A stretch of DNA of 64,000 nucleotides from Allobosea sp. CRIB-10. Its GTDB lineage: Bacteria; Pseudomonadota; Alphaproteobacteria; Rhizobiales; Beijerinckiaceae. Of the stretch, positions 1 through 64,000 are shown piece after piece (position 1 is the first letter of the stretch; each line of letters opens with the position of its first letter). The position numbers and the translations under genes were made by a program. The notes below the pieces were generated by a model, which saw only the letters and a list, made by a program, of their open reading frames with translations, ran no database searches and was not told where the DNA came from. The DNA is taken from positions 167,291 to 231,290 of the forward strand of contig NZ_FOKP01000006.1 of NCBI RefSeq assembly GCF_900112185.1. Direction: 5' to 3'.

Positions 1-1005
1 GTCGGCCGCACCAACATGACCGAGTTCGCCTTCTCCGGGCTCGGGCTCAATCCGCATTACGGCACGCCGCTGAACCCGTTCGATCGCGCCGCCAAGCGCA
101 TTCCGGGCGGCTCGTCCTCGGGGGCGGCCGTCTCGGTCAGCGACGGCATGGCCGCAGCCGCGGTCGGCACGGACACCGGCGGCTCGGTCCGGATCCCCGC
201 TGCGCTGTGTGGCCTCACCGGCTTCAAGCCGACCGCCCGGCGTGTGCCGCGCGACGGGGCCCTGCCGCTCTCGACCAGTCTCGATTCGATCGGCCCGATC
301 GGGCGCAGCGTCGCCTGCTGCGCCATGCTCGACGCGGTTCTCTCCGGAACCGGCGAGAACCTGCTCGGCGAAGCGAGCCTCGCCGGTCTGCGGCTCGCCG
401 TGCCCAGGACCGTCGCGCTCGACGGCATGGACACGAGTGTAGCGGCGAGCTTCGAAGCCGCGCTCAGCACTCTGTCACGAGCCGGGGCGCAGATCAGCGA
501 GATCGTCGTCCCGGAATTCGCGCAGCTCGGCGCGATCAACGCCAAAGGCGGCCTTGCGGCGGCGGAAGCCTGGCACTGGCATCGCGAGCTGATCCAGCGG
601 GCCGGCGATCGCTACGACACGCGCGTGCGGGTGCGGATCCTGCGCGGCCGCGAGCTCTCGGCGGCCGACTATATCGACCTGCTGGCGGCGCGCTCCGCCT
701 GGATCGCGTCCGTGGAGGCGCGGATCGCCCCGTTCGACGCCTTGGTCATGCCGACCGTGCCGATCGTCGCGCCCCGTATCGACGAGCTCGCGGATGATGC
801 CGCCTTCGGCGCCACCAACCTGCTGATCCTGCGCAATCCGACCTTCATCAACTTCCTCGACGGCTGCGCCGTGAGCCTGCCTTGCCATCGTTCCGGCGAG
901 GCCCCGGTCGGGCTGATGCTCGCCGGCGCCGCCGGCCGTGATCGCGCGATCCTGTCGATCGGGCAGGCGGTGGAACAGGCGCTGCGCGCCACAAGCGGGA
1001 GCTGA
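1..1005 (+). CDS. Amidase signature family enzyme (5' end outside window)
   Basis: The first 334 visible residues belong to an amidase-signature hydrolase, which cleaves a C-N amide bond with a Ser-cisSer-Lys triad. The glycine/serine-rich core is clear: GGSSSGAAV carries the cis-Ser and [12 protein letters not shown] carries the nucleophilic Ser. The catalytic Lys lies upstream of the window, so the start is not visible. The reading frame is open from base 1. The stop lies 4 nt before the ATG of the next gene, so the two are probably cotranscribed. The substrate cannot be read from sequence; family members include AtzF/allophanate-hydrolase-like and general amidases. The setting, with a D-glutamate cyclase-like gene next and hydantoin/pyrimidine genes downstream, suggests a small nitrogenous amide. 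Confidence 0.9.
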
Positions 1006-1009
1006 GGCC

Positions 1010-1804
1010 ATGGAAGACAACCTGCCCTTGCTCGATCCCTATGCGGCTCGCCTTGCCATCCGCTCGGGGGCCTTCGACGCGCCGACCGCGAATGTCGCGC
1101 CGGGCTTCGTCCAGGCCAATCTGGCGATCCTGCCGCGCGAGCTCGCCTTCGAGTTCATGCTGTTCTGCCAGCGCAATCCGAAGCCCTGCCCGTTGATCGG
1201 GGTGTCCGAGATCGGCGATCCGATGCTGCCGGCGCTCGGGCGCGACCTCGACATCCGCAGTGACCTGCCGCGCTACCGGCTCTGGCAGGACGGCGAGCTG
1301 GTGGCGGAGCCGACCGATATCCGCGGCTACTGGCGCGACGATCTCGTCAGCTTCCTGATCGGCTGCTCCTTCTCCTTCGAGGAGGCGATGCTCGCCGCCG
1401 GGCTGCCGGTGCGCCATATCGAGCAGGGCAGTAACGTGCCGATGTACCGGACCTCGATCGCGACCGCCCCGGCCGGCCGCTTCTCCGGGCCGCTCGTCGT
1501 TTCGATGCGCCCGCTGACGCCGGCCGAGGCGATCCGCGCCGTCCAGATCACCGGCCGGTTTCCGTCGGTCCATGGCGCCCCGGTTCACTTGGGGGATCCC
1601 GCTGCGATCGGCATCCGGGACATCATGGCGCCCGACTATGGCGATCCCGTCGAGATCAGGCCGGGCGAAATCCCGGTATTCTGGGCGTGCGGCGTGACGC
1701 CACAAGCGGTCATCGCCAAGACCCGCCCCGGCTTCTGCATCACCCACGCCCCCGGCTACATGCTCGTCACCGATATTCGCAACGGCACGCTCGCGACGGG
1801 CTAG
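1010..1804 (+). CDS. DUF1445 putative hydro-lyase / D-glutamate cyclase-like protein
   Basis: A 264-residue protein of the DUF1445 (UPF0317) family, which includes mammalian D-glutamate cyclase and bacterial putative hydro-lyases. Family-typical stretches are visible: an N-terminal [12 protein letters not shown], a central [19 protein letters not shown], and a C-terminal WACGVTPQ followed by [14 protein letters not shown]. The ATG at 1010 was chosen because it starts 4 nt after the amidase stop and gives the normal family length; longer frames run into the amidase. It often sits beside amidases and transporters in nitrogen-compound loci. The TAG stop is part of a CTAGAGCATTT motif that begins a dispersed repeat. 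The biochemical role in bacteria is not settled, so function is given only at family level. Confidence 0.85.
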
Positions 1805-1906
1805 AGCATTTCCCGCAATTCTTCGAATCGCGAGATTGCTCTAGGTCCTTGTTTTATCGCATTTTCTTCACGCGAATCGGTGTCCACTTCGCTCAAAAAT
1901 GCTCTA
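1803..1906. repeat. Dispersed intergenic repeat, copy 1 (AGAGCATTT...AAATGCTCT)
   Basis: About 104 bp bounded by an inverted AGAGCATTT / AAATGCTCT, with internal GAATCGCGAGATTGCTCTA and a TATCGCATTTTCTTCACGCG core. Closely similar copies lie at about 3178-3277 and 22738-22817. It abuts the stop codon of the DUF1445 gene, and its first bases supply the G of that TAG. It contains no plausible gene. This class of palindromic intergenic repeat is widespread in Hyphomicrobiales genomes. Confidence 0.8.
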
Positions 1907-1919
1907 GAGCGCGCTTCTT

Positions 1920-2235
1920 TTACACGGAAGCGTATCCTGCGTTCGCGATGTATTTGGCGCATTCGTTGGGCGAGACGAGCTGGATTAGGTCGCCGAGCTT
2001 TCGCCAGGTTGCCTCGACAGTTCTGCACTCCGCGTCGCGCTCGGCCTAACGAACCCAGTTGGCGATCGACTGCGCGGGCGGCTCAAACTCCAGGGCAAGC
2101 TCTTCAGGCGTTCGTCCGGATCGAACCAACTCCACCATCTGTCGCCGGAACTCCGGCGGATAGGCATTGCGAAAACGCGGCATCGGACACTCCAGAAAAT
2201 GACGTCAAGGGTGTCCACAAAGTAGGGTCAACTCC
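1920..2235 (-). mobile_element. Fused remnants of an IS3-family orfA and an IS630-family transposase
   Basis: On the minus strand an ATG at 2183 opens MPRFRNAYPPEFRRQMVELV, continues through ALEFEPPAQSIANWVR, and stops at TAG 2048-2046. This is the N-terminal helix-turn-helix part of an IS3-type OrfA. The same frame continues after the stop as AERDAE..., then TVEATWRKLG and ECAKYIANAGYASV, ending at TAA 1922-1920. That last part resembles the C-terminus of IS630-family transposases. The stretch just upstream of the ATG (about 2184-2235) is like the terminal region of such an IS. Neither transposase is complete. The region is a scar of two insertions or deletions rather than an active element. 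Confidence 0.65.
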
Positions 2236-2450
2236 GCTATCGTCTTGCGCCGCGGCTCGAGAGCGATAGCCGCAAGAGTGTGTTGTGACAGATCGAGCCA
2301 TTCAGCATGGTCTGTTCCGTTTGCGATCTGCCGCGCGTGGTCGCAACTGGATATGATGGCCTTTTGCCTTGGTTTCTGCGCCATGCCAGCCGGTCGATCT
2401 ATGCGCTGCGGATGCATGTCGGCTCGGTCCACGTTCTCGGGGGCCTTCCG

Positions 2451-3134
2451 ATGAGTGATGCCTCTCATCGCCTCGTGAGCATTCTGGGCGCGAACCCGTT
2501 CTTCGCGGGCTTCGAACAGGATGCGCTCGAGAAGATCGCGGCGGTCTGCAGGCAGCGGCGCCTCGCCGCCCGGGAGATCCTGTTCCTCAAGGGCGATGCC
2601 GGTGATGGGCTTTATGCCATCCGACGCGGCCTGATCCGCATCGGAACAGTGGATGATCTCGGTCAGCAGATGACGATGAACGTCCTCGGCGGCGGCGATG
2701 TCTTCGGTGAGATCACCTTGCTCGACGGCCAGTCGCGCACGGCCGACGCTGTGGCGATGGAGGACACCGACATGTTCTTCCTGCCGCGGCAGGACTTCTT
2801 GAGCCTGCTCAATCGCGAGCCGCCGATGGCGCTGCAACTGATCGACCTCCTCTGCGCCCGGCTGCGCGATGTCATCGGCCGGCTGGAGGAGACGACATTC
2901 CTGCCGTCCGCGATCCGATTGGCACGACGCATCCTGGTGCTCGCCGCCGACTACGGCACGGATGTCCATGCCTCTCAGGAGGAATTGGCCTCTCTTACTG
3001 GAGTGACGCGCGAAACGGTCAACCGCCATCTCCAGTCCTGGAAGCGCACCGGCATCATTTCGTTGGGACGAGGGCGAGTCCTGATCCGGGATATCGACGA
3101 CCTGCGGCGCCTGGCGAAGGTCGATGCCGCCTAG
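2451..3134 (+). CDS. Crp/Fnr-family transcriptional regulator
   Basis: A 227-residue regulator. Residues ~18-130 form a cyclic-nucleotide-binding-type beta-barrel with the typical GDAGDGLYAIRRGLIRI and GGGDVFGEITLLDGQSRTADA stretches. Residues ~165-215 form a Crp-type winged helix with QEELASLTGVTRETVNRHL as the recognition segment. No Fnr-type cysteine cluster is present, so it is not an oxygen-sensing FeS regulator. ATG 2451 was chosen because it begins the conserved fold; the frame is open further upstream into non-homologous sequence. It lies beside a membrane-bound class III nucleotide cyclase encoded convergently at 3275-5011. That makes cNMP a plausible ligand, although this is inference. 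The 3' end is followed by repeat copy 2. Confidence 0.9.
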   Translation: MSDASHRLVSILGANPFFAGFEQDALEKIAAVCRQRRLAAREILFLKGDAGDGLYAIRRGLIRIGTVDDLGQQMTMNVLGGGDVFGEITLLDGQSRTADAVAMEDTDMFFLPRQDFLSLLNREPPMALQLIDLLCARLRDVIGRLEETTFLPSAIRLARRILVLAADYGTDVHASQEELASLTGVTRETVNRHLQSWKRTGIISLGRGRVLIRDIDDLRRLAKVDAA

Positions 3135-3177
3135 TGGCAGTGGCCAACGCCGCGAAAGCCCGATTCGAGCACCTAGG

Positions 3178-3277
3178 CCAATTCCGCAACTCTCCGAATC
3201 GCGAGATTGCTCTATGCTTTTGTTCTATCGCATTTTCTTCACGCGAACTGGTGCCCACTTCGCTCGAAAATGCTCTA
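3178..3277. repeat. Dispersed intergenic repeat, copy 2
   Basis: A second copy of the 1803-1906 element, sharing CGAATCGCGAGATTGCTCTA, TATCGCATTTTCTTCACGCG and CCACTTCGCTC. Its left end (CCTAGGCCAATTCC) has diverged and lacks the AGAGCATTT tip. Its right tip GAAAATGCTCTAG supplies the stop codon (CTA on plus = TAG on minus, 3275-3277) of the cyclase gene. It fills the space between the convergent crp-type gene and the cyclase. Confidence 0.75.
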
Positions 3278-5011
3278 GCTCGCTGTCGCTTCGCCGGCAG
3301 CGAAAACCCGAACCGGCTTGTCGAAGCCCTTCAGGACGCGGGCATCGAGTTCGATCAAGGGCACGCGCCCGTCGACTGCGTCAGCGGCAGCCATGTCGAT
3401 CAGCACCTCGGCATTGCGCGCGCTCGCGCACAAGCGCGCTGCGAGATTCACGACGCTTCCGACCGCCGTATACTCGAGCCGACCTTCCGTGCCGATACGC
3501 CCTACCGTCGCTGGCCCCAGAGCGAGCCCGACCCCGAAACCGAGACGATGATCCAGCGGCTCGCGATCGCGCAGCAGGGACTGGACGGTCTTCTGCATGT
3601 CCCGCGCCATACGGATGGCGCATAGAGCCGGGTCTGGGCGGGAGACAGGGGCGTTGATCAGGACCATCATCCCATCGCCTGAAAAATGCGTCAGCGTCGC
3701 CCCGTGGTCGATCACCACTCTATCCAGGGCGTCGTAATAGTCGTTGAGGAAACTCATGACGACGTTCGGTTCGGCGCGTGCCGAAAAGGCGGTGAAGCCG
3801 CGCAGGTCACCGAAAACAACCACCACCTCGATGCGCCGACCGTCGAGCACACTGTCGTCGCCCGAGTGGTCGACCAGTTCTGCCACCTGGGGTGCGAGAA
3901 ACCGCTTGAGACGACCGATCCGTTGCGAGCGTTCCTGCGATACCGCCAGATCGCCGGCCATCGCGTTGAAGCGCGTCGCCAGCCGCTCGAATTCGTCGCC
4001 GGTGGCGATGTCGATCCGGTGGTCGAACTGCCCGGCACCGATCCGTGCCACGCCGTCTTCCAGAATGCGGATCGGCTCGATCATGCGCTGGGTCAGCCAG
4101 TAGGCGAGCGCGGCCGCAAGCCCTGAGCCAATGATGAGGAAGGCACTTGTTCGCCACAGAGCCGCATAGATCGGCTCGAACGCCTCTGCGACCGGCTGCT
4201 TGACGACGACGCTCCAGTCGATGCCGGGTATGGGTGCCATCGCGGCCAGAACCATGTGGCCGTCGATGTCGCGTCCCGACGCCGCCTTGCCGCTTTGCGC
4301 CGCAATCTTCGCCCGAAGAGTCTGGAGCGGCCGTATTGCGGTCTGGTCGGCCCGCAGGACTAGGCTGATATCGGGATGAGCGATCAGGCGCCCCGGCTGG
4401 TCGAGCACGAACGCTGCTCCCGTCCGACCAACCCGGATCGCCGAGATGACGTCCCAGATCAATTTGAGATTGACCTCGGCGACCGCCACGCCGACCGCCG
4501 AACGGGTGCCGGCCACGGCAATGGTCAAAAACGGTTCCGAGCCGCCATGGAAGCTCACGGGGCCATACCAGGCGCCGCCCGGGCGAATATTTTTGAGCGC
4601 CGGGCTGAGCGGATGGTCCGCGCCGCTCTCGACCTTGTTGAGCCCCATGCGCGAGACGAATACGCGCTCTCGGCCGGTGGCATCGACAAGGGTCAGGCTG
4701 ACCACGGCGGGGACCTGACGCAACAGGCGAAAGGCGTCGAGCCTGCGTCTTTCGTCAGCGCTGTCCGACCATGGCAATTGAACTGTCCAGGCCAGCTGAT
4801 CGCGAATCCCGTCCAGGAAGTCCTGGATCTTCGCGGCGGCAGATCGGGCTTCGGCTTCGAGAAGGTCGTTCAGCCGCGCTCTCTGGTCGCGATGGCCGAA
4901 CCAGGCTTCGCTGCCGCCGGCGACAAGCAGGGGTATGACCACCGCCGCGAACAGCGCGACGAAATACTTCGCGAAGAGCGAGCTCCGAAGGGCGGGTGGC
5001 GCTTGAGTCAC
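3275..5011 (-). CDS. Membrane-bound class III adenylate/guanylate cyclase (Cache-HAMP-CHD)
   Basis: A 578-residue sensor enzyme. A transmembrane helix at ~12-33 is followed by an extracytoplasmic Cache-like sensor domain (~40-275) and a second helix at ~289-307 (FLIIGSGLAAALAYWL). Then come a HAMP domain (~308-360) and a class III cyclase homology domain (~390-570). Metal-binding aspartates are in FGDLRGFT (Asp402) and FSGDGMMV (Asp446). The transition-state Asn/Arg are in AVGSVVNLAARLC (Asn522, Arg526). The enzyme should therefore be catalytically competent. It would make cAMP or cGMP in the cytoplasm in response to a periplasmic ligand. A convergent Crp-family gene lies next door. Base specificity (ATP or GTP) cannot be assigned with confidence. 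Confidence 0.92.
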   Translation of the reverse strand: MTQAPPALRSSLFAKYFVALFAAVVIPLLVAGGSEAWFGHRDQRARLNDLLEAEARSAAAKIQDFLDGIRDQLAWTVQLPWSDSADERRRLDAFRLLRQVPAVVSLTLVDATGRERVFVSRMGLNKVESGADHPLSPALKNIRPGGAWYGPVSFHGGSEPFLTIAVAGTRSAVGVAVAEVNLKLIWDVISAIRVGRTGAAFVLDQPGRLIAHPDISLVLRADQTAIRPLQTLRAKIAAQSGKAASGRDIDGHMVLAAMAPIPGIDWSVVVKQPVAEAFEPIYAALWRTSAFLIIGSGLAAALAYWLTQRMIEPIRILEDGVARIGAGQFDHRIDIATGDEFERLATRFNAMAGDLAVSQERSQRIGRLKRFLAPQVAELVDHSGDDSVLDGRRIEVVVVFGDLRGFTAFSARAEPNVVMSFLNDYYDALDRVVIDHGATLTHFSGDGMMVLINAPVSRPDPALCAIRMARDMQKTVQSLLRDREPLDHRLGFGVGLALGPATVGRIGTEGRLEYTAVGSVVNLAARLCASARNAEVLIDMAAADAVDGRVPLIELDARVLKGFDKPVRVFAAGEATAS

Positions 5012-5044
5012 CGTGACAGCTCATACGCCGGCTTCCCGGCCAAA

Positions 5045-6088
5045 TTACTCGATCACCACTTCCGCACTGCTCAGAAGCGATGGGGGCATCGTCAGCCCAA
5101 GCTGTCCGGCGGCCTTCAGATTGACGAACAGCTCGACCTTCGTCACGCGCTGGACCGGCAGGTCCGATGGCTTCTCACCCTTGATGATCCGGCCGGCATA
5201 GATCCCGGTATGACGGTGCGATTGCTGGAAGTCGCCGCCATAGCTCATCAGACCGCCGGCATTCGGGAAATCCCGCGCCTGGGTGATGGCGGGCACCTTA
5301 TGGCGCTCGGCCAGCTCGGCGAGGCGCCGGCTTCGATAGGCGAAATAGGGATCGGAGGTGAAGACCAGCCCTGGCAGCTGCATCTGCGACACCGCTACGA
5401 AAAGAGCCTCCAGTTCCGGCTCGCTGCTGGCAGTGAGGAGGCGCAGCTCCAGCCGAAGACTGCTTGCAGCGGCCTGCAGATTTTTCGACTGCGAAGCCGA
5501 GGTCGGACTTGCCGGGTTGACCGCGACGGCGAAAGTCCTGGCGGCCGGAAACAGCTCGCTCATGAACTCCAGTCGTTTCAGCGAGACCTCGACGCTGAGG
5601 CTGCTGACGCCGGTGAGATTGCCGCCCGGGCGGGACAGGCTGGCGACCAGGCCCAGCGCGACCGGATCACCGCCCATCTCAAAGACGATCGGGATCGTCT
5701 TGGTTGCAGATCGGGCGGCAAGCGCCACCTCCGCACCACCTGGTGCGACCATTACGGTGACCTGGCGATCGGCCAGAGCCAGTGCGAGCGCCGGCAATCG
5801 GCTGTACTCGCCCTCTGCCCAGCGAAAATCGATCGCGACGTTGCGGCCATCGACATAGCCGGCTTCGGCCAGGCCCTCGGCGAAGGCGACGAGCCGACTG
5901 GCGTAAGCTTCGGGCGATTCCGAGCCGAGATAGCCGATGACCGGCGTGGCCTTTTGCTGCGCACGGGCCGAGATCGTCGACGCCATCATCGCGCCGAGCA
6001 GCGCGATGGTCTCGCGCCGCGTCGTTGGAACAGCCTGGCGCAAGGAGCAAGGCATGAACCGCACGGCCGTTCCCCTTCCGACCGACAT
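5045..6088 (-). CDS. TrpX/YtrF-like ABC transporter substrate-binding protein
   Basis: A secreted binding protein of 347 residues of the ABC_sub_bind (PF04392) type. The N-terminus carries a positively charged stretch and hydrophobic segment (TRRETIALLGAMMASTISARA), a probable signal peptide. The mature protein starts near QQKATPVIGYLGSESPEAYA, typical of this family, and contains GYVDGRNVAIDFRWAEGEYS. An internal ATG (start 6055) gives MPCSLRQAV and is an equally good start; neither has a strong ribosome-binding site. No permease or ATPase gene is adjacent, so it is an orphan. Such orphan TrpX-like proteins are abundant in Hyphomicrobiales. The ligand is unknown. Confidence 0.85.
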   Translation of the reverse strand: MSVGRGTAVRFMPCSLRQAVPTTRRETIALLGAMMASTISARAQQKATPVIGYLGSESPEAYASRLVAFAEGLAEAGYVDGRNVAIDFRWAEGEYSRLPALALALADRQVTVMVAPGGAEVALAARSATKTIPIVFEMGGDPVALGLVASLSRPGGNLTGVSSLSVEVSLKRLEFMSELFPAARTFAVAVNPASPTSASQSKNLQAAASSLRLELRLLTASSEPELEALFVAVSQMQLPGLVFTSDPYFAYRSRRLAELAERHKVPAITQARDFPNAGGLMSYGGDFQQSHRHTGIYAGRIIKGEKPSDLPVQRVTKVELFVNLKAAGQLGLTMPPSLLSSAEVVIE

Positions 6089-6389
6089 TGGCGCAGGTCA
6101 GGAAACGCCCAACTTGCTCCGTCCCCCTCATATCATGCTGGATGAACCGTGTCGCGAAACCGGTTCGCCACCGGCCTACCTAAACGGGATTACGACGCTC
6201 TTGCTCCGTCAGAGCGTCAGCCGCCTTGCCTGCTCGATGCACGAGACGCGCAGAGGTGAACGGGGAAGCGCTGCAATAGACTGGACGCCTGTCGCAGCGC
6301 AGGTATCAGCGTGGCCACCAGAGTTTAAGCGCGAGTGGATCGTGCCGGAGACCGATGCGGGGTGCAGGCGCGGACAAATGTGAGCGAAC
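6089..6389. other. Intergenic region without a recognisable gene
   Basis: About 300 bp upstream of the TrpX-like gene and downstream of the methyltransferase gene. Short frames exist but none shows a conserved pattern, a ribosome-binding site and coding-like composition together. It must contain the promoter of the minus-strand gene ending at 5045, but no clear -35/-10 pair was seen. Confidence 0.5.
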
Positions 6390-7232
6390 TCAGTTCAGCG
6401 CCCGCGTAACGACGACCTCGAGATAGCTGCTCGGCACAACCACGGTGGAGTCGCCCGACCGGTTGAACTGCTCGACCAGCGCCATCAGATCCCGTGTCAA
6501 CGCCGCCCTGGCAGGCTCGTCCAGCGCCCCGAAGACCTTGAGAACGGGTCCATAATAGCCGCTGAAGACCTGGAGCCAGTGGTCCGGCGAGCGGTAGCGG
6601 AAGACGAAGTCGCGCCGCCTTGTCTGGATGGCAGCACCCGCCGAGCCGAACAGCTCGGCCAGGCGTTGTTCGGTGCCCCAGAGTGCAGGCGAGCGCAGCC
6701 CGGGAGCCGGCGGGACATAGGTCCCGATCGTCCTGAAGAGATGACCGATGAAGCCATCCGGTGTCCAGTTGGCCAAGCCGATCTTGCCGCCATGCCTGCA
6801 GACCCGCAACAGCTCAGCGGCCGCGCGCTCCTGGTCTGGCGTGAACATCACCCCGAAGGTCGACATGACCGCATCGAACTGGCCGTCCGCGAAGGGCAGT
6901 GCCTCGGCGTCGGCCTCACGGAAGACGATGTCGAGATGCTCGGCCACCGCGCGCTCGCGGCCGCGCTCGAGCAGCGTCGCGACATAGTCCGTGCTGGTGA
7001 CGTCGCACCAGCGGCGAGCCGCAGCGAGACTGGCATTGCCGTTTCCGGCGGCGACATCGAGCACGGCCTGGCCGCCGCGCAGATCGAGCGCCTCGCACAG
7101 CCGTTCGCCGACGATCTGCAGGGTGGTTCCGACGACGGCATAATCGCCGGACGACCAGGCGCCGTGCTGGCGTAGCTTGATCGCTTCGTGGTCGATCTTC
7201 TGAACGGCACTGCCTTGAAGCATGGCGGACAT
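6390..7232 (-). CDS. Class I SAM-dependent methyltransferase
   Basis: A 280-residue cytosolic methyltransferase of the UbiE/Methyltransf_11 type. Motif I is DVAAGNGNAS, the acidic motif II region is SADAEALPF-like (READAEALPFADGQFDAVMS), and the post-motif III segment is LLRVCRHGGKIGLANWTPDG. ATG 7232 was chosen because a good Shine-Dalgarno (AAGGAAC) lies just upstream. The open frame continues further 5' but runs into the end of the neighbouring DUF1127 gene. The gene is probably cotranscribed with that gene. The substrate is not predictable. Close relatives are annotated only as class I methyltransferases. Confidence 0.85.
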   Translation of the reverse strand: MSAMLQGSAVQKIDHEAIKLRQHGAWSSGDYAVVGTTLQIVGERLCEALDLRGGQAVLDVAAGNGNASLAAARRWCDVTSTDYVATLLERGRERAVAEHLDIVFREADAEALPFADGQFDAVMSTFGVMFTPDQERAAAELLRVCRHGGKIGLANWTPDGFIGHLFRTIGTYVPPAPGLRSPALWGTEQRLAELFGSAGAAIQTRRRDFVFRYRSPDHWLQVFSGYYGPVLKVFGALDEPARAALTRDLMALVEQFNRSGDSTVVVPSSYLEVVVTRALN

Positions 7233-7324
7233 GGGATGGTGTTCCTTTTCAGATTGGCTCGGTAGGCTTGGATGAACGGGTGAGGCGCCGCGCTTCGGGG
7301 GCGCTCGCGCCATGTTGTCAGCGG

Positions 7325-7690
7325 TCACGGCTGCGGATCGGCGCGCCGGATGGCGAACTCGATCTCCGAACGGCTGATGCCGATATCCTTCAGCATCCTG
7401 TCGTCGAGACCCGACAATGCGTTTGCCGCGTGACGGATCTGCACTCCGAGGGCGATCCTGCGCAGCCGTCCGGACAGCGCCTCGATCAGTCTCGTCGTCA
7501 GCGGGCGCCGCGCCGGCTTTCGGTGAGGCGGGACGAATGGGCCATGGACCTCATAGAGGAACTGGTCACTGAGGATCTGCCCGACCGCCATGCGTCCGGC
7601 GAGCCGATCGAGCACCGACTTGGTGCGAGGCCGCAGCATGTCGGCCAGGGCGTCGATGTCATGAAGAAAGTCGCTTCTCAGCGCATACAT
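7325..7690 (-). CDS. DUF1127 domain-containing protein
   Basis: A 121-residue protein. Its C-terminal ~45 residues carry the DUF1127 signature (LDDRMLKDIGISRSEIEFAIR), a short arginine-rich helical motif common in alphaproteobacteria. DUF1127 proteins have been linked to RNA binding, phosphate/amino-acid metabolism and stress adaptation. The N-terminal half (MYALRSDFLHDIDALADML) is unassigned. ATG 7690 is preceded by AAGGGAG at good spacing. The frame extends further upstream without a start of comparable quality. It lies upstream of the methyltransferase gene on the same strand and probably forms a two-gene unit with it. Confidence 0.75.
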   Translation of the reverse strand: MYALRSDFLHDIDALADMLRPRTKSVLDRLAGRMAVGQILSDQFLYEVHGPFVPPHRKPARRPLTTRLIEALSGRLRRIALGVQIRHAANALSGLDDRMLKDIGISRSEIEFAIRRADPQP

Positions 7691-7895
7691 TGGGTCGCTC
7701 CCTTGCGTTGTCCGCCGCCTCCTCGGGCGGTGTTGCGGCGTTGTGGCGGTTGGGAGGGCATTGCGTCTGTGATGTGCCGCACATAGGCGTCTCAGCGCGG
7801 CGGCATTGTCGATGACGCGGGCGAGCCAGAGGCCGCACACGGAAGAGCCGCCTTCGCACTTCGCATCAGGCCTCGGATCGACTACGCTGTCTAAA

Positions 7896-7910
7896 ATCTG
7901 AGATTCAGAT
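7896..7910. promoter_or_regulatory. Candidate operator upstream of the XRE regulator
   Basis: A perfect inverted repeat ATCTGA-GAT-TCAGAT located 24 nt before the start of the XRE regulator gene. It contains the heptamer TGAGATT (7899-7905), which recurs twice (8885-8891 and 8903-8909) in the gap before the transporter/orotate operon that the regulator precedes. Assignment as an autoregulatory binding site is inference from position and shared sequence. Confidence 0.45.
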
Positions 7911-7934
7911 GATGCGGCAGACGGGGTCGGCTCG

Positions 7935-8858
7935 ATGGCAATCCGGTTCGAGGAAATCGGTGAGCGGCTGAAAGCCTACCGCCTGGGACGCGGGCTGCTG
8001 GCCGAGGACGTCGCCGAGCGTCTCGGGATCTCGCGGGCGGCTGTCTACCGGATCGAAGCCGGGGGCGTGGTCAAGATCGAGACCCTGGAGCGGCTGGCGA
8101 CGCTGTTGGAGACGACCGTCGCTTCGCTGCTCGGGGCAGGGGTCGAGTATTACTCCAGCCCGCTCAGCTATTTCGAGCGCATGCGGCAGATCGAGGAGCA
8201 GGCGGACCAGGTCGTCGCGCATTTCCCGCCGCTGTCCTATCTGCTGACCTCGGACGGCTACTCCGCCCATTTGCGGCAGACCCTGGTGGAGGCGCTGCCA
8301 CCCCACGTCGCGCGCGATCAGGCGGTGGCGGAAATCGATGCCATCATCGCGATCCTCGATGAGCGCAAAAACGCCCGCAAGCGCCGTCGCCTGAGCGTCG
8401 TCAACTTCGTCAATGTGCTCGAGATCGAGCGCTGGCTCAAACTCGGCGTCGTCGGCCGTTTCAACCTGCCGCCGGCCGAGCTGGCCCGCCGCCGCCTGGC
8501 CGCGCGCGCCGAGGTCGAGCATCTGATCGGGCTGATCGAGAGCGAGCCGATGGGGGTTCAGATCGGCCTGATCGAGGAGACGCTGCCGAACATCACCTTC
8601 CAGCTTTTCCGCACCGCGGAGAAGACGCTGCTGGGCCTCAGCCCGTTCCGCCTGGGCGGCGAATTGCCGAATCTCCGGTCCGGCATCGCCATGCTGACCG
8701 CGGATGAGGAGCCGGTACGCCTCTATGAGGAGATTGCCGATGGGCTCTGGCGCCGTGCCCTCAAGGGCAGCGAGGCCGGGGCCGTTCTGCGCGCCGCACT
8801 CGACCGCTCGGCGATCGCGCCGCCGCCGCGGAAGGAGGCATCCTCGGAGCTGGTCTGA
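7935..8858 (+). CDS. XRE-family transcriptional regulator, probable controller of the downstream orotate operon
   Basis: A 307-residue protein with an N-terminal Cro/CI-type helix-turn-helix (~9-66). It contains GERLKAYRLGRGLLAEDVAE, then LGISRAAVYRIEAG and LERLATLLETTVASLLGAG. The remaining ~240 residues are a mixed alpha/beta region without a recognised domain, possibly the effector-binding part. The gene is followed by a 290-bp gap holding two direct repeats that share TGAGATT with a palindrome in its own leader. The operon for a transporter, PyrK/PyrD-like proteins, carbamoylase and PyrE begins next. Control of that operon, perhaps with a pyrimidine effector, is inferred from position and shared motif only. 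Confidence 0.85.
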   Translation: MAIRFEEIGERLKAYRLGRGLLAEDVAERLGISRAAVYRIEAGGVVKIETLERLATLLETTVASLLGAGVEYYSSPLSYFERMRQIEEQADQVVAHFPPLSYLLTSDGYSAHLRQTLVEALPPHVARDQAVAEIDAIIAILDERKNARKRRRLSVVNFVNVLEIERWLKLGVVGRFNLPPAELARRRLAARAEVEHLIGLIESEPMGVQIGLIEETLPNITFQLFRTAEKTLLGLSPFRLGGELPNLRSGIAMLTADEEPVRLYEEIADGLWRRALKGSEAGAVLRAALDRSAIAPPPRKEASSELV

Positions 8859-8881
8859 TGCCGGCTCAAGTCTTGTCGCAA

Positions 8882-8909
8882 AATTGAGATTGTTCTTGCA
8901 ATTGAGATT
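8882..8909. promoter_or_regulatory. Direct-repeat candidate operator before the orotate operon
   Basis: Two identical decamers AATTGAGATT at 8882-8891 and 8900-8909, separated by 8 nt, so start-to-start spacing is 18 bp. They lie in the gap between the XRE regulator and the transporter gene, 240 nt before its GTG. The shared core TGAGATT is also in the palindrome before the regulator. Spacing of nearly two helical turns suits two bound dimers on one face. No convincing -35/-10 pair was fixed. Confidence 0.45.
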
Positions 8910-9148
8910 TTGGCATGGGATAGAGTGATGACGCCACGGCATCGGGTTTCCCGTGCCGTTGCTGATTTCTCGCGGCCGAGATCGACGCCTCGGCCGTCAA
9001 GCGGCGCAGGCAAGCGCCCTGGGAAAGCGGGCGAGCGCCCAAACTCCAATCGTCTTGAGACCGGCTGGCAGCCGCGCGCGGAAGCGCGCGCTGGTGCTTT
9101 GGCGTTTCGGCACGCATCGCAAAGAAAAGCAAAACGGGGGACTTCGCC

Positions 9149-10396
9149 GTGAGTGACAACCAGGCCGCCATGGGCGGCTCCATCGCCCTATCGTCTCCGA
9201 CAGAGGTCGACAGCAAGGCCCGCAAGGCGCTCTGGGGCGCCGCCATCGGCTACGCCATGGATGGCTTCGACCTCCTGATCCTCGGCTTCATGCTGCGCTC
9301 GATCTCCGCCGACCTGCAGCTTACCCAGGGCCAGGCCGCCTCGCTCGTCACCGCCACGCTGGTCGGCGCCGTGCTCGGCGGCATCGGCTTCGGCATGCTG
9401 TCGGACCGGATCGGCCGCGTCCGCGTGCTGACCTGGACGATCGTCCTCTTCGCCGTCTTCACCGGCCTATGCGCACTGGCGCAGGGCTATTGGGACCTGC
9501 TGATCTACCGCACCATCGCAGGCCTCGGCCTCGGCGGCGAGTTCGGCATCGGCATGGCGCTGGTGGCGGAAGCCTGGCCGGCCTCGAAGCGGGCGCGCGC
9601 CTCCTCCTATGTCGGCCTCGGCTGGCAGGTCGGCGTGCTCGCCGCGGCGATCGCAACCCCGATCCTGCTGCCGACGATCGGCTGGCGCGGCATGTTCGCC
9701 ATCGGCATCCTGCCGGCGGTCGCCGCCTATTTCATCCGCCATTCGCTGCACGAGCCCGAGGTCTTCGTCGCCCGCAGCAAGGACCGCCCGAAGGAGTCGG
9801 CGCTACGCCTGCTGGTGAAGGACTGGGACACCACCAAGCTGAGCCTCGGCATGGTCGTGCTCTGCTCGGTCCAGAACTTCGGCTATTACGGCGTGATGAT
9901 CTGGTTGCCGAACTATCTGGCGACCCGCTTCGGCTTCGCCCTGACGCAGTCGGCCGTCTGGACCTCGGTGACCATCGCCGGCATGGCGGTCGGCATCTAC
10001 GCCTTCGGCCATATCGCCGACCGGATCGGGCGCCGCCCGGCCTTCTTCGGCTACATGCTCGGCGCCGCCGTGATGGTCATCGTCTATTCGCGGCTGACCG
10101 ACCCGTTCCAGCTCCTGATCGCCGGCGCGGTGATGGGCTTCTTCGTCAACGGCATGCTCGGCGGCTATGGCGCGCTGATCAGCGAGCTGTTCCCCACTGC
10201 CGCCCGCGCGACGGCGCAGAACGTGCTGTTCAATATCGGCCGCGGCGTCGGCGGCTTCGGTCCGCTCGTGGTCGGGACGATCGCGGCGGCCTACAGCTTC
10301 GAGATGGCGATCGCCTTGCTGGCGACGCTCTATGTGCTCGACATCCTCGCCATGTGGTTCCTGATTCCGGAGCGGCGTGGTGCCGAGCTCGCCTGA
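9149..10396 (+). CDS. MFS transporter (aromatic acid/H+ symporter-like), probable orotate permease
   Basis: A 415-residue, 12-helix major facilitator of the sugar/acid symporter group. An early GYAMDGFDLLILGFM helix precedes motif A (GMLSDRIGRVR), followed by RTIAGLGLGGEFGIGM in helix 4 and a repeat of motif A as HIADRIGRRP. The D-G-F-D in helix 1 is typical of aromatic-acid:H+ symporters, which carry planar carboxylates. The GTG start at 9149 has GGGGGAC upstream. It is the first gene of a unit whose next four genes overlap or nearly touch and act on orotate or its products. That makes orotate the likely substrate, by inference. It acts in the inner membrane. Confidence 0.88.
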   Translation: MSDNQAAMGGSIALSSPTEVDSKARKALWGAAIGYAMDGFDLLILGFMLRSISADLQLTQGQAASLVTATLVGAVLGGIGFGMLSDRIGRVRVLTWTIVLFAVFTGLCALAQGYWDLLIYRTIAGLGLGGEFGIGMALVAEAWPASKRARASSYVGLGWQVGVLAAAIATPILLPTIGWRGMFAIGILPAVAAYFIRHSLHEPEVFVARSKDRPKESALRLLVKDWDTTKLSLGMVVLCSVQNFGYYGVMIWLPNYLATRFGFALTQSAVWTSVTIAGMAVGIYAFGHIADRIGRRPAFFGYMLGAAVMVIVYSRLTDPFQLLIAGAVMGFFVNGMLGGYGALISELFPTAARATAQNVLFNIGRGVGGFGPLVVGTIAAAYSFEMAIALLATLYVLDILAMWFLIPERRGAELA

Positions 10397-10412
10397 GCGC
10401 GGGGGCATCGTG

Positions 10413-11285
10413 ATGTCGATCCAGCACGATCAGTCCCTGGCGACACCCGTCGCCGCCATCGGCGGCGGGATTTCTCCGGCGCCATGGAAGGCGAGCATCG
10501 TCGCCGAGCTCGCCGAGGTCGTCCGCAACGAGGCTGTCAACGCCGAGTACCGGCACCTCGTGGTCAATTGCAGCGAGGAGGCCGCGGCGGCTCAGCCGGG
10601 GCAGTTCTTCCAGCTGCTCTGCCCGCAGCCGGCGGGCGAGCAGCCCTTCCTGCGCCGACCGATGAGTCTTTACGGGGCCGATCCCGACAAGCGTCAGGTC
10701 GAGTTCCTCTACAAGGTGACCGGCGCCGGCACGCGCGGGCTCGACACGCTGAAGCCGGGCGACAGGCTCGACATCATGGGGCCGCTCGGCGTCGGCTTCA
10801 CGCTGGATCCGAGCTGGCGCCACATGGTCGCCGTCGGGCGCGGCGCGGGGCTGGCGACGCTCGCCCCGCTCGCCAGGGCGGCGAAGGCCAACGGCACGCA
10901 GGTGACTGCGGTCTTCAGCGCGAGGCGGCCGGAATTGCTTGTCTCGGTCGAGCTCTTCCATCGCCAGGGCGCCGACGTCATCGCCGTCACCGACGCCGAG
11001 CAGACCAGCGGGCCCGCCAATGTCGAGCGCATCCTGCGCCGCCAGATCGCCGAGGGCCGCTGCGACGCCTTCTTCACCTGCGGTTCGAGCCGGCTGATGC
11101 GGGTGCAACAGCGCCTGGCGCGCGAGTTCGGGCTGCCCGGCCAGGTCGCGATGGAGCAGCAAATGGCCTGCGGAATCGGGCTTTGCTACTGCTGCGTGCG
11201 CGACTTCAACGTCAATGGCGAGATCGTCAACCGGCGCGTCTGCTGGGACGGCCCGGTCTTCGACCTGATGGAGGCGCTGCCATGA
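10413..11285 (+). CDS. pyrK: Dihydroorotate dehydrogenase electron-transfer subunit (PyrK-like)
   Basis: A 290-residue FAD/[2Fe-2S] reductase subunit. It has a flavin-binding barrel with RRPMSLYG (~81-88), an NAD-binding region with GRGAGLATLAPLA (~142-154), and a C-terminal ferredoxin-like cluster motif Cys253-x4-Cys258-x2-Cys261-x15-Cys277. This is the PyrK layout, in which electrons pass between NAD(H) and the PyrD flavin. The ATG at 10413 is 17 nt after the transporter stop; a GTG directly before it is an alternative. The stop overlaps the pyrD-like ATG by 4 nt. NAD-linked class 1B enzymes are known to run in the degradative direction (orotate to dihydroorotate) in Clostridium oroticum. 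Confidence 0.9.
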   Translation: MSIQHDQSLATPVAAIGGGISPAPWKASIVAELAEVVRNEAVNAEYRHLVVNCSEEAAAAQPGQFFQLLCPQPAGEQPFLRRPMSLYGADPDKRQVEFLYKVTGAGTRGLDTLKPGDRLDIMGPLGVGFTLDPSWRHMVAVGRGAGLATLAPLARAAKANGTQVTAVFSARRPELLVSVELFHRQGADVIAVTDAEQTSGPANVERILRRQIAEGRCDAFFTCGSSRLMRVQQRLAREFGLPGQVAMEQQMACGIGLCYCCVRDFNVNGEIVNRRVCWDGPVFDLMEALP

Positions 11286-12244
11286 GCGGGGCAGGCAATA
11301 TCGACCTCTCGGTCAGGATCGGCGGGCTCACCCTGCGCAATCCGGTCATGCCGGCCTCGGGCACCTTCGCCGAGGGGCTGGAGAAGGTGATGGACTTCAA
11401 CCGGCTCGGCGCCTTCGTCACCAAGACGATCACGCGCGAACTGCGCGCCGGCAATCCGCTGCCGCGGGTGGTCGAGCGGCCGGGCGGGCTGATCAATGCC
11501 ATCGGCATCCCGTCGAAAGGCGTGCCCTATTTCGTCGAGACGACCATGCCGCATTATGCGGCCTATGACACGCCGCTGGTCGTCTCGATCTCGGCGCCGA
11601 CGGCGGAAGGCTTCGCCAGCCTCGCGGCCGAGCTCTCGATCCCCGGCATCGCCGCGATCGAAGCCAACATCTCCTGTCCCAACATCGAGGAGGACGGCAA
11701 GGCCTTCGCGATGCGGGCCGAGTCGACCGAAAAGGTGACGCGCGAACTGCGCAGGGCGACGTCGTTGCCGCTCTGGGTCAAGCTGACGCCCAATACCGGC
11801 GACGTGCCCGAGGTCGCGCGTGCCGCCGAGGCGGCGGGAGCCGATGCGGTCGTGGTCGCCAACACCATCCTGTCGATGGCGATCGACCTGAAGAGCTTCA
11901 AGCCCTGCCTCGGCAACATCATGGGCGGGCTCTCGGGGCCGGCGATCAAGCCGATCGTGCTGCGCCAGGTCTTCCAATGCGCCAAGGCGGTGAAGATCCC
12001 GGTGATCGGCTGCGGCGGCATCTCCAGCGCCGAGGACGCGGCCGAATACATGCTCGCCGGCGCCAGCGCCGTTCAGGTCGGCACCGCGACCTTCCTGCAG
12101 CCGGCGGCGATGACGACGATCATCGACGGGCTCGCAGCCTTCTGCCTGCGCCGCGAAATCCCGCGCGTCGCCGACCTGATCCATGGCGTGGTGATCGAGG
12201 AGGCCGACGAGCCCGACCTCGCCTGGCTGGACCCGGTCTCGTGA
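11282..12244 (+). CDS. pyrD: Dihydroorotate dehydrogenase, class 1B catalytic subunit
   Basis: A 320-residue FMN TIM-barrel protein. Class 1 features are the catalytic cysteine in NISCPN (Cys132), VTKTIT with the FMN/substrate lysine (Lys48), the NAIGIPSKG loop, GGLSGPAIKP and the phosphate-binding GCGGISS. Class 1B enzymes pair with PyrK, and a PyrK-like gene overlaps its start. The 4-nt overlap on both sides shows tight translational coupling. Because a carbamoyl-amino-acid hydrolase, not biosynthetic genes, follows, I infer a catabolic role in reducing orotate to L-dihydroorotate. Reduction of other pyrimidines (PreA-like) is a less likely alternative, since this protein lacks the ferredoxin domain of PreA. 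Confidence 0.9.
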   Translation: MSGAGNIDLSVRIGGLTLRNPVMPASGTFAEGLEKVMDFNRLGAFVTKTITRELRAGNPLPRVVERPGGLINAIGIPSKGVPYFVETTMPHYAAYDTPLVVSISAPTAEGFASLAAELSIPGIAAIEANISCPNIEEDGKAFAMRAESTEKVTRELRRATSLPLWVKLTPNTGDVPEVARAAEAAGADAVVVANTILSMAIDLKSFKPCLGNIMGGLSGPAIKPIVLRQVFQCAKAVKIPVIGCGGISSAEDAAEYMLAGASAVQVGTATFLQPAAMTTIIDGLAAFCLRREIPRVADLIHGVVIEEADEPDLAWLDPVS

Positions 12245-13536
12245 GCGCGCAAGCGGCCGAGATGCGCAACGTCTTCAGCGGCGACGCGGGCGACCGGGCC
12301 CTCGCCGAGGCGCTGTTCGACACCCTGCGCGAGGCGACGGGCGACGGCGTCGGCATCACCCGGGAAGCCTATAGCGAACGCGAGTCGCTGGCGCTCGACA
12401 TCGTCGAGGCGAAGGCGCGCGAACTCGGCTTCGCGACCGAGCGCGACGCCGGCGCCAACCTCGTCGTCACGCTGGCGGGCCGCGAGCCGGAGCTGCCCTT
12501 CCTCGCCTGCGGTTCGCATCTCGATTCCGTGCCGCAAGGCGGCAATTTCGACGGCGCCGCCGGCGTCATCGCCGGGCTCGCCATCATCGCCCGCTTCAAG
12601 GAGGAGGGCTTCGTCCCGCGCCGGACCATCAAGGTCTTCGGCTTGCGCGGCGAGGAAAGCTCCCGCTTCGGCCGGGCCTATATGGGCTCCAGCGCCCTGT
12701 TCGGGACACTCTCGGCCGCCGATCTTGCCGCGCGCGACCATGCCAGCGGGCGGACTCTCGCCGAGTGCATGGCCGCTGTCGGCGTCGACATGGCCCGCGT
12801 CGAGAAGGCCGAGCCGCTGCTCGATCCCGCCGCCGTCGCGGCGTGGATCGAGCTGCATATCGAACAGGGTCCCGTGCTGGTCGCCCGCGACCTGCCGATC
12901 GGCATCGTCACCGGGATCAGGGGCAATATCCGCCACCGCCAGGTCGAATGCCTCGGCGAGGCCGGCCATTCCGGCGCGGTGCCGCGCTGGCTCCGGCGCG
13001 ACGCGGTCTTCGCCACCGCCGAACTGATCACCCATCTCGACCGGCACTGGCGCACGCTGCTGGAGCGCGGCCGCGACGTGGTCGTGACGGCCGGCGTGCT
13101 CGGCACCGATCCGCAGGAGCACGCCATCGCGCGCATTCCCGGCACCGTGCGCTTCTCCTTCGAGGTGCGCAGCCAGAGCCGCGAGACGCTGGAGGCCTTC
13201 TACGATCTCTTCCTCTCGGAATGCGCCCTGATCGGTGAGGAGCGAGGGGTCGAGTTCCGTGTCGACCGCCGGCTCGAATCCGAGCCTGCCGTGATGGATG
13301 CCGGCTGGATCGCCCGGCTTAAGGCCGCCGCCCGCGCTCTCGGCCTGCCCGACGAGGACATTCCGAGCGGGGCCGGCCATGATGCCGCTGTTTTCGCCAA
13401 TGCCGGCATCCCCAGCGCGATGATCTTCGTGAGCAACCAGAACGGTTCGCATAATCCGGATGAGGCGATGGCGATCGATGATTTCCTCGCCGGGATCGCG
13501 GTGATGCGGGACGCCATCAGGGAGGCGGTGCGATGA
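12241..13536 (+). CDS. Zn-dependent N-carbamoyl-L-amino-acid hydrolase (M20/HyuC-like)
   Basis: A 431-residue binuclear metal hydrolase of the hydantoinase/carbamoylase group in family M20. Metal ligands and active-site landmarks are His93 in GSHLDSVPQGG, Asp104 in GNFDGAAGV, GEESSRFG (Glu138/139), a conserved ELHIEQGPVL, and the C-terminal GSHNPDEAM histidine. The start is GTG at 12241, overlapping the pyrD stop. Enzymes of this type remove the carbamoyl group from N-carbamoyl-L-amino acids, releasing CO2 and ammonia; related ones act on allantoate or beta-ureidopropionate. In this operon N-carbamoyl-L-aspartate (ureidosuccinate) is the expected substrate, giving aspartate. The next gene overlaps by 4 nt. 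Confidence 0.9.
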   Translation: MSAQAAEMRNVFSGDAGDRALAEALFDTLREATGDGVGITREAYSERESLALDIVEAKARELGFATERDAGANLVVTLAGREPELPFLACGSHLDSVPQGGNFDGAAGVIAGLAIIARFKEEGFVPRRTIKVFGLRGEESSRFGRAYMGSSALFGTLSAADLAARDHASGRTLAECMAAVGVDMARVEKAEPLLDPAAVAAWIELHIEQGPVLVARDLPIGIVTGIRGNIRHRQVECLGEAGHSGAVPRWLRRDAVFATAELITHLDRHWRTLLERGRDVVVTAGVLGTDPQEHAIARIPGTVRFSFEVRSQSRETLEAFYDLFLSECALIGEERGVEFRVDRRLESEPAVMDAGWIARLKAAARALGLPDEDIPSGAGHDAAVFANAGIPSAMIFVSNQNGSHNPDEAMAIDDFLAGIAVMRDAIREAVR

Positions 13537-14213
13537 GCGCGAACGAGATCGGCCGTGAGGTCGCCGAGCTGCTGTTCAGGGCCGGCGCCATCCATGTCAG
13601 CCGCCAGCAGCCCTTCATCCTCGCCGCCGGCTGGGCGAGCCCGGTCTATGTCGATGTCCGCCTGCTGCTCGGCGATCCTGATCTGCGCCGGGCGGTCAGC
13701 GATCTCGCCGCCCGCTATGCGGCAGCGACCTTTCCGCCGGGCAGCTTCGACGCGATTGCCGGTGCCGAAACCGCCGGCATCCCTTTCGCCGCCTGGCTCG
13801 CCGACCGGCTGGCGCTGAAGCTGCGCTATGTCCGCAAGCGCCCGCTCGGCATCGGCCGCAACGCCCAGGTCGAGGGCGGGCCGGTCGAGGGCCTCAGCGT
13901 CCTGCTGATGGACGATCTGACCACCGATGGCGGCAGCAAGCTCAACTTCGCCCGCGGCCTGCGCGCAGCGGGGGCGCAGGTCGAGCACGTGCTGACGATC
14001 TTCTATCACGACGCCTTCCCCGGCGCCGGTGAGCGGCTGCGGGAGGCCGGCCTGACGCTGCATGCGCTCGCGAATTGGGGCGATGTCCTTCGTGCCGGGG
14101 CCGGTAGAGCGCTCGCGCCCGAAGACCGCGCCGAGATCGAGCGCTTCTTGGCCGATCCGGTGACATGGTCGACCCGCCATGGCGGGCGCGCCCGCCTCGC
14201 CCCGCGGAACTGA
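13533..14213 (+). CDS. pyrE: Orotate phosphoribosyltransferase
   Basis: A 226-residue type I phosphoribosyltransferase. The PRPP loop VLLMDDLTTDGGSK lies at 123-136, and the orotate/PRPP region YVRKRPLG at 99-106 is typical of PyrE. An N-terminal FILAAGWASPVYVDVR matches the family dimer/hood segment. It converts orotate plus PRPP to OMP. The ATG overlaps the stop of the carbamoylase gene. A PyrE inside a transport and degradation operon would let imported orotate be salvaged into UMP as well as degraded. Whether the chromosome has a second, biosynthetic pyrE cannot be seen here. Confidence 0.9.
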   Translation: MSANEIGREVAELLFRAGAIHVSRQQPFILAAGWASPVYVDVRLLLGDPDLRRAVSDLAARYAAATFPPGSFDAIAGAETAGIPFAAWLADRLALKLRYVRKRPLGIGRNAQVEGGPVEGLSVLLMDDLTTDGGSKLNFARGLRAAGAQVEHVLTIFYHDAFPGAGERLREAGLTLHALANWGDVLRAGAGRALAPEDRAEIERFLADPVTWSTRHGGRARLAPRN

Positions 14214-14266
14214 GCCGCGGTCCATTCCCTCAACCGCCTGCAAGGCCGCACTCTCGCGGAGATGAC

Positions 14267-14572
14267 ATGACCGAGCTTCTGAATTGGCTGCTGCAGCAGA
14301 AGGGCAGCCTTCGCACCTATGTCGAATTCCAGGACCGGGCGCTGGCCCTGCGCGCCGAAGCACCGGAGCAGGCCGCGCTGCTGCGCCTGCTCGCCGATCT
14401 CGCCGGCCGTTTCGTCGAGGCCTATGACCGCCAGCCGCTCTCCGCCGAGATCGCGGGTCGTGCGCTGGACCGGCTCGCCAGCCTTCTCGGCAAGGCGGTC
14501 GCGGAAAGCGCTGCAGATCCGAACAGCCAGCTTGCACTGCTCAACGAGGTCGGGGTCAGCGAGCTCGTTTGA
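14267..14572 (+). CDS. Small helical protein of unknown function
   Basis: A 101-residue protein starting MTELLNWLLQQKGSLRTYVE. It is rich in Ala, Leu and Glu and predicted by eye to be almost entirely alpha-helical. No signal peptide, membrane segment or known motif is visible. It starts 53 nt after pyrE on the same strand, with GGAGATGAC just upstream of the ATG, so it may be the last gene of the orotate operon. Codon use matches its neighbours. No function is proposed. Confidence 0.6.
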   Translation: MTELLNWLLQQKGSLRTYVEFQDRALALRAEAPEQAALLRLLADLAGRFVEAYDRQPLSAEIAGRALDRLASLLGKAVAESAADPNSQLALLNEVGVSELV

Positions 14573-14914
14573 TTGTTGCAAGACTGGGGCGCCGCGGACG
14601 ACCGACTTCGAAGCGCGATGTCTCGAAGGGGAGGACACGCTCCTGAAGACAGCGCCAGATCGCCAAGTGACCCTTGATCCAATCGGCAATGTCAGAGCTT
14701 CCAACGGCTCGCGAGTAGCATGCCTCGCCAGCCGAAGGGCTCTGACAACGGGCGGCTTGCGCCAGGAGCGGACGTCAGGTCATTGCCCGGGACAGGGCAT
14801 TCAGGTTCGCGCGTCAGATGGCCATTGGGGGCCGGGTGTGGTCCCCTCCGCGCCATGCACCATCACTGCTTGGAAAATCAAACGAAACGCTGATCGGCAT
14901 CCACATGGAAACGG
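14573..14914. other. Intergenic region between convergent units
   Basis: About 340 bp between the end of the orotate operon (plus strand) and the end of the TRAP/amidohydrolase unit (minus strand). The reading frames are short and show no family pattern. No clear hairpin with a T-tract was recognised. It presumably holds transcription ends of both units. Confidence 0.5.
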
Positions 14915-16414
14915 TTACTGAGAACCGCTTGGGACTCGGCAGGTCTGAACAATTGCCGCGGCGACGTAGTGGCGCCTCAAGGCTTCGGAGAGTTCGCTCG
15001 CCAGGCTCCTGGTCCCAGCGTCGAGCCGCGTTTCTGCGGCGGTCAGCCTCGCCGCGGCGCGGATGCTCTCGGTTGCCGCCGCGGTCGATGCGCCATGCCG
15101 ATGCAGGATGCGGCCGCCGACCATGGTCATGATGATGTCGTGGCCGGAGGCCCGCGCCAACATGGCTTCGAGCATCGGCATCTGCGGATCGAGATAGGCG
15201 CCTTCCGGCGCAGCCAGATTGATCGCGACCAGATCGGCCTTGAAGCCGTCGCGGATGCGCCCCGTGTCAGCGAGAAAGGCAGCCTCCGCGCCCCATTCAG
15301 TGGCGACGGCGATGGATGTACGCAGCTGATCGTCGGCCGGAACCGTGGCGCTGCGTCCGAGCAGGCGCCCGAGCCGCAGCTCCGACAGATAGTCCTCATT
15401 GTCGTCGAGGGCGCAATTGTCGGTGCCGAGCCCGAAGCGAAGTCCTGCGTCGATCAGCGCGGCGACCGGCGGGGCGCCGTTGCCGAGGCGTAGATTGGAG
15501 CCGGGGTTGACGACGATCCTCAGGCCGAGCCGCGCCGCATCGGCGATGTCGCGTGCGCTCGCGTGCACGAAATGCGCTGCGCTTGCGCACGTCTCGAAGA
15601 CGCCGAGGCGTTCGAGCCGCGCAAGCACGCCCTCGGGATAGAGCGAACGGGCGCAGGCGGCCTGCGCCGGAGATTCGAGCAGGTGGAAATGCAGGCCGAG
15701 CCCGTGCTCCTTCGCGTCGGCTGCCAGTGCCCGCCAGGCCTCGTCGCTGACCCATTGCGGCCCGGCCGGCCCATAGGCGAAGGATAGGCGCGGATGCCCG
15801 GCATAGTCCGCGCGCAGGCGCGCCATCAGGCCGATCGTCCCGGCCAGCGACAGGTAGCCGGGCCTGCCCGCGCCAATCAGGGCCCGCAGCTCCGCCGGCA
15901 GAGTGGCAAGGAACGCCGCCTCGTCCGCTGGCGGATAGACCAGGCTGCCCCGGTCGGCATAGCCGACGCAGATGGTGGCGCGCAGGCCGGCATCGTCATA
16001 GGCGCAGATCGAAGCCCGCAGCTCCGCCTCGTAGTCCCCCGAGCCGTAGGAATAGTTGGCGTGCAGGGTCGCCGTCACGCCGTTCTCGATCATCTGGAGC
16101 GCAGCGAGCCGGGTCAGGGCATAGACATCGGGCACGCCGCGGCCCCGCCGGCGGGCGATCCAGGGCTCCAGGCTGTCATCGGGAAAGCCGAGCTGGATCT
16201 GGCTGAGGCCGCGCCCGTGCTGATGCGCGTTGACCAGGCCGGGCATCAGGCAGGCATGGCCGAGCGAGACCGTCTCGGCCCTGGGATGAGCTGCGCGGAT
16301 CTCGGCTGCCGTCCCGCAAGCGGCGATCAGGCCGTCTCGCACGGCGACCGCCCCGCCCGCTATCACGGGCGAGGCGGCATCGCGCAGGACATGGTCCGCT
16401 TCGAGAACGAGCAC
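14915..16414 (-). CDS. Amidohydrolase, cytosine-deaminase/chlorohydrolase-like
   Basis: A 499-residue amidohydrolase-superfamily deaminase or hydrolase of the AtzA/TrzN/SsnA/8-oxoguanine-deaminase group. The metal site is visible as the HxH pair in VNAHQHGRG (His64, His66), a distal histidine in LHFHLLES, another in AHFVHAS, and the catalytic Asp in GTDNCALDDNED. An N-terminal composite beta-sandwich (residues 1-55) and a C-terminal MVGGRILHRHG are also family features. It starts with GTG 3 nt after the TRAP large permease gene, so its substrate is probably what the TRAP system imports. N-heterocycles (pyrimidines, purines, guanidino compounds) are typical. The exact one is unknown. Confidence 0.85.
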   Translation of the reverse strand: MLVLEADHVLRDAASPVIAGGAVAVRDGLIAACGTAAEIRAAHPRAETVSLGHACLMPGLVNAHQHGRGLSQIQLGFPDDSLEPWIARRRGRGVPDVYALTRLAALQMIENGVTATLHANYSYGSGDYEAELRASICAYDDAGLRATICVGYADRGSLVYPPADEAAFLATLPAELRALIGAGRPGYLSLAGTIGLMARLRADYAGHPRLSFAYGPAGPQWVSDEAWRALAADAKEHGLGLHFHLLESPAQAACARSLYPEGVLARLERLGVFETCASAAHFVHASARDIADAARLGLRIVVNPGSNLRLGNGAPPVAALIDAGLRFGLGTDNCALDDNEDYLSELRLGRLLGRSATVPADDQLRTSIAVATEWGAEAAFLADTGRIRDGFKADLVAINLAAPEGAYLDPQMPMLEAMLARASGHDIIMTMVGGRILHRHGASTAAATESIRAAARLTAAETRLDAGTRSLASELSEALRRHYVAAAIVQTCRVPSGSQ

Positions 16415-16417
16415 GGC

Positions 16418-17719
16418 TCAGAACAGCTTCTGCGGCAGCCAGAGCGCCATTTGCGGCCAGGCCACCAGCAGGCCGGTGAACGCCAGCATCAGCAGCACGA
16501 AGGGCAGCGCCCCGTAGATCACGTCCATGATCGAGCCGTGGTTGCGCACGCCCTGGACGACGTAGAGGTTCATGCCGATCGGCGGCGTGATCAGCCCGAT
16601 CTCCATCATCAGCACCAGGAAGATGCCGAACCAGACCGGATCGATGCCGAGATGGACGATCAGCGGGAAGACGACCGGCAGGGTCGCGATCATCATGGAG
16701 AGGGTCTCCATGAAGCAGCCGAGGATCAGGTAGAAGATCACCAAGACCAGGATGATCTCGAGCTGGGTCGCGCCGAACTTCGAGACGAAGCCGGTCAACG
16801 CCTGCGGAATGCCGAGCACGCCGATGACGAAGTTGAGGAAATGCGCGCCGACCATGATCAGCAGGATCATCGACGAGATGCGGACCGTCGCGATCATGCT
16901 CTCGTGCAGCAGCGAAAGCGAGAAGCCCTTGCGCGCCATCGCCACGCCGATGGCGCCGACGACGCCGACCGCGGCCGATTCCGTCGGCGTCGCCCAGCCG
17001 AGATAGATCGAGCCCATCACGATGACGAAGATCACGAAGGGCGGGAAGATGTCGAGCAGGCTCCGGATCTTCTCCGCCGTGGAGCGGGCCGGCAGCGTCG
17101 GCCCGGCGACGCTGGGCTTGAGGATCGCCATCACCACGATCAGCGCCATGAACAGCGCGGTCAGCAGCAGGCCCGGCACGATGCCTGCGGCGAAGAGCTG
17201 GCCGATCGAGGTGTTCGTCATCGACCCGTAGATGATCAAGTTGATCGAGGGCGGGATCAGGATGCCGAGCGTCGCGCCGGCGGCGATGGAGCCGGTGGTC
17301 ATGCGGTCGTCGTAGTGCCGCTCGCGCAGCAGCGGCAGCGCGACGGTGCCGATCGTCGCGGCAGTCGCGACCGAGGAGCCGGAAACCGCCGCGAACACCG
17401 CGCTGGCGCCGATATTGGTGTGCAGCAGACCACCCGGAAGGCGCCGCAGCCAGTCCGAGAGGCAGCGATAGAGCCCGTCCGCGACACCGGAGCGGACCAG
17501 GATCTCGCCGAGGAAGACGAAGAGCGGGATGGCGGTCAGGATGAAATCGTTCTGACCGCTCCACATCTGGTTGCCGAAGCCCATCAGGGTCGGCCAGCCC
17601 AGGAAGCCCCAGGCCCCGATGAAGGCGGTCAGGAAGAGCGCGACCGCCACGGGCAGCCCGATCATCATCAGGCCGAGCATCATCACGAAGCCGATGGCGG
17701 CGCCGGTCACACCGATCAT
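16418..17719 (-). CDS. dctM: TRAP transporter large permease (DctM type)
   Basis: A 433-residue polytopic membrane protein, the ion-coupled transport subunit of a TRAP system. Landmarks are the conserved GNQMWSGQNDFILTAIPLFV, ASAVFAAVSGSSVATAATIG, AGATLGILIPPSINLIIYG and GLITPPIGMNLYVVQG, as in the DctM elevator domain with two hairpin loops. Its start overlaps the stop of the small permease by 4 nt, and the amidohydrolase begins 3 nt downstream. It pairs with dctQ and dctP here. Substrates of TRAP systems are usually organic acids, and the neighbouring catabolic genes suggest a nitrogen-containing one. Confidence 0.93.
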   Translation of the reverse strand: MIGVTGAAIGFVMMLGLMMIGLPVAVALFLTAFIGAWGFLGWPTLMGFGNQMWSGQNDFILTAIPLFVFLGEILVRSGVADGLYRCLSDWLRRLPGGLLHTNIGASAVFAAVSGSSVATAATIGTVALPLLRERHYDDRMTTGSIAAGATLGILIPPSINLIIYGSMTNTSIGQLFAAGIVPGLLLTALFMALIVVMAILKPSVAGPTLPARSTAEKIRSLLDIFPPFVIFVIVMGSIYLGWATPTESAAVGVVGAIGVAMARKGFSLSLLHESMIATVRISSMILLIMVGAHFLNFVIGVLGIPQALTGFVSKFGATQLEIILVLVIFYLILGCFMETLSMMIATLPVVFPLIVHLGIDPVWFGIFLVLMMEIGLITPPIGMNLYVVQGVRNHGSIMDVIYGALPFVLLMLAFTGLLVAWPQMALWLPQKLF

Positions 17720-18312
17720 TGGCCGGTCACCTTCATCTCGAGCGAGGACACCGTTTCTTCTTCGATGATCTCGTCCAGCGTCTTGACGCCGTAGAAGCGG
17801 TTGAGGCGGCTGCGCCCCTGCCCGATCAGCCAGCTCGCATGCAGCGCGACGGCGGTCGCGGTGATCGCGAAGAACAGCAGCCCGGCGAACCAGAGCAGTT
17901 GCGGCTGCCAGAGCGGCGTCATCAGCGGCGTTCCGGAGAGCGCCTGGAATTCGATGCTCTCGCTCAGCGCTGCATAGGAACGCCAGGCCATGAAGCAGGC
18001 CATCAGCGCGATACACCAGGCCGAGACCAGGTTGAGGATCGCCTGCGGCCCGCGGCCGACACGCTCGACGAGTATCTCGACCCGCGTATGGGCCCGCTCC
18101 AGCAGGGCATAGGAGAACCCGAAGGCCGCCAGGATCGCCAGCACATAGCCGCCGAATTCGTCGCCGCCTTGCAGCGACACGTTCATGAAGCGCCGCAGCA
18201 GGATTTCGGCGGTGACGAGCAAGGCGAGCCCGAGCAGAAGATAGCCTGCGATCAGCGCCAGCCAGCGGGCGGTAGGCAGCAGGGCGCGTGCGACCGGGTT
18301 TTCCGGGGTCAT
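17716..18312 (-). CDS. dctQ: TRAP transporter small permease (DctQ type)
   Basis: A 198-residue protein with four predicted membrane helices, starting around WLALIAGYLLLGLALLVTAE. It has the DctQ-type GGDEFGGYVLAILAAFGFSYAL with an acidic pair after helix 1 and RAHTRVEILVERV before helix 3. The C-terminal ~35 residues are cytoplasmic and charged. It stabilises DctM in the inner membrane. It overlaps dctM by 4 nt. It is separated from dctP by about 50 nt that hold a strong intrinsic-terminator-like hairpin, so expression may be lower than that of dctP. Confidence 0.9.
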   Translation of the reverse strand: MTPENPVARALLPTARWLALIAGYLLLGLALLVTAEILLRRFMNVSLQGGDEFGGYVLAILAAFGFSYALLERAHTRVEILVERVGRGPQAILNLVSAWCIALMACFMAWRSYAALSESIEFQALSGTPLMTPLWQPQLLWFAGLLFFAITATAVALHASWLIGQGRSRLNRFYGVKTLDEIIEEETVSSLEMKVTGQ

Positions 18313-18327
18313 GGACCAATCCCTTGG

Positions 18328-18356
18328 AAAAAGGGCCGCCCCCCTGGAGCGGCCCT
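18328..18356 (-). terminator. Intrinsic terminator/attenuator between dctP and dctQ
   Basis: Read on the minus strand, a perfect 8-bp stem AGGGCCGC / GCGGCCCT with an 8-nt loop is followed directly by five T residues. It lies 6 nt beyond the dctP stop and about 16 nt before the dctQ start. The two genes are otherwise in one operon, so it probably acts as a partial terminator that raises binding-protein output over permease output. Confidence 0.75.
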
Positions 18357-18361
18357 GTCGA

Positions 18362-19405
18362 TTACTGGATGGTCAGCCCCGCAGCCGCACCCGCCGTCTC
18401 GTTCCACTTGGCGGAACAGCCGGCGTCGACGGCGTTGCAGGTCTTCTTCCAGATCGGCAGCACGACCTTCTCAGCGACATCCTTGATGGCCTGCCGGTCG
18501 CCGGGGCTGATCTCGACGAGCTTCATCGTGAACTTCTTATGCGCCTTGCACTCGCCCTGGCCGGTGCTGCAGGCCGTCGCGTCGTCATTGGCGGTGATCG
18601 CGAGATTCCAGAGCTGGTCCTCCAGTGCCTTGAACTGCGTCATCAGCTTCGCCTGCTGCTCGGGCGAGAACTTCTTCCAGGTGTCGAGATTGATGAAGTG
18701 GCCCTGCACCGAGCCGGAGACCGAGAGCGGCAGGAGATGAGTCGTCACCTCCGGCCAGTTGCCGGTATTGCCGGAGGTCGGCGAGGTGACACCGCAGGAG
18801 GCGACGCCGCGCTGCAGCGCCGGATAGACCTCGGAAAACTGCAGCGTGACCGGCGTCGCGCCGAAATGCTCCAGCATCGCCGACATGGACGGGGTGAAGG
18901 AGCGGACCTTCAGCCCCTTCAGGTCCTTGAGGCCCTTGATGTCGTGGTTGCAGTAGAAGATTTGCGGGCCGAACGGCCACAGCGCCAGGACCTTAGCGTT
19001 GAAGCGCTTCTGCAGGCGCTCGTCGAAGGCCGGGCGGTAGGCGTCGACGACCTTGCGCAGCCCCGCCATGTCGGTGGCGACGCCGATCAGGTCGACGCCC
19101 TCGAAGAAGGGGTCGTCGCGCGAGGCCATGCCGATCTGCACGGACATGACGTCGAAGGAGCCGCCGCGCAGCATGCGCAGTGCATCCGGCGCCTTCACGC
19201 CGACGACGTCCATCGGGTTGTAGTTCATCGCGATCGGAACGCCCGACTTGGCGCCGAGCGCGTCGAAGAAGGCCCGTTCGATGTCGACCTGCTTGACGTT
19301 CTGCGAAAAATTGCCGGCCACCCGCAGCGGCGTCTGCGCCGAAACCGGCGAGAGACTGATTGCCAGGCCGGCGGCGAGGGCCGCGCTCGCGATGATATTT
19401 CTCAT
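18362..19405 (-). CDS. dctP: TRAP transporter substrate-binding protein (DctP type)
   Basis: A 347-residue periplasmic receptor. A Sec signal peptide (MRNIIASAALAAGLAISLSP, cleavage near VSA-Q) precedes a DctP fold with GLKDLKGLKVRSFTPSMSAM and the arginine of KVRSF expected to hold a substrate carboxylate. GATPVTLQFSEVYPALQRGV is a conserved family stretch. Three C-terminal cysteines (TACSTGQGEC..., CNAVDAGCS) could form disulfides. It heads the TRAP unit and is separated from dctQ by an attenuator hairpin. The ligand is probably a carboxylate related to the amidohydrolase substrate, but it is not predictable from sequence. Confidence 0.92.
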   Translation of the reverse strand: MRNIIASAALAAGLAISLSPVSAQTPLRVAGNFSQNVKQVDIERAFFDALGAKSGVPIAMNYNPMDVVGVKAPDALRMLRGGSFDVMSVQIGMASRDDPFFEGVDLIGVATDMAGLRKVVDAYRPAFDERLQKRFNAKVLALWPFGPQIFYCNHDIKGLKDLKGLKVRSFTPSMSAMLEHFGATPVTLQFSEVYPALQRGVASCGVTSPTSGNTGNWPEVTTHLLPLSVSGSVQGHFINLDTWKKFSPEQQAKLMTQFKALEDQLWNLAITANDDATACSTGQGECKAHKKFTMKLVEISPGDRQAIKDVAEKVVLPIWKKTCNAVDAGCSAKWNETAGAAAGLTIQ

Positions 19406-19698
19406 TGTGCCTTCCCCTTTTGCATTATGAATACAGTTTACGCAGGCACTGCCGAAAATCTCCTCATTCCCGGCGAGCCTCTCTCCCAGGCAAAATCCTC
19501 CCTGATCCGAGCGAGCTGAAAGGCGTCGCGCAGTTCTGATTTTCGTCGCTTTCGATCAGGTTATCGCGAAAAATCCAGCACACAACCAAAATAATGCGAT
19601 CGAGATACGGCTTGCCAAGCGGGCCGAAGCCGCTGCATAAAAATCACCCAGCTCGCATTCGAGAGCTTGAGGCGATCCGGTCAATAGGCAATTTCTGC
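19406..19698. promoter_or_regulatory. Divergent promoter region
   Basis: About 290 bp between the start of dctP (minus) and the start of the racemase-family gene (plus), so it must hold promoters for both catabolic units. It is clearly more AT-rich than its surroundings (for example ACAACCAAAATAATGCGATC and TTTTGCATTATGAATACAG). It is the most likely target of the GntR regulator encoded at 20457. No unambiguous operator palindrome was fixed by eye. Confidence 0.5.
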
Positions 19699-20460
19699 AT
19701 GCAATATGACAAGAAGCCGATTCTGATCGGGATGCTCACCCCCTCGTCGAACACGGTGCTGGAGCCCTACACTGCGGCGCTCGCGGCGCCGCTTTTCCCA
19801 GGGGTCAGCGTCCATTTCAGTCGCTTCCGGGTGACGAAGATCGCTCTGGACGAGGCCTCGAACAGCCAGTTCACGCTGGAACCGATCCTGCAGGCGGCGG
19901 AGCTGCTCGCCGATGCGCGTCCCGATGTCATCGCCTGGAACGGGACCTCGGCGAGCTGGCTCGGCTTCGACAGCGACGAGAGGCTGTGCGCCGCGATCAC
20001 GGAGCGAACGGGCGTTCCCGCGACCAGCGCGATCCTCGGCCTCAATCGCCTGCTCGGGACGATGGGCGTGCGGCGCCTCGGGCTGGTGACGCCCTATACC
20101 GCGGACGTGCAGCGGAAGATCATGGCCAATTACGCCGCAGCGGGCTTCGAGACCGTCGCCGAGCGACATAGCGGCCGCTCGGACAATTTCTCCTTCGCGG
20201 AGGTGCCGGAGGCCGAGATCGCCACCATGTGCCGCGAGGTCGCCGCGGCGCAGCCGGACGCCATAGCCATCGTCTGCACCAATATGCGGGGCCCGCTGAT
20301 CGCGCCGGAACTGGAGCAGGAGCTCGGCATCCCGATCCTGGATTCGGTCGCCTTCACGCTGTGGGGGTGTCTCGACGCCACTGAGGTGGATATGTTGCCG
20401 CTGCGCAGGTTCGGCAGGATGTTCGCCAGCCGGCTTGCGCCGCTCCCCGCATCCACGTGA
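19699..20460 (+). CDS. Asp/Glu racemase-superfamily protein, arylmalonate decarboxylase/maleate isomerase-like
   Basis: A 253-residue cytosolic enzyme. The N-terminal IGMLTPSSNTVLEPY is typical of maleate cis-trans isomerase-like proteins. The second active-site loop keeps a cysteine (Cys193 in IVCTNMRGP). The first loop reads WNGTSASWLG (Gly82), so the first catalytic cysteine of racemases and isomerases is replaced by glycine, as in arylmalonate decarboxylase (Gly74/Cys188). LGLNRLLGTMGVRRLGLVTPY is the conserved central segment. ATG 19699 was chosen at the fold start; the frame is open 105 nt further up. It overlaps the GntR gene by 4 nt. Decarboxylation, or isomerisation using one cysteine, is possible. 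Confidence 0.82.
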   Translation: MQYDKKPILIGMLTPSSNTVLEPYTAALAAPLFPGVSVHFSRFRVTKIALDEASNSQFTLEPILQAAELLADARPDVIAWNGTSASWLGFDSDERLCAAITERTGVPATSAILGLNRLLGTMGVRRLGLVTPYTADVQRKIMANYAAAGFETVAERHSGRSDNFSFAEVPEAEIATMCREVAAAQPDAIAIVCTNMRGPLIAPELEQELGIPILDSVAFTLWGCLDATEVDMLPLRRFGRMFASRLAPLPAST

Positions 20461-21206
20461 GGCAGGTCGTGCCGGTATTCGCTGTGCTTCCGACTGAGGA
20501 GTTTGTGCTGGATGAAGCGCCCGCGACCCTGCACGATCGTCTGGTCAGCCGGCTACGGGCGCTTTTCCTCGAAGGCGAACTGCCCGAGGGCAGCCGGATT
20601 CCGGAAATCGCGCTCAGCGAGCGCTTCGGGGTGTCCCGCACGCCGCTGCGCGAGGCGCTCAAGGTCATGGCCGCCGAAGGCTTCGTGATCCTGCGCCCGA
20701 ACCGGGGCGCGGTGGTCGCTCCGGTCGATCCGACGGAGGTCGCGCCTCTCGTCGAATTCAAGGGCGCCCTGGAGCGCCTGATCGGTTTGCTCGTACCCTC
20801 GCGCGCCAGCGAAGCGGATATTGCCGAGCTCGAAAGGCTCCATCTCGATCTGGGCGATGCCCTGGAGCGGCAGGATCACGCCGCCTATACCCGGATCAAC
20901 TACGCTTTCCACCAGCGCCTCGCGCAGGCGACGCGCAATCCGGTGCTGGCGCAGAACTACGAGGCGGTGCAGCAGAAGATCTGGCGTTACCGTTTCACCA
21001 TCAACGAGCTCTCAGATCGGCTGACCGCCTCCTATGCCGAGCATGAAGGCATCATGGCTGCGCTGCGCGCCCGGACCCGGCTCGATCTCGCCGAGCGCCT
21101 GGAAGAGCACAACCGGCTGACCGGTGAGGCGATGGCACAGGCGTTGGCTACGACCGGCCGGTTCAGCCCCTCGCACAAGAGCCGCAAGCGGAGCCGGTCG
21201 GCATGA
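20457..21206 (+). CDS. GntR-family transcriptional regulator (FCD type)
   Basis: A 249-residue regulator. A winged helix-turn-helix (~24-90) contains LPEGSRIPEIALSERFGVSR followed by TPLREALKVMAAEGFVILRP. An all-helical FCD effector domain (~95-230) follows, with the metal/ligand residues expected around FHQRLAQATRNPVL and the EHEGIMAALRARD-like stretch. GTG start at 20457, overlapping the upstream gene by 4 nt and the hydantoinase gene by 4 nt, so it is made with the enzymes it probably controls. FCD regulators usually respond to organic acids that are substrates of the nearby pathway. The likely operator is in the 19406-19698 divergent region. Confidence 0.9.
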   Translation: MRQVVPVFAVLPTEEFVLDEAPATLHDRLVSRLRALFLEGELPEGSRIPEIALSERFGVSRTPLREALKVMAAEGFVILRPNRGAVVAPVDPTEVAPLVEFKGALERLIGLLVPSRASEADIAELERLHLDLGDALERQDHAAYTRINYAFHQRLAQATRNPVLAQNYEAVQQKIWRYRFTINELSDRLTASYAEHEGIMAALRARTRLDLAERLEEHNRLTGEAMAQALATTGRFSPSHKSRKRSRSA

Positions 21207-22606
21207 CCCAATTCGACACGATCATCCGCGGCGGCCGCATCTCAACGGCGTCGGACACCTTCCATTGCGATATCGGCATAAAGGACGGCCGCATCACCGC
21301 GCTGGGCGAGGCGCTCGGCAGCGCTGGCACCGTTATCGACGCTGCAGGAAAATGGGTGCTTCCCGGCGGGATCGACAGCCATGTGCATATCTCGCAGCCT
21401 TCCGGCGAAGGCATCGTGATGGCCGATGATTTCGAGAGCGCGACCCGTTCGGCGGCGCTCGGCGGCAACACCACCGTCCTGCCCTTCTGCACGCAGGAGA
21501 GTGGCATTCCGCTGCGCGAGAGCGTGAAGGCTTATCACGCCAAGGCGGAAGGTGCCTGCCATACGGATGTCGCCTTCCACCTGATCATCTCCGAGCCGAC
21601 CGAGAGCGTGCTGGGACAGGAACTGCCGGCGCTGGTGCGCGACGGCTACACCTCCTTCAAGGTCTTCATGACCTATGAGGGGCTGGCGCTCAGCGATCTC
21701 GACATGCTCAGGGTCATGGCCGTGGCGCGCGATACGCGCGCCCTCGTCATGGTCCATGCCGAGAACTACGACGTCATCCGCTACCTGACCGACCAGCTCG
21801 AACGGGCCGGCAGCACGGCGCCCCGCTTCCATGCCACTTCGCGCCCGATCATCGCGGAGCGGGAGGCGACCTACCGGGCGATCTCCTTGGCCGAATTGTC
21901 GGATGTTCCGCTGATGGTGGTGCATGTCTCAAATCGCGAGGCGATGGAGGAGATCAGACGGGCGCAGCAGAAGGGTCTCAAGATCTTCGCGGAGACCTGC
22001 CCGCAATATCTGACGCTGACCGCTGATGATCTCGACGGGCTCAACATGGAGGGCGCCAAATATGTCTGCTCGCCGCCGCCGCGTGACGCCGAAAGCCAGC
22101 TAGCCTGCTGGGAAGGCCTGCAGCAGGGCGTATTCTCGGTGTTCTCCTCGGACCATTGCCCGTTCCGCTATGACGACCCGCAGGGCAAGCTCGCACCGAA
22201 GGGCCGGACCAGCTTCCGCTGGGTGCCCAACGGCATTCCGGGCGTCGGCGCGCGCCTGCCGATCCTGTTCTCGGAAGGGGTGATCAAGGGCCGGATCGAC
22301 ATCAACCGCTTCGTCGCGCTGACCGCGACCAATCACGCCAGGATGTACGGGCTCTCGCCGCGCAAGGGCACGATCGCGGTGGGCGCCGACGCCGACATCG
22401 CGATCTGGAATCCGCAGATCGAGCAGACGCTGACGCATGCGATGGTGAACGACGGCTCCGACTACACGCCCTATGAAGGCATGAGGATCACCGGCTGGCC
22501 GGTGATGACCCTCGTGCGCGGGCAGATCGTGGCGCGCGACGGCAGGATCGAAGCCCAGAAGGGCCATGGCATCTATCTCAAGCGCGATATCAGCCAGTTC
22601 GCCTGA
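21203..22606 (+). CDS. D-hydantoinase / dihydropyrimidinase-family amidohydrolase
   Basis: A 467-residue cyclic-amide hydrolase. The full binuclear metal site is present: His60 and His62 in GGIDSHVHISQP, the carboxylated Lys153 in TSFKVFMTYEG, His185 in MVHAEN, His241 in VVHVSN and Asp317 in SSDHCPF. It opens hydantoin or dihydropyrimidine rings to N-carbamoyl amino acids. With the carbamoylase at 12241 it would complete a ring-opening and decarbamoylation route. Action on dihydroorotate would supply the dihydroorotase step missing from the orotate operon, but this is a hypothesis. Allantoinase is an alternative within the same superfamily. It is cotranscribed with the GntR gene. Confidence 0.9.
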   Translation: MTQFDTIIRGGRISTASDTFHCDIGIKDGRITALGEALGSAGTVIDAAGKWVLPGGIDSHVHISQPSGEGIVMADDFESATRSAALGGNTTVLPFCTQESGIPLRESVKAYHAKAEGACHTDVAFHLIISEPTESVLGQELPALVRDGYTSFKVFMTYEGLALSDLDMLRVMAVARDTRALVMVHAENYDVIRYLTDQLERAGSTAPRFHATSRPIIAEREATYRAISLAELSDVPLMVVHVSNREAMEEIRRAQQKGLKIFAETCPQYLTLTADDLDGLNMEGAKYVCSPPPRDAESQLACWEGLQQGVFSVFSSDHCPFRYDDPQGKLAPKGRTSFRWVPNGIPGVGARLPILFSEGVIKGRIDINRFVALTATNHARMYGLSPRKGTIAVGADADIAIWNPQIEQTLTHAMVNDGSDYTPYEGMRITGWPVMTLVRGQIVARDGRIEAQKGHGIYLKRDISQFA

Positions 22607-22737
22607 GGCGCCGTCTCAGCGTTTGGAAGATATCGGCACCGTGCTCACCGATTGCAGCTTGGTGGCGCGAGTCGACGTAAAGTCCGGCGTCGATGGGATC
22701 TCGCATGCGCCGATACCGCCGTTGGCTTGGCGCCTGG

Positions 22738-22817
22738 AGCATTTCCCCAGTTCTTCGAATCGCGAAATTGCTCTAGGTCTTTGTTTTATCGCATTTTCTT
22801 CACGCGAACCGGTGTCG
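22738..22817. repeat. Dispersed intergenic repeat, copy 3 (truncated)
   Basis: A third copy of the 1803-1906 element. It begins GGAGCATTTCCCC, shares TTCTTCGAATCGCGA and TATCGCATTTTCTTCACGCG, and breaks off at ACCGGTGTC. The CCACTTCGCTC...AAATGCTCT half is missing. The sequence switches at once into the coding frame of a substrate-binding protein lacking its N-terminus, so the repeat marks a deletion breakpoint. Confidence 0.75.
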
Positions 22818-23417
22818 GACGAGCTCTGGAAGCCGGACTACAAGAACCATGTCGTCATCTACGGCTTCGAGCACATCCCGACGCTCAGCCTGACCGTGCA
22901 GCAGGCCGAGCGGAACGGCGGCGGCATCGACAATATCCAGCCCGGCCTCGACAGGATGGCGGCGCTGATCAAGAGCGGCAACCTGATCGGCTCGCTCGAC
23001 GTCGAGAGCCAGATGGTCTCGCTGTTCCAGACGCAGGACGCCTGGCTCGGCATGCTAGCGACCGGGCGGATGAAGGAGCTGCTGGAGAAGGGCGCCAAGA
23101 TCGTCAAGTTCGCCCGCCCGGCCGAAGGCACCTTCCCGCTGATCAGCACGATCAACATCATAAAGGCGGCCAAGGAACCGGCCAAGGCGCAGGCTTTCGT
23201 CGACTATGTGCTGAGCCCGGAGGTCCAGATCGCCTTCGCGACCCGCAACCTCTACGCTCCGACCGTGCAGAACGCGCCGATCCCGGCCGACTTCCAGTAC
23301 CGGGACCTGCTGGTCCAGAACGAGCAGTTCAAGCGGCTGTTCCTGCCCGATCAGGAGAAGATCACGGCCAACAAGGCCAAGTGGCAAAACCAGCTCAACC
23401 AGATGACGAGCAAATGA
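22818..23417 (+). pseudogene. 5'-truncated ABC transporter substrate-binding protein (PotD/AfuA-like)
   Basis: The remaining ~200 residues, from DELWKPDYKNHVVIYGFEH to the stop, are the C-terminal lobe of an extracellular solute-binding protein of the polyamine/iron/thiamine group, normally about 340 residues long with a signal peptide. It retains the hinge and ligand-cleft stretches (SQMVSLFQTQDAWLGMLATG, EGTFPLISTINIIKAA). The N-terminal lobe and export signal are gone, replaced by repeat copy 3. The frame is open 5' of the junction, but that part does not resemble a binding protein. The product could not be exported or bind ligand normally. It is followed by the ATPase and two permeases of the same transporter. 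Confidence 0.85.
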
Positions 23418-23539
23418 GCGCGCTCGCAAGCGCCTCCCGGACGAGCGGGCAGGCGCCACACCCTTCGCAAGGCGTCGCCCGCTCGTCGGGCGCGCCGGTC
23501 AAAGCCTCGGCGCCGCCTCGATCCGGCAAAGCGGATGAC

Positions 23540-24637
23540 ATGAACGCATCACAGGACAAAGCCGTCCAGGTCGACTCCGTCTGCAGGCGCTATGGCGACG
23601 TCATGGCGGTGGACGACGTCTCCTTCGAGGTCGGCCATGGCGAGTTCGTCTCGCTGCTCGGCCCCTCCGGCTGCGGCAAGACCACGACCCTGCGGATGAT
23701 CGCCGGCTTCATCATGGCGAGCGACGGCACGATCCGGGTCAATGGCCGCGACGTCACGTATCTGCCGCCGGAGAAGCGCGAGGTCGGCTTCGTCTTCCAG
23801 AACTATGCGCTCTGGCCGCATATGACGGTGGCCGAGAATGTCGCCTTCGGGCTCAAGTTGCGCAAGCGCGACCGGGCCTTCATCGCCCGCAAGATCGAGG
23901 AATCGCTCGGGGTCACCGGCCTGTCCGGCTATGAGGACCGCCTGCCGCGCCAGCTCTCCGGCGGCCAGCAGCAGCGCGTCGCCCTGGCCCGTGCGCTGGC
24001 GCTCTAGCCGCAGCTCCTGCTGATGGACGAGCCGCTCAGCAATCTCGATCGCGCTCTGCGCGTCGCGATGCGGCGCGAGCTGAAGCAATTGCAGTCGCGC
24101 CTGAAGATGACGACGCTCTACGTCACGCATGATCAGGAAGAGGCGCTGTCGATGTCCGACAGGGTCGTGATCATGAACCGCGGCAAGATCGCCCGCATCG
24201 CCCGCCCGGCCGAGGTCTATGACGATCCGCAGTCGGAGTTCGTCGCCGATTTCGTCGGCACCACGAACTTCTTCGACGGGACGGTCACCGCGGCGTCCGG
24301 CGGGGTCCTGACCGTGCGCACGCGCGGCAATCTCGACCTGCATGTGGCGGCACCGACATCGTTGGCCGTCGGCGAGCAGGTGCGCGTGCTGCTGCGCCCG
24401 GAACGCATCCGGATCTATCCGCCGGGCCAGGACGGCCCCAGCGTCTTTCCCGGCAAGATCAGCTTCGTCGAATATTACGGCCCGACGATCCGCTACACCG
24501 TCCAGCTCGAGGGCGGCGAGAGCGTCTATGTCGAGACGCATCATGCCGGAGGCGCGGCTGCGATCGGCGATGGCGTCCGCATCGGCGTCGAGCCCGGCGA
24601 CTTCAGGCTGATCCGCAGCGCGGGAGGCCGGCCGTGA
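23540..24637 (+). pseudogene. ABC transporter ATP-binding protein interrupted by an in-frame amber codon
   Basis: A PotA/FbpC-type ATPase with Walker A (GPSGCGKTT), Q-loop (FQNYALWPHMTV), signature (LSGGQQQR), Walker B (LLLMDEPLSNLD), H-loop (YVTHDQEE) and a C-terminal TOBE-like domain. A TAG at 24005-24007 lies between the signature and Walker B (ALAL-stop-PQLLLMDEP). Downstream sequence continues in the same frame to 24637. A single base change would explain it. The truncated product lacks Walker B and cannot hydrolyse ATP. Translation may begin at ATG 23540 or at ATG 23414, which overlaps the binding-protein stop and adds 42 low-complexity residues. The start of permease 1 overlaps its end by 4 nt. 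Confidence 0.88.
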
Positions 24638-25500
24638 GGAAGGGGATGGCGGCTCCGCTCCTGCTCGCTCCGGCGATGGTGGCGCTGCTGATCTTCGTGG
24701 TCATGCCGCTGCTCTGGGTGGCGCGGACCAGCTTCAACCAAGGCGTCGACGGCGCCTACATGGTCTCCGCCCTGACCATGGACAATTATGTCCGTTTCCT
24801 CGGCAGCTCCTGGTACCTGGTCAACACGCTCTGGTTCTCGATCCGCGTCGCCATCGTCGCGACCGCGATCTCGGTCGTGCTCGGCTACCCCGTCGCGCTC
24901 TACATCGCCCAGACGCGCGGCCTGCAGAAGAGCATCCTGATGACGATGGTGCTGGCGCCGCTGCTGATCGGCCTCGTCACCCTGGTCTATGGCTGGATCG
25001 TGATCTTTCGCGGCGGCGGCCTCCTGAACTCGCTGATGATCGCGATCGGCGTCTATGACGAGCCGGTCCGCTATATGTGGGACCTCAAGGGCGTGATCAT
25101 CCTCCTGGTCTATATCGGCATGCCCTACATCGTGCTCTCGCTGCTGGACTCGATCGAGCGGATCAATCCCTCCTTCGTCGAGGCGGCCCGCAATGTCGGT
25201 GCCAATCGCTGGCGCGCCTTCTGGAGCATCACCTTCCCGCTGACGCTGCCCGGCCTCTATGCCGGCCTGGTGATCGTCTTCACCCTGAACTTCTCGGCCT
25301 TCGCGGTGCCGCTGATGGTCGGCGCCAACGACACGCAGATGATCGGCCTCGTCATCTATCGCGAGGCGCTGCTCAACAACGACCTGCCCTTCGCGTCGAG
25401 CCTGTCGGTGATCATGATCCTGGCCAATGCGACGATCCTGACCGGCATGGCCTTCCTGTTCGGCAGGCTGATCCTCAACCGGCTGGAGGCGAAGCGATGA
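24634..25500 (+). CDS. ABC transporter permease 1 (PotB type)
   Basis: A 288-residue inner-membrane permease with about six helices. The cytoplasmic EAA loop is present (FVEAARNVGANRWRAFWSIT), which docks the ATPase, and LPGLYAGLVIVFTLNFSAFA follows as expected for the PotB/FbpB group. It starts with GTG, overlapping the ATPase frame by 4 nt, and overlaps permease 2 by 4 nt. The frame is intact although its binding protein and ATPase are broken. It is therefore likely nonfunctional unless partner proteins are supplied from elsewhere. Possible substrates for this family are polyamines, thiamine, iron or other small cations and phosphonates. Confidence 0.88.
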   Translation: MRKGMAAPLLLAPAMVALLIFVVMPLLWVARTSFNQGVDGAYMVSALTMDNYVRFLGSSWYLVNTLWFSIRVAIVATAISVVLGYPVALYIAQTRGLQKSILMTMVLAPLLIGLVTLVYGWIVIFRGGGLLNSLMIAIGVYDEPVRYMWDLKGVIILLVYIGMPYIVLSLLDSIERINPSFVEAARNVGANRWRAFWSITFPLTLPGLYAGLVIVFTLNFSAFAVPLMVGANDTQMIGLVIYREALLNNDLPFASSLSVIMILANATILTGMAFLFGRLILNRLEAKR

Positions 25501-26336
25501 TGCGGCCCGATTCATCACTGTTTTCCCGAAGAGCGGATTCCATCTCTCGGGCCGATGCTCTGGGTGCGCTGGCGCTGCGGCTCGTTACCTATCTGGCGAT
25601 GGGCTTCCTGTTCTTCCCGATCCTGATCACCCTGATGGTCTCGGTGAATCCGCAGGAGTTCATCCTGCCGCCGTCCGGCTTCACGCTGGAATGGTTCCGC
25701 CAGGCCTGGACCTCCGATACCTTCGTGCGGGCGATGGGGGTCAGCCTGTGGCTCGGCGTGGCGGCGACTCTGATCGCCAACGCGCTCGCCTTCATGGTCG
25801 TGCTGGCGATGGTCCGTTACGACTTCCGCGGCAAGGCGCTGCTCAACCTGCTGATCATGTCGCCGCTGCTGATCCCGACGACGATCTTCAGCTTGGCGCT
25901 CTACGTCTTCTTCGCCCGGCTCGGCTTCGGCTCCGGCATCCCGGCGCTGGTCATCGGGCATTCGATCCATGTCCTGCCCTTCGCCGTCCGCATCCTGACG
26001 GCGAGCATGCAGAATTTCGATCTCTCGCTCGAGGAAGCCGCGCGCAATGTCGGGGCGGGGCCGGTCCGCACCATGGTCTCGATCACCTTGCCCGTGATCA
26101 AGACCGGCCTGGTCTCCAGCCTGGTGCTCTACTTCGTCCTGTCCTGGAACGACTTCCCGATCTCGGTCTTCCTGGCGCCGGCGGGCTGGACGCCGCTGCC
26201 GGTCGAGCTCTTCTCCTACATCAAGTTCCAGTACGATGCGGTCGGTGCGGCGCTTGCGAGCTCGCTGATCCTGATCTCCATCGTCGTGATGGTCGTCATC
26301 GACCGGCTCTCGGGCCTGCGCCGCGTGCTGCGCTGA
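25497..26336 (+). CDS. ABC transporter permease 2 (PotC type)
   Basis: A 279-residue inner-membrane permease with six predicted helices, PotC-like. The EAA loop is LEEAARNVGAGPVRTMVSIT and the following helix is VSSLVLYFVLSWNDFPISVF. The PSGFTLEWFRQAW periplasmic segment is typical of spermidine/putrescine-type permeases. The start at 25497 overlaps permease 1 by 4 nt. It is the last gene of the decayed transporter operon, and no clear terminator follows. Its reading frame is intact, which implies the loss of function in the upstream genes is recent. Confidence 0.88.
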   Translation: MMRPDSSLFSRRADSISRADALGALALRLVTYLAMGFLFFPILITLMVSVNPQEFILPPSGFTLEWFRQAWTSDTFVRAMGVSLWLGVAATLIANALAFMVVLAMVRYDFRGKALLNLLIMSPLLIPTTIFSLALYVFFARLGFGSGIPALVIGHSIHVLPFAVRILTASMQNFDLSLEEAARNVGAGPVRTMVSITLPVIKTGLVSSLVLYFVLSWNDFPISVFLAPAGWTPLPVELFSYIKFQYDAVGAALASSLILISIVVMVVIDRLSGLRRVLR

Positions 26337-26913
26337 CTTTCCGGGCATGAGGATGCGCTATTTCTCGAAGCTCGGCGGGGGGCGGTTCAATCCGACGATA
26401 ATTCCAGTCTGAGCTATCCTGTGTTGAATCGCCGGGGAGCGGACATTCGGACTGTCCACAATTGGCCATTGGCCGTAGCCGTGGCCGTGTGGCTAACGAT
26501 GCCAATGGTGGCCGGTGCGGTCGCCGTTAGATCGGATCGATGAAGCCTCCTGTGATCACGTGCAACCTCGTTGGGCAACGCCGCGATACAAAACGACAAA
26601 GGCGAGCCGTCTACCCTGCGCACCACAGGCGGTGGCGCCATGCAGCCAGGAGGTCGCTCGCTTAATTTGCGGCGGCGCTCAAGCAACCGTGCTTAAATGG
26701 AAGAGCGCCAGTTCGAAGAGGGGAGCACGAAATCGATGCTGAAAGCGCCGCCGGAATCAAGGGTGATTGCCTTCTCAGAGGCGCCCGACTCGTCCGCGCT
26801 GCGCCTGAATTGCCAACTGACAAGCCAGTTTTTTGTTGCGCCGCACAACGCGAAAAGTGCTTTCTGCTGCTTCCCCCCTGCTTCCCCGGCGGCGCCGGAG
26901 GGGTCCGGGAAGC
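26337..26913. other. Intergenic region without a recognisable gene
   Basis: About 580 bp between the decayed ABC operon and the tRNA-Gly terminator. Short frames on both strands lack ribosome-binding sites and family patterns. A GC-rich inverted repeat (CTGCTTCCC ... GGGAAGCAG, about 26878-26915) sits at its right edge, next to the tRNA terminator. No IS end or regulatory motif was recognised. Confidence 0.5.
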
Positions 26914-26915
26914 AG

Positions 26916-26934
26916 AAAACGCCCCGAAGGGCGT
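26916..26934 (-). terminator. Rho-independent terminator of tRNA-Gly
   Basis: On the minus strand, stem ACGCCC-TTCG-GGGCGT with a UUCG tetraloop, its final T opening a run of four Ts (GGGCGTTTT), lies 32 nt beyond the tRNA-Gly 3' end. A stable UUCG loop and the T-run make this a textbook intrinsic terminator. Confidence 0.85.
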
Positions 26935-26965
26935 CTGCTAAGCGCTTGATGTTGTTGAGATTGTC

Positions 26966-27040
26966 TGGAGCGGGCGAAGGGATTCGAACCCTCGACCCCA
27001 ACCTTGGCAAGGTTGTGCTCTACCCCTGAGCTACACCCGC
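26966..27040 (-). tRNA. glyT: tRNA-Gly (anticodon GCC)
   Basis: A 75-nt tRNA including an encoded CCA. The 5' GCGGGTG pairs with CGCCCGC at the 3' end. The D arm is GCTCAGGGGTAGAGC, the anticodon stem-loop AACCTTGCCAAGGTT has GCC at the centre, and the T arm is GAGGGTTCGAATCCCTTC. The discriminator is T before CCA. It decodes GGC/GGU glycine codons. A terminator follows at 26916-26934. Confidence 0.97.
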
Positions 27041-27407
27041 ATCCGAGACAGTCGCGCCGCGTTGGCGGCGCGGCCGGTTTATTGCCCAACCGGATGAGAA
27101 GCGCAAGCGCCTTGTTGCAATTTTCTGATCGTCACGTGACAGCCCAGCAAAACCGCCGGGAAAACCGCGTCATTTCAGGGGGAGCTCGGGGGGCGGCCAG
27201 CACTATCGCCCTGGCCGGGTCAGCCGCGGCCGAGAATCGGCAGTTGCGCGGCAACTCGTGGTCCTGCGCAAGCCGTTCGACGCATGATCGCGGAGGCTGT
27301 GCCGGGGAAGGGCGGGCCGGGACGCCTTTTTCTCATCTTGCTTCGCTTGCCTGCGCCGGCCTGCGGCCTTAGGCATCGCGCAGTTTCCCTCTCCTTGCTG
27401 GCCGACC
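27041..27407. other. Intergenic region between tRNA-Gly and the YbaK-domain gene
   Basis: About 370 bp of divergent upstream sequence. It must contain the tRNA promoter (minus) and the promoter of the editing-protein gene (plus). An inverted GC-rich segment lies close to the tRNA (CGCGCCGCG...GCGGCGCGGCCGG). No gene, riboswitch or operator was recognised. Confidence 0.5.
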
Positions 27408-27935
27408 ATGCCCACGCCGCTCTCTCCCGACGATCTCATCGCCAGGCTCGACGAGCTCGGCATCAAGACCGAGCGTATCGACCATGTCGCCGTCTTCACC
27501 GTCGCCGAATCGAAGGAGCTACGCGGCAAGGTGCCCGGCCACCACACCAAGAACCTGTTCCTGAAGGACAAGAAGGGGCGGATCTTCCTGGTCTCGGCGC
27601 TGGAGAGCACGCGCATCGACCTGAAGCGGCTGCACGAGCGCCTCGGCGCCAGCGGGCGCTTGTCCTTCGGCTCTGCCGAGCTGCTGATGGAGAAGCTCGG
27701 CGTCACGCCGGGATCGGTCACCGCCTTCGCCGTGGCCAACGACCATGGCCGCGACGTCACCATGGTGCTCGATGCCGCCCTGATGGATGGCGAGCGCCTG
27801 AACTTCCATCCGCTGGTCAACACGGCGACGCTCGGCATCTCCAAAGACGACATGCTCGCCTTCCTGCGCGCCGTCGGACATGAGCCGATGATCGTTGACC
27901 TTCCGTCGCCACCGGACGATGGACAGAACGGCTGA
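27408..27935 (+). CDS. proX: Prolyl-tRNA deacylase ProX-type (YbaK/EbsC domain)
   Basis: A 175-residue freestanding aminoacyl-tRNA editing domain. Family residues visible are KELRGKVPGHHTKNLFLKDK with the conserved Lys/His region, LSFGSAELLMEKLGVTPGSV and GERLNFHPLVNTATLGIS. ProX/PrdX proteins hydrolyse mischarged Ala-tRNA(Pro) or related species in the cytoplasm. The length matches the family. It stands alone upstream of the CnoX-type gene, with about 90 nt between them. Confidence 0.88.
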   Translation: MPTPLSPDDLIARLDELGIKTERIDHVAVFTVAESKELRGKVPGHHTKNLFLKDKKGRIFLVSALESTRIDLKRLHERLGASGRLSFGSAELLMEKLGVTPGSVTAFAVANDHGRDVTMVLDAALMDGERLNFHPLVNTATLGISKDDMLAFLRAVGHEPMIVDLPSPPDDGQNG

Positions 27936-28021
27936 AGCCACCCATCTATGGGGTGGCCCGCCGCGACGGGCATCCGGTTTCCGGTTTCAGTACCGACAGA
28001 TTGCTAGGTGAAGGACGAGCC

Positions 28022-28921
28022 ATGCTGGTCAATGGCGATGCGGCCCCGGCCAAGGGGCTGATCAAGGACACGACGACGCAGGGCTTCCGCCAGGACGTCA
28101 TCGCCGAATCGATGAACCAGCCGGTGCTGGTCGATTTCTGGGCGCCGTGGTGCGGCCCCTGCAAGCAGTTGACCCCGGTGATCGAGAAGGTGGTCAATGA
28201 GGCCGGCGGCAAGGTCAAGCTGGTCAAGATGAACATCGATGAACATCCGGCGATCCCCGGCCAGCTCGGCATCCAGTCGATTCCGGCAGTGATCGCCTTC
28301 CAGCGCGGCCAGCCGGTCGATGGCTTCATGGGCGCGCAGCCGGAAAGCCAGGTGAAGGCCTTCATCGAGCGCCTGGTCGGGCCGATGGGGCCGGGGCCGG
28401 TCGAGGAGGTGCTGGCCGCGGCGGCGCAGGCGCTGGAGGCGGGCGACGCCGCCGGTGCGAGCGAGCTCTATGCCGAGGTGCTGGCGGCCGAGCCCGAGAA
28501 CATCACGGCGATCGCCGGCATGGCGCGCCTGCATCTCGACGCCGGCGACATCGAGAGTGCAAAGGGCTTCCTTGCCATGGTGCCGGAGGCGAAGGCGCAG
28601 GATCCGGCGGCGGCGGCGGTCAGGGCCGCGGTCGAACTCGCCGAGCAGGCCGCCTCGCTCGGCGACACCGCCGAGCTCGAGGCGAAGCTCGCGGCCAACC
28701 CGAAAGACCATCAGGCGCGGTTCGACCTCGCTCTGGCGCTTAACGCCCGCGACAAGCGCGAGGAGGCGGTCGATCATCTGATTGCGATCATCAAGGCCGA
28801 TCGCACATGGAACGATGACGGCGCCCGCAAGCAGCTGCTGCAGTTCTTCGAGGCCTGGGGCCCGATGGACGAGCACAGCGTCGCCGGACGGCGCAAGCTG
28901 TCGGGCCTGCTGTTTTCGTGA
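28022..28921 (+). CDS. cnoX: Thioredoxin-TPR protein (CnoX/YbbN family)
   Basis: A 299-residue chaperedoxin-like protein. The thioredoxin domain (~15-125) has an active site WAPWCGPCK (Cys44, Cys47) and the cis-Pro of SIPAVIAFQRG. A TPR-like helical region (~135-290) follows. CnoX protects substrates from overoxidation and hands them to GroEL/ES or DnaK. Unlike E. coli CnoX (SxxC), this one keeps the full CGPC pair and may also act as a disulfide reductase. ATG 28022 follows AAGGACGAGCC. It is upstream of the LON-domain gene and probably cotranscribed with it. Confidence 0.9.
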   Translation: MLVNGDAAPAKGLIKDTTTQGFRQDVIAESMNQPVLVDFWAPWCGPCKQLTPVIEKVVNEAGGKVKLVKMNIDEHPAIPGQLGIQSIPAVIAFQRGQPVDGFMGAQPESQVKAFIERLVGPMGPGPVEEVLAAAAQALEAGDAAGASELYAEVLAAEPENITAIAGMARLHLDAGDIESAKGFLAMVPEAKAQDPAAAAVRAAVELAEQAASLGDTAELEAKLAANPKDHQARFDLALALNARDKREEAVDHLIAIIKADRTWNDDGARKQLLQFFEAWGPMDEHSVAGRRKLSGLLFS

Positions 28922-28941
28922 GGAGAGAGGAGCGCACGCCG

Positions 28942-29613
28942 ATGGGCATGAACGCGGTCTATTCCGGGCCGGACGACTGCCCGGCCGTGATCCCGCTCTT
29001 CCCGCTTGCCGGCGCGCTGCTGCTGCCGCGCGGGCAGATGCCGCTCAATATCTTCGAGCCGCGCTATCTTTCCATGATCGATGACGCGCTGCGCACGCAC
29101 CGCGTCATCGGCATGATCCAGCCCGAGCCGGAGAACGGGCGCCAGCCGCAGGTGCCGGGGCTGCTTCAGGTCGGCTGCGTCGGCCGGATCACCCAGTTCG
29201 CCGAGACCGGCGACGACCGCTACATCATCACGCTGACCGGGGTCTCGCGCTTCCGGCTGGAGGAGGAGCTCTCGGTCACCACGCCCTATCGCCAAGGCCG
29301 TGTCTCCTATGGCGACTTCCTCGTCGATTTTGAGGCGCGTGCCGGCGAGGACGAAGTCGACCGTGCCGGACTGCTCAAGGCGCTGCGCAGCTTCGCCAAG
29401 GCGAACGAGCTCAAGATCGATTGGAAGGGCGTCAACGAGGCGCCGAACGAGGCGCTGGTCAATGCGCTCTCGATGATGTGCCCGTTCGGGCCGCGCGAGA
29501 AGCAGGCGCTGCTGGAGGCGCCCAGCCTGAAGAGCCGGGCCGAGGTGCTGGTCGCGATCACCGAGATCGAGCTGGCGCGCGGCGGCTCCGATCCGGACAC
29601 GACGCTGCAGTGA
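28942..29613 (+). CDS. LON substrate-binding-domain protein
   Basis: A 223-residue protein consisting of a Lon N-terminal (LON-SB) domain only. The motif FPLAGALLLPRGQMPLNIFEPRYLS is the defining start of this domain (here split as PLFPLAGALLLPRGQMP and LNIFEPRYLSM). GCVGRITQFAETGDDRY and GVSRFRLEEEL follow. There is no ATPase or protease part. ATG 28942 is preceded by GAGAGAGGAG. ATG 28948 is an alternative. It commonly follows trxA/cnoX in Hyphomicrobiales. Its role is unproven but probably in protein quality control. Confidence 0.9.
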   Translation: MGMNAVYSGPDDCPAVIPLFPLAGALLLPRGQMPLNIFEPRYLSMIDDALRTHRVIGMIQPEPENGRQPQVPGLLQVGCVGRITQFAETGDDRYIITLTGVSRFRLEEELSVTTPYRQGRVSYGDFLVDFEARAGEDEVDRAGLLKALRSFAKANELKIDWKGVNEAPNEALVNALSMMCPFGPREKQALLEAPSLKSRAEVLVAITEIELARGGSDPDTTLQ

Positions 29614-29631
29614 TCCTGACTTCCACCATTC

Positions 29632-29745
29632 ATGTCGTCCCGGGCGACTGCAAGGAGACCCGGGACCCATGCCTGAGCCTTTCCGATGAAGGTTCAGGCA
29701 TCGGTCCCGGATCGGCGCCGCTGGCGCGGCTTGTCCGGGACGATC
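29632..29745. repeat. REP-like palindromic intergenic element
   Basis: About 115 bp of nested inverted repeats. An inner stem TGCCTGAGCCTT / AAGGTTCAGGCA is flanked by CGTCCCGGGCGAC...GAGACCCGGGACC on the left and GGTCCCGGATC...TTGTCCGGGACGA on the right. The element resembles the CCCGGGT-type repeats common in Hyphomicrobiales. It lies between the LON-domain gene and the MFS gene. Confidence 0.7.
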
Positions 29746-29785
29746 GGCGTTATTTCAATCAAGGTTCGGTTCTTTGAGCGCGGCG

Positions 29786-31177
29786 ATGTCTCAGCCCGTC
29801 GGTGCGGAGAGCCCGCCCGTCACTTATCCGCCGCAGCGTTCGGTCGTCGCCTGGATCTTCTTCGATTGGTCGGCGCAGCCCTTTTTCACTCTGGTGACCA
29901 CCTTCGTCTTCGCGCCCTTCTTCGCCTCGGCACTGGCCAGCCATCCGGCGCAGGGACAGGCGCTCTGGGGCTATGCGACGGGCCTTGCCGGCCTCGCCAT
30001 CGCATTGCTCTCGCCGCTGCTGGGCGGCATCGCCGACAAGACCGGGCCGCGCAAGCCGTGGATCGCGGTGTTCGGCGCGATGCTGGTCGCGGGCTCAGCG
30101 ATGCTCTGGTACGCCAAGCCGGGATCGCCCTGGGCGGTGCCGATCGCGCTCGCAGGCTTCGTCATCGGCACGATCGGCGCCGAATTCGCGACGATCTTCA
30201 ACAATGCGATGATGACGCGGCTGGTGCCGCCGGAGCGGCTGGGACGCCTCTCCGGCACGGGCTGGGCTGTCGGTTATCTCGGCGGGCTGGTCTCGCTGGC
30301 GCTGACGCTCGGCTTCCTCGCCGCGGATCCGCATACGGGCAAGACGCTGGTCGGCCTGTCGCCGCTGTTCGGGCTCGACGCCACGGCACGCGAGGGCGAC
30401 CGCTTCTCGGGGCCGCTCACCGCGCTCTGGTTCGTGATCTTCGTCACGCCGATGTTCCTGCTGACGCCGGATTCGCCGCGGACCGGCATCCCGTTGAAGC
30501 AGGCGGCCGCCGGCGGTTTCTCGCATCTCAAGGCGACGATCGCCGAACTGCCCTCGCTGCCCGGGCTCGGTCGCTTCCTCCTTGCCAATATGATCTACCA
30601 GGACGGGCTCGTCGCGCTCTTCGCCTTCGGCGGCATCTATGGCGCCGGTGTCTTCGGCTGGCAGACGATCGAGCTCGGCGTCTTCGGCATCCTGCTGACC
30701 ATCACCGGCACGCTCGGCGCCTGGGCGGGCGGCAAGCTCGACGATGCGATCGGCGGCAAGACGGTGATCCTCGGCGCCATCGCCTGCCTGCTCTTCGCCT
30801 GTATCGGCATCCTCTCGCTCGGGCCCGGGCAGGTCGCTTTCGTGATCGAGGCTGTGCCGGCAACGCCGGGTGACGGCCTCTTCGCCTCGCTGCCGGAGAA
30901 GGTCTATCTGGCCTTGGGCCTGCTGATCGGCCTCGTCGCGGGGCCCTTGCAGGCGTCGTCGCGCAGTCTGCTCGCGCGCATCGCGCCGCCGGCGAGGATC
31001 GGCGAGTTCTTCGGCCTCTTCGCGCTGGCCGGGAAGGTGACCTCGTTCCTCGGGCCGACGCTGGTCGCGCTGGCGACGACGATCTTCGCGAGCCAGCGTG
31101 CGGGTTTGGCGGTACTAATCCTGTTCTTCCTGACCGGCGCCTGGCTGATTGCTGGGGTGAAGGTCAAGCGACCGTAG
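29786..31177 (+). CDS. MFS transporter, UMF1/Atg22-like
   Basis: A 463-residue permease with about 12 helices of the UMF1 (BtlA/Atg22-like) subgroup. Typical features are the early FFDWSAQPFFTLVTTFVFAP, GGIADKTGPRKPWIAVFG (motif A variant) and the ATIFNNAMMTRLVPPERLGR segment. The start at ATG 29786 was chosen; a TTG 12 nt before is possible. The substrate is not known. Family proteins are linked to efflux or amino-acid export. No partner genes are adjacent. Confidence 0.88.
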   Translation: MSQPVGAESPPVTYPPQRSVVAWIFFDWSAQPFFTLVTTFVFAPFFASALASHPAQGQALWGYATGLAGLAIALLSPLLGGIADKTGPRKPWIAVFGAMLVAGSAMLWYAKPGSPWAVPIALAGFVIGTIGAEFATIFNNAMMTRLVPPERLGRLSGTGWAVGYLGGLVSLALTLGFLAADPHTGKTLVGLSPLFGLDATAREGDRFSGPLTALWFVIFVTPMFLLTPDSPRTGIPLKQAAAGGFSHLKATIAELPSLPGLGRFLLANMIYQDGLVALFAFGGIYGAGVFGWQTIELGVFGILLTITGTLGAWAGGKLDDAIGGKTVILGAIACLLFACIGILSLGPGQVAFVIEAVPATPGDGLFASLPEKVYLALGLLIGLVAGPLQASSRSLLARIAPPARIGEFFGLFALAGKVTSFLGPTLVALATTIFASQRAGLAVLILFFLTGAWLIAGVKVKRP

Positions 31178-31273
31178 GCTTCTCCCGACACCACTGCCGA
31201 CTCCAGCTGGCAGCAGGCGCGCTATCGTGTTCGGCACGCGATTTCAGAGCCTGGCCGGCGCGGGAGAGTTGCG

Positions 31274-31750
31274 ATGCGGATCGTGGAGATGGACGCGCCT
31301 GCAGGGCAGGGCGCCCAGCGGAAGGTAGTGGCAATTGGCGACAACCTCGTCGTGCCGCAGTCCGTGCTGAAATGGTACGAGATCGCCCAAGCCGGCATCG
31401 AGGCACCGATCGTCGCGCTGGCGCGGCAGGCGGCGGAAGGCTTTGCCGCCGGCCGGCAAGGCGAGGTCGGCTTCGCCATCCTGCATCGCTGCGGCGAGCA
31501 TTTCCATTTCCTGCTGCTCTGCACCTGGCGCGGCACCAACGAGCTCTGGGAAACCGTGCAGTTCATCGATGAGGGCATGATGGGGTTCGCGCCGTTCGAC
31601 GCGCCGCATGCTCATCGCGGGACCTTCTGCATCTGGGAGATGACGGCGGTCTCGCATGAGACCGCGGCGTGGCGACAGTTCCTGCTCTCGCCGCGCCGCG
31701 AGGCCGACCTCGAAGCCTATCTGCGCAGCCGTTACACCGGCGAGGCGTAA
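31274..31750 (+). CDS. Hypothetical protein
   Basis: A 158-residue soluble protein rich in aromatic residues (HRCGEHFHFLLLCTWRGTNE, LWETVQFIDEGMMGF). No signal peptide, membrane helix or catalytic motif is seen. The start has GGGAGAG upstream. It ends 16 nt before the end of the convergent E1 gene. Similar proteins in alphaproteobacteria are annotated only as hypothetical, and I recognise no function. Confidence 0.75.
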   Translation: MRIVEMDAPAGQGAQRKVVAIGDNLVVPQSVLKWYEIAQAGIEAPIVALARQAAEGFAAGRQGEVGFAILHRCGEHFHFLLLCTWRGTNELWETVQFIDEGMMGFAPFDAPHAHRGTFCIWEMTAVSHETAAWRQFLLSPRREADLEAYLRSRYTGEA

Positions 31751-31765
31751 CGCCGCCGCCGCGCC

Positions 31766-34159
31766 CTACGGCAGTGCCTTCAGGTATCGCACAGGCCGGC
31801 CCGGCGCCGCGGCGTTCGCCGCGTGGACGATCGCGTTCGCGTCGATGCCGAAATGGCGGTAGAGATCGGCGACCGTGCCGGTCTGGCCGAAATGCTCGAC
31901 GCCGAGCGCCTTCTGCCGATGGCCATGGACGCTGCCGAGCCAGGCCAAAGTCGCCGGATGGCCGTCCAGCACCGAGACGATGCCGCAATCGCGCTGGAGA
32001 TCGCCGAGCAGGCGCTCGACATGGCTTGTCGCCTCATGGTTGCCGCGCTGGCGCGCCCGCTCGGCCGCCTGCCAGCCGGCGTTGAGCCGGTCGGCGGAGG
32101 TGATGGCGAGCAGGCCGACATCGCGGCGGTCTTCGCCGAGCAAGCCGACGGCCTCGATCGCTTCCGGCGCGACGGCACCGGTATAAGCGATGACGACGGA
32201 GGCGTTCGGGCCGGGTTTGCGCAGCCAATAGGCGCCGTCGATGATGTCGCGCTCCAGCTCCGGGGTCATGGCGCGCTTGGGCTGCTCGACCTGGCGGGTC
32301 GAGAGCCTGAGATAGACCGAGCCGCCGGTTTCGTCGCGCAGCCAGGTGCGCTCGTCCGGATCGCCCTCGCCATCCTTCTGCAGGTATTCGAACGACCAGC
32401 GCATCATCACCGCGAGCTCGTCGACGAAGGCCGGCTCGAAGGCGCAGAGCCCGTCCTGGCTCATGCCGATCAGCGGCGTCGCGATCGACTGGTGTGCGCC
32501 GCCTTCGGGTGCCAGCGTGACGCCGGCCGGCGTCGCGACGACCATGAAGCGGGCGTCCTGGTAGCAGGCATAGTTCAGCGCATCGAGACCGCGCGAGATG
32601 AAGGGATCGTAGAGCGTGCCGATCGGGATCAGCCGCTCGCCGAAGATCGAGTGCGACAGGCCGAGCGCCGAGAGGTTGATGAACAGGTTCATCTCGGCAA
32701 TGCCCAGCTCGATATGCTGGCCCTTCGGCGAGAACTCCCATTTCTGCATCGAGGGGATGCGCTCGTCCTTGAAGGTATCGGCCATCGAAGCCCGTGCGAA
32801 CAGGCCGCGCCGGTTGACCCAGGGGCCGAGATTGGTCGAGACGGTAACGTCGGGCGCGGTGGTGACGATGCGGTCGGCGAGCGGGCCGCCGAGCTTGGCG
32901 AGTTCGTCGAGCACCTTGCCGAAGCCCATCTGCGTCGACATCGTCGCCTGGATGCCGGCTTCGAGCTTGGCCGGGACGGGCAAAGCAGGGGCCGAATGGC
33001 GCCGGCGCCCCTTAGCGAAGAACGGCACCTTGTCGAGAAAGGCGCGGATCTCCTTCTCCGGAAGCGTCAGGCCTTCGAACAGATCCCATTCATGGCCGGG
33101 CCGGACCTTGTTGGCGGCCTTGAAGCCTTCCATCTGTTCCTTGGTCATCAGGCCGGCATGGTTGTCCTTGTGGCCGGCGAGCGGCAGGCCGAAGCCCTTG
33201 ACGGTGTAGGCGAGGAAGCAGACCGGCCGGTCGTGGTCGATACCCTCGAAGGCTTCGAGCAGCGAAGGCAAATCGTGGCCACCGAGATTGCACATCAGCG
33301 CCGAGAGCTCGGCGTCGGAGCGTTTCTCGATCAGCTTGGTGACCGGACCCTGGTCGCCAAGATCGTCCATCAGGCGCTTGCGCCAGGCAGCGCCGCCCTG
33401 GAAGGTCAGCGCCGAATAGAGCTGGTTCGGGCAGGAATCGATCCAGGCCTTCAGCCGCTCGCCGCCCTTCTCCTTGAACGCGGCCTGCTGCAGCGAGCCG
33501 TATTTCAGCGTGACGACCTCCCAGCCAAAGGCGCGGAACATCTGCTCGATCCGGTCGTAGAGGCCCTCGCGGACGACGGCGTCGAGCGACTGACGGTTAT
33601 AGTCGATCACCCACCAGGTGTTGCGCACGCCGTGCTTCCAGCCCTCCATCAGGGCCTCGAAGATGTTGCCCTCGTCGAGCTCGGCATCGCCGATCAGGGC
33701 GACCATACGCCCTTCCGGCGTATCCCCGCCCCAGCCATGCGCCTTCACATAGTCCTGGACCAGAGAGGAGAAGAGTGTCTGGGCGACGCCGAGGCCGACC
33801 GAGCCGGTCGAGAAATCGACGTCGTCGATGTCCTTGGTGCGCGAGGGATAGCTCTGCGCGCCCTTGTAGCCGCGGAAGTTCTCGAGCTTCTCCTGCGTCT
33901 GCAGGCCCATCAGATAGTTGATGGCGTGGAAGATCGGCGAGGCGTGCGGCTTGACCGCGACCCGATCCTGCGGCTTCAGCGCGGCCATGTAGAGCGCCGT
34001 CATGATCGTCGCCAGCGAGGCCGAGGAGGCCTGGTGGCCGCCGACCTTCATCCCGTCCTCATTGGCGCGGATGTGGTTGGCGTTGTGGATCGTCCACGAC
34101 GCCAACCAGAGGATCTTCTTCTCGAGCTCGGCGAGGATGGGCAGACGGGGATCGGACAT
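31766..34159 (-). CDS. Homodimeric 2-oxoacid dehydrogenase E1 / transketolase-like (MdeB/AceE-like)
   Basis: A 797-residue thiamine-diphosphate enzyme of the AceE type. The ThDP motif is GDAELDEGNIFEALMEGWKHG...WWVIDYNRQ (GDxE...N). The pyrimidine-domain portion contains GIAEMNLFINLSALGLSHSI with the catalytic Glu. HHis-type residues lie in HIRANEDGMKVGGHQASSAS. It is about 90 residues shorter than E. coli AceE. MdeB, the 2-oxobutyrate dehydrogenase E1 of Pseudomonas putida, is a close model and is also paired with an Lrp-family regulator. Here a divergent Lrp gene starts 121 nt away. No E2/E3 genes are adjacent, so it would use those of another complex. The 2-oxoacid is not certain. Confidence 0.85.
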   Translation of the reverse strand: MSDPRLPILAELEKKILWLASWTIHNANHIRANEDGMKVGGHQASSASLATIMTALYMAALKPQDRVAVKPHASPIFHAINYLMGLQTQEKLENFRGYKGAQSYPSRTKDIDDVDFSTGSVGLGVAQTLFSSLVQDYVKAHGWGGDTPEGRMVALIGDAELDEGNIFEALMEGWKHGVRNTWWVIDYNRQSLDAVVREGLYDRIEQMFRAFGWEVVTLKYGSLQQAAFKEKGGERLKAWIDSCPNQLYSALTFQGGAAWRKRLMDDLGDQGPVTKLIEKRSDAELSALMCNLGGHDLPSLLEAFEGIDHDRPVCFLAYTVKGFGLPLAGHKDNHAGLMTKEQMEGFKAANKVRPGHEWDLFEGLTLPEKEIRAFLDKVPFFAKGRRRHSAPALPVPAKLEAGIQATMSTQMGFGKVLDELAKLGGPLADRIVTTAPDVTVSTNLGPWVNRRGLFARASMADTFKDERIPSMQKWEFSPKGQHIELGIAEMNLFINLSALGLSHSIFGERLIPIGTLYDPFISRGLDALNYACYQDARFMVVATPAGVTLAPEGGAHQSIATPLIGMSQDGLCAFEPAFVDELAVMMRWSFEYLQKDGEGDPDERTWLRDETGGSVYLRLSTRQVEQPKRAMTPELERDIIDGAYWLRKPGPNASVVIAYTGAVAPEAIEAVGLLGEDRRDVGLLAITSADRLNAGWQAAERARQRGNHEATSHVERLLGDLQRDCGIVSVLDGHPATLAWLGSVHGHRQKALGVEHFGQTGTVADLYRHFGIDANAIVHAANAAAPGRPVRYLKALP

Positions 34160-34280
34160 CGCGGTGCTCCTTGGGCCGAGACATCATGCACAATTGCCTT
34201 GGGGAAGGCAGCTAAAGACCGCCTCGCCGGCTGACGGAATTGGCGGTTTCCGCTAAGCTCCCACAGCGAGGCGAGGGAAA

Positions 34281-34763
34281 ATGCCAGAGTTCAAGCTCGA
34301 CGAGATCGACCGCCGCATCGTCCAGGCCCTGCAGGCCGACGGGCGCATCAGCGTGCAGGAACTCGCCGGCAAGGTCGGGCTCTCGCCGAGCCCCTGCGCG
34401 CGGCGGGTGCGCCTGCTGGAGGAGGCCGGGATCATCGAGGGCTATGTCGCCATCGTGAACCAGGAGAAGCTCGGCCTGCCCGTCTCGGTCTTCGCCTCGA
34501 TCAAGCTGGAGCGCCAGCGCGAGGAGGAGCTCGACCGTTTCGCCGCGGCGGTCTCGCGCTGGCCCGAGGTCGCCGACTGCTACCTGATGACCGGGCAGCG
34601 TGACTATCTCTTGCGCATCATCGTCAGCGATCTTGCCGCCTATGAGCGCTTCCTCAAGGACAAGCTGACGCGGCTCGACAATGTGGCTTCGATCGAATCG
34701 AGCTTCGCGCTCGGGCGGGTGAAGCGCTCCTATTCGGTGCCGGTGGGGCTGGGGCGAGGCTAA
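34281..34763 (+). CDS. Lrp/AsnC-family transcriptional regulator
   Basis: A 160-residue regulator with an N-terminal winged helix (LDEIDRRIVQALQADGRISV, LAGKVGLSPSPCARRVRLLE) and a C-terminal RAM/AsnC effector domain (WPEVADCYLMTGQRDYLLRI). It is transcribed divergently from the 2-oxoacid dehydrogenase E1 gene, from which it is separated by 121 nt. An MdeR-type role, activating the E1 gene in response to an amino acid, is inferred from family and position. Its 3' end overlaps the convergent GlxA-type gene by 4 nt. Confidence 0.92.
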   Translation: MPEFKLDEIDRRIVQALQADGRISVQELAGKVGLSPSPCARRVRLLEEAGIIEGYVAIVNQEKLGLPVSVFASIKLERQREEELDRFAAAVSRWPEVADCYLMTGQRDYLLRIIVSDLAAYERFLKDKLTRLDNVASIESSFALGRVKRSYSVPVGLGRG

Positions 34764-35761
34764 CCGGCTCGTCCGTTTCCGAACCGCGCGCGATATTCCC
34801 CTGGCGCGACGCCATAGCGGCGCAGGAAGGCGCGGCGCAGGCGCTCGTCGTCGCCGAAGCCGGTGCGGACCGCGATTTGCTGGATGCCGATATTCGTTTC
34901 CTCAAGCAGGTCGCTGGCGAGTTCGAGCCGAACCGCCTCGACCGCCTTGGCCGGGCTGACGCCGGTTTCCTGCGCATAGACCCGGGCGAAATGGCGCGGG
35001 CTCATCGCCATGACCCGGGCAAGCTCGGGTACGGAAAGGTCGCCGGCGGCATGCTCGCGCATATGGGCGTGCAGAGCCTCGAAGCGGCCGGCGGCATCGC
35101 GCGACTGGCGCTGCAACTCGCCGCTGAACTGTGACTGGCCGCCGGGACGCTTGAGATAGAGCACGAGGTCGCGCGCCAGATCGAGCGCCGCCTTGCGTCC
35201 CAGGTCCTCCTCGACCATGGCGAGCGCCATGTCGATGCCGGTGGAGACGCCGGCCGAGGTCCAGATCCGGCCATTGCTGACGAAGATCGCGTCCGGCCTG
35301 ACCGTGGTCGCCGGGTGCGTCGCGCCGAGGCGCTCGGCGTATTCCCAATGCGTCGTCGCCTCGCAGCCGTCGAGCAGGCCGGCGGCGGCGAGGATGAAGG
35401 CGCCGAGGCAGATCGAGCCGAGGCGGCGGGTCTTGCCGTTCTGCTCGCGCAGGAAGGCGAGCAGCGCCACCGAGCCGGCCGCCTCCAGTGCCGAGCGGCC
35501 GCCTGAGACCAGCAGCGTATCGATCGGCCTGGCCGCAGCCTCGGCGAGCGGGATGCTCGGCAGCGGCACGCCGGCATCGGTCTCGACCGGGCCGCCGTCC
35601 TCGGAGGTCAGGATGATCTCATAGACCGCGCTGCCGTCGGCGCGTTTCGCGTCGTTGAAGACCTGCAGAGGGCCGGTGACGTCGAGCAGCTTGGTGCGCG
35701 GGAAGAGCATGATGACGATGCGGATCGGCGCCGTTACAGGGATGGCAGGAAACGAGGTCAT
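34760..35761 (-). CDS. GlxA-family transcriptional regulator (DJ-1/PfpI + AraC)
   Basis: A 333-residue protein. The N-terminal class I glutamine-amidotransferase-like domain (~10-185) carries a nucleophile-elbow cysteine in SICLGAFILAAAG. The C-terminal AraC domain (~215-325) has two helix-turn-helix motifs (LARVMAMSPRHFARVYAQET and IQQIAVRTGFGDDERLRRAF). Such regulators often control amino-acid, betaine or carnitine catabolism. It is divergent from the DUF1272 gene, 63 nt away, which may be a target. The ligand is unknown. Confidence 0.9.
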   Translation of the reverse strand: MTSFPAIPVTAPIRIVIMLFPRTKLLDVTGPLQVFNDAKRADGSAVYEIILTSEDGGPVETDAGVPLPSIPLAEAAARPIDTLLVSGGRSALEAAGSVALLAFLREQNGKTRRLGSICLGAFILAAAGLLDGCEATTHWEYAERLGATHPATTVRPDAIFVSNGRIWTSAGVSTGIDMALAMVEEDLGRKAALDLARDLVLYLKRPGGQSQFSGELQRQSRDAAGRFEALHAHMREHAAGDLSVPELARVMAMSPRHFARVYAQETGVSPAKAVEAVRLELASDLLEETNIGIQQIAVRTGFGDDERLRRAFLRRYGVAPGEYRARFGNGRAG

Positions 35762-35824
35762 CTTGTCATTTATGACATCGTCCCCTCATGGCATCCAGTC
35801 CCCGCAACGAGAGGGAAAGACGCC

Positions 35825-36136
35825 ATGTTGGAGCTGCGGCCGAATTGCGAACTCTGTGACTGCGACCTGCCACCGGCCTCGCTGGAGGCGCGGATCTGCA
35901 GCTATGAATGCACTTATTGCGCCGATTGCGCCGAACGGCTGCTCGAAAACGTCTGCCCGAGCTGCGGCGGCGGCTTCGTGCAGCGGCCGATCCGGCCGGT
36001 CGGCGACTGGGGCGGGCTTGGCCTTGGCCTCGCCAACCGCCCGGCCTCGACCAAGCGCCATCACTCGCAATGGACCGAGGCGCAGCGGCGCGAGCGCAGC
36101 GAACTGCTGCGCAACGTGCCGCCGCAGGAACGGTGA
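35825..36136 (+). CDS. DUF1272 domain protein (cysteine-rich, zinc-binding)
   Basis: A 103-residue protein whose first 60 residues match DUF1272. It has three CxxC-type pairs and further cysteines (CELCDCDLPP, CSYECTYCADCA, CPSCGGGF) that probably bind two zinc ions. The C-terminal part (ANRPASTKRHHSQWTEAQRR) is basic. GAGGGAAAGACGCC lies before the ATG. It is divergent from the GlxA-type regulator, which commonly neighbours DUF1272 genes. The function is unknown. Confidence 0.85.
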   Translation: MLELRPNCELCDCDLPPASLEARICSYECTYCADCAERLLENVCPSCGGGFVQRPIRPVGDWGGLGLGLANRPASTKRHHSQWTEAQRRERSELLRNVPPQER

Positions 36137-36139
36137 CGT

Positions 36140-37303
36140 TCAGCGCCGCTCAAAATCGCGGTGGACGTCGTGGGTCCAGATGCCGGCGCCGTCAGGCGGG
36201 ATCACCAGCCAGTCCTTGCGGGTCAGCGTCTGCTTGGTGTCCTCGTAGCCGGAGTGCCAGTGCTCCTTCATCGAGGTGCGCGAGAACTCGTGGTCCTTGG
36301 CGTGACTCTCATAGGTTTTCTGCTGGTAGATCAGTTGCAGGATGGTGTGCTCGGGGATCAAAGCGAGCTCGTCGCGGAGCTTGCGGTCATCCTCGCTCAG
36401 GGCATCCTCGGGGATGTGGCTGAGAGCCTCATGGGTCTTCTTCTTCCAGCCCTGCAGAGTCTGGAAGAGGTCGGTGACCATGCGGGTGCGCGAGGAGTAC
36501 ATGATGTCCTTGTGCCGGCCCATCACGTCCTGCATCGTCCTGGGCATCGGCCCGCGTGACGAGAACAGGTCGACCTGGAAGATCAGCGAGTTGAGCGTGT
36601 CGTCCTGCGCGAGCAGATGCGACAGCGGCGTGTTCGAGACGATGCCGCCGTCCCAGTAGTGCTCTGTGCCGATCTGGACGGTCGGGAAGGCCGGCGGGAG
36701 GGCGCCCGAGGCCATGACGTGCTCGGGCGCGATCTCCTCCAGCGTGTTGTCGAAATAGACGAAGTTGCCGGAGAGGGCGTTGACCGCGCCGACCGAGAAA
36801 TGGACCTGCTTTGAGTTGATCAGGTCGAAATCGACCAGTTCGAGCAGGGTCTGGCGCAGCGGCGAGGTGTCGTAGAAGCTGGTCGCGTCGCTCGCGCCGG
36901 CTGGCGCCAGCCAGGCATTGGTGGGGCGCGGCTCGAAGAAGCCGGGCTGGCCGAGCATGGTCGTCAGGAAGGACGAGGTCGCGTTGCGCGCCTGACGGAA
37001 GATGTCACCCTCGGGCGTGAACCACCAGACCTTGCGGTCGGTGATGCGATCCCAGAAGGCTTCGAGCCGCTCCAGTCGGCGCTCGCGCGGATTGCCGGCG
37101 ATGATCGCCGAGTTGATCGCGCCGATCGAGACGCCGGACACCCAGTCCGGCTCGATGTCAGCTTCGTGGAGCGCCTGATAGACGCCGGCCTGATAGGCGC
37201 CGAGCGCGCCGCCGCCCTGGAGCACGAGCGCGACGCGGTCGCAGCGCTCGGGGCGCCAGCCGAGATAGCGGTCGGTGGAGGACGGCGCAAAAGGGGCGTT
37301 CAT
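36140..37303 (-). CDS. Patatin-like phospholipase
   Basis: A 387-residue lipid acyl hydrolase with a Ser-Asp dyad. The oxyanion segment is LVLQGGGALGAYQAGVYQAL, the nucleophile is in GVSIGAINSA (GxSxG), and the Asp is in WDGGIVSNTP. The ATG at 37303 begins MNAPFAPSSTDRYLGWRP. The upstream frame has no homology. In Hyphomicrobiales this DUF3734-containing patatin commonly precedes 3-hydroxybutyrate dehydrogenase and acetoacetate decarboxylase genes, as here (divergent, 216 nt apart), and has been suggested to act at PHB granules. That role is inferred. Confidence 0.9.
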   Translation of the reverse strand: MNAPFAPSSTDRYLGWRPERCDRVALVLQGGGALGAYQAGVYQALHEADIEPDWVSGVSIGAINSAIIAGNPRERRLERLEAFWDRITDRKVWWFTPEGDIFRQARNATSSFLTTMLGQPGFFEPRPTNAWLAPAGASDATSFYDTSPLRQTLLELVDFDLINSKQVHFSVGAVNALSGNFVYFDNTLEEIAPEHVMASGALPPAFPTVQIGTEHYWDGGIVSNTPLSHLLAQDDTLNSLIFQVDLFSSRGPMPRTMQDVMGRHKDIMYSSRTRMVTDLFQTLQGWKKKTHEALSHIPEDALSEDDRKLRDELALIPEHTILQLIYQQKTYESHAKDHEFSRTSMKEHWHSGYEDTKQTLTRKDWLVIPPDGAGIWTHDVHRDFERR

Positions 37304-37519
37304 GGCGCAGATTCCGTTCGCTCGATCGTGAGGGGAGAGCTGGATTTGCCCATGTCTGAGGGGCTGGCGGTGACAGGCATGTGACGCGGGCAATGTTGGA
37401 TATCGGTGTCACCGGCCCGTCAGACAAGCTTCATCGCCCCGTCAGCTTGCTCTTCCACCTCAGCGGCATGGACCTTGCGACGCGGTTTTGCGTCGCGTTC
37501 TCGCGGCTGGAGATCACAC

Positions 37520-38302
37520 ATGCTCAAGGGCAAGACCGCCGTCGTCACCGGCTCGACCTCCGGCATCGGGCTCGCGATTGCCCGGGCCTATGCGGCGCAG
37601 GGCGCCAACATCGTCATCAACGGCTTCGGCGCGCCGGAGGCGATCGAGCAGGAGCGAGTCGGCATCGAGGCCGATTTCGGCGTGAAGGCGCGCTATTCGC
37701 CGGCCGACATGGCCCATGGCGGCGCAATCGCAGCGATGATCGCCGAGGCGGAAGCCGAGTTCGGCGGCGTCGACATCCTCGTCAACAATGCCGGCATCCA
37801 GTTCGTCTCGCCGGTCGAGGACTTCCCGGTCGAGAAATGGGACGCGATCATCGCGATCAATCTCTCGGCTGCCTTCCATGCCATCCGCGCGGCGCTGCCG
37901 GGGATGAAGCAGCGCAAATGGGGCCGGATCATCAACACGGCCTCGGCGCATGCGCTGGTCGCCTCGCCGTTCAAATCGGCCTATGTCGCGGCCAAGCACG
38001 GCATCGCCGGCTTGACCAAGACGGTCGCGCTGGAAGCGGCGACCTTCGGCGTCACCGCCAACGCGATCTGCCCGGGCTATGTCTGGACGCCGCTGGTCGA
38101 GAAGCAGATTCCCGAGACCATGGCGGCGCGCGGGCTGACCAAGGAGCAGGTCATCAACGACGTGCTCTTGCACGCCCAGCCGACCAAGCAGTTCGTCACC
38201 AGCGAGGAGGTGGCGGCGCTCGCTGTCTTCCTCGCTTCCGATGCGGCAAAGTCGATCACCGGCGTCATCCTGCCGGTCGATGGCGGCTGGACCGCGCAGT
38301 GA
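37520..38302 (+). CDS. bdhA: 3-hydroxybutyrate dehydrogenase
   Basis: A 260-residue short-chain dehydrogenase. The NAD site is TGSTSGIGLAIA (10-21), then NNAGIQFVSPVEDFP, the catalytic Ser in TASAHALVASPFKSA, and YVAAKHG (YxxxK). The His/Lys/Gln substrate pocket of D-3-hydroxybutyrate dehydrogenases is indicated by the HALVASPFKSAYVAAKHG and WTPLVEKQI stretches. It interconverts 3-hydroxybutyrate and acetoacetate with NAD. It starts 10 nt upstream of acetoacetate decarboxylase as part of an operon. The length is normal. Confidence 0.93.
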   Translation: MLKGKTAVVTGSTSGIGLAIARAYAAQGANIVINGFGAPEAIEQERVGIEADFGVKARYSPADMAHGGAIAAMIAEAEAEFGGVDILVNNAGIQFVSPVEDFPVEKWDAIIAINLSAAFHAIRAALPGMKQRKWGRIINTASAHALVASPFKSAYVAAKHGIAGLTKTVALEAATFGVTANAICPGYVWTPLVEKQIPETMAARGLTKEQVINDVLLHAQPTKQFVTSEEVAALAVFLASDAAKSITGVILPVDGGWTAQ

Positions 38303-38312
38303 GGGTATCGCC

Positions 38313-39059
38313 ATGAACCGCCAGCAGATCCTCGACTTGCCGTCGATGCCGCTCGCCGGGCCGAGCTATCCGGCCGGGCCCTACCGCTTCATCGACCGCG
38401 AATACATGGTGATCAGCTACGAGACCGATCCCGAGCTGATCCGCCACCACCTGCCCGAGCCGCTGATGCCGATCGCGCAGCCGGTCGTGCATTACGAATG
38501 GATCAAGATGCCGGATTCCTCCGGCTTCGGCACCTATACCGAGACCGGCATCGTCATCCCCTGCCTGTTCGGCGAGGAGGAGGTCAGCTTCGTCTCGCAG
38601 ATGTATCTCGATATCGAGCCGCCGATCTCGGCCGGCCGCGAGATCTGGGGCTTCCCGAAGAAATACGCCCATCCCAAGCTGGAAGTCGTCAAGGACACGC
38701 TGACCGGCACGCTCGAATATGCCGGCCAGCAGGTCGCCATGGGCACGATGGGCTACAAGCATGAGAGCCTGGCCGGCAACGGCGTGAAGACGACGGCGAT
38801 GCTGACCAAGACCCAGGTCAACCTGAAGATCATCCCCGGCGTCGACGGCGAGCCGGAGATCTGCCAGCTCGTCGCGCTCAACCTCACCGACATCACGGTG
38901 AAGGGTTCCTGGATCGGCCCCGGCCGGTTGCACCTGATCCCGCATGTCAACGCGCCGGTCGCCGATCTGCCGGTGCGCAAGGTGCTCGGCGCGCATCACT
39001 TCATCGCCGACCTGACGCTGCCCTTCGGCCGCAAGATCCATGACTACATGAAAGGCTGA
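38313..39059 (+). CDS. adc: Acetoacetate decarboxylase
   Basis: A 248-residue decarboxylase, acetoacetate to acetone plus CO2. The Schiff-base lysine is in EIWGFPKKYAHP; the first of two adjacent Lys perturbs its pKa. GEEEVSFVSQMYLDIEPPIS and an Arg/Glu pair nearby are also typical. It is cotranscribed with bdhA, 10 nt apart, giving a ketone-body route from PHB or 3-hydroxybutyrate. The length and start (ATG 38313, GAGGG upstream) match the family. Confidence 0.93.
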   Translation: MNRQQILDLPSMPLAGPSYPAGPYRFIDREYMVISYETDPELIRHHLPEPLMPIAQPVVHYEWIKMPDSSGFGTYTETGIVIPCLFGEEEVSFVSQMYLDIEPPISAGREIWGFPKKYAHPKLEVVKDTLTGTLEYAGQQVAMGTMGYKHESLAGNGVKTTAMLTKTQVNLKIIPGVDGEPEICQLVALNLTDITVKGSWIGPGRLHLIPHVNAPVADLPVRKVLGAHHFIADLTLPFGRKIHDYMKG

Positions 39060-39130
39060 TACCACGGGTTGCACTCGCGGCCGCGCCGACTATCTTGCCG
39101 CGCCGGGGGCGCGAGGGATTTTTAGCGCGC

Positions 39131-39727
39131 ATGATTGTCTCCTGGCTGGCGAACTTGCGCCAGGCCGTCAGTTCGAAGCTCACCATCGGCATTGGCGGAT
39201 TGCTGGCACTCGCCATCACCTCTGGCCAGAGCCTGCTCGAGGCTCTGGAGCAGCCGGTGCTGCCGGCGCTCGCTGCCGGCACGCCGCTCGATGCCGGCCG
39301 CTGGCGTATCGTGCTGCATGAGGCGCGGCTGACCACGCATTCGCGGCCGGACGGGTCGCCTGCGCCCGGCGGAGCGCAGTTCCTGGCACTCGATCTCGAC
39401 ATCGCCAATCGCAGCTCGGAAACCGACAACACCTTCGCCCGCATCGTCGCCGTTGAGCCGCCGATCGAGGGCCTGCAGCCCAATCCGACCTTCTGGCTGT
39501 TGCGCGACAAGGCGATGCTGAGCGCCTTGCAGCCGGGGCTGCCCGAGCGCGTGCAGGTGATCTGGCGCTTGGCGCCGGGAGCAAAGGCGCCCGAGCGCTT
39601 ACGGCTCGTCGTCAATGGCGAGACTTTCAAGCCACGCGACAATCTGTTCGCGGCGCCGGGCTGGTTCAATCGCAAGCCGATCGCAGTGGCGACCCTGCCG
39701 GTCGTCCCCGCGGAGCCGAAGCCGTGA
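39131..39727 (+). CDS. Membrane-anchored protein of unknown function (first of three)
   Basis: A 198-residue protein. One N-terminal membrane segment (LTIGIGGLLALAITSG) is followed by an extracytoplasmic beta-rich domain (~50-195). That domain contains GRWRIVLHEARLTTH, LALDLDIANRSSETDNTF and PERVQVIWRL, reminiscent of immunoglobulin-like DUF4352-type folds. ATG 39131 was chosen. It overlaps the next gene by 4 nt. Two further genes of similar layout follow, so the three probably form one cell-envelope assembly. I do not recognise a named family. Confidence 0.72.
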   Translation: MIVSWLANLRQAVSSKLTIGIGGLLALAITSGQSLLEALEQPVLPALAAGTPLDAGRWRIVLHEARLTTHSRPDGSPAPGGAQFLALDLDIANRSSETDNTFARIVAVEPPIEGLQPNPTFWLLRDKAMLSALQPGLPERVQVIWRLAPGAKAPERLRLVVNGETFKPRDNLFAAPGWFNRKPIAVATLPVVPAEPKP

Positions 39728-40290
39728 GCGGCGCTTTCGCCAAGCTCGGCGCGCTCGTGCTGGCTGCAATGCTGCTGGCCGGCATGCAGCGCTATACGCC
39801 GGGCTATGCCGAGATCACCGGGCCGATCCCGCTCAGGGGCGAATTCGGCGAGACGCTGGCTGGCCGTGGCTTCACGGTGCGGGCCGACAAGGTGCTGCTT
39901 GCGCGGAAGCTACGCTTCAAGGCCTATGGCCGCGAGGTCGAGCGCGATACGGGCGGCGTCTTCGCGCTCGTGATCGCCCGGCTCGAGGCGCAGCCCGCTT
40001 CGATCACCATCGGCAGCGCGACCTGGCGCAGCGCTCAGGGCGCCCGTTTCGTCGCGAGCGCGCGTTTTCAGGGCGCGCCGAGGCTGCTTGGGGCAGACCG
40101 GCTCGAACCTGGCCTGCCACAGCGTGGCGTCTTCATCTTCGAAGTGCCGCGCGAGGCGGTGGACGGTGCGACGCTGCTGGTGGCGGCTTCGCGCTGGCCG
40201 CGGCTCGATACGCAAGTCGAGATCGCCTTGCCCGTGAAGCCGGACGCGCCCGCGCTGGTCATCGACCTCAGCGAGCTCGCCTATGAGTGA
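39724..40290 (+). CDS. Membrane-anchored protein of unknown function (second of three)
   Basis: A 188-residue protein with an N-terminal hydrophobic segment (FAKLGALVLAAMLLAG), probably an uncleaved anchor or signal. A beta-rich domain follows (LRGEFGETLAGRGFTVRADK, FALVIARLEAQPASITIGSA, GVFIFEVPREAVDGATLLVA). It has the same size and topology as its two neighbours. It starts with GTG, overlapping the first gene by 4 nt, and overlaps the third by 8 nt. The function is unknown. Paralogy with the flanking proteins is suspected from layout. Confidence 0.72.
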   Translation: MSGAFAKLGALVLAAMLLAGMQRYTPGYAEITGPIPLRGEFGETLAGRGFTVRADKVLLARKLRFKAYGREVERDTGGVFALVIARLEAQPASITIGSATWRSAQGARFVASARFQGAPRLLGADRLEPGLPQRGVFIFEVPREAVDGATLLVAASRWPRLDTQVEIALPVKPDAPALVIDLSELAYE

Positions 40291-40846
40291 AGCCGCCATC
40301 TCGCCCGGCGCCATCAGAATGCGGCGCATCAGCCTGTGGATGCTGCCGCTAGCGTTGGCGCTCGGCCTCTTTCTGCAATCCCATGAGAACGCCTGGGAAT
40401 GGTGGCGTTCGCGCGAGCTCTTCGCGCGACAGGTTCCGGCTGGGACCGCTGCGAGCCTGGGCGGCGCCGAGTGGAAGCTGGTGGGCCTGCGCCGTGTCGG
40501 CGAACGCTCGGACGGGCGAGCCGTCATGCTGCTCGACATGGAAGCGGTGGTGCGTGATCCCGAGGCCTTCGCCGTGCTGCCCTGCCGGCTGGTGCTGGAG
40601 GCGTCGGACGGGCGACGCTGGTCGCCGCAATTCCTGACGCCCAGCGAAGTCAACCGCCTGCCAGAGCGGCGCGGCCAGACCATCCCGACCTGTACCCAGG
40701 CGCTGGCGAGCAAGCCACAGGCGGGTGCGATGCTCAGGATCAGCGAGGGCTTCGTGCTGCCTGGCGGAATGAATGGGCAGGTGAGGCCGGTGCTCAGCCT
40801 GCCGACTGGGCGGCCGCATTATCTGCGCTTCGAGGTTCCGGGCTAG
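40283..40846 (+). CDS. Membrane-anchored protein of unknown function (third of three)
   Basis: A 187-residue protein. A membrane segment near residues 15-31 (ISLWMLPLALALGLFL) is followed by a beta-rich extracytoplasmic domain with two cysteines (LPCRLVLEASDGRRW and TCTQALASKPQ) that could form a disulfide. GAEWKLVGLRRVGERSDGRA resembles the corresponding part of the first protein. Its 3' end overlaps the convergent polytopic membrane protein by 53 nt. The function is unknown. Confidence 0.72.
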   Translation: MSEAAISPGAIRMRRISLWMLPLALALGLFLQSHENAWEWWRSRELFARQVPAGTAASLGGAEWKLVGLRRVGERSDGRAVMLLDMEAVVRDPEAFAVLPCRLVLEASDGRRWSPQFLTPSEVNRLPERRGQTIPTCTQALASKPQAGAMLRISEGFVLPGGMNGQVRPVLSLPTGRPHYLRFEVPG

Positions 40847-42095
40847 CGTTGCCGCGGCTCTGCGCGGCGACGGCGGCCTCCATCACCGCGGCGAGCAGGC
40901 AGATGCGCAGGCTCTCGACCAGGATGCCGCCGCGGATGTCGCTGGGTCCGCCGAGCAGGAAGGCGATGGCGTTGGCGATCACCTGCCAGCTGTCGAGATC
41001 GAGCGGTCCGATCAGGCGCGCCAGGCCGATCCAGAGCCAGGCGGCGGCGAAGCCGATCAGGCGATAGCCAACGACCAGCGCGATCAGCACCGAAAGGCTG
41101 GCGCCGAAGGCGAGGCGGACGCTGTTGACGACCGGGAGATAGCGCGAGCGATAACCGCCGATGAAATGCTCGGCGAAGTCACGAATGGCCTTCGGCGCTG
41201 CCTGCCAGCGCGCCAGGGCTGCCGCGGCGCGCCGGTCGCGGGCCAGCGCAGACGGGTCTTTGGCGTCATAGCCATAGATCGTCGCGGCCATCAGCAACCA
41301 GACCAGTGGCAGCAGCGCATAGAGGAAGAGGCTCTGCAGGCTTGTACTGAAAGGCGGTGCGGCGAGGTCGATCGCCTCCGGCATCGCTGCCTGCACCCTG
41401 CCGACCAGTGAGAACGTCCAGTCGTGGATGAGTCTGAGATAGGGCAGGCCGATCGTCTTGAGCCAGGTCCAGCCCGTGTCCTTCCAGCGCGACAGGGCGT
41501 AGAGGCCGACGAAGATCCAGTTGGCGTCGCAGGCGATGATCAGGAATTGCCAGAAGGGCGAGGGCCGGCGTGTCTGGGCAGCCTTGGCGAGCTTGCGCAC
41601 CAGCCAGGCGAGGCCGATGGCGAGCACGAGCCAGAGCGAGAGCGGCGCGTCGAGAACGTTGACCTTCTCGCCAAGGCCCGCCTCGGCGAGAGCCCTGACC
41701 GAGTAGTCGCGGACGGTATCGCCGAGGAAGCCCCAGGCGGCGTAGTAGGCGAAGAAGGGCACGAGGGCGAGTGCGACGAGGCCGATCACGGCGCGAGCAC
41801 CGACCGGCTGCGGCGCGTCGGCTTGCGGGCTCGCGCCGGCGATCTGCAGGGCCGCGACCGCAGGCAGATAGGGCCGCAGGGCCATGAACATCAGCACGGT
41901 GACGACGAGCTTGGCGAGGACCAATAGCGCGAGCATGGCGAAGCCGGCGAGGCTGTTGAGATAGCCGAGTTTCACTGCCAGCGGCAGCAGGAGCTCATTG
42001 GCGATGGAGCCGAGCGCCGCGAGCAGCAGCAGGAACGGCCAGGCCTGGCGCCAGAGCCGGAGGAAGAGGCGGGCGAGGCCGGCGATCTCTTGCAT
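40794..42095 (-). CDS. Polytopic membrane protein of unknown function
   Basis: A 433-residue protein with eight or more predicted membrane helices (for example PFLLLLAALGSIANELLLP, AMLALLVLAKLVVTVLMFM, ASLSVLIALVVGYRLIGFA). A charged loop (DPSALARDRRAAAALARW) separates the later helices. No transporter motif is recognised. It is convergent with the three membrane-anchored proteins and overlaps the last one by 53 nt. It starts 58 nt after the aapM stop, with a perfect hairpin between them. Whether it works with the anchored proteins is unknown. Confidence 0.75.
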   Translation of the reverse strand: MQEIAGLARLFLRLWRQAWPFLLLLAALGSIANELLLPLAVKLGYLNSLAGFAMLALLVLAKLVVTVLMFMALRPYLPAVAALQIAGASPQADAPQPVGARAVIGLVALALVPFFAYYAAWGFLGDTVRDYSVRALAEAGLGEKVNVLDAPLSLWLVLAIGLAWLVRKLAKAAQTRRPSPFWQFLIIACDANWIFVGLYALSRWKDTGWTWLKTIGLPYLRLIHDWTFSLVGRVQAAMPEAIDLAAPPFSTSLQSLFLYALLPLVWLLMAATIYGYDAKDPSALARDRRAAAALARWQAAPKAIRDFAEHFIGGYRSRYLPVVNSVRLAFGASLSVLIALVVGYRLIGFAAAWLWIGLARLIGPLDLDSWQVIANAIAFLLGGPSDIRGGILVESLRICLLAAVMEAAVAAQSRGNASPEPRSADNAAAQSAG

Positions 42096-42118
42096 GGGCT
42101 GGGTTGTACAGGCTCATG

Positions 42119-42140
42119 CCCGGAGGGTGAACCCTCCGGG
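42119..42140. terminator. Perfect hairpin after aapM
   Basis: A 10-bp perfect stem CCCGGAGGGT / ACCCTCCGGG with a 2-nt loop, just after the aapM stop and before the polytopic protein gene. There is no T-run on the minus strand, so it may act as a weak terminator or an mRNA-stabilising 3' structure. Confidence 0.55.
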
Positions 42141-42153
42141 ACCGATCGCAGCG

Positions 42154-43200
42154 CTATCGCCCGCGCTTTGTCTCCAGGCTCTTGCTCCAGCGCGAGAGCG
42201 CAAAGCAGATCAGCCAGTAGAGGGCGCCGGAGAAGACATAAGCCTCCATGTTCATGCCGACCCAGTTGGGATCGGCGAGGGAGGCCTGGGCGATGCCGAG
42301 CAGGTCGAGGATCGAGACCACCAGCACCAGCGTGGTGTTCTTGACCAGCGCGATGAACTCGTTGGTGATCGCCGGCAGCGAGATGCGCAAAGCCTGCGGC
42401 AGGATGATGAACCAGGTCGCCTTCCAATAGGACAGGCCAAGCGCGGTCGCCGCCTCGCGCTGGCCCTTCGGCAGCGCCTGCAGGCCGCCGCGCACGGCTT
42501 CGGCCATATAGGCGGCGATGCAGAAGCCGAGGCCGATCACGGCGCGCGCCAGCCGGTCGACGCCAATGCCGGCCGGCATGATCAGCGGCAGCAGCAGCGA
42601 GGCCAGGAAGATCACCGCGATGATCGGCACGCCGCGCCAGAACTCGATGAACAGCACCGCTATCAGCTTGACCACCTTGAGCTCGGACTGGCGGCCGAGC
42701 GCGAGCAGGATGCCGAGCGGGATCGCGATCAGGCTGGCATAGATCGAGATGAAGACGGTCAGCATCAGCCCGCCCCATTCGCGCGTCTCGATCGCGCGCA
42801 GGCCGAAGCCGCCGGAGAGCAGCCAGATTCCGAGCGGCGGCAGGATGACGAGCGCGGCGAGGCCGAGGCTCAGCTTCAGCCGCTTCGGCGCGAAGACGAT
42901 CGCTGCGCCGGAGAGCGCGAACAGGATGCCGGCGAGGTTCGGCCGCCAGCGCTCCTCGATCGGATAGAACCCGTACATGAACTGGCCGAAGCGCGCCTTG
43001 ATGAAGACCCAGCAGGCACCGGTGCCGGTGCAGTCATTGCGGGTCTGGCCGCTCCAGGTCGCATCGATCAGGGCCCAGCGGATGATCGGCACGGCGATCC
43101 AGGCGATCAGCGCCGCGAGCAGCAGCGTCACCACGGTGATGGTCGGGGAGCCGAACAGGCGCTCGCGCCAGCTGGTCCGGAGGGCGGAAGCGGCGCTCAT
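42154..43200 (-). CDS. aapM: General L-amino-acid ABC transporter permease AapM
   Basis: A 348-residue inner-membrane permease of the polar amino-acid group. The EAA loop is EAVRGGLQALPKGQREAATA, with LGLSYWKATWFIILPQALRI following, and conserved EFWRGVPIIAVIFLAS is also seen. The periplasmic loop near residue 50-60 has the two cysteines (DCTGTGACW) typical of AapM/BztC proteins. It overlaps aapQ by 4 nt. In known aap operons the ATPase gene aapP follows directly; here it does not. Confidence 0.92.
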   Translation of the reverse strand: MSAASALRTSWRERLFGSPTITVVTLLLAALIAWIAVPIIRWALIDATWSGQTRNDCTGTGACWVFIKARFGQFMYGFYPIEERWRPNLAGILFALSGAAIVFAPKRLKLSLGLAALVILPPLGIWLLSGGFGLRAIETREWGGLMLTVFISIYASLIAIPLGILLALGRQSELKVVKLIAVLFIEFWRGVPIIAVIFLASLLLPLIMPAGIGVDRLARAVIGLGFCIAAYMAEAVRGGLQALPKGQREAATALGLSYWKATWFIILPQALRISLPAITNEFIALVKNTTLVLVVSILDLLGIAQASLADPNWVGMNMEAYVFSGALYWLICFALSRWSKSLETKRGR

Positions 43201-44360
43201 CGGGTCACCAGCGCGATGCGGGCATTGTACCAGTTCATGAAGGCCGAGACGGCGAGGCCGATGACGAGATAGACCGCGAGCGTCATGGCGATGATCTCGA
43301 TCGCCTGGCCGGTGTTGTTGAGCGCCGAGCCCATGAACAGGCTGACCACGTCGGGATAGGCGATCGCCGCGCCGAAGGACGAGTTCTTGAGAACGTTGAG
43401 GTACTGGTTGGTCATCGGCGGCGTCATCACCCGCAGCGCCTGCGGGATTGTGACGAGGCGCAGCGTCTGGCCAGGCTTCAAGCCGAGGGCACTGGACGCC
43501 TCGATCTGGCCATGCGGCACCGACTGGATGCCGCCGCGCACGATCTCGGCGATGAAGCCGGCGGTGTAGGTGACGAGCGCCGCGAGCAGCGCGACGAATT
43601 CAGGGATGACGACGAAGCCGCCGCGATAGTTGAAGCCGCGCAGCACGGGAATGTCCCAGCGCGTCGCCAGCGTCGCCCAGGCGAGCGCGATGGTGGGGAC
43701 GAGCAGCAGCAGGACAAGGCCGACGCGCAGGATCGGTGCGTCCTGGCCCGTCGCTTCCTTGCGGCGCCTGGCCCAGCGCAGGAAGAGCCAGTGCAGCAAG
43801 CAGGAGATCGCGATCGCGATGAAGGCGACTTTGAAGTTCGCGCCGGCATCGGGCAGCGGGATGGTCAGGCCGCGATTGTTGAGGAAGGCGACGCCGAAGA
43901 CCGAGAGGCTCTCGCGTGGCGCCGGCAAAGCGGCGATGACGCCGAAATACCAGAACAGCACGAAGAACAGCAGCGGGATGTTACGGACGAACTCGACATA
44001 GGCGCCGGCGATCGCCTGGACGAGCCAGATCGAGGAGAGCCGGGCGATGCCGATCAGGAAGCCGAGCGCCGTCGACAGCACCAGCGCGATCACCGTGACC
44101 AGCATCGTATTGGCGACGCCGGCCCAGAACAGGCTGAGGATGTTGTCCGACTGGGTGTAGTTGGTCAGGACGAAGGGCACCTCGATGCCGGAGGTGCGCC
44201 AGAGGAAGTCGAAGCCGGAGGCGATGCCGGCCTGGACCATGTTCTGCGAGGCGTTACGGATGAAATAGACCAGCAGCGCCACGAGGCCGATCAGCAGCGC
44301 CGCCTGGTAGAAGACGTCGCGGACGCGCTTGTCGTTGATGAAGGCGAAGGCTTTGCTCAA
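43197..44360 (-). CDS. aapQ: General L-amino-acid ABC transporter permease AapQ
   Basis: A 387-residue permease, partner of AapM. The EAA loop is EIVRGGIQSVPHGQIEASSA with LGLKPGQTLRLVTIPQALRV. VEFVRNIPLLFFVLFWYFGV is the typical HisM-type stretch, and a long periplasmic insert (residues ~150-250) is characteristic of AapQ/BztB. The N-terminal NDKRVRDVFYQAALLIGLVA matches the family start. It is 123 nt downstream of aapJ, separated by a REP-like element. Confidence 0.92.
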   Translation of the reverse strand: MSKAFAFINDKRVRDVFYQAALLIGLVALLVYFIRNASQNMVQAGIASGFDFLWRTSGIEVPFVLTNYTQSDNILSLFWAGVANTMLVTVIALVLSTALGFLIGIARLSSIWLVQAIAGAYVEFVRNIPLLFFVLFWYFGVIAALPAPRESLSVFGVAFLNNRGLTIPLPDAGANFKVAFIAIAISCLLHWLFLRWARRRKEATGQDAPILRVGLVLLLLVPTIALAWATLATRWDIPVLRGFNYRGGFVVIPEFVALLAALVTYTAGFIAEIVRGGIQSVPHGQIEASSALGLKPGQTLRLVTIPQALRVMTPPMTNQYLNVLKNSSFGAAIAYPDVVSLFMGSALNNTGQAIEIIAMTLAVYLVIGLAVSAFMNWYNARIALVTR

Positions 44361-44386
44361 GGGGCGGCCGTCCGGCTTGGGGCGTC

Positions 44387-44473
44387 ATTCTCGGGTGCAG
44401 ACAACGCTGCGACCCGAGAATCTCCTGACACGAAGGCTGGTTTCCGAGATGGTCGGGTCAAGCCCGACCATGA
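44387..44473. repeat. REP-like palindromic element between aapJ and aapQ
   Basis: Two stem structures in tandem: ATTCTCGGGT...ACCCGAGAAT (loop about 14 nt) and ATGGTCGGGTCAAGCCCGACCAT (stem ATGGTCGGG/CCCGACCAT). The second motif is one of the most common intergenic palindromes in Hyphomicrobiales. Placed after the binding-protein gene, it may protect the aapJ message from 3' decay. Confidence 0.7.
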
Positions 44474-44483
44474 CGGGAGCATC

Positions 44484-45512
44484 TCACTGGAACGGCGGGG
44501 TGAAGAGCAGGCCGCCCTTGGTCCAGAGCTGGTTCTGGCCGCGCTCGAGCTTCAGCGGGGAACCCATGCCGACGGTGCGCTCATAGCTCTCGCCATAATT
44601 CCCGACCTGCTTGATCGCCTTGTACATCCAGTCGTCGGGCAGGCCCATCATCGCGCCGAAGCCGCCCTCGGCGCCGAGCAGGCGGCGGACTTCGGTGTTC
44701 TTCGAGTTCGCCTTCATCTCGTCGACGTTCTTGGAGGTGATGCCGAGATTCTCGGCGGCGATGGTGCCGTTCAGCACCCAGCGCACGATCAGCTGCCAGC
44801 GTTCGTCGCCATAGCGGGTGACCGGTCCCTGCGGGTCGTTCGAGATCGGCTTGGTCAGGATGACGTGGTCGTCCGGAACCTTTAGCTTGGCGCGCTGGCC
44901 GGCGAGGGCGCCGACGCCGGCGGTGTAGGCGTCGCAGCGGCCGCTGTCATAGGCGGTGATGGCGTCGTCGTTCTTCTGAAAATTGGTGATGGTGACCTTG
45001 AGGTTGCGCTCGCGGAACCAGTCGGCGGCGTTCTTCTCCTCGGTCGAGCCGGCGGCGACGCAGACCGAGGCGCCGTCGAGCTCCTCGGCCGACTTCACGT
45101 TCGCCTTCTTGCGGACGATGAAGGTCTGGCCCTCGTAGAAGTTGATGCCCTGGAAGTTCAGGCCGAGCGTGGCGTTGCGCGAGAAGGTGATGGTCGAGTT
45201 GCGCGAAAGCACGTCGACCTGTCCCGATTGCAGGATCGGCCAGCGCTGCTGCACCGAGGTCGGCGTGTACTTCACCTTGGTGGCGTCGCCGAGCACGGCG
45301 GCGGCGAGGGCGCGGCAATAATCGACGTCGAGCCCGGTCCATTCGCCCTTGTCGTTGGCGAAGGAGAAACCGGGCAGGCCGAGATGCACGCCGCATTCGA
45401 GATGGCCGCGCGCCTTGATGGCGTCGAGCGTCGGGCTGGGCGCGAGCTGCTGCGCGGAAGCGGCGAGTGTGCCGGCGGCGAGCAGCGCCGCGGCGAAAGT
45501 GATCGTCTTCAT
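44484..45512 (-). CDS. aapJ: General L-amino-acid ABC transporter substrate-binding protein AapJ
   Basis: A 342-residue periplasmic protein. A Sec signal peptide (MKTITFAAALLAAGTLAASA) precedes a family 3 solute-binding fold. It has IKARGHLECGVHLGLPGFSF, GEWTGLDVDYCRALAAAVLG, SRNSTITFSRNATLGLNFQG and the C-terminal QVGNYGESYERTVG typical of AapJ/BztA. It captures a broad range of L-amino acids. It is first in the aapJQM unit and followed by a REP-like element and then aapQ. Confidence 0.95.
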   Translation of the reverse strand: MKTITFAAALLAAGTLAASAQQLAPSPTLDAIKARGHLECGVHLGLPGFSFANDKGEWTGLDVDYCRALAAAVLGDATKVKYTPTSVQQRWPILQSGQVDVLSRNSTITFSRNATLGLNFQGINFYEGQTFIVRKKANVKSAEELDGASVCVAAGSTEEKNAADWFRERNLKVTITNFQKNDDAITAYDSGRCDAYTAGVGALAGQRAKLKVPDDHVILTKPISNDPQGPVTRYGDERWQLIVRWVLNGTIAAENLGITSKNVDEMKANSKNTEVRRLLGAEGGFGAMMGLPDDWMYKAIKQVGNYGESYERTVGMGSPLKLERGQNQLWTKGGLLFTPPFQ

Positions 45513-45638
45513 GTCCGTTCCCCATCCTGTAGCGTCATGACGCCACGTCTGGGCGACTATGCAACAACCGGGCAGGGGAAGGTAAGGGGGCGTTCGCAGT
45601 TTCCTGCCAGTGCCTGACGCAATCGCAGCGCCGGCAAT

Positions 45639-45968
45639 CTACCAGCCGCGCTGAGCCTTGATCGCCCGCTTCTGTATCTCCTTCTGCTGGCGCCAGTAGT
45701 CCTTCTGGGCGTCGAGCTGCATGCGCTGCCAGTCGCGGATGCGGTCCTTGCGCGAGGTCGCGTTGCGATAATCGTTCCAGTCGTAATGATCGTCATGGAC
45801 GTCGTCGTCGCCGAGCGCGTCGAAGAATTTGCGCAGCATCGAACGCGCGGGCTCGATCAGCAGGGTAGGCGTCACCTTCGGGACGGGCATGAAGGCCGGC
45901 GCTGCGGAGGCGTCGGAAGCGGCAGTGAGGGCGATGGCGAGCGACAGGAGAACGGGACGGATCGTCAT
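45639..45968 (-). CDS. Small secreted basic/acidic protein of unknown function
   Basis: A 109-residue protein. A signal peptide (MTIRPVLLSLAIALTAASDA, cleavage near SAA) is followed by a segment with a His/Asp-rich patch (DDDVHDDHYDWNDYRN) and a charged C-terminal helix (KDRIRDWQRMQLDAQKDYWR). The patch could bind metal. The start codon ATG 45968 was chosen at the signal peptide; the frame continues 7 codons upstream. It follows the beta-lactamase-fold gene on the same strand with 17 nt between them. The function is not known. Confidence 0.65.
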   Translation of the reverse strand: MTIRPVLLSLAIALTAASDASAAPAFMPVPKVTPTLLIEPARSMLRKFFDALGDDDVHDDHYDWNDYRNATSRKDRIRDWQRMQLDAQKDYWRQQKEIQKRAIKAQRGW

Positions 45969-45985
45969 GATGCTGCTTCCTCCCG

Positions 45986-47524
45986 TCACTGCGCCGCGCG
46001 CGCGAAGGAATGCGGCAGCTCGGGACTGAGCCAGCGCATCTGCGTGATCTTGCCGGCGGCGTCGGTCTCGAAGCGCAGGCGGACGAACGGCTCTCCGCCG
46101 GACATCTCGGCTGGCGCGACGAAGGCGCCGGTCGGCGCGAGGCGAGCCTGGAACAGGTAGGGATCGTCCTTGTTCGGCTCGAGCAGAAGCTGCGCCTCGG
46201 TCTTCTCCAGCGTCAGGCCGAGCTTGCCGTCCGCGAGGACTATGGTGGCGTCGCCCAGGATCGGTGAGGCGTAGCTGCCGGCGAAGCCGGTGGCGAGCGG
46301 CGAGAGCGGGCCGGGCACGAAGCCGGCCGCTTCAGCTCGCGCCGCCTCGCGGCGTGTTTTCAACGCGGCTGCGCCGAGCGCGATATTGTCGACGACGGGA
46401 TTGCCGAGCACGCGGTCGTAGAACCACATCGCCAGCGAATCCGGCATGCCGCCATTCTCGAGATTGGTCAGGATGACGATGCCGGTCTTGCCGTCGGGCA
46501 GGAAGCCGGCATGGGCGCCGAAGCCGGCGGTGCCGCCATTGTGCCAGATGATCCGGCCGCGCGGCGTCGCGGTCGCGACCCAGCCGACGGCATAGGAGGT
46601 GCGCTCGTTCATGGCGACGCGCGGCGTCCAGGTGACGTCGAGATTGTCCTCGGAGACCAGGACCTTGCCCTCGAACTGGCCGCGGCCGAGCTGCAGGCGC
46701 AGCCACTTCGCCATGTCGGGGATGTTGGAGTTCAGCGCCCCGGCCGGGCCCATCGCATAGGGGAAGGACGGGTGGAAAGGCACCGGAATGGGCTTGTTGG
46801 CGAGGCGGTGGCCCTGTGCATGGTTGGGGGCGGCTGTGATCGCTTCGGCGGTCGCTGTGGTCGCGCCCATGCCAAGCGGGGTGAGCAGGCTCTGCTGCAG
46901 TGAGTCGGTCCAGGACGGCGCGCCATTGACCTTGGCGACGATCTCGCCGCCGACAATGTGCGGGATGTTGAGGTAGCGGAAATCCGAGCGGAACATACCG
47001 AGCTGCGGCGCGACGCGCAGCGAGCGGATCAATGTCTGCTTGTCGTAGCCGAGCATGGTCAGCGCGTCGTTGACGTATGCCGTCAGGCCGGAGCGCTGGG
47101 CGGCGAGGTCGAGCACGCGGAAATCGCGGGTGACCCAGGGATCGGCGAGCTGGAATTCCGGGACATGGTCGATGACGGGATCGTTCCAGCCGAGCCGGCC
47201 GGCATCGACCGCCTGCGCGAGCGTCGTGGCGAGGAAAGCCTTGGTGGTCGAGCCGACCTGGAAGATCGTCTCCGGCGTGACCTGGTCCGGCTTGCCGAGC
47301 TCACGGACGCCGAAGCCCTTGGCGTAGATCAGCTTGTCGTCATGGACGATGCCGATGGCGAGGCCCGGCACCGAGAAGGCCTTCATGCCCTCAGTGACCT
47401 GCTTCTCGAAGTCCGGCAGCAGCGCTTCGATCGAAGCCTGGCTGGGCTGCTGCGCGCTTGTGTCCGAGATGCCGGAGATGGCGGCGAGGCCGACCAGGAG
47501 CGCGGCTCTGATGATGCTCTTCAT
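45986..47524 (-). CDS. Serine hydrolase, beta-lactamase (class C)/esterase fold
   Basis: A 512-residue exported protein with signal peptide (MKSIIRAALLVGLAAISGIS). The beta-lactamase fold has the SxxK motif in VGSTTKAFLAT, a YxN equivalent in FRYLNIPHIVG, and HNGGTAGFGAH in place of KTG. The C-terminal ~110 residues are an additional beta-barrel (DUF3471-like) domain. Such proteins are D-aminopeptidases, esterases or penicillin-binding-protein-like enzymes rather than true beta-lactamases. It is periplasmic. ATG 47524 is the codon before the signal peptide. Confidence 0.88.
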   Translation of the reverse strand: MKSIIRAALLVGLAAISGISDTSAQQPSQASIEALLPDFEKQVTEGMKAFSVPGLAIGIVHDDKLIYAKGFGVRELGKPDQVTPETIFQVGSTTKAFLATTLAQAVDAGRLGWNDPVIDHVPEFQLADPWVTRDFRVLDLAAQRSGLTAYVNDALTMLGYDKQTLIRSLRVAPQLGMFRSDFRYLNIPHIVGGEIVAKVNGAPSWTDSLQQSLLTPLGMGATTATAEAITAAPNHAQGHRLANKPIPVPFHPSFPYAMGPAGALNSNIPDMAKWLRLQLGRGQFEGKVLVSEDNLDVTWTPRVAMNERTSYAVGWVATATPRGRIIWHNGGTAGFGAHAGFLPDGKTGIVILTNLENGGMPDSLAMWFYDRVLGNPVVDNIALGAAALKTRREAARAEAAGFVPGPLSPLATGFAGSYASPILGDATIVLADGKLGLTLEKTEAQLLLEPNKDDPYLFQARLAPTGAFVAPAEMSGGEPFVRLRFETDAAGKITQMRWLSPELPHSFARAAQ

Positions 47525-47743
47525 CCACTGCCCCCTAGGCATCGCAAAGGCCGACCGATCATGCTGCCGAAAGCGGGCAAGCCGGCCGGCGGCGCCAAGA
47601 TCACATGCCATGTTCTGACCTTAGGTAAACGGGATCAGGAGATTGTGACGGGATCGGCGCTCGTTCCGAGAGATCGTTTTGCCGGGCAGAAAGGCGAGCT
47701 TTCCGCCGCCCTCTGGGTGGAAGGGGTTCCGCTCGGGGATCGC

Positions 47744-47810
47744 TCACCCGATCGTTCGCCTCCCAATCCCCGATCCTTCCCCGCAAGAGGGAGGGGAGGG
47801 AACCTGCGAC
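47744..47810. repeat. Palindromic PSPLAGEG-type repeat at the 3' end of trmO
   Basis: The segment TCCTTCCCCGCAAGAGGGAG with its flanking inverted sequence resembles the CTCTCCCGCAAGGGAG-type palindromes frequent in Hyphomicrobiales. On the minus strand it is translated as the last ~20 residues of TrmO (PSPPSCGEGSGIG). A further GC-rich inverted segment lies just beyond (about 47700-47760). Confidence 0.55.
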
Positions 47811-48253
47811 TGGCTGCAGCGATGCGGCTTGATGTCGAGCAGCGGCGTGCCGTCGAGACAATCGAGCCCGCGCACGAGCAAGGTCGCCCCCTCGACGCTC
47901 TCCAGCTTCACCCGGGACAACGCGATCGGGTTCGGCCGCACCGGCGAGCGTAGCGCGAAAGTACCGAGCGTGCCGCCGCCGCGCGGCGTCTGCGTCAGCA
48001 GGTCACGCCTGGCCTCGTGCATCCAATAGAGCAGATCGAGCTCGGCGAAGGCTTCGATGCCTTTGAGCGCGGCATGCCAATACGCGTCGATCTCGACCCG
48101 GCAAAGGGGCCCGTCCTGCCGGCCCTGGCGCGGACAATCGTCACGCGTCGCGAAGGGGGTGCGGATGCGGCCGATGAAGACGAGGCGGGCGTCGGCCCGG
48201 TCGGGCAAAGGCGCTTCGGTCTCGCCTGGCCGGGTCGCTTGCCAATCCATCAT
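47744..48253 (-). CDS. trmO: tRNA (N6-threonylcarbamoyladenosine37-N6)-methyltransferase TrmO
   Basis: A 169-residue protein of the TsaA/YaeB (VirR-like) family, which methylates t6A37 of some tRNAs using SAM. Motifs visible are FIGRIRTPF at the N-terminus, LYWMHEARRDLLTQTPRG, SPVRPNPIALSRVKLE and LDCLDGTPLLDIKPH. The body ends with the canonical DGTPLLDIKP. The last ~20 residues (CSQSQVPSPPSCGEGSGIGR) are encoded by a palindromic repeat and replace the usual short tail. ATG 48253 or 48250 is the start. It lies 17 nt downstream of the modA-like gene. Confidence 0.85.
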   Translation of the reverse strand: MMDWQATRPGETEAPLPDRADARLVFIGRIRTPFATRDDCPRQGRQDGPLCRVEIDAYWHAALKGIEAFAELDLLYWMHEARRDLLTQTPRGGGTLGTFALRSPVRPNPIALSRVKLESVEGATLLVRGLDCLDGTPLLDIKPHRCSQSQVPSPPSCGEGSGIGRRTIG

Positions 48254-48269
48254 TCGATCCGCCCTGCCA

Positions 48270-49085
48270 TCACTCGCGCGGCAGGCCTGGGGCGACGAAG
48301 CCGTGCCTCGCCAGGATGCGCTGCCCGTCGGGCGAGAGGATGAACATGGCGAGCCGATAGGCGTTCGGCGAGGCACCGTTCAGCACCGTCAGCCCGTAAT
48401 CGGCGCCGACCAGCAGGTTCGCCGGCAATCGGACCATGCGGATGCCAGGCTGCTCGCGGGCGATCGGATCGGCATTGGTGCAGTAGCCGAGGAACAGGTC
48501 GGCGGCGCCGGTCGCCAGCAGGTGGCCGGCGGCGTTGCGGCCGGGCGGGGGCGGGGCGCTGTTCGGGCCGCCGACGAGCTGCAGCGCCTTGGCCTCCAGC
48601 GCCGCCCTGGCGCCGGTCTTGAGCGCCTCGGCCTTGGCGAAGATGTGCCAGGCATAGTCGCCGGAAGGATCGGCACGTGGCGTCGAGGTGCCGAGCTTGA
48701 CCTTGGAATCGAGCATGTGGGCGAGCAGCGTGTTGCTGGTCACGTTCAGCCCCGGACGCGCGAAGGCGCAGGTCTCGTTGCGGACGAAGAGCGCGACCGG
48801 GCCGGCCTTGCCGTCCTTCGCCAGCATGGGCGGGTGCTCCATGTTCGCCGAGGCGAAGACCTCTGCCGGCTCGCCCTTGGCGAGAGCCTCGCGAAGCAGG
48901 CCGGAGGGGCGGAAGCTGGTCTTGACCGGGATGCCGGCCGAGGTCTCGAAAGCCTGCGCGACTTCGGTCAGGGCGTTCTTGAGACTGCCGGCGGCATGGA
49001 GCAGGACCGGCTTCTGGACCTGCTGTGCGGATGTGAATGCAGGCCACAGGCTGACCAGGATGACAAGAGCGAGCCTGCGGATCAT
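48270..49085 (-). CDS. ModA-like molybdate-type substrate-binding protein
   Basis: A 271-residue exported protein. A signal peptide (MIRRLALVILVSLWPAFTSA) is followed by the ModA-type AAGSLKNALTEVAQAFE, FRPSGLLREALAKGEPAEVFAS, and DPSGDYAWHIFAKAEAL in the expected anion-site positions. SG(L) and AAGS in ModA proteins hold the oxyanion. There are no modB or modC genes nearby, so the ligand (molybdate, tungstate or another small anion) is uncertain. An ATG 24 nt upstream is an alternative start. It is cotranscribed with trmO. Confidence 0.85.
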   Translation of the reverse strand: MIRRLALVILVSLWPAFTSAQQVQKPVLLHAAGSLKNALTEVAQAFETSAGIPVKTSFRPSGLLREALAKGEPAEVFASANMEHPPMLAKDGKAGPVALFVRNETCAFARPGLNVTSNTLLAHMLDSKVKLGTSTPRADPSGDYAWHIFAKAEALKTGARAALEAKALQLVGGPNSAPPPPGRNAAGHLLATGAADLFLGYCTNADPIAREQPGIRMVRLPANLLVGADYGLTVLNGASPNAYRLAMFILSPDGQRILARHGFVAPGLPRE

Positions 49086-49362
49086 GTCATGCCCCGGTTT
49101 GCCCGGCATCAGCGAAGACAGGCTGCGGGCGGTCAATCTCGTCGCCAGGGCGCCGCATGCGGCGTCCAGCGAGGTTGCTCGATCCGGACCGTACCGGTTG
49201 AACGGGCGCTTGTCGCCCTCCGACAGGACACGCCGGACGGCGTCATTCATTCCTACGAAACAAGCTTGCAAATTGGGCCGTCGATTGCAGCGCCTCTTGC
49301 GCTGGCGGAGGTTTATTCTTTCAACCGGCTGCCAAGGCGGCTGAGCAGGCAAGGACCCTCCC

Positions 49363-50520
49363 GTGACGATCGATCTCGACAAGCTCGCGCAAGAGATGAC
49401 GGGCTGGCGGCGCGACCTGCACACCCATCCGGAATTCGGCTTCGAAGAGAGGCGCACCAGCGCCTTCGTCGCCGGCAAGCTGCGCGAATTCGGGCTGGAC
49501 GATGTCGCCGAGGGCATCGGGGGCACCGGCGTCGTCGGCACGCTGACGCGCGGCAGCGGCAACCGGGCGATCGCATTGCGGGCCGACATGGACGCGCTGC
49601 GCATATCCGAGCAAAGCGAGCTGCCATACCGTTCGGGCAATCCCGGCGTGATGCATGCCTGCGGCCATGACGGGCACACCGCCATGCTGCTCGGCGCGGC
49701 GAAGCTGCTGGCGGAGGAGGGCGGTTTCGACGGCACGGTGCGCTTCGTCTTCCAGCCGGCCGAGGAATGGGGGCGTGGCGCACTCGCCATGCTCGCCGAC
49801 GGGCTGATGGAGCGCTTCCCGTTCGAGGAGATCTACGGGCTGCACAATGCGCCGGGGCTGACGGTCGGCAAGTTCCAGACGCGTTGCGGGCCGATCATGT
49901 CGGCGGAGGACAATTTCGAGATCGTCCTCACCGGCGTCGGTGGTCACGCCGCCCGCCCGCATGCCGGCAACGAGACGCTGGTCGCTGCCTGCGCCTTGGT
50001 CACCAGCCTGCAGACCATCGTCTCGCGGCGCCTGAGCCCGGCTGAGATCGCCGTGGTCTCGGTAACCGAGCTGATCACCGACGGCACCCGCAACGCCTTG
50101 CCGGGCCAGGCGCGCATTCTCGGCGACGCCCGCAGCTTCCGCCCGGAGGTCAGCGCCGATATCGAAGCGCAGATGCGCGTCATCAGCGAAGGCATCGCCC
50201 GCGCCTACAATGTCGAGCAGTCGGTGAGCTATACGCGGGAATTCGTGCCGCTGCTCAACCAGCCGGCTCAGACCGAAGCGGCGCTGGAGGCGGCGCGGGC
50301 GGTGCTCGGGACTGAGAATGTCTCGGCCGTCTCCGAACCCTTCACCGGCTCGGAGGACTTCGCCCGCTTCCTCGATCATGTCCCGGGCTGCTTCTCCTTC
50401 GTCGGCAATGGCGACAGCGCACCACTGCACAACCCGCGCTATGATTTCGACGACGCAGGGTTGATCCACGGCGCGCGTTTCCACGCCGAGATCGTCAGGC
50501 GCCGGCTGGCTGTCGCGTGA
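49363..50520 (+). CDS. M20 family amidohydrolase (HipO/aminoacylase-like)
   Basis: A 385-residue Zn/Mn-dependent amidohydrolase. Metal-binding residues are in MHACGHDGHTAM, with the ADMDAL catalytic region, PAEEWGRGA (catalytic Glu), GLHNAPGLTVG and TGSEDFARFL. The dimerisation domain (~180-295) contains GVGGHAARPHAG. Such enzymes cleave N-acyl or N-benzoyl amino acids (hippurate hydrolase) or indole-acetyl conjugates. The start is GTG with AGGACCCTCCC upstream. The 4-nt overlap with the frame of the next gene suggests cotranscription with the acetyltransferase. Confidence 0.92.
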   Translation: MTIDLDKLAQEMTGWRRDLHTHPEFGFEERRTSAFVAGKLREFGLDDVAEGIGGTGVVGTLTRGSGNRAIALRADMDALRISEQSELPYRSGNPGVMHACGHDGHTAMLLGAAKLLAEEGGFDGTVRFVFQPAEEWGRGALAMLADGLMERFPFEEIYGLHNAPGLTVGKFQTRCGPIMSAEDNFEIVLTGVGGHAARPHAGNETLVAACALVTSLQTIVSRRLSPAEIAVVSVTELITDGTRNALPGQARILGDARSFRPEVSADIEAQMRVISEGIARAYNVEQSVSYTREFVPLLNQPAQTEAALEAARAVLGTENVSAVSEPFTGSEDFARFLDHVPGCFSFVGNGDSAPLHNPRYDFDDAGLIHGARFHAEIVRRRLAVA

Positions 50521-50552
50521 TGACCAACCCTGCTGGAGAAGAGCTTGGCAAA

Positions 50553-51020
50553 ATGCGCACACGACCTGCGGTCCCCAGCGACGCGGAAGCGATGAGCGCG
50601 GTGCTGCGCGCCATCATCGCCGCATATGGGCGAGAGCGCCCCAGCGATCCCGATTTCGTTCTTTCGACCTATATCGCCCATCCCGATCGCGTCGCCTGCA
50701 CGGTCGCGCTCGACGAGGCCGGAACGGTCGTCGGTTTCCAGTCCCTGCGCCGGGCGCGGCCTGGCGATCCCTATGGGACGCCGGATGGCTGGGGGAGCAT
50801 CGGAACGCATGTCTCGCCGCGCGCCGGCCGGAAGGGCGTCGGCACGGCGCTGTTCGCGGTCACGCGGCAGGCTGCTTCGGAAGCGGGCATCGGCCGGATC
50901 GACGCTGCGATCCGCGACGACAATCCTCTGGGCCTTGCCTATTACGAGGCGCGAGGCTTCCGGACCCACCGAATCGAGAATGGTGTGGTCCACAAGGTCT
51001 ACACGGTGTCAGAGGGCTGA
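50553..51020 (+). CDS. GNAT-family N-acetyltransferase
   Basis: A 155-residue acetyltransferase. Motif A for acetyl-CoA is in SPRAGRKGVGTALFAVTRQA, followed by IDAAIRDDNPLGLAYYEARG and FRTHRIENGVVHK. It resembles phosphinothricin-type or L-amino-acid acetyltransferases. ATG 50553 has GGAGAAGAG upstream and begins at the fold (MRTRPAVPSDAEAM). Starts at 50517 or 50520 would overlap the M20 gene. It overlaps the convergent 51009 gene by 12 nt. The substrate is unknown. Confidence 0.88.
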   Translation: MRTRPAVPSDAEAMSAVLRAIIAAYGRERPSDPDFVLSTYIAHPDRVACTVALDEAGTVVGFQSLRRARPGDPYGTPDGWGSIGTHVSPRAGRKGVGTALFAVTRQAASEAGIGRIDAAIRDDNPLGLAYYEARGFRTHRIENGVVHKVYTVSEG

Positions 51021-51803
51021 CGAGCGGCCCTGGTATCGTCGCCAAACACAGACCTTGTGCACATATTCCCGGTCGCGTTCGGCCTCGCCGAAGGGCGCGA
51101 CGGGCCAGAGCCAGCTTTCGTCCTCCTTCGGCAGGGCGACCCCGTACATCAGGTCGAGCCGGTCATGGATCGCTCCGCCGCGGTCGCGCTCAACCATCTC
51201 GACATCGCTGATCAGGCAGACATGGCCCTCGAAGCGGGCGAGGTCGTCAAGATGCCAGGCGATGCAGCGGCCCGGGAGATCGTCGGGCAAAGCGGCGGCT
51301 CGGGCTGGGTTGTCCTCCAGCCATTCGGCCACCGGCCAGGCGAGCTGCGAAAGCAGGTTGGCGGAGATCACAAGATCGACGCTGCCGTCGTTGGCGAGGT
51401 CGGCGAGCGGGTCCTGCCGGCTTTCCGCCTCGCCGGCCAGCCAGGCCATCGCGCCGGTGAGATCGCGGCTGACGAGGATGACCTTCGGTCGCCGCCAGAG
51501 CTTAAGGCGCAGCAGCGGCAGATGGACGATGTCGACGAGCACGACCTCGTCGAAGCTCGCGCAGAGGGCCTCCAGCGGGATGTCGCGAGCGGGGCCGGAG
51601 CCGAGCACCACGACCTTGCGACGTCGGGGCAGGGCGGCTGCGATGTCGGCGATGATGGCGCGGCAGCGCGCCTGATGCGGCTCCCAGGCCTTGCGCTGGC
51701 GGAGGCCGCGCGACCAGAGGGCGATGCCTTCTCGCAGCAGGCCGAACCGGCGCGCCAGTGGCGCAGCCGGCGTCAGGGCTCGCAGCGTCAGCTCCGCCAG
51801 CAC
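51009..51803 (-). CDS. Hypothetical protein with Rossmann/methyltransferase-like region
   Basis: A 264-residue protein. The central KVVVLGSGPARDIPLEAL resembles the SAM-binding motif I of class I methyltransferases, followed by an acidic beta-2 end (EVVLVDIVHLPLLR) and DLVISANLLSQLAW. There is no clear catalytic residue pattern. It starts 2 nt after the D-threonine aldolase-like gene on the same strand, so the pair forms an operon. Product annotation in relatives is uncharacterised. Confidence 0.75.
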   Translation of the reverse strand: MLAELTLRALTPAAPLARRFGLLREGIALWSRGLRQRKAWEPHQARCRAIIADIAAALPRRRKVVVLGSGPARDIPLEALCASFDEVVLVDIVHLPLLRLKLWRRPKVILVSRDLTGAMAWLAGEAESRQDPLADLANDGSVDLVISANLLSQLAWPVAEWLEDNPARAAALPDDLPGRCIAWHLDDLARFEGHVCLISDVEMVERDRGGAIHDRLDLMYGVALPKEDESWLWPVAPFGEAERDREYVHKVCVWRRYQGRSSAL

Positions 51804-51805
51804 GG

Positions 51806-52942
51806 CTAGCTGAGCGCGCCGCGCGCCGCGACCGGCCAGACAGCCTCGACATGCGCGTCGGCGCCGCCGAGGCCGCGCACGCAGACATACCAGTCATGCA
51901 GGTTGACGGTCGGGTCGCAATGGCCGGGCACGAGCAGAACACGGTCGCCGCGATGCGGCACGGCGACGGGGTCGCCGGTCAGGATGCCGTGCTCGTCGGA
52001 GGGTTTGGTGTAGATCACGCCGTCGCGGCGCCAAGGCACCGGCATGCCGGAATCGACCGCCGCCGCCTTGTGGCCGGCATCGACGATGGCGCGGTCCGGC
52101 ACCGGCTTGCTCATCACCCCGGCGAGCACAAACAGCGCGTGCTGAAAGGTGTGGAAGGGCGAGCCGTCTGCCATGCGGTTCCTGGCGTAGTCGGCATCCA
52201 TGAAGATGTAGGAGCCGCATTGCAGCTCGTTCCAGACGCCGGAACGGCTCTCCAGCTCGAAGGTGCCGGTGCCGGCCCCGCCGACGGTCTCGCAGGCGAG
52301 CCCGGCCTGGGCCAGACGCTCGATCGCATTGCGGGCGAGCAGACCGGCGCGTTCGATCGCCTCGCTGCGCTCGTCGATCGAGCGCATGTGCTGGGCCGAG
52401 CCGTGATAGGCCTGCACGCCGCGAAAGCGCAGCGTGTTGCTGCGCGCCACCGCCTCGGCCAGCCGGACCGCCGCCTCGCCGGGCGCGACGCCGCAGCGGC
52501 GCCCGCCGATGTCGAGCTCGACCAGCACGTCGAGGACGACATCGTGGCGGGCTGCCGCTTCGGCGGCCTCGCGCACGCCGTCGATATGGTCGACGCACAG
52601 CCCGATGCGGGCGTCACGGGCGAGCTTGGCGAGCCGGTCGAGCTTGGCCGCGCCGGCGATCTCGTTGGTGACGAGCACGTCGGTGACGCCGCCGGCGACC
52701 AGAACCTCCGCCTCGCCGACCTTCTGGCAGCATTGCCCGACTGCGCCATGGGCGATCTGACGCAGCGCGATCTCCGGGCTCTTATGCGTCTTGGCATGCG
52801 GACGCAGGCGCATGCCGCTCGCCTCGGCGAAGGCCGCCATGGTGACGAGATTCCGCTCGAAGGCGTCGAGATCGATGATCAGAGCGGGAGTGTCGATCTC
52901 GGCGAAGGACTGTCCGGGCCGGGCCGGCGGAGAAAGGGGCAT
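51806..52942 (-). CDS. D-threonine aldolase-like / DSD1-family PLP enzyme
   Basis: A 378-residue fold-type III PLP enzyme. The N-terminal alanine-racemase-like barrel holds the Schiff-base Lys in RPHAKTHKS. The C-terminal domain has a metal site (SDEHGIL and PGHCDPTVNLHDWY) as in D-threonine aldolase and D-serine dehydratase-like proteins. VGGAGTGTFELES is the phosphate-binding Gly-rich segment. It cleaves D-3-hydroxyamino acids or beta-hydroxyaspartate to an aldehyde and glycine. ATG 52942 was chosen. The start at 52966 is possible. The specific substrate is unknown. Confidence 0.88.
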   Translation of the reverse strand: MPLSPPARPGQSFAEIDTPALIIDLDAFERNLVTMAAFAEASGMRLRPHAKTHKSPEIALRQIAHGAVGQCCQKVGEAEVLVAGGVTDVLVTNEIAGAAKLDRLAKLARDARIGLCVDHIDGVREAAEAAARHDVVLDVLVELDIGGRRCGVAPGEAAVRLAEAVARSNTLRFRGVQAYHGSAQHMRSIDERSEAIERAGLLARNAIERLAQAGLACETVGGAGTGTFELESRSGVWNELQCGSYIFMDADYARNRMADGSPFHTFQHALFVLAGVMSKPVPDRAIVDAGHKAAAVDSGMPVPWRRDGVIYTKPSDEHGILTGDPVAVPHRGDRVLLVPGHCDPTVNLHDWYVCVRGLGGADAHVEAVWPVAARGALS

Positions 52943-53049
52943 GAGCTCTCGAATCTGATGAATCATTCCGAGGCTATCGGACGTCAGCTTCGTGTCCGGA
53001 GCAAGACCGGCAGTGGCGCTCGCATGGCGGCCATGTTAGGCCGCGCCCC

Positions 53050-54870
53050 ATGAAGATCGGCCACGTCACCGACGATACCTTTGCGCTCTTCGTCAGAATC
53101 TGGCGCGAGCGTGGGCGGCAATACCTGCCGCAGCTCATCGGCATCCTTGCCCTCGTCGTGGTCATCGCTGCGACGACGAGCCTCTATCCGCTTCTGATCA
53201 AGGCGGCGTTCGACGCCTTCGCCGATCCGCTGACGGCCGAGGCCACCGGCTTCGTCCGCCGCGCCGAGCGCTTGGTGTCGAAATCACTCGGCATCGAGAT
53301 CGGCGTCGTCAACGCCGTCGCCGTGGTCGTGGTGATCGTCACCGCGATCAAGGGTTTCTCGCTGCTGTCGCAGACGGTGATGACCAACAGCGTCGTCAGC
53401 CGGATCGAGGCCGACATGCAGAGCGCGCTCTACGATCATCTGATCGACGCCGATCTCGCGCAGCTCCAACGGGAAAATCCCGCCTCGCTCACCCAGCGCT
53501 TCACCACCGACTTCACCTTCGTCAAGGAGGCGCTGACCCGGCTGGTCAACATCGCGGTCCGCGACGTGATGACGACGATCGCGCTGGTCGGCGCCATGCT
53601 CTGGATCGACTGGAAGATGACGGCCGTCGTGCTGCTGATCGCGCCGGTCGTCGCCCGGCCGATCGGCCGGATCGGCAAGAAGCTGCGCCGGATGGCGACG
53701 TCGCAGCAAGAGCAGACCGGCCTCATGGCGGGCCTGGTCACCGAGAGCCTGCAGGGCGCGCGCGTCGCCAAGACCGATTCGCTCGAGCCCTATCTGAAGG
53801 GCCGTGCCCGCGCCGCCTTCGAGACGATTCGGACCCTGAAGATGAAGGCGGCCAATGCTCGCGGCCGGCTCGATCCGCTGCTCGAGGTCGCCGGTGGGCT
53901 TGCGGTCGCCGGCGTGCTCGCCGCGATCGGCGTGCGCATCACCTCGGGCAGCTCCACGGTCGGCGACTTCACCGGCTATGTCTCGGCGCTGCTGCTGGCG
54001 GCGCAGCCGATGCGCTCGCTCGGCAACCTCAATGCCATCGTCCAGGAGGCCGGCGCCTCGCTGAAGCGCTATTATGCGCTGATCGACGAGAAGCCGCTCA
54101 TCATCGAACGCCCGGATGCCAGGCCGCTAGCGGTGAATGGCGGCGAGGTCGCCTTTCGCGACCTGCGCTTCCGCTATCGTGACGACCAGCGCGGCCTCGA
54201 AGGCATCGATCTCGTCGCCGAGGCCGGCAAGACCACGGCCCTGGTCGGTCGCTCCGGCTCGGGCAAATCGACGATGCTGGCGCTGGTGCCCCGGCTCTAC
54301 GATCCCACCGAGGGGCGGGTCGAGATCGATGGACAGGATATCCGCGACGTGACCTTGCGCAGCCTGCGCGGCCAGATCGGCGTGGTCAGCCAGGATGTGG
54401 TGCTGTTCGACGACACGGTGCGCGCCAATATCGGCTTCGGCCGTCCCGGTGCGAGCGAGAACGACATCGTCGCGGCGGCCAGGGCGGCGGCGGCGCACGA
54501 CTTCATCATGGCGATGCCGGACGGCTATGACACCAGGGTCGGCGAGCGCGGCTCGCGGCTTTCCGGCGGCGAGCGCCAGCGTCTCGCCATAGCCCGCGCC
54601 ATCCTGAAGGACGCGCCGATCCTGCTGCTCGACGAGGCGACGAGTGCGCTCGACACCCAGTCGGAGCGGCTGGTGCAGCAGGCGCTGGCGAAGCTGATGA
54701 AGGGCCGGACCACGCTCGTCATCGCGCACCGGCTCTCGACCGTGCGCGAGGCCGACCAGATCGTCGTGCTCGAGGAAGGCAAGGTGATCGAGACCGGTGA
54801 CCATGACGGACTGGTCGCCCGCGACGGCGCCTATGCGCGGCTCTACCGGCTGCAATTCGCGGAGGACTAG
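53050..54870 (+). CDS. ABC exporter, fused membrane-ATPase (MsbA/lipid A-type)
   Basis: A 606-residue half-transporter. A membrane domain of six helices (~20-330) is followed by an ATPase (~360-600) with Walker A GRSGSGKSTML, Q-loop GVVSQDVVLFDDTVRANIGFG, signature RLSGGERQRLAIARAI, Walker B ILLLDEATSALD and H-loop IAHRLST. It forms a homodimer in the inner membrane. The MsbA-type family suggests export of a lipid, drug or glycan; the neighbours give no clue. The ATG at 53050 follows GGCCGCGCCCC with a weak site. The next gene's frame overlaps its 3' end. Confidence 0.92.
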   Translation: MKIGHVTDDTFALFVRIWRERGRQYLPQLIGILALVVVIAATTSLYPLLIKAAFDAFADPLTAEATGFVRRAERLVSKSLGIEIGVVNAVAVVVVIVTAIKGFSLLSQTVMTNSVVSRIEADMQSALYDHLIDADLAQLQRENPASLTQRFTTDFTFVKEALTRLVNIAVRDVMTTIALVGAMLWIDWKMTAVVLLIAPVVARPIGRIGKKLRRMATSQQEQTGLMAGLVTESLQGARVAKTDSLEPYLKGRARAAFETIRTLKMKAANARGRLDPLLEVAGGLAVAGVLAAIGVRITSGSSTVGDFTGYVSALLLAAQPMRSLGNLNAIVQEAGASLKRYYALIDEKPLIIERPDARPLAVNGGEVAFRDLRFRYRDDQRGLEGIDLVAEAGKTTALVGRSGSGKSTMLALVPRLYDPTEGRVEIDGQDIRDVTLRSLRGQIGVVSQDVVLFDDTVRANIGFGRPGASENDIVAAARAAAAHDFIMAMPDGYDTRVGERGSRLSGGERQRLAIARAILKDAPILLLDEATSALDTQSERLVQQALAKLMKGRTTLVIAHRLSTVREADQIVVLEEGKVIETGDHDGLVARDGAYARLYRLQFAED

Positions 54871-55396
54871 AGCGATTCGCCTGGAGACCGAGCGCCTTAT
54901 TCTTGACCTGCACGGCCTCGAGCATTTCGAGCCGCTGCGCGAGATGTGGGCCGATGCGACGGTGGTGCATCATATCGGCCAGCCCTCGAGCGCGCAGGAG
55001 GCCTGGATGCGTCTCCTGCGCTATCGCGGGCTCTGGCCGCTGCTGGGCTACGGCTATTGGGCGCTGACCGAGAAGGCCAGCGGGCGCTTCGTCGGCGATC
55101 TCGGCTTCGCCGATTTCCACCGGGCGATCGAGCCGTCGATCCGTGGCGTTCCGGAGGCCGGCTGGGTGCTCGCGAGCTGGGCGCATGGCCAGGGGTTTGC
55201 GAGCGAGGCCCTCGCCGCGGCACTGGACTGGCTCGATGCGCAAGGCATTCATGAAAGCTCGGTTTGCCTGATCGCGCCGGAGAACGAGCCGTCGCTTCGA
55301 CTTGCCCTCCGCTTTGGATTCAGCAACGAGCGCGCCGTGAGCTTCCTGGGGCAGGAGACTTTGCTGCTTCGGCGTCCGCGGTCGGTCTGGCAATGA
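54833..55396 (+). CDS. GNAT-family N-acetyltransferase (RimJ/RimL type), start uncertain
   Basis: An acetyltransferase with RLETERLILDLHGLEHFEPL at its start, ending in a motif A-like ASWAHGQGFASEALAAALDW and ENEPSLRLALRFGFSNERAV. Typical homologues begin MxxLETERL, but here the codons before RLETERL are GCG-ATT-CGC, with no ATG/GTG/TTG. The nearest in-frame ATG is 54833, inside the ABC exporter gene, which adds 15 residues of shadow sequence. A good Shine-Dalgarno (GGAGGA) sits 8 nt before the ATT codon (54874), so initiation at ATT is possible. Acetylates a protein N-terminus or small amine. Confidence 0.8.
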   Translation: MRGSTGCNSRRTRAIRLETERLILDLHGLEHFEPLREMWADATVVHHIGQPSSAQEAWMRLLRYRGLWPLLGYGYWALTEKASGRFVGDLGFADFHRAIEPSIRGVPEAGWVLASWAHGQGFASEALAAALDWLDAQGIHESSVCLIAPENEPSLRLALRFGFSNERAVSFLGQETLLLRRPRSVWQ

Positions 55397-55516
55397 GGTC
55401 GTGAGCCGGCTCTGATGCAAGCATGGCGGGCATGCGGCGCGCGCGGGCAACTGCTGACAGGACTTGCCACATTCCGCTGACAGTGTGCTGTCCTGAATAT
55501 TTGAAAGAGATTTTCC

Positions 55517-57049
55517 GTGACGACCTCGACTACTGTCGCCGTGCCGGCGCGCAAGGCCACACGCCGCGAATGGCTGGGCCTGATCGCTATCGCCTTCCCC
55601 TGCATGATCTATTCCATGGACCTGACGGTGCTGAACCTGGCGGTTCCGACGCTGACGCGTGAGCTCAAGCCTTCCGCAGGCGAGCTGCTCTGGATCATCG
55701 ACATCTACGGCTTCATGGTCGCCGGCTTCCTGATGACCATGGGCACGCTCGGCGACCGCATCGGCCGGCGCAAGCTCCTGCTGATCGGAGCGGCCGCATT
55801 CGGCGTCGCCTCGGCGGTCGCCGCCTTCTCGACCAGCACCGAGATGCTGATCGTGATGCGGGCGCTGCTCGGCATCGCCGGGGCGACGCTGGCGCCCTCG
55901 ACGCTCTCGCTGATCGCGGTGATGTTCGAGGACGAGACCGAGCGCACCTTCGCGATCTCGATGTGGATCGCCAGCTTCTCGGCCGGCGCCGTGATCGGCC
56001 CGCTGATCGGCGGCGCGCTGATCGAGTATTTCTGGTGGGGTTCGGTCTTCCTGATCGCGGTGCCGCCGATGCTGATCCTGCTGGTGATCGGCCCGATTCT
56101 GCTGCCGGAGTACAAGGCGCCCCAGGCGGGCAGGCTCGACCTCGCCAGCGCCTTGCTCTCGTTGGCGACGATCCTGCCGGTCATCTACGGGGTGAAGCAC
56201 TGGGCCGAGTTCGGGCTCTCGGCCTATGTGCTTAGCTTCATCGTCGTCGGCCTCGTGCTCGGCGTCGTCTTCGCGCGCCGGCAGAAGCAACTCGCCGATC
56301 CGATGGTCGATCTGACGCTGTTCGGGATTCCGGCGTTCCGGGCCGCGCTGGCGATCAACCTCGCCGGCATCATGGTGATGTTCGGCAGCTTCATCTTCAT
56401 GGCGCAGTATCTCCAGCTCGTCGCCGGGCTGACGCCGCTTGAGGCGGGCCTCTGGTCACTGCCCTCGGCAATCGCCTTCACGCTCGCCTCGTTCGCGGTG
56501 ACGCCGCTGACCCTGCGCTTCAAGCCGGCGACGCTGATGGCCGGCGGCATGGTGCTCTCGGGTCTCGGCTTCGCCTGGCTCGCCTTCGCGCCGAATCTTG
56601 TCCAGATTGTTGCCTCCTCGATCGTGTTCTCGATCGGCTTCACGCCGGTGGTCGCGCTGACGACCGGTATCGTGGTCGGTTCGGCGCCGCAGGAGCGGGC
56701 CGGTGCAGCCTCGGCCATGTCCGAGACCAGCATCGAACTCGGCGGCGCGCTCGGCATCGCCGTTTTCGGTAGCCTCGGCACGGCGCTCTATCGCCGGGGC
56801 ATGTCGGATCTGTCGGTCGCGGGCGTGGACGGCGCGGTGCTGGCGCCGGCACGTTCGACGCTCGGCGGAGCGCTGGCGACGGCCGAGCGGCTGGCGCCGG
56901 ACCAGTCGGCGCATCTGCTTCGGGCGGCGCGCGAGGCCTTCATGACCGGTTTCCATGCGGTCGCGCTGATCGCGATCGCCGGCATGGTCTTCTGCCTCGC
57001 GGTGGCGTTGACGACCTTGCGCGACGCAAGGCCCTCAGGGGCGCATTGA
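55517..57049 (+). CDS. MFS drug:H+ antiporter, DHA2 (14-TMS) family
   Basis: A 510-residue efflux protein with 14 helices. The motif D1-like MDLTVLNLAVPTLTREL is in helix 1, motif A is GTLGDRIGRRKLLLIGA, motif B is IVMRALLGIAGATLAPSTLS, and motif C-type GAVIGPLIGGALIEYFWWGS follows. This is the SmvA/QacA-type layout for cationic antiseptics, dyes and drugs. GTG start with GAAAGAGATTTTCC upstream. No TetR-type regulator is adjacent. Confidence 0.92.
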   Translation: MTTSTTVAVPARKATRREWLGLIAIAFPCMIYSMDLTVLNLAVPTLTRELKPSAGELLWIIDIYGFMVAGFLMTMGTLGDRIGRRKLLLIGAAAFGVASAVAAFSTSTEMLIVMRALLGIAGATLAPSTLSLIAVMFEDETERTFAISMWIASFSAGAVIGPLIGGALIEYFWWGSVFLIAVPPMLILLVIGPILLPEYKAPQAGRLDLASALLSLATILPVIYGVKHWAEFGLSAYVLSFIVVGLVLGVVFARRQKQLADPMVDLTLFGIPAFRAALAINLAGIMVMFGSFIFMAQYLQLVAGLTPLEAGLWSLPSAIAFTLASFAVTPLTLRFKPATLMAGGMVLSGLGFAWLAFAPNLVQIVASSIVFSIGFTPVVALTTGIVVGSAPQERAGAASAMSETSIELGGALGIAVFGSLGTALYRRGMSDLSVAGVDGAVLAPARSTLGGALATAERLAPDQSAHLLRAAREAFMTGFHAVALIAIAGMVFCLAVALTTLRDARPSGAH

Positions 57050-57055
57050 CGCCTT

Positions 57056-57628
57056 TCAGGGCTCGCGCAGCAGCGCTTCGGCCGCGGCCGGGAAGCCGCG
57101 GAAGGAGAGCGGCAGTGCGACCTCGCGCTTGGCGGCGTCGAGATAGCGCATCTGGCCGGCTTCGCCGAAGCCACGCCAGCGCTTCAGCGCATCATCGCTC
57201 AGGCTGGCTTCAGCGAAGCAGCCGCCGGGCAGGCAGCGCTGGAAGATTGCGACCGCTTCGTCCTTGTCCGCGACGGTGACGCGAACGCTCACCTTGTCGC
57301 CGAGCGACAGGTTCGGCGGCACCTGGATAACCAGCTTGATCGGCTCGTCTTTGACCGGCCGGCCGATCGCGACGAGGGCGATCGGGCCGCGCTGGCCCTG
57401 CTGCTCCAGGGTCTGGACGATCTCGCAGATCCGGGCTGCGACGCTCTGCTGGCAGCGCATCACCCAGTCGCCATAGGTCGCGGTGGTGTTGTCGGGCTGG
57501 GAGATGGCGCCGGGCGCAGGCGCGGTTTGCGCCGGGGCCGGCCGCTGGGCAGGGGCGGGGCGTTGGGCCTGCGCAACTGCAGGGCCGGCGAGCACCGACA
57601 GGGCGATGATCGTCAAGGGTCTGAGCAT
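57056..57628 (-). CDS. ialB: Invasion-associated locus B (IalB) family protein
   Basis: A 190-residue exported protein. A signal peptide (MLRPLTIIALSVLAGPAVAQ) is followed by a Pro/Ala/Gln-rich linker with two AQRPAP repeats, then the IalB domain with TYGDWVMRCQQ and cysteines in CEIVQT and CLPGGCFAEAS, probably forming disulfides. IalB in Bartonella is a periplasmic protein involved in erythrocyte invasion. Homologues are ubiquitous in free-living Hyphomicrobiales and have an unknown general role. It is convergent with the DHA2 gene. Confidence 0.9.
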   Translation of the reverse strand: MLRPLTIIALSVLAGPAVAQAQRPAPAQRPAPAQTAPAPGAISQPDNTTATYGDWVMRCQQSVAARICEIVQTLEQQGQRGPIALVAIGRPVKDEPIKLVIQVPPNLSLGDKVSVRVTVADKDEAVAIFQRCLPGGCFAEASLSDDALKRWRGFGEAGQMRYLDAAKREVALPLSFRGFPAAAEALLREP

Positions 57629-57708
57629 GGAGGCATCCGGAAGACTGCGACAGCGTCGAGTTCAAGGCGAAGATCGCGCAGGACGCAAGCCGGGACTGTG
57701 AACGGCTG

Positions 57709-58803
<1,095 letters not shown>

Positions 58804-58918
58804 TCAGGACGGTCCGAAGCGCGCTTCATGCAGAATTATGTTGCAGTGCAGCAACGAATGCCCATCTCGGACGTTGTCACCCGCCAGCGCCACTCCGGCA
58901 GCTGACGACACAAGGGCC

Positions 58919-60076
58919 ATGACGATGCGAAAGCTCTCCGACACGATCGCCCGACTCTCGGCCTACCGTACGCAGCTGGGGGCCGGGGCGGGCGTCGATG
59001 CGCCGGGCCGCCTCGGCACCTTGCCGGAGTTCGGCAGCAATCCCGGGGCGCTGCTCGCACGGACCCATCTTCCGCCCGAGCTTCCTGCCGGCGCGCCTCT
59101 CGTCGTGGTGCTGCATGGCTGCACCCAGACCGCGTCCGGCTACGACCTGGGCTCCGGCTGGTCGACGCTGGCCGATCGCGACGGCTTCGCGCTGCTGTTT
59201 CCCGAGCAGCAGCGCGCCAACAATGCCAATCTCTGCTTCAACTGGTTCGAGCCGGGCGATACGCAGCGCGGCAGGGGCGAGGCGCTGTCGATCAGCCGGA
59301 TGATCGAAACGATGATCACGCGCCACGGCCTCGACCGGCGCCGCGTGTTCATCACCGGCTTGTCGGCCGGTGGAGCCATGGCTGCCGTCATGCTTGCGAC
59401 CTATCCGGAGCTCTTCGCCGGCGGCGCGATCATCGCCGGACTGCCCTATGGGGTGGCTGCGACGATCCCCGAGGCGTTCGACCGCATGCGGGCCCATGGG
59501 CTGCCTGGGGAGAAAAGGCTGCAGGATCTGGTGCGCTCCGCATCCCGGCATGAAGGCGCTTGGCCGACGATCTCGATCTGGCAGGGCAGCGCCGACCGCA
59601 CCGTCAGTCCCGCCAATGCCGCAGCATTGATCACGCAATGGCGCGGCGTTCACAGCTTGCGCTCCGAGCCATCGGCAAGCGAAGTGGTGGACGGCCAGCG
59701 GCGCCGGGTCTGGCGTGACGCGGGTGGCCGCGACCTGGTCGAGGAGTACAGCATCGCCGGAATGGGCCACGGCACGCCGATCGCCGGCGACGTTATCGGC
59801 CGACCGGGGCCGTATATGCTGGCTGCCGGCATTTCCTCGACGCAGCGGATCGCGGGTTTCTGGGGGCTGGCGGCCGATGAGGCCGGGAAGGCGAGGCCAG
59901 AGGTGAAAACGCCGGCTGTTCCGCTCCCGGTACAAGAGCCTGCCATGGCCGCCGGTCCGGCGCGGCAGGAGCTTGAACGGCCGCGCGAGACCAACAAGTG
60001 GGCTGCGCCACCTGCAGCCGCCGGCGTGCGCAAGATCATCGAGGATGCACTGCGTTCGGCCGGGCTGATGCGGTGA
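58919..60076 (+). CDS. PHB depolymerase-type esterase (PhaZ/LpqC family)
   Basis: A 385-residue alpha/beta hydrolase. The oxyanion region is VVVLHGCTQTASGYD, nucleophile Ser in ITGLSAGGAMAA (GxSxG), Asp in IWQGSADRTVS, His in GMGHGTPI. The MTMRKLSDTI N-terminus has no signal peptide. The C-terminal ~90 residues are Pro/Ala/Glu-rich. It matches intracellular PHB/LpqC-like depolymerases that release 3-hydroxybutyrate. It is on the strand opposite to obgE and the GNAT gene, and is followed by a strong bidirectional hairpin. Confidence 0.88.
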   Translation: MTMRKLSDTIARLSAYRTQLGAGAGVDAPGRLGTLPEFGSNPGALLARTHLPPELPAGAPLVVVLHGCTQTASGYDLGSGWSTLADRDGFALLFPEQQRANNANLCFNWFEPGDTQRGRGEALSISRMIETMITRHGLDRRRVFITGLSAGGAMAAVMLATYPELFAGGAIIAGLPYGVAATIPEAFDRMRAHGLPGEKRLQDLVRSASRHEGAWPTISIWQGSADRTVSPANAAALITQWRGVHSLRSEPSASEVVDGQRRRVWRDAGGRDLVEEYSIAGMGHGTPIAGDVIGRPGPYMLAAGISSTQRIAGFWGLAADEAGKARPEVKTPAVPLPVQEPAMAAGPARQELERPRETNKWAAPPAAAGVRKIIEDALRSAGLMR

Positions 60077-60084
60077 CCAAATTG

Positions 60085-60110
60085 CCGGTCCCGCCCGAGG
60101 GCGGGACCGG
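60085..60110. terminator. Strong bidirectional hairpin between the esterase and GNAT genes
   Basis: A perfect 12-bp stem CCGGTCCCGCCC / GGGCGGGACCGG with a 2-nt loop, placed in the 39-nt gap between two convergent stop codons. No T-run of length flanks it on either side. Its position and stability suggest a shared terminator or a 3' mRNA cap. Confidence 0.75.
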
Positions 60111-60115
60111 ACGCT

Positions 60116-60772
60116 TCAAGCCATGCAGGGCTCTTCGCTGAAGCGCTCCGCCTGCTGCTGCTGTTCGGCTGCCGGCAGCGGCGCCCAGCCGGAGGCGCTC
60201 CAGCTCTTCAGCGCCGACCAGGTCGAGCGATCGAGCCGGAACTGCTCGCAGGGAAAGAGCCCGCCGCGTGCCGGCAGCGACTTGAGGAAGGAGCCTTCCT
60301 GCCGGAAGCCGCTCTTCTCCAGCACCCGGCGCGAGGCCGGGTTGATGACGCGGGTGTCGGCCTCGATCGCATCGATCTCGACCAGCGAGAACATCGTGTC
60401 GATCAGCGCCTGCACCGCCTCGGTGGCATAGCCCTTGTTCCAATGCGGCGTGCCGAGCCAGTAGCCGATGAAGGGCCGCCCGCTCGCCTGCTTGTGCGCG
60501 CCGATCATGCCGATCAGCTCGTTCGGCTTCTCGCGCGGGGTGATCGCCAGCACGAGATGCTCGCCGAGCGCATTGCCCTTGCGGGTGGCGAAGACGAAGG
60601 GATCGACCGCCTGAGTCGGATAGGGATGCGGGATCGCCGCGGTCATCTCGGCCACGGCCTTCTCGCCGGCGAGGCGCAGGATGGCGGTGGCGTCGGCGAT
60701 CCGCGGCCAGCGCAGCCACAGCCGCCTGGTCTCGAGCCGGAAGACGTCGTCTCTCGTCAATTCGGGGAACAT
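60116..60772 (-). CDS. GNAT-family N-acetyltransferase (RimJ-like)
   Basis: A 218-residue acetyltransferase. The start MFPELTRDDVFRLETRRLWL is the usual RimJ/RimL-type opening. IGYWLGTPHWNKGYATEAVQ is motif A. EADTRVINPASRRVLEKSGF is the motif B segment. The C-terminus is extended (~40 residues) with a Gln-rich run (AAEQQQQAERF). Genes of this type normally lie between rpmA and obgE in Hyphomicrobiales and are thought to be linked with them. It starts 156 nt after rpmA. Confidence 0.9.
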   Translation of the reverse strand: MFPELTRDDVFRLETRRLWLRWPRIADATAILRLAGEKAVAEMTAAIPHPYPTQAVDPFVFATRKGNALGEHLVLAITPREKPNELIGMIGAHKQASGRPFIGYWLGTPHWNKGYATEAVQALIDTMFSLVEIDAIEADTRVINPASRRVLEKSGFRQEGSFLKSLPARGGLFPCEQFRLDRSTWSALKSWSASGWAPLPAAEQQQQAERFSEEPCMA

Positions 60773-60874
60773 CTTGGTCTCTCCGTCGGCGCAAACGAAA
60801 GGGGGAGCTGGGCTTTGGTCCCATCTCCCCCTCGCTTGACCTTCGGGAAACCCGTTTGGGGTTCTTATTCCCTT

Positions 60875-60905
60875 GATCCGTCCGGTTCGATGGAACCGGC
60901 GGATC
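60875..60905. other. Long stem-loop downstream of rpmA
   Basis: GATCCG-T-CCGGTTC / GAACCGG-CGGATC: a 13-bp stem with one bulged T and a 4-nt loop, 23 nt after the rpmA stop. There is no T-run on the minus strand. It may be a terminator or processing structure separating the ribosomal genes from the acetyltransferase gene. Confidence 0.6.
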
Positions 60906-60927
60906 GAGAACATTCCCTATCCGCCGT

Positions 60928-61194
60928 TTATTCTGCGGCCTCTTGGGCCGGGACTACGTTCACGAAAGCTCGGCCGAGCTTCGTCGTGAATCGGACGCGA
61001 CCGTTCGACGTGGCAAAGAGCGTATGGTCTTTGCCCATGCCGACGTTCACGCCGGCGTGCCATTTGGTGCCGCGTTGACGAATGATGATGTTGCCGGCCA
61101 CGACCGCCTGGTCGCCGAAACGCTTCACGCCGAGACGCTTGCTTTCGGAGTCGCGCCCGTTGCGCGACGAACCGCCTGCCTTTTTGTGAGCCAT
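60928..61194 (-). CDS. rpmA: 50S ribosomal protein L27
   Basis: An 88-residue ribosomal protein. The sequence begins [20 protein letters not shown], with the usual lysine-rich N-terminus that reaches the peptidyl transferase centre. [28 protein letters not shown] and GRVRFTTK follow. It lies 99 nt downstream of rplU and is cotranscribed with it. Length and composition are normal. Confidence 0.99.
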
Positions 61195-61293
61195 AACGCC
61201 CTACCTCAAAAACTCTTCAGTCCATGTAACCCGAATCGGCGGCAAAAGCCACCCCGACCGGGCGTGAAGCTGCGCGGTGCCTGTCAGCGCCGG

Positions 61294-61980
61294 TCAGTAG
61301 TCCTCGCCGGAAGCGAGCTCGGCCTGGTCGGCCTTGGCCCGCGGCGGCTTGCCGGCAAGCAGCTCCTTGGCCTGCTCGACCCACTCCTCGCGGGTGGCGC
61401 GGCCACGCAGCTTGAGCTCTTCGTCCCACTTGGCGACGTCGGCCTCGGTCCAGGCGGCGATGTCGTTCCAGGAGGTGATGCCGGCGGCGCGCAGCTTCTT
61501 CTCGATGGTCGGGCCGACGCCCGAGATCAGCGAGAGGTTGGAAGCGTCGAGGCCCTCGGCCTTCTCAGCCTTGGCGGCCTTCGGCGCAGCCTTGCCCTTG
61601 ACGGCTTCGCTGCCGGCCTTGAGCGCGACGGGAGCGGCTTCGCCCTTCTTCATCTCCGGCTTCTTGCCGCCGGTGAGGATGTCGGTGATGCGCACCACGG
61701 TCAGCTCGGCGCGGAAGCCGCGCTTGCGCTTGGAATTCTGGCGACGGCGCTTCTTGAAGGCGATGACCTTCTCGCCCCGGGCCTGCTCGACGATCTCGCC
61801 GGCAACGGTGATGTCGCCGAGGAAGGGAGCGCCGATCGTCGACTTCTCGCCATCGGTCAGCATCAGGACGGAGCCGAAAGCGACGGTGTCGCCCGGGTTG
61901 CCCTCGATCTTGGCGACGGTGATGCGGTCGTTGGCGGCGACGCGGAACTGCTTGCCGCCGGTCTTGATGACTGCGAACAT
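61294..61980 (-). CDS. rplU: 50S ribosomal protein L21 with C-terminal helix-hairpin-helix extension
   Basis: A 228-residue protein. Residues 1-102 are canonical L21 (MFAVIKTGGKQFRVAANDRI, FKKRRRQNSKRKRGFRAELT, VVRITDILTG). A Lys/Ala-rich linker (~103-148) leads to a helix-hairpin-helix/DUF4332-like domain (LISGVGPTIEKKLRAAGITS, WNDIAAWTEADVAKWDEELK). Standard L21 proteins are about 103 residues. The extension is known in Hyphomicrobiales and might bind DNA or RNA. ATG 61980 has GGAGAACA upstream. Confidence 0.97.
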   Translation of the reverse strand: MFAVIKTGGKQFRVAANDRITVAKIEGNPGDTVAFGSVLMLTDGEKSTIGAPFLGDITVAGEIVEQARGEKVIAFKKRRRQNSKRKRGFRAELTVVRITDILTGGKKPEMKKGEAAPVALKAGSEAVKGKAAPKAAKAEKAEGLDASNLSLISGVGPTIEKKLRAAGITSWNDIAAWTEADVAKWDEELKLRGRATREEWVEQAKELLAGKPPRAKADQAELASGEDY

Positions 61981-62322
61981 CTTAGTGTTCTCCATGTTGA
62001 GCCCCGCCCGGTCATGTGCCCAAAAGGGCGCACGCGGGACGGCTTTTTGGCAGTCGGTTGCGTGGTCGGGTTTGCTCTTGAAGCTCGCTGCTCTTGCCGT
62101 ATCGAAGCGGCGCGGTCGGCGGCGGCCAAAAGAGATCAGGCGCGGGTTTCCCCACGCCGGACGCGGCTTCCTAGTCGCGCAGGGGCGAGCCGTCAAGGAA
62201 AAGCAGCATGGCGGCGAAGGATTTCAGGGCGATGACGGTGTTGTGGACGCATCGCGTCGGAAAGGCTTGTGCCGGGCGGATGCAATGTGTAGTAAGCACC
62301 CCGCCTCGACCAGAGCGACCGC
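61981..62322. other. Leader/promoter region of rplU and upstream of tRNA-Ser
   Basis: About 340 bp, the divergent gap between rplU (minus) and tRNA-Ser (plus), so it holds both promoters. The rplU side contains a GC-rich inverted segment (GCCCAAAAGGGC near 62018-62029). No gene or autoregulatory L21-type leader motif was firmly recognised. Confidence 0.5.
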
Positions 62323-62412
62323 GGACAGGTGGCAGAGTGGTTGAATGCACCGCACTCGAAATGCGGCATACCTGCAAGGGTATCGGGGGTTCAAATCCCT
62401 CCCTGTCCGCCA
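62323..62412 (+). tRNA. serU: tRNA-Ser (anticodon CGA)
   Basis: A 90-nt class II tRNA with encoded CCA. Acceptor GGACAGG pairs with CCTGTCC and the discriminator is G. The anticodon stem-loop CCGCACTCGAAATGCGG has CGA. A long variable arm (TACCTGCAAGGGTAT) and the T arm GGGGGTTCAAATCCCTC follow. It decodes UCG. Its 3' half is the kind of site used by integrases. Beyond it lie atypical small genes and an IS element. Confidence 0.97.
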
Positions 62413-62440
62413 CTCTCTAGCTCTATGATATTGAAATCGC

Positions 62441-62803
62441 TCAGGAAGTTATGGGGCGATGAGTCGTCACCACACCAATTACCCCACCGGGCGAATTTGT
62501 TTGGCGGTCAGCCGCATCCACAATCGCTCGCGAAACCCGGCTCCACTGCGCCTTCGTTGCCGCTGCACCCTGCCCGTAGCTTTCGCCAGCCTCCAGTCCG
62601 AGAGATTCGCAGGTCACGGGTGGCATAAAGGCGCTGTCGTCGGCGAGCGCAACGCAGACCCGGTCTAGAGCGACGATCAGCAGTCCGGGCGAAGAAGCTT
62701 CTATCTCTTCTTCGCGGGGAAGGCTGACGAGCGAGCGGAACGCCCGCCGCAGTGTCGGCTTGTCAGCGCCGCCGATGGCGTCGGTGATGTCGTGCACCTT
62801 CAT
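62441..62803 (-). CDS. Unknown small protein, last gene of the tRNA-Ser-proximal set
   Basis: A 120-residue protein starting MKVHDITDAIGGADKPTLRR, followed by a mixed segment (LLIVALDRVCVALADDSAFM) and ending near the tRNA-Ser gene. No signal peptide, membrane helix or family motif is recognised. It starts 1 nt after the stop of the acidic-repeat protein gene, so it is the last in a chain of tiny coupled genes. Composition is less biased to GC3 than the housekeeping genes by eye. Confidence 0.55.
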   Translation of the reverse strand: MKVHDITDAIGGADKPTLRRAFRSLVSLPREEEIEASSPGLLIVALDRVCVALADDSAFMPPVTCESLGLEAGESYGQGAAATKAQWSRVSRAIVDAADRQTNSPGGVIGVVTTHRPITS

Positions 62804-62804
62804 G

Positions 62805-63155
62805 TCACCCCCCGCCTTGTCGGTGCTGGTAGCCCCATTGCTCGGCCTCCCCATCGAAGTCGGCGATGCCGTTGTCATCGGGCTCGCCCTCGTCGTCACA
62901 CTGGCCGCCCTCGTCCTCGCATTGGGCGCCTTCATCCTCGCAATCGCCGTCGAACTGATCCATGAAGGCGATGATAGAGCCTGCTATCGCATCGAGTCGG
63001 CGACGGATGCCGGGCGCGCTGTAGGTGCAGCGCCTGAGTTGGGCTGCGACCTCGCCCAAGATCAGGAGCACGTCGCGAGCTTCGGCGGCGGTCAGCTCTT
63101 CAGCTTCATGGGGCTGAGCGAACAGCGGGAAAATGTTCTCAGCTGCGAGGCTCAT
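62805..63155 (-). CDS. Small protein with Cys/Asp/Glu-rich tandem repeats
   Basis: A 116-residue protein. The N-terminal helical half (MSLAAENIFPLFAQPHEAEE, LTAAEARDVLLILGEVAAQL) leads to a strongly acidic tail. That tail has three imperfect seven-residue repeats, CEDEGAQ, CEDEGGQ and CDDEGEP, followed by DDNGIADFDGEAEQWGYQHR. The acidic cysteine repeats could bind metal. Its ATG overlaps the previous stop (ATGA). The function is unknown. It fits no family I recognise. Confidence 0.6.
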   Translation of the reverse strand: MSLAAENIFPLFAQPHEAEELTAAEARDVLLILGEVAAQLRRCTYSAPGIRRRLDAIAGSIIAFMDQFDGDCEDEGAQCEDEGGQCDDEGEPDDNGIADFDGEAEQWGYQHRQGGG

Positions 63156-63447
63156 GACCGCGCTCCCGCTTCGACGCGCGCCTTGAAGGCGACCGCAAAG
63201 GGCCATTCGCGATCCATCTCGAGATCGGCACAGCAGGCCCAACGGTGGGGGTGTACGCCGAAGCTGGCTTCGTCTCGCCAACGGGCGGCGTACCAGTTGG
63301 GCCACCCAGGCACGGCCTCGAAAGTCGCGCCGCAGCGATCGAGACAGGCCATGACGCGAGGACCCGTTTGGCCTCGGCTTCGACTTCATGATCGTAGATG
63401 GCAGCGCCGATCAGCGGCGCCTCGCGCAATAGCTGCTGGCGGTTCAT
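63152..63447 (-). pseudogene. Probable single small gene split by one frameshift
   Basis: From ATG 63447 the frame reads MNRQQLLREAPLIGAAIYDH then EVEAEAKRVLAS. From ATG 63352 another frame reads MACLDRCGATFEAVPGWPNW, YAARWRDEASFGVHPHRWAC and ends KARVEAGARS at 63152. Read in its own frame, the first part continues into unlikely sequence past 63352. The two parts look like one protein of about 97 residues, joined by a +1/-2 shift near 63351. The second part has several Cys/His/Trp residues (CLDRC, HPHRWACC). The stop overlaps the start of the next gene (ATGA). It could also be two separate genes. Confidence 0.4.
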
Positions 63448-63617
63448 GCGCGGCGCTCCAGCGGAATGACGCGCTTGCCGATGACCAAGCTGACCATCGA
63501 CGTAGACCACCGGCAGGTGGCCGTAGAAGCTGAAGGTCGGAAGGCTGATGGGCTTCACGACGAAGGAGCGCGCGGGCTTGCCCTTGCCGCGCCGGCTATG
63601 ATGCGAGCAAGGCTCAT
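63444..63617 (-). pseudogene. Small gene with two compensating frameshifts
   Basis: An ATG at 63617 overlaps the stop of the preceding gene (ATGA) and gives MSLARIIAGAA before reaching a stop. Another frame then continues GKGKPARSFVVKPISLPTFS and FYGHLPVVYVDGQL. The first frame resumes as VIGKRVIPLERRA and stops at 63444, overlapping the next ATG. Joined, they make a coherent ~58-residue protein. An extra GC pair near GGCGCGGC and an extra G near CAGCTTGGTC would explain the shifts. Real decay or assembly error cannot be told apart here. Confidence 0.4.
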
Positions 63618-63844
63618 GCCTGCACCATGGCGCACAGGCTGTCCCGAAGGATGAGCAACGGCTTCAGGACAGCATCGTCGATGTTGTCGCCATCGCGGAT
63701 CATGATGACATCGAGCATGGCGGCGGCGCCGGTAAGCGTCTGCGGCGCGATCGAATAGCAGCTATCAGAAGCGGCGGCCCAAGCATCGTAATGCTGGTCG
63801 ATCTCAATATTTAACTGATCGCGTTCGGCGCTTCCGGTTGGCAC
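63614..63844 (-). CDS. Unknown small protein, first of the tRNA-Ser-proximal set
   Basis: A 76-residue protein with GTG start. MPTGSAERDQLNIEIDQHYD is followed by AWAAASDSCYSIAPQTLTGA and ends DAVLKPLLILRDSLCAMVQA. It is predicted to be mostly helical. It has no recognised family. It is the first gene of the minus-strand chain that runs to 62441, and its stop overlaps the next start. Only about 60 nt separate it from the IS left end. Confidence 0.5.
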   Translation of the reverse strand: MPTGSAERDQLNIEIDQHYDAWAAASDSCYSIAPQTLTGAAAMLDVIMIRDGDNIDDAVLKPLLILRDSLCAMVQA

Positions 63845-63905
63845 AAAGTAAAACCGCTCCCAAATTTTCTGCTACGCATCATGAACGCGGCGGAACTGCG
63901 CAGAG

Positions 63906-64000
63906 TGGACTGCCCCCGGTCCGTTAGACATCGCCGACCTATCCTTTGAGCATAGGAGGTTGGTCATGAGTTCGCAGAGATTTGCACCGGAATTCAAGGA
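63906..64000 (+). mobile_element. Left end of an IS3-family element (continues beyond window)
   Basis: A terminal-repeat-like TGGACTGCCCCCGGTCCGTT begins about 63906 and is followed by a short leader with ATAGGAGG as ribosome-binding site. The first codons of an OrfA-type transposase follow. The pattern of TGxACTGCCCCC ends, a ~60-nt leader and an orfA start is typical for IS3-family elements. The right end, orfB and any target duplication are out of view. Confidence 0.7.
63966..64000 (+). CDS. IS3-family transposase OrfA (5' fragment at window edge)
   Basis: Only 11 codons are visible: MSSQRFAPEFK, cut by the window end. RFAPEFK is a common opening of IS3 OrfA helix-turn-helix proteins (compare the remnant at 2183). 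AGGAGG lies 9 nt upstream. The product cannot be assessed further. Confidence 0.65.
   Translation, partial: MSSQRFAPEFK

Follow-up and report, generated by a model that had tools for sequence, protein, structure and literature searches.

The degradation of orotate was elucidated in Clostridium some 70 years ago, and in Clostridium oroticum the route leads from orotate through dihydroorotate and N-carbamoyl-aspartate to aspartate. Dihydroorotate dehydrogenases (PyrD) of class 1B are reversible, often biosynthetic enzymes that function without quinone, and the biosynthetic pyr operons of the Bacillus type contain a pyrK-pyrD pair. The C. oroticum dihydroorotate dehydrogenase is placed in class 1B by the title of a reference in PMC9326563. 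Here we describe an operon of Allobosea sp. CRIB-10, found in a window (the whole stretch of DNA analyzed) of 64,000 nucleotides, for which the use of orotate as food is, judging from sequence comparisons, the best explanation and one that we hold with considerable confidence.

The five ORFs at 9149-14213 on the forward strand, which encode an MFS transporter, PyrK, class 1B PyrD, an M20 carbamoylase and PyrE, are all complete (Table 1). A sequence-only reading of this region had described five genes, the last four of them joined by 4-nt overlaps, and had assigned their families. Both descriptions hold: such an overlap is present at each of the PyrK/PyrD, PyrD/M20 and M20/PyrE junctions, and the products score above the Pfam cut-offs for MFS_1, DHODB_Fe-S_bind, DHO_dh, Peptidase_M20 and Pribosyltran respectively. 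The MFS and PyrK genes overlap by 20 nt, a size which hinges on the choice of the PyrK start. The gene set is wider than these five, additionally containing an XRE-type regulator gene, operator-like palindromes and a sixth gene, none of which figured in that reading.

Table 1. Features of the putative orotate operon and its upstream region (window positions).
Feature	Position	Strand	Basis
Operator-like palindrome TCTCA-N4-TGAGA, 1 mismatch, upstream of regulator gene	7890..7903	+	
XRE-type HTH regulator	7935..8858	+	
Main operator-like site TCGCA-AAAT-TGAGA, 1 mismatch to palindrome	8876..8889	+	
Second, weaker palindrome copy, 2 mismatches, 18 bp further on	8894..8907	+	
MFS transporter, predicted orotate importer	9149..10396	+	MFS_1; TIGR00895 317.3 bits (below cut-off)
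PyrK-like electron-transfer subunit, [2Fe-2S] domain	10377..11285	+	PF10418; solved PyrK chains
Class 1B dihydroorotate dehydrogenase PyrD, predicted orotate reducer	11282..12244	+	NF005574, TIGR01037; NISCPN motif
M20 carbamoylase, predicted N-carbamoyl-L-aspartate amidohydrolase	12241..13536	+	TIGR01879; Arg249, Arg298
Orotate phosphoribosyltransferase PyrE, second genome copy	13533..14213	+	NF001729 (narrowly) and TIGR00336 below cut-off; 4ohc match
101-aa all-helical protein, unnamed family, sixth operon gene	14267..14572	+	

The cluster is carried by dozens of other bacteria and by several plasmids. We compared 80 related loci, kept of 101 found, in which genes were located by tblastn; the loci are not independent, and the counts over them are to be read accordingly. 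PyrK lies directly upstream of PyrD in 80/80 and the M20 gene directly downstream in 79/80, and because this order is kept so widely the arrangement is not due to chance. Of the five-gene order, which the sequence-only reading had suggested looking for in other genomes, PyrK-PyrD-M20 is kept in 79 loci; PyrE comes next in 61 of the runs, and an MFS homologue (>50% identical) lies within 7 kb in 38. A dimer-type PyrC dihydroorotase directly follows M20 in 36 loci and none does so in the other 44. An aspartate ammonia-lyase (AspA) homologue occurs within 7 kb in 8 loci, family-checked in L021, L024 and L035 only, those of L055, L085 and L094 being 51-55% identical matches (L094 partial). On a Pseudomonas putida plasmid a distant type of dihydroorotase occupies the same slot (PRK09236, 701 bits versus 535) and a malic enzyme gene lies near the cluster, while on an Agrobacterium plasmid pyrF is found beside it. 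Five plasmid copies of PyrD are annotated plainly as dihydroorotate dehydrogenase, and in four the annotation includes a pyrimidine-biosynthesis term.

The transporter is closest to the aromatic-acid:H+ symporter type, scoring below the TIGR00895 cut-off of 418.55 bits, and belongs to a broad family. Relatives offer a further pointer to the imported compound, which bears on them and not on the MFS protein of this operon. A TRAP permease is encoded within 7 kb in 30/80 loci, directly upstream on the same strand in 24 and elsewhere in 6 (L037, L041, L075, L084, L092 and L093, of which L075 also has an MFS gene). The TRAP receptor of L066 is identical at 204/329 positions (62%) to 4NN3, a receptor bound to orotic acid (PMC11668362), and a lysine noted in that paper, as placed in our alignment, is kept in all 30 TRAP receptors of these loci.

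PyrD exceeds the class 1 NCBIfam cut-offs (NF005574, 344 versus 269; TIGR01037, 298.5 versus 270), retains the NISCPN motif, and falls far below that of PreA (NF006183, 138.4 versus 335). The adjoining subunit has a [2Fe-2S] domain (PF10418, 45.3 bits versus 23.9) and is matched by solved PyrK chains at 89-90 bits. It lies below all four NCBIfam PyrK cut-offs matched (126.3 versus 270, 125.2 versus 219, 124 versus 314 and 94.6 versus 224), and for this reason we name it PyrK-like only. A class 1 PyrD adjoined by a PyrK-like subunit with this domain fits class 1B. Class 1 PyrD above cut-off is encoded in 13 of 149 sampled genomes of the family, and in 2/7 within the genus.

The M20 enzyme scores above the cut-off of the hydantoinase/carbamoylase amidase family (TIGR01879, 301.1 versus 204) and below those for the N-carbamyl-L-glutamate amidohydrolase ErtE (NF058540, 311.5 versus 520) and the allantoate deiminase AllC (TIGR03176, 213 versus 597.75). 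H93, D104, E139, H206 and H404, which we take to be the metal-ligand positions, are kept in all 80 operon M20 enzymes. Arg249 and Arg298 are likewise invariant in these 80, and at the respective positions three M20 paralogs of the same genome carry M, M, M and V, V, I instead; the additional arginines would fit a second carboxylate on the substrate. Arg249 is not strict in more distant M20 enzymes, five plasmid relatives having R, L, R, R and K. In RrCbAA, Arg291 forms a salt bridge with the substrate carboxyl (PMC10952681), and by our own reading it matches the invariant Arg310 of the operon enzyme. The M20 protein is a predicted N-carbamoyl-L-aspartate amidohydrolase (ureidosuccinase), to which operon position and the extra arginines point indirectly. 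In one plasmid the 101-aa small protein is fused to the M20 enzyme.

Had the operon's pyrD and pyrE been the sole copies in the genome, the sequence-only reading would have taken them as biosynthetic. The genome encodes a quinone-type PyrD (C45; TIGR01036, 374 versus 200) and a second PyrE (C65), 49% identical to that of the operon and above both NF001729 (395 versus 245) and TIGR00336, so the operon copies would be dispensable for biosynthesis. The operon PyrE is slightly below NF001729 (244.2 versus 245) and below TIGR00336 (90.2 versus 106.8), and matches the solved orotate phosphoribosyltransferase 4ohc at 205.5 bits. As had been noted earlier, the operon contains no dihydroorotase. The hydantoinase at 21203, which had been put forward for ring opening, is not needed: relatives use PyrC-type dihydroorotases, and an unlinked dimer-type PyrC (C65), which shares 86-87% identity with the PyrC encoded in the operons of two other Bosea, is the clear candidate for this step. 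This gene has no palindrome within 2 mismatches; one step of the route would therefore depend on a gene that biosynthesis probably uses as well. A single match to aspartate ammonia-lyase in the genome is barely above cut-off (514 versus 510) and may be a fumarase.

An extended pattern of the main operator-like site occurs once in the genome. For the operator comparison we used those 62 of 80 loci in which a gene for an MFS or a TRAP receptor was in place (18 excluded) and the present locus, giving 63 upstream regions. The palindrome, with at most 1 mismatch, was recovered in 36 of the 51 regions with an XRE gene within 7 kb, being absent from the other 15, and in 0/12 without one; mononucleotide shuffles predict 0.35 regions against the 36/63 seen. 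Across the 80 loci there are 98 such palindromes, of which 77 precede a pathway or XRE gene by no more than 330 bp; the other 21 do not. The XRE regulator likely binds the TCTCA-N4-TGAGA sites that precede its own gene and the transporter gene, and likely responds to orotate or a pathway intermediate. Its C-terminal half is predicted to adopt a phospholipase-D-like (PLD) fold, possibly serving as the effector-binding domain.

For the operon as a whole we infer that the MFS transporter imports orotate and that the PyrD-PyrK pair reduces it to dihydroorotate, whose ring is likely opened by the dihydroorotase encoded elsewhere. The M20 enzyme would then likely hydrolyze N-carbamoyl-aspartate, yielding aspartate, CO2 and ammonia, with PyrE likely channeling part of the orotate into UMP. 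As the carbamoylase would deplete endogenous N-carbamoyl-aspartate, a pyrimidine precursor, as well, the co-expressed PyrE would sustain nucleotide synthesis from imported orotate. The sequence-only reading had proposed this route, and the relatives lend it weight by supplying a dihydroorotase (36/80), an AspA homologue (8/80) and a TRAP receptor near an orotic-acid-bound structure; with the conservation of the cluster, these make orotate catabolism a well supported prediction.

The same genes could serve salvage only, PyrDK oxidizing imported dihydroorotate to orotate and PyrE passing this, or imported orotate, on to UMP while M20 has an unrelated job. The reversibility of class 1B enzymes, the place of PyrE within the cluster and the Agrobacterium pyrF would agree with this. 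However, M20 is a more constant partner (79/80) than PyrE (61/80), a dihydroorotase follows M20 in 36/80 and AspA homologues in 8/80 point to aspartate use, which renders salvage alone improbable. A low-oxygen biosynthetic backup, in which NAD-linked PyrDK and a second PyrE take over from quinone-linked PyrD whenever respiratory electron flow stalls, is very hard to credit even though class 1B PyrD works without quinone and the other PyrD is quinone-type: an operon that also encodes an importer and a carbamoylase would waste precursor, and only 13/149 sampled family genomes have the enzyme. The M20 substrate is a prediction, and among the specific M20 equivalogs that were matched the enzyme reaches no cut-off; PyrDK might act on a related ring during catabolism of another acidic cyclic ureide, such as a substituted dihydropyrimidine or a hydantoin carboxylate. 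This we regard as highly unlikely given PyrE in 61/80 runs, dimer-type PyrC in 36/80 and a relative's TRAP receptor 62% identical to the orotic-acid-bound structure.

If orotate catabolism is indeed the function, the operon provides a gene for a classical enzyme activity, N-carbamoyl-aspartate hydrolase, a role for class 1B PyrD genes in genomes already having quinone-type PyrD, a first lead on the unnamed family of the 101-aa protein, and an explanation for PyrE traveling with a degradative operon. The chances seem to us about even for a broader proposal: a mobile orotate catabolon of Proteobacteria combining this hydrolase gene with a new small all-helical partner and a new regulator of the XRE type whose sensor has a PLD fold and whose operator in some rhizobia also governs a branch for orotidine/uridine uptake and phosphorolysis. 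We found no described operon of such composition outside Clostridium in the openly licensed literature, most subscription papers lying outside this scope. The candidate novelties are the hydrolase gene, the small protein with its plasmid fusion to M20, the dedicated regulator and the operator.

With C. oroticum orotate degradation the operon shares its predicted chemistry and a class 1B dehydrogenase; it differs in coming from another phylum, in adding a transporter, PyrE, regulator, operator and small protein, and in its unlinked dihydroorotase. Reductive uracil/thymine degradation (PreTA or Pyd, dihydropyrimidinase, beta-ureidopropionase) comprises the same three reaction types with the carbamoylase last, whereas here PyrD stays well short of the PreA cut-off, relatives use a PyrC-type dihydroorotase rather than dihydropyrimidinase, and PyrE is added. 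The PyrK-PyrD pair and PyrE are held in common with Bacillus-type pyr operons, but pyrB, carAB and pyrF are missing, an importer and a carbamoylase are found instead, and a quinone-type PyrD and second PyrE are encoded elsewhere. The M20 enzyme shares family, metal-ligand positions and carboxyl-binding arginine with RrCbAA (8C46), 3N5F and AllC (1Z2L), and unlike these has Arg249, Arg298 and an R-x-N-x-R motif at 227-231. The 4NN3 receptor of Maridesulfovibrio salexigens, compared with that of L066, shares its lysine, as placed in our alignment, with all 30 locus receptors; in contrast to that system, the present operon employs an MFS rather than a TRAP transporter.

The window (contig C40, positions 167291-231290, of the 6.33-Mb source genome) includes five genes that the sequence-only reading had interpreted as an orotate uptake, degradation and salvage operon; all five are intact, with three 4-nt overlaps joining the last four (see table). 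Comparisons with Pfam and NCBIfam models place their products as an MFS transporter, a PyrK-like subunit, a class 1B PyrD, an M20 carbamoylase and PyrE. The NISCPN motif seen in solved class 1B structures is conserved in this PyrD, its Cys being the catalytic base. The neighboring genes further downstream apparently constitute a separate catabolic set.

Features of the operon region (positions in the window)
Feature	Position	Strand	Remark
HTH regulator, putative (XRE gene)	7935-8858	+	C-terminal fold predicted phospholipase-D-like, without HxK motif
MFS transporter	9149-10396	+
PyrK-like subunit	10377-11285	+
Class 1B PyrD	11282-12244	+
M20 carbamoylase	12241-13536	+
PyrE	13533-14213	+
101-aa protein	14267-14572	+	53 nt after PyrE
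Neighboring genes	14915-22606		amidohydrolase, TRAP-type-transporter-like genes, arylmalonate-decarboxylase/racemase-like protein, GntR regulator, dihydropyrimidinase

A search with PyrD yielded 101 relatives, 80 of which were kept as loci; these include Hyphomicrobiales, Acetobacteraceae, Rhodobacteraceae, Thalassospira, Pigmentiphaga and one member of the Orbaceae. The source genome is a relative of Bosea: the genome with the Bosea lupini locus (L020) has a single PyrC hit, which agrees in coordinates and score with that of a genome listed under the genus of the source. PyrK lies directly upstream of PyrD in 80/80 loci and M20 directly downstream in 79/80; an MFS transporter more than 50% identical to that of the operon is encoded within 7 kb in 38 of the 80, and PyrE is next in the run in 61 (within 7 kb in 71). 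The sole exception to the PyrK-PyrD-M20 order is the Orbaceae locus (L088), a PyrK-PyrD pair lacking M20. A TRAP permease is encoded within 7 kb in 30 loci and the XRE gene in 55, a dimer-type dihydroorotase lies immediately 3' of M20 in 36, and an AspA homologue occurs within 7 kb in 8. Two of the dihydroorotases score 414 and 432 bits against a family cut-off of 293; three of the AspA homologues reach 717, 725 and 719 bits, above the PRK12273 cut-off of 510, yet fall below the stricter TIGR00839 (647, 652 and 647 versus 681). In L024, L031 and L085 a single row of genes encodes the transporter, PyrK, PyrD, M20, PyrC, PyrE and an AspA homologue; adjacent genes in these relatives thus cover every step predicted between orotate and fumarate. 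Two PyrE genes per locus are seen in L024, L025, L026 and L032, one of them being divergent from the MFS gene in L024-L026.

The pyrD and pyrE of the operon are not the only copies in the genome, a point on which the degradative interpretation had been made to depend. A quinone-type PyrD is encoded on C45 (TIGR01036 score 374, cut-off 200), and a second PyrE on C65, 49% identical to that of the operon, is divergent from a dimer-type PyrC. As the C65 PyrE passes NF001729 (395, cut-off 245) and the operon PyrE lies just under it (244), the latter looks like the diverged copy of the two. The class 1 PyrD cut-off is passed in just 13 of 149 sampled family genomes, including 2/7 of the genus (some match is present in 147/149). 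Together with the additional PyrD and PyrE, this indicates that the operon is accessory rather than a housekeeping set. The genome also encodes PyrB on C39, linked to a PyrC-like protein (L104) that is devoid of the HxH metal motif and probably non-catalytic.

The operon of the source genome contains no dihydroorotase. The earlier proposal of a hydantoinase at 21203 as the ring opener does not stand; the candidate is instead the C65 PyrC, which shares 86-87% identity with the PyrC encoded in the operons of two other Bosea (L024, L030). On the simplest reading this unlinked enzyme would run in both directions; no palindrome of the operator-like form TCTCA-N4-TGAGA was found at its gene within 2 mismatches. 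Of 16 operon-bearing genomes checked, three (those of L024, L025 and L030) have the operon copy as their only dimer-type PyrC, whereas the search for this type matched nothing in three others (those of L023, L026 and L043). Dimer-type PyrC passes its cut-off in 27/149 family genomes, namely 9/13 with class 1 PyrD versus 18/136 without it (Fisher p 2.6e-5, a value that is too small as the genomes are related).

Plasmids carry related clusters: a protein search with PyrD (E<=1e-60) recovered 79 plasmid records, 53 of them from Klebsiella, and gene content was read in five (L165-L169). The Klebsiella plasmid encodes an MFS transporter, PyrD with a protein at the position of PyrK, M20, PyrC, an HTH protein and a homologue of the 101-aa protein; that of Variovorax additionally has a porin and PyrE, that of Nitratireductor a TRAP transporter, and that of P. 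putida a dihydroorotase of a distant type, with malic enzyme and a chemotaxis receptor carried along. In the Agrobacterium plasmid pyrF is adjacent to PyrK, and the stretch read contains no dihydroorotase. As differing dihydroorotase types occupy the same slot, we argue that the function itself is what is selected there.

The 101-aa protein is matched by no NCBIfam or Pfam model, and those of its relatives that were tried gave no model above cut-off; among 41 homologues every name given at source is hypothetical protein, most having none. A single-pass HMM detects the family in 54/80 loci (two being seeds), where the centre of every copy is no more than about 2.2 kb from that of a pathway gene or of the XRE gene, and in all five plasmid loci (four being seeds). 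In the fifth, from Agrobacterium (L166), the M20 protein carries it as its own C-terminal part (E 7.1e-14), a fusion which suggests that the 101-aa protein is a partner of the carbamoylase. Its AlphaFold model has five helices (pLDDT 94.3) and retrieved no informative match.

Several features point to orotate as the substrate. PyrE and PyrC are enzymes of the orotate pathway. The TRAP receptor of L066 is identical at 204/329 positions to 4NN3, a receptor structure with orotic acid (excerpt of PMC11668362), and the Lys noted there, as placed in our alignment, is kept in 30/30 TRAP receptors of these loci; orotic acid is among the TRAP ligands of the EFI survey in the excerpted text of PMC5812351. 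In the M20 carbamoylase RrCbAA (8C46), Arg291 binds the substrate carboxyl (excerpt of PMC10952681); by our reading of the alignment it matches Arg310 of the operon enzyme, which is invariant in 80/80. Arg249 and Arg298 are additional in the M20 of 80/80 operons, and position 297 is Ala, Ser or Thr in operon enzymes and Asn in 2/3 paralogs from the same genome. In the five plasmid enzymes position 298 is always Arg and position 249 is R, L, R, R and K. Judged from these residues, the added positive charge would suit a dicarboxylate substrate. Five of the 80 loci (L037, L038, L040, L041 and L087) have an NMT1-type ABC transporter and a uridine-phosphorylase-like protein nearby, the latter below the uridine phosphorylase cut-off in both cases tested; L038 also has phosphopentomutase, for which L040 shows a partial match, and the ABC genes have an exact copy of the palindrome upstream. 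That these genes form a branch for orotidine or uridine under the same palindrome is a guess.

The core idea of an operon for orotate degradation and salvage thus holds as a prediction. That PyrE should belong to an operon for degradation is understandable if N-carbamoyl-aspartate made by the cell itself is broken down by the carbamoylase as well. The operon is predicted to work like the degradation route of Clostridium oroticum, with UMP salvage likely alongside it here.
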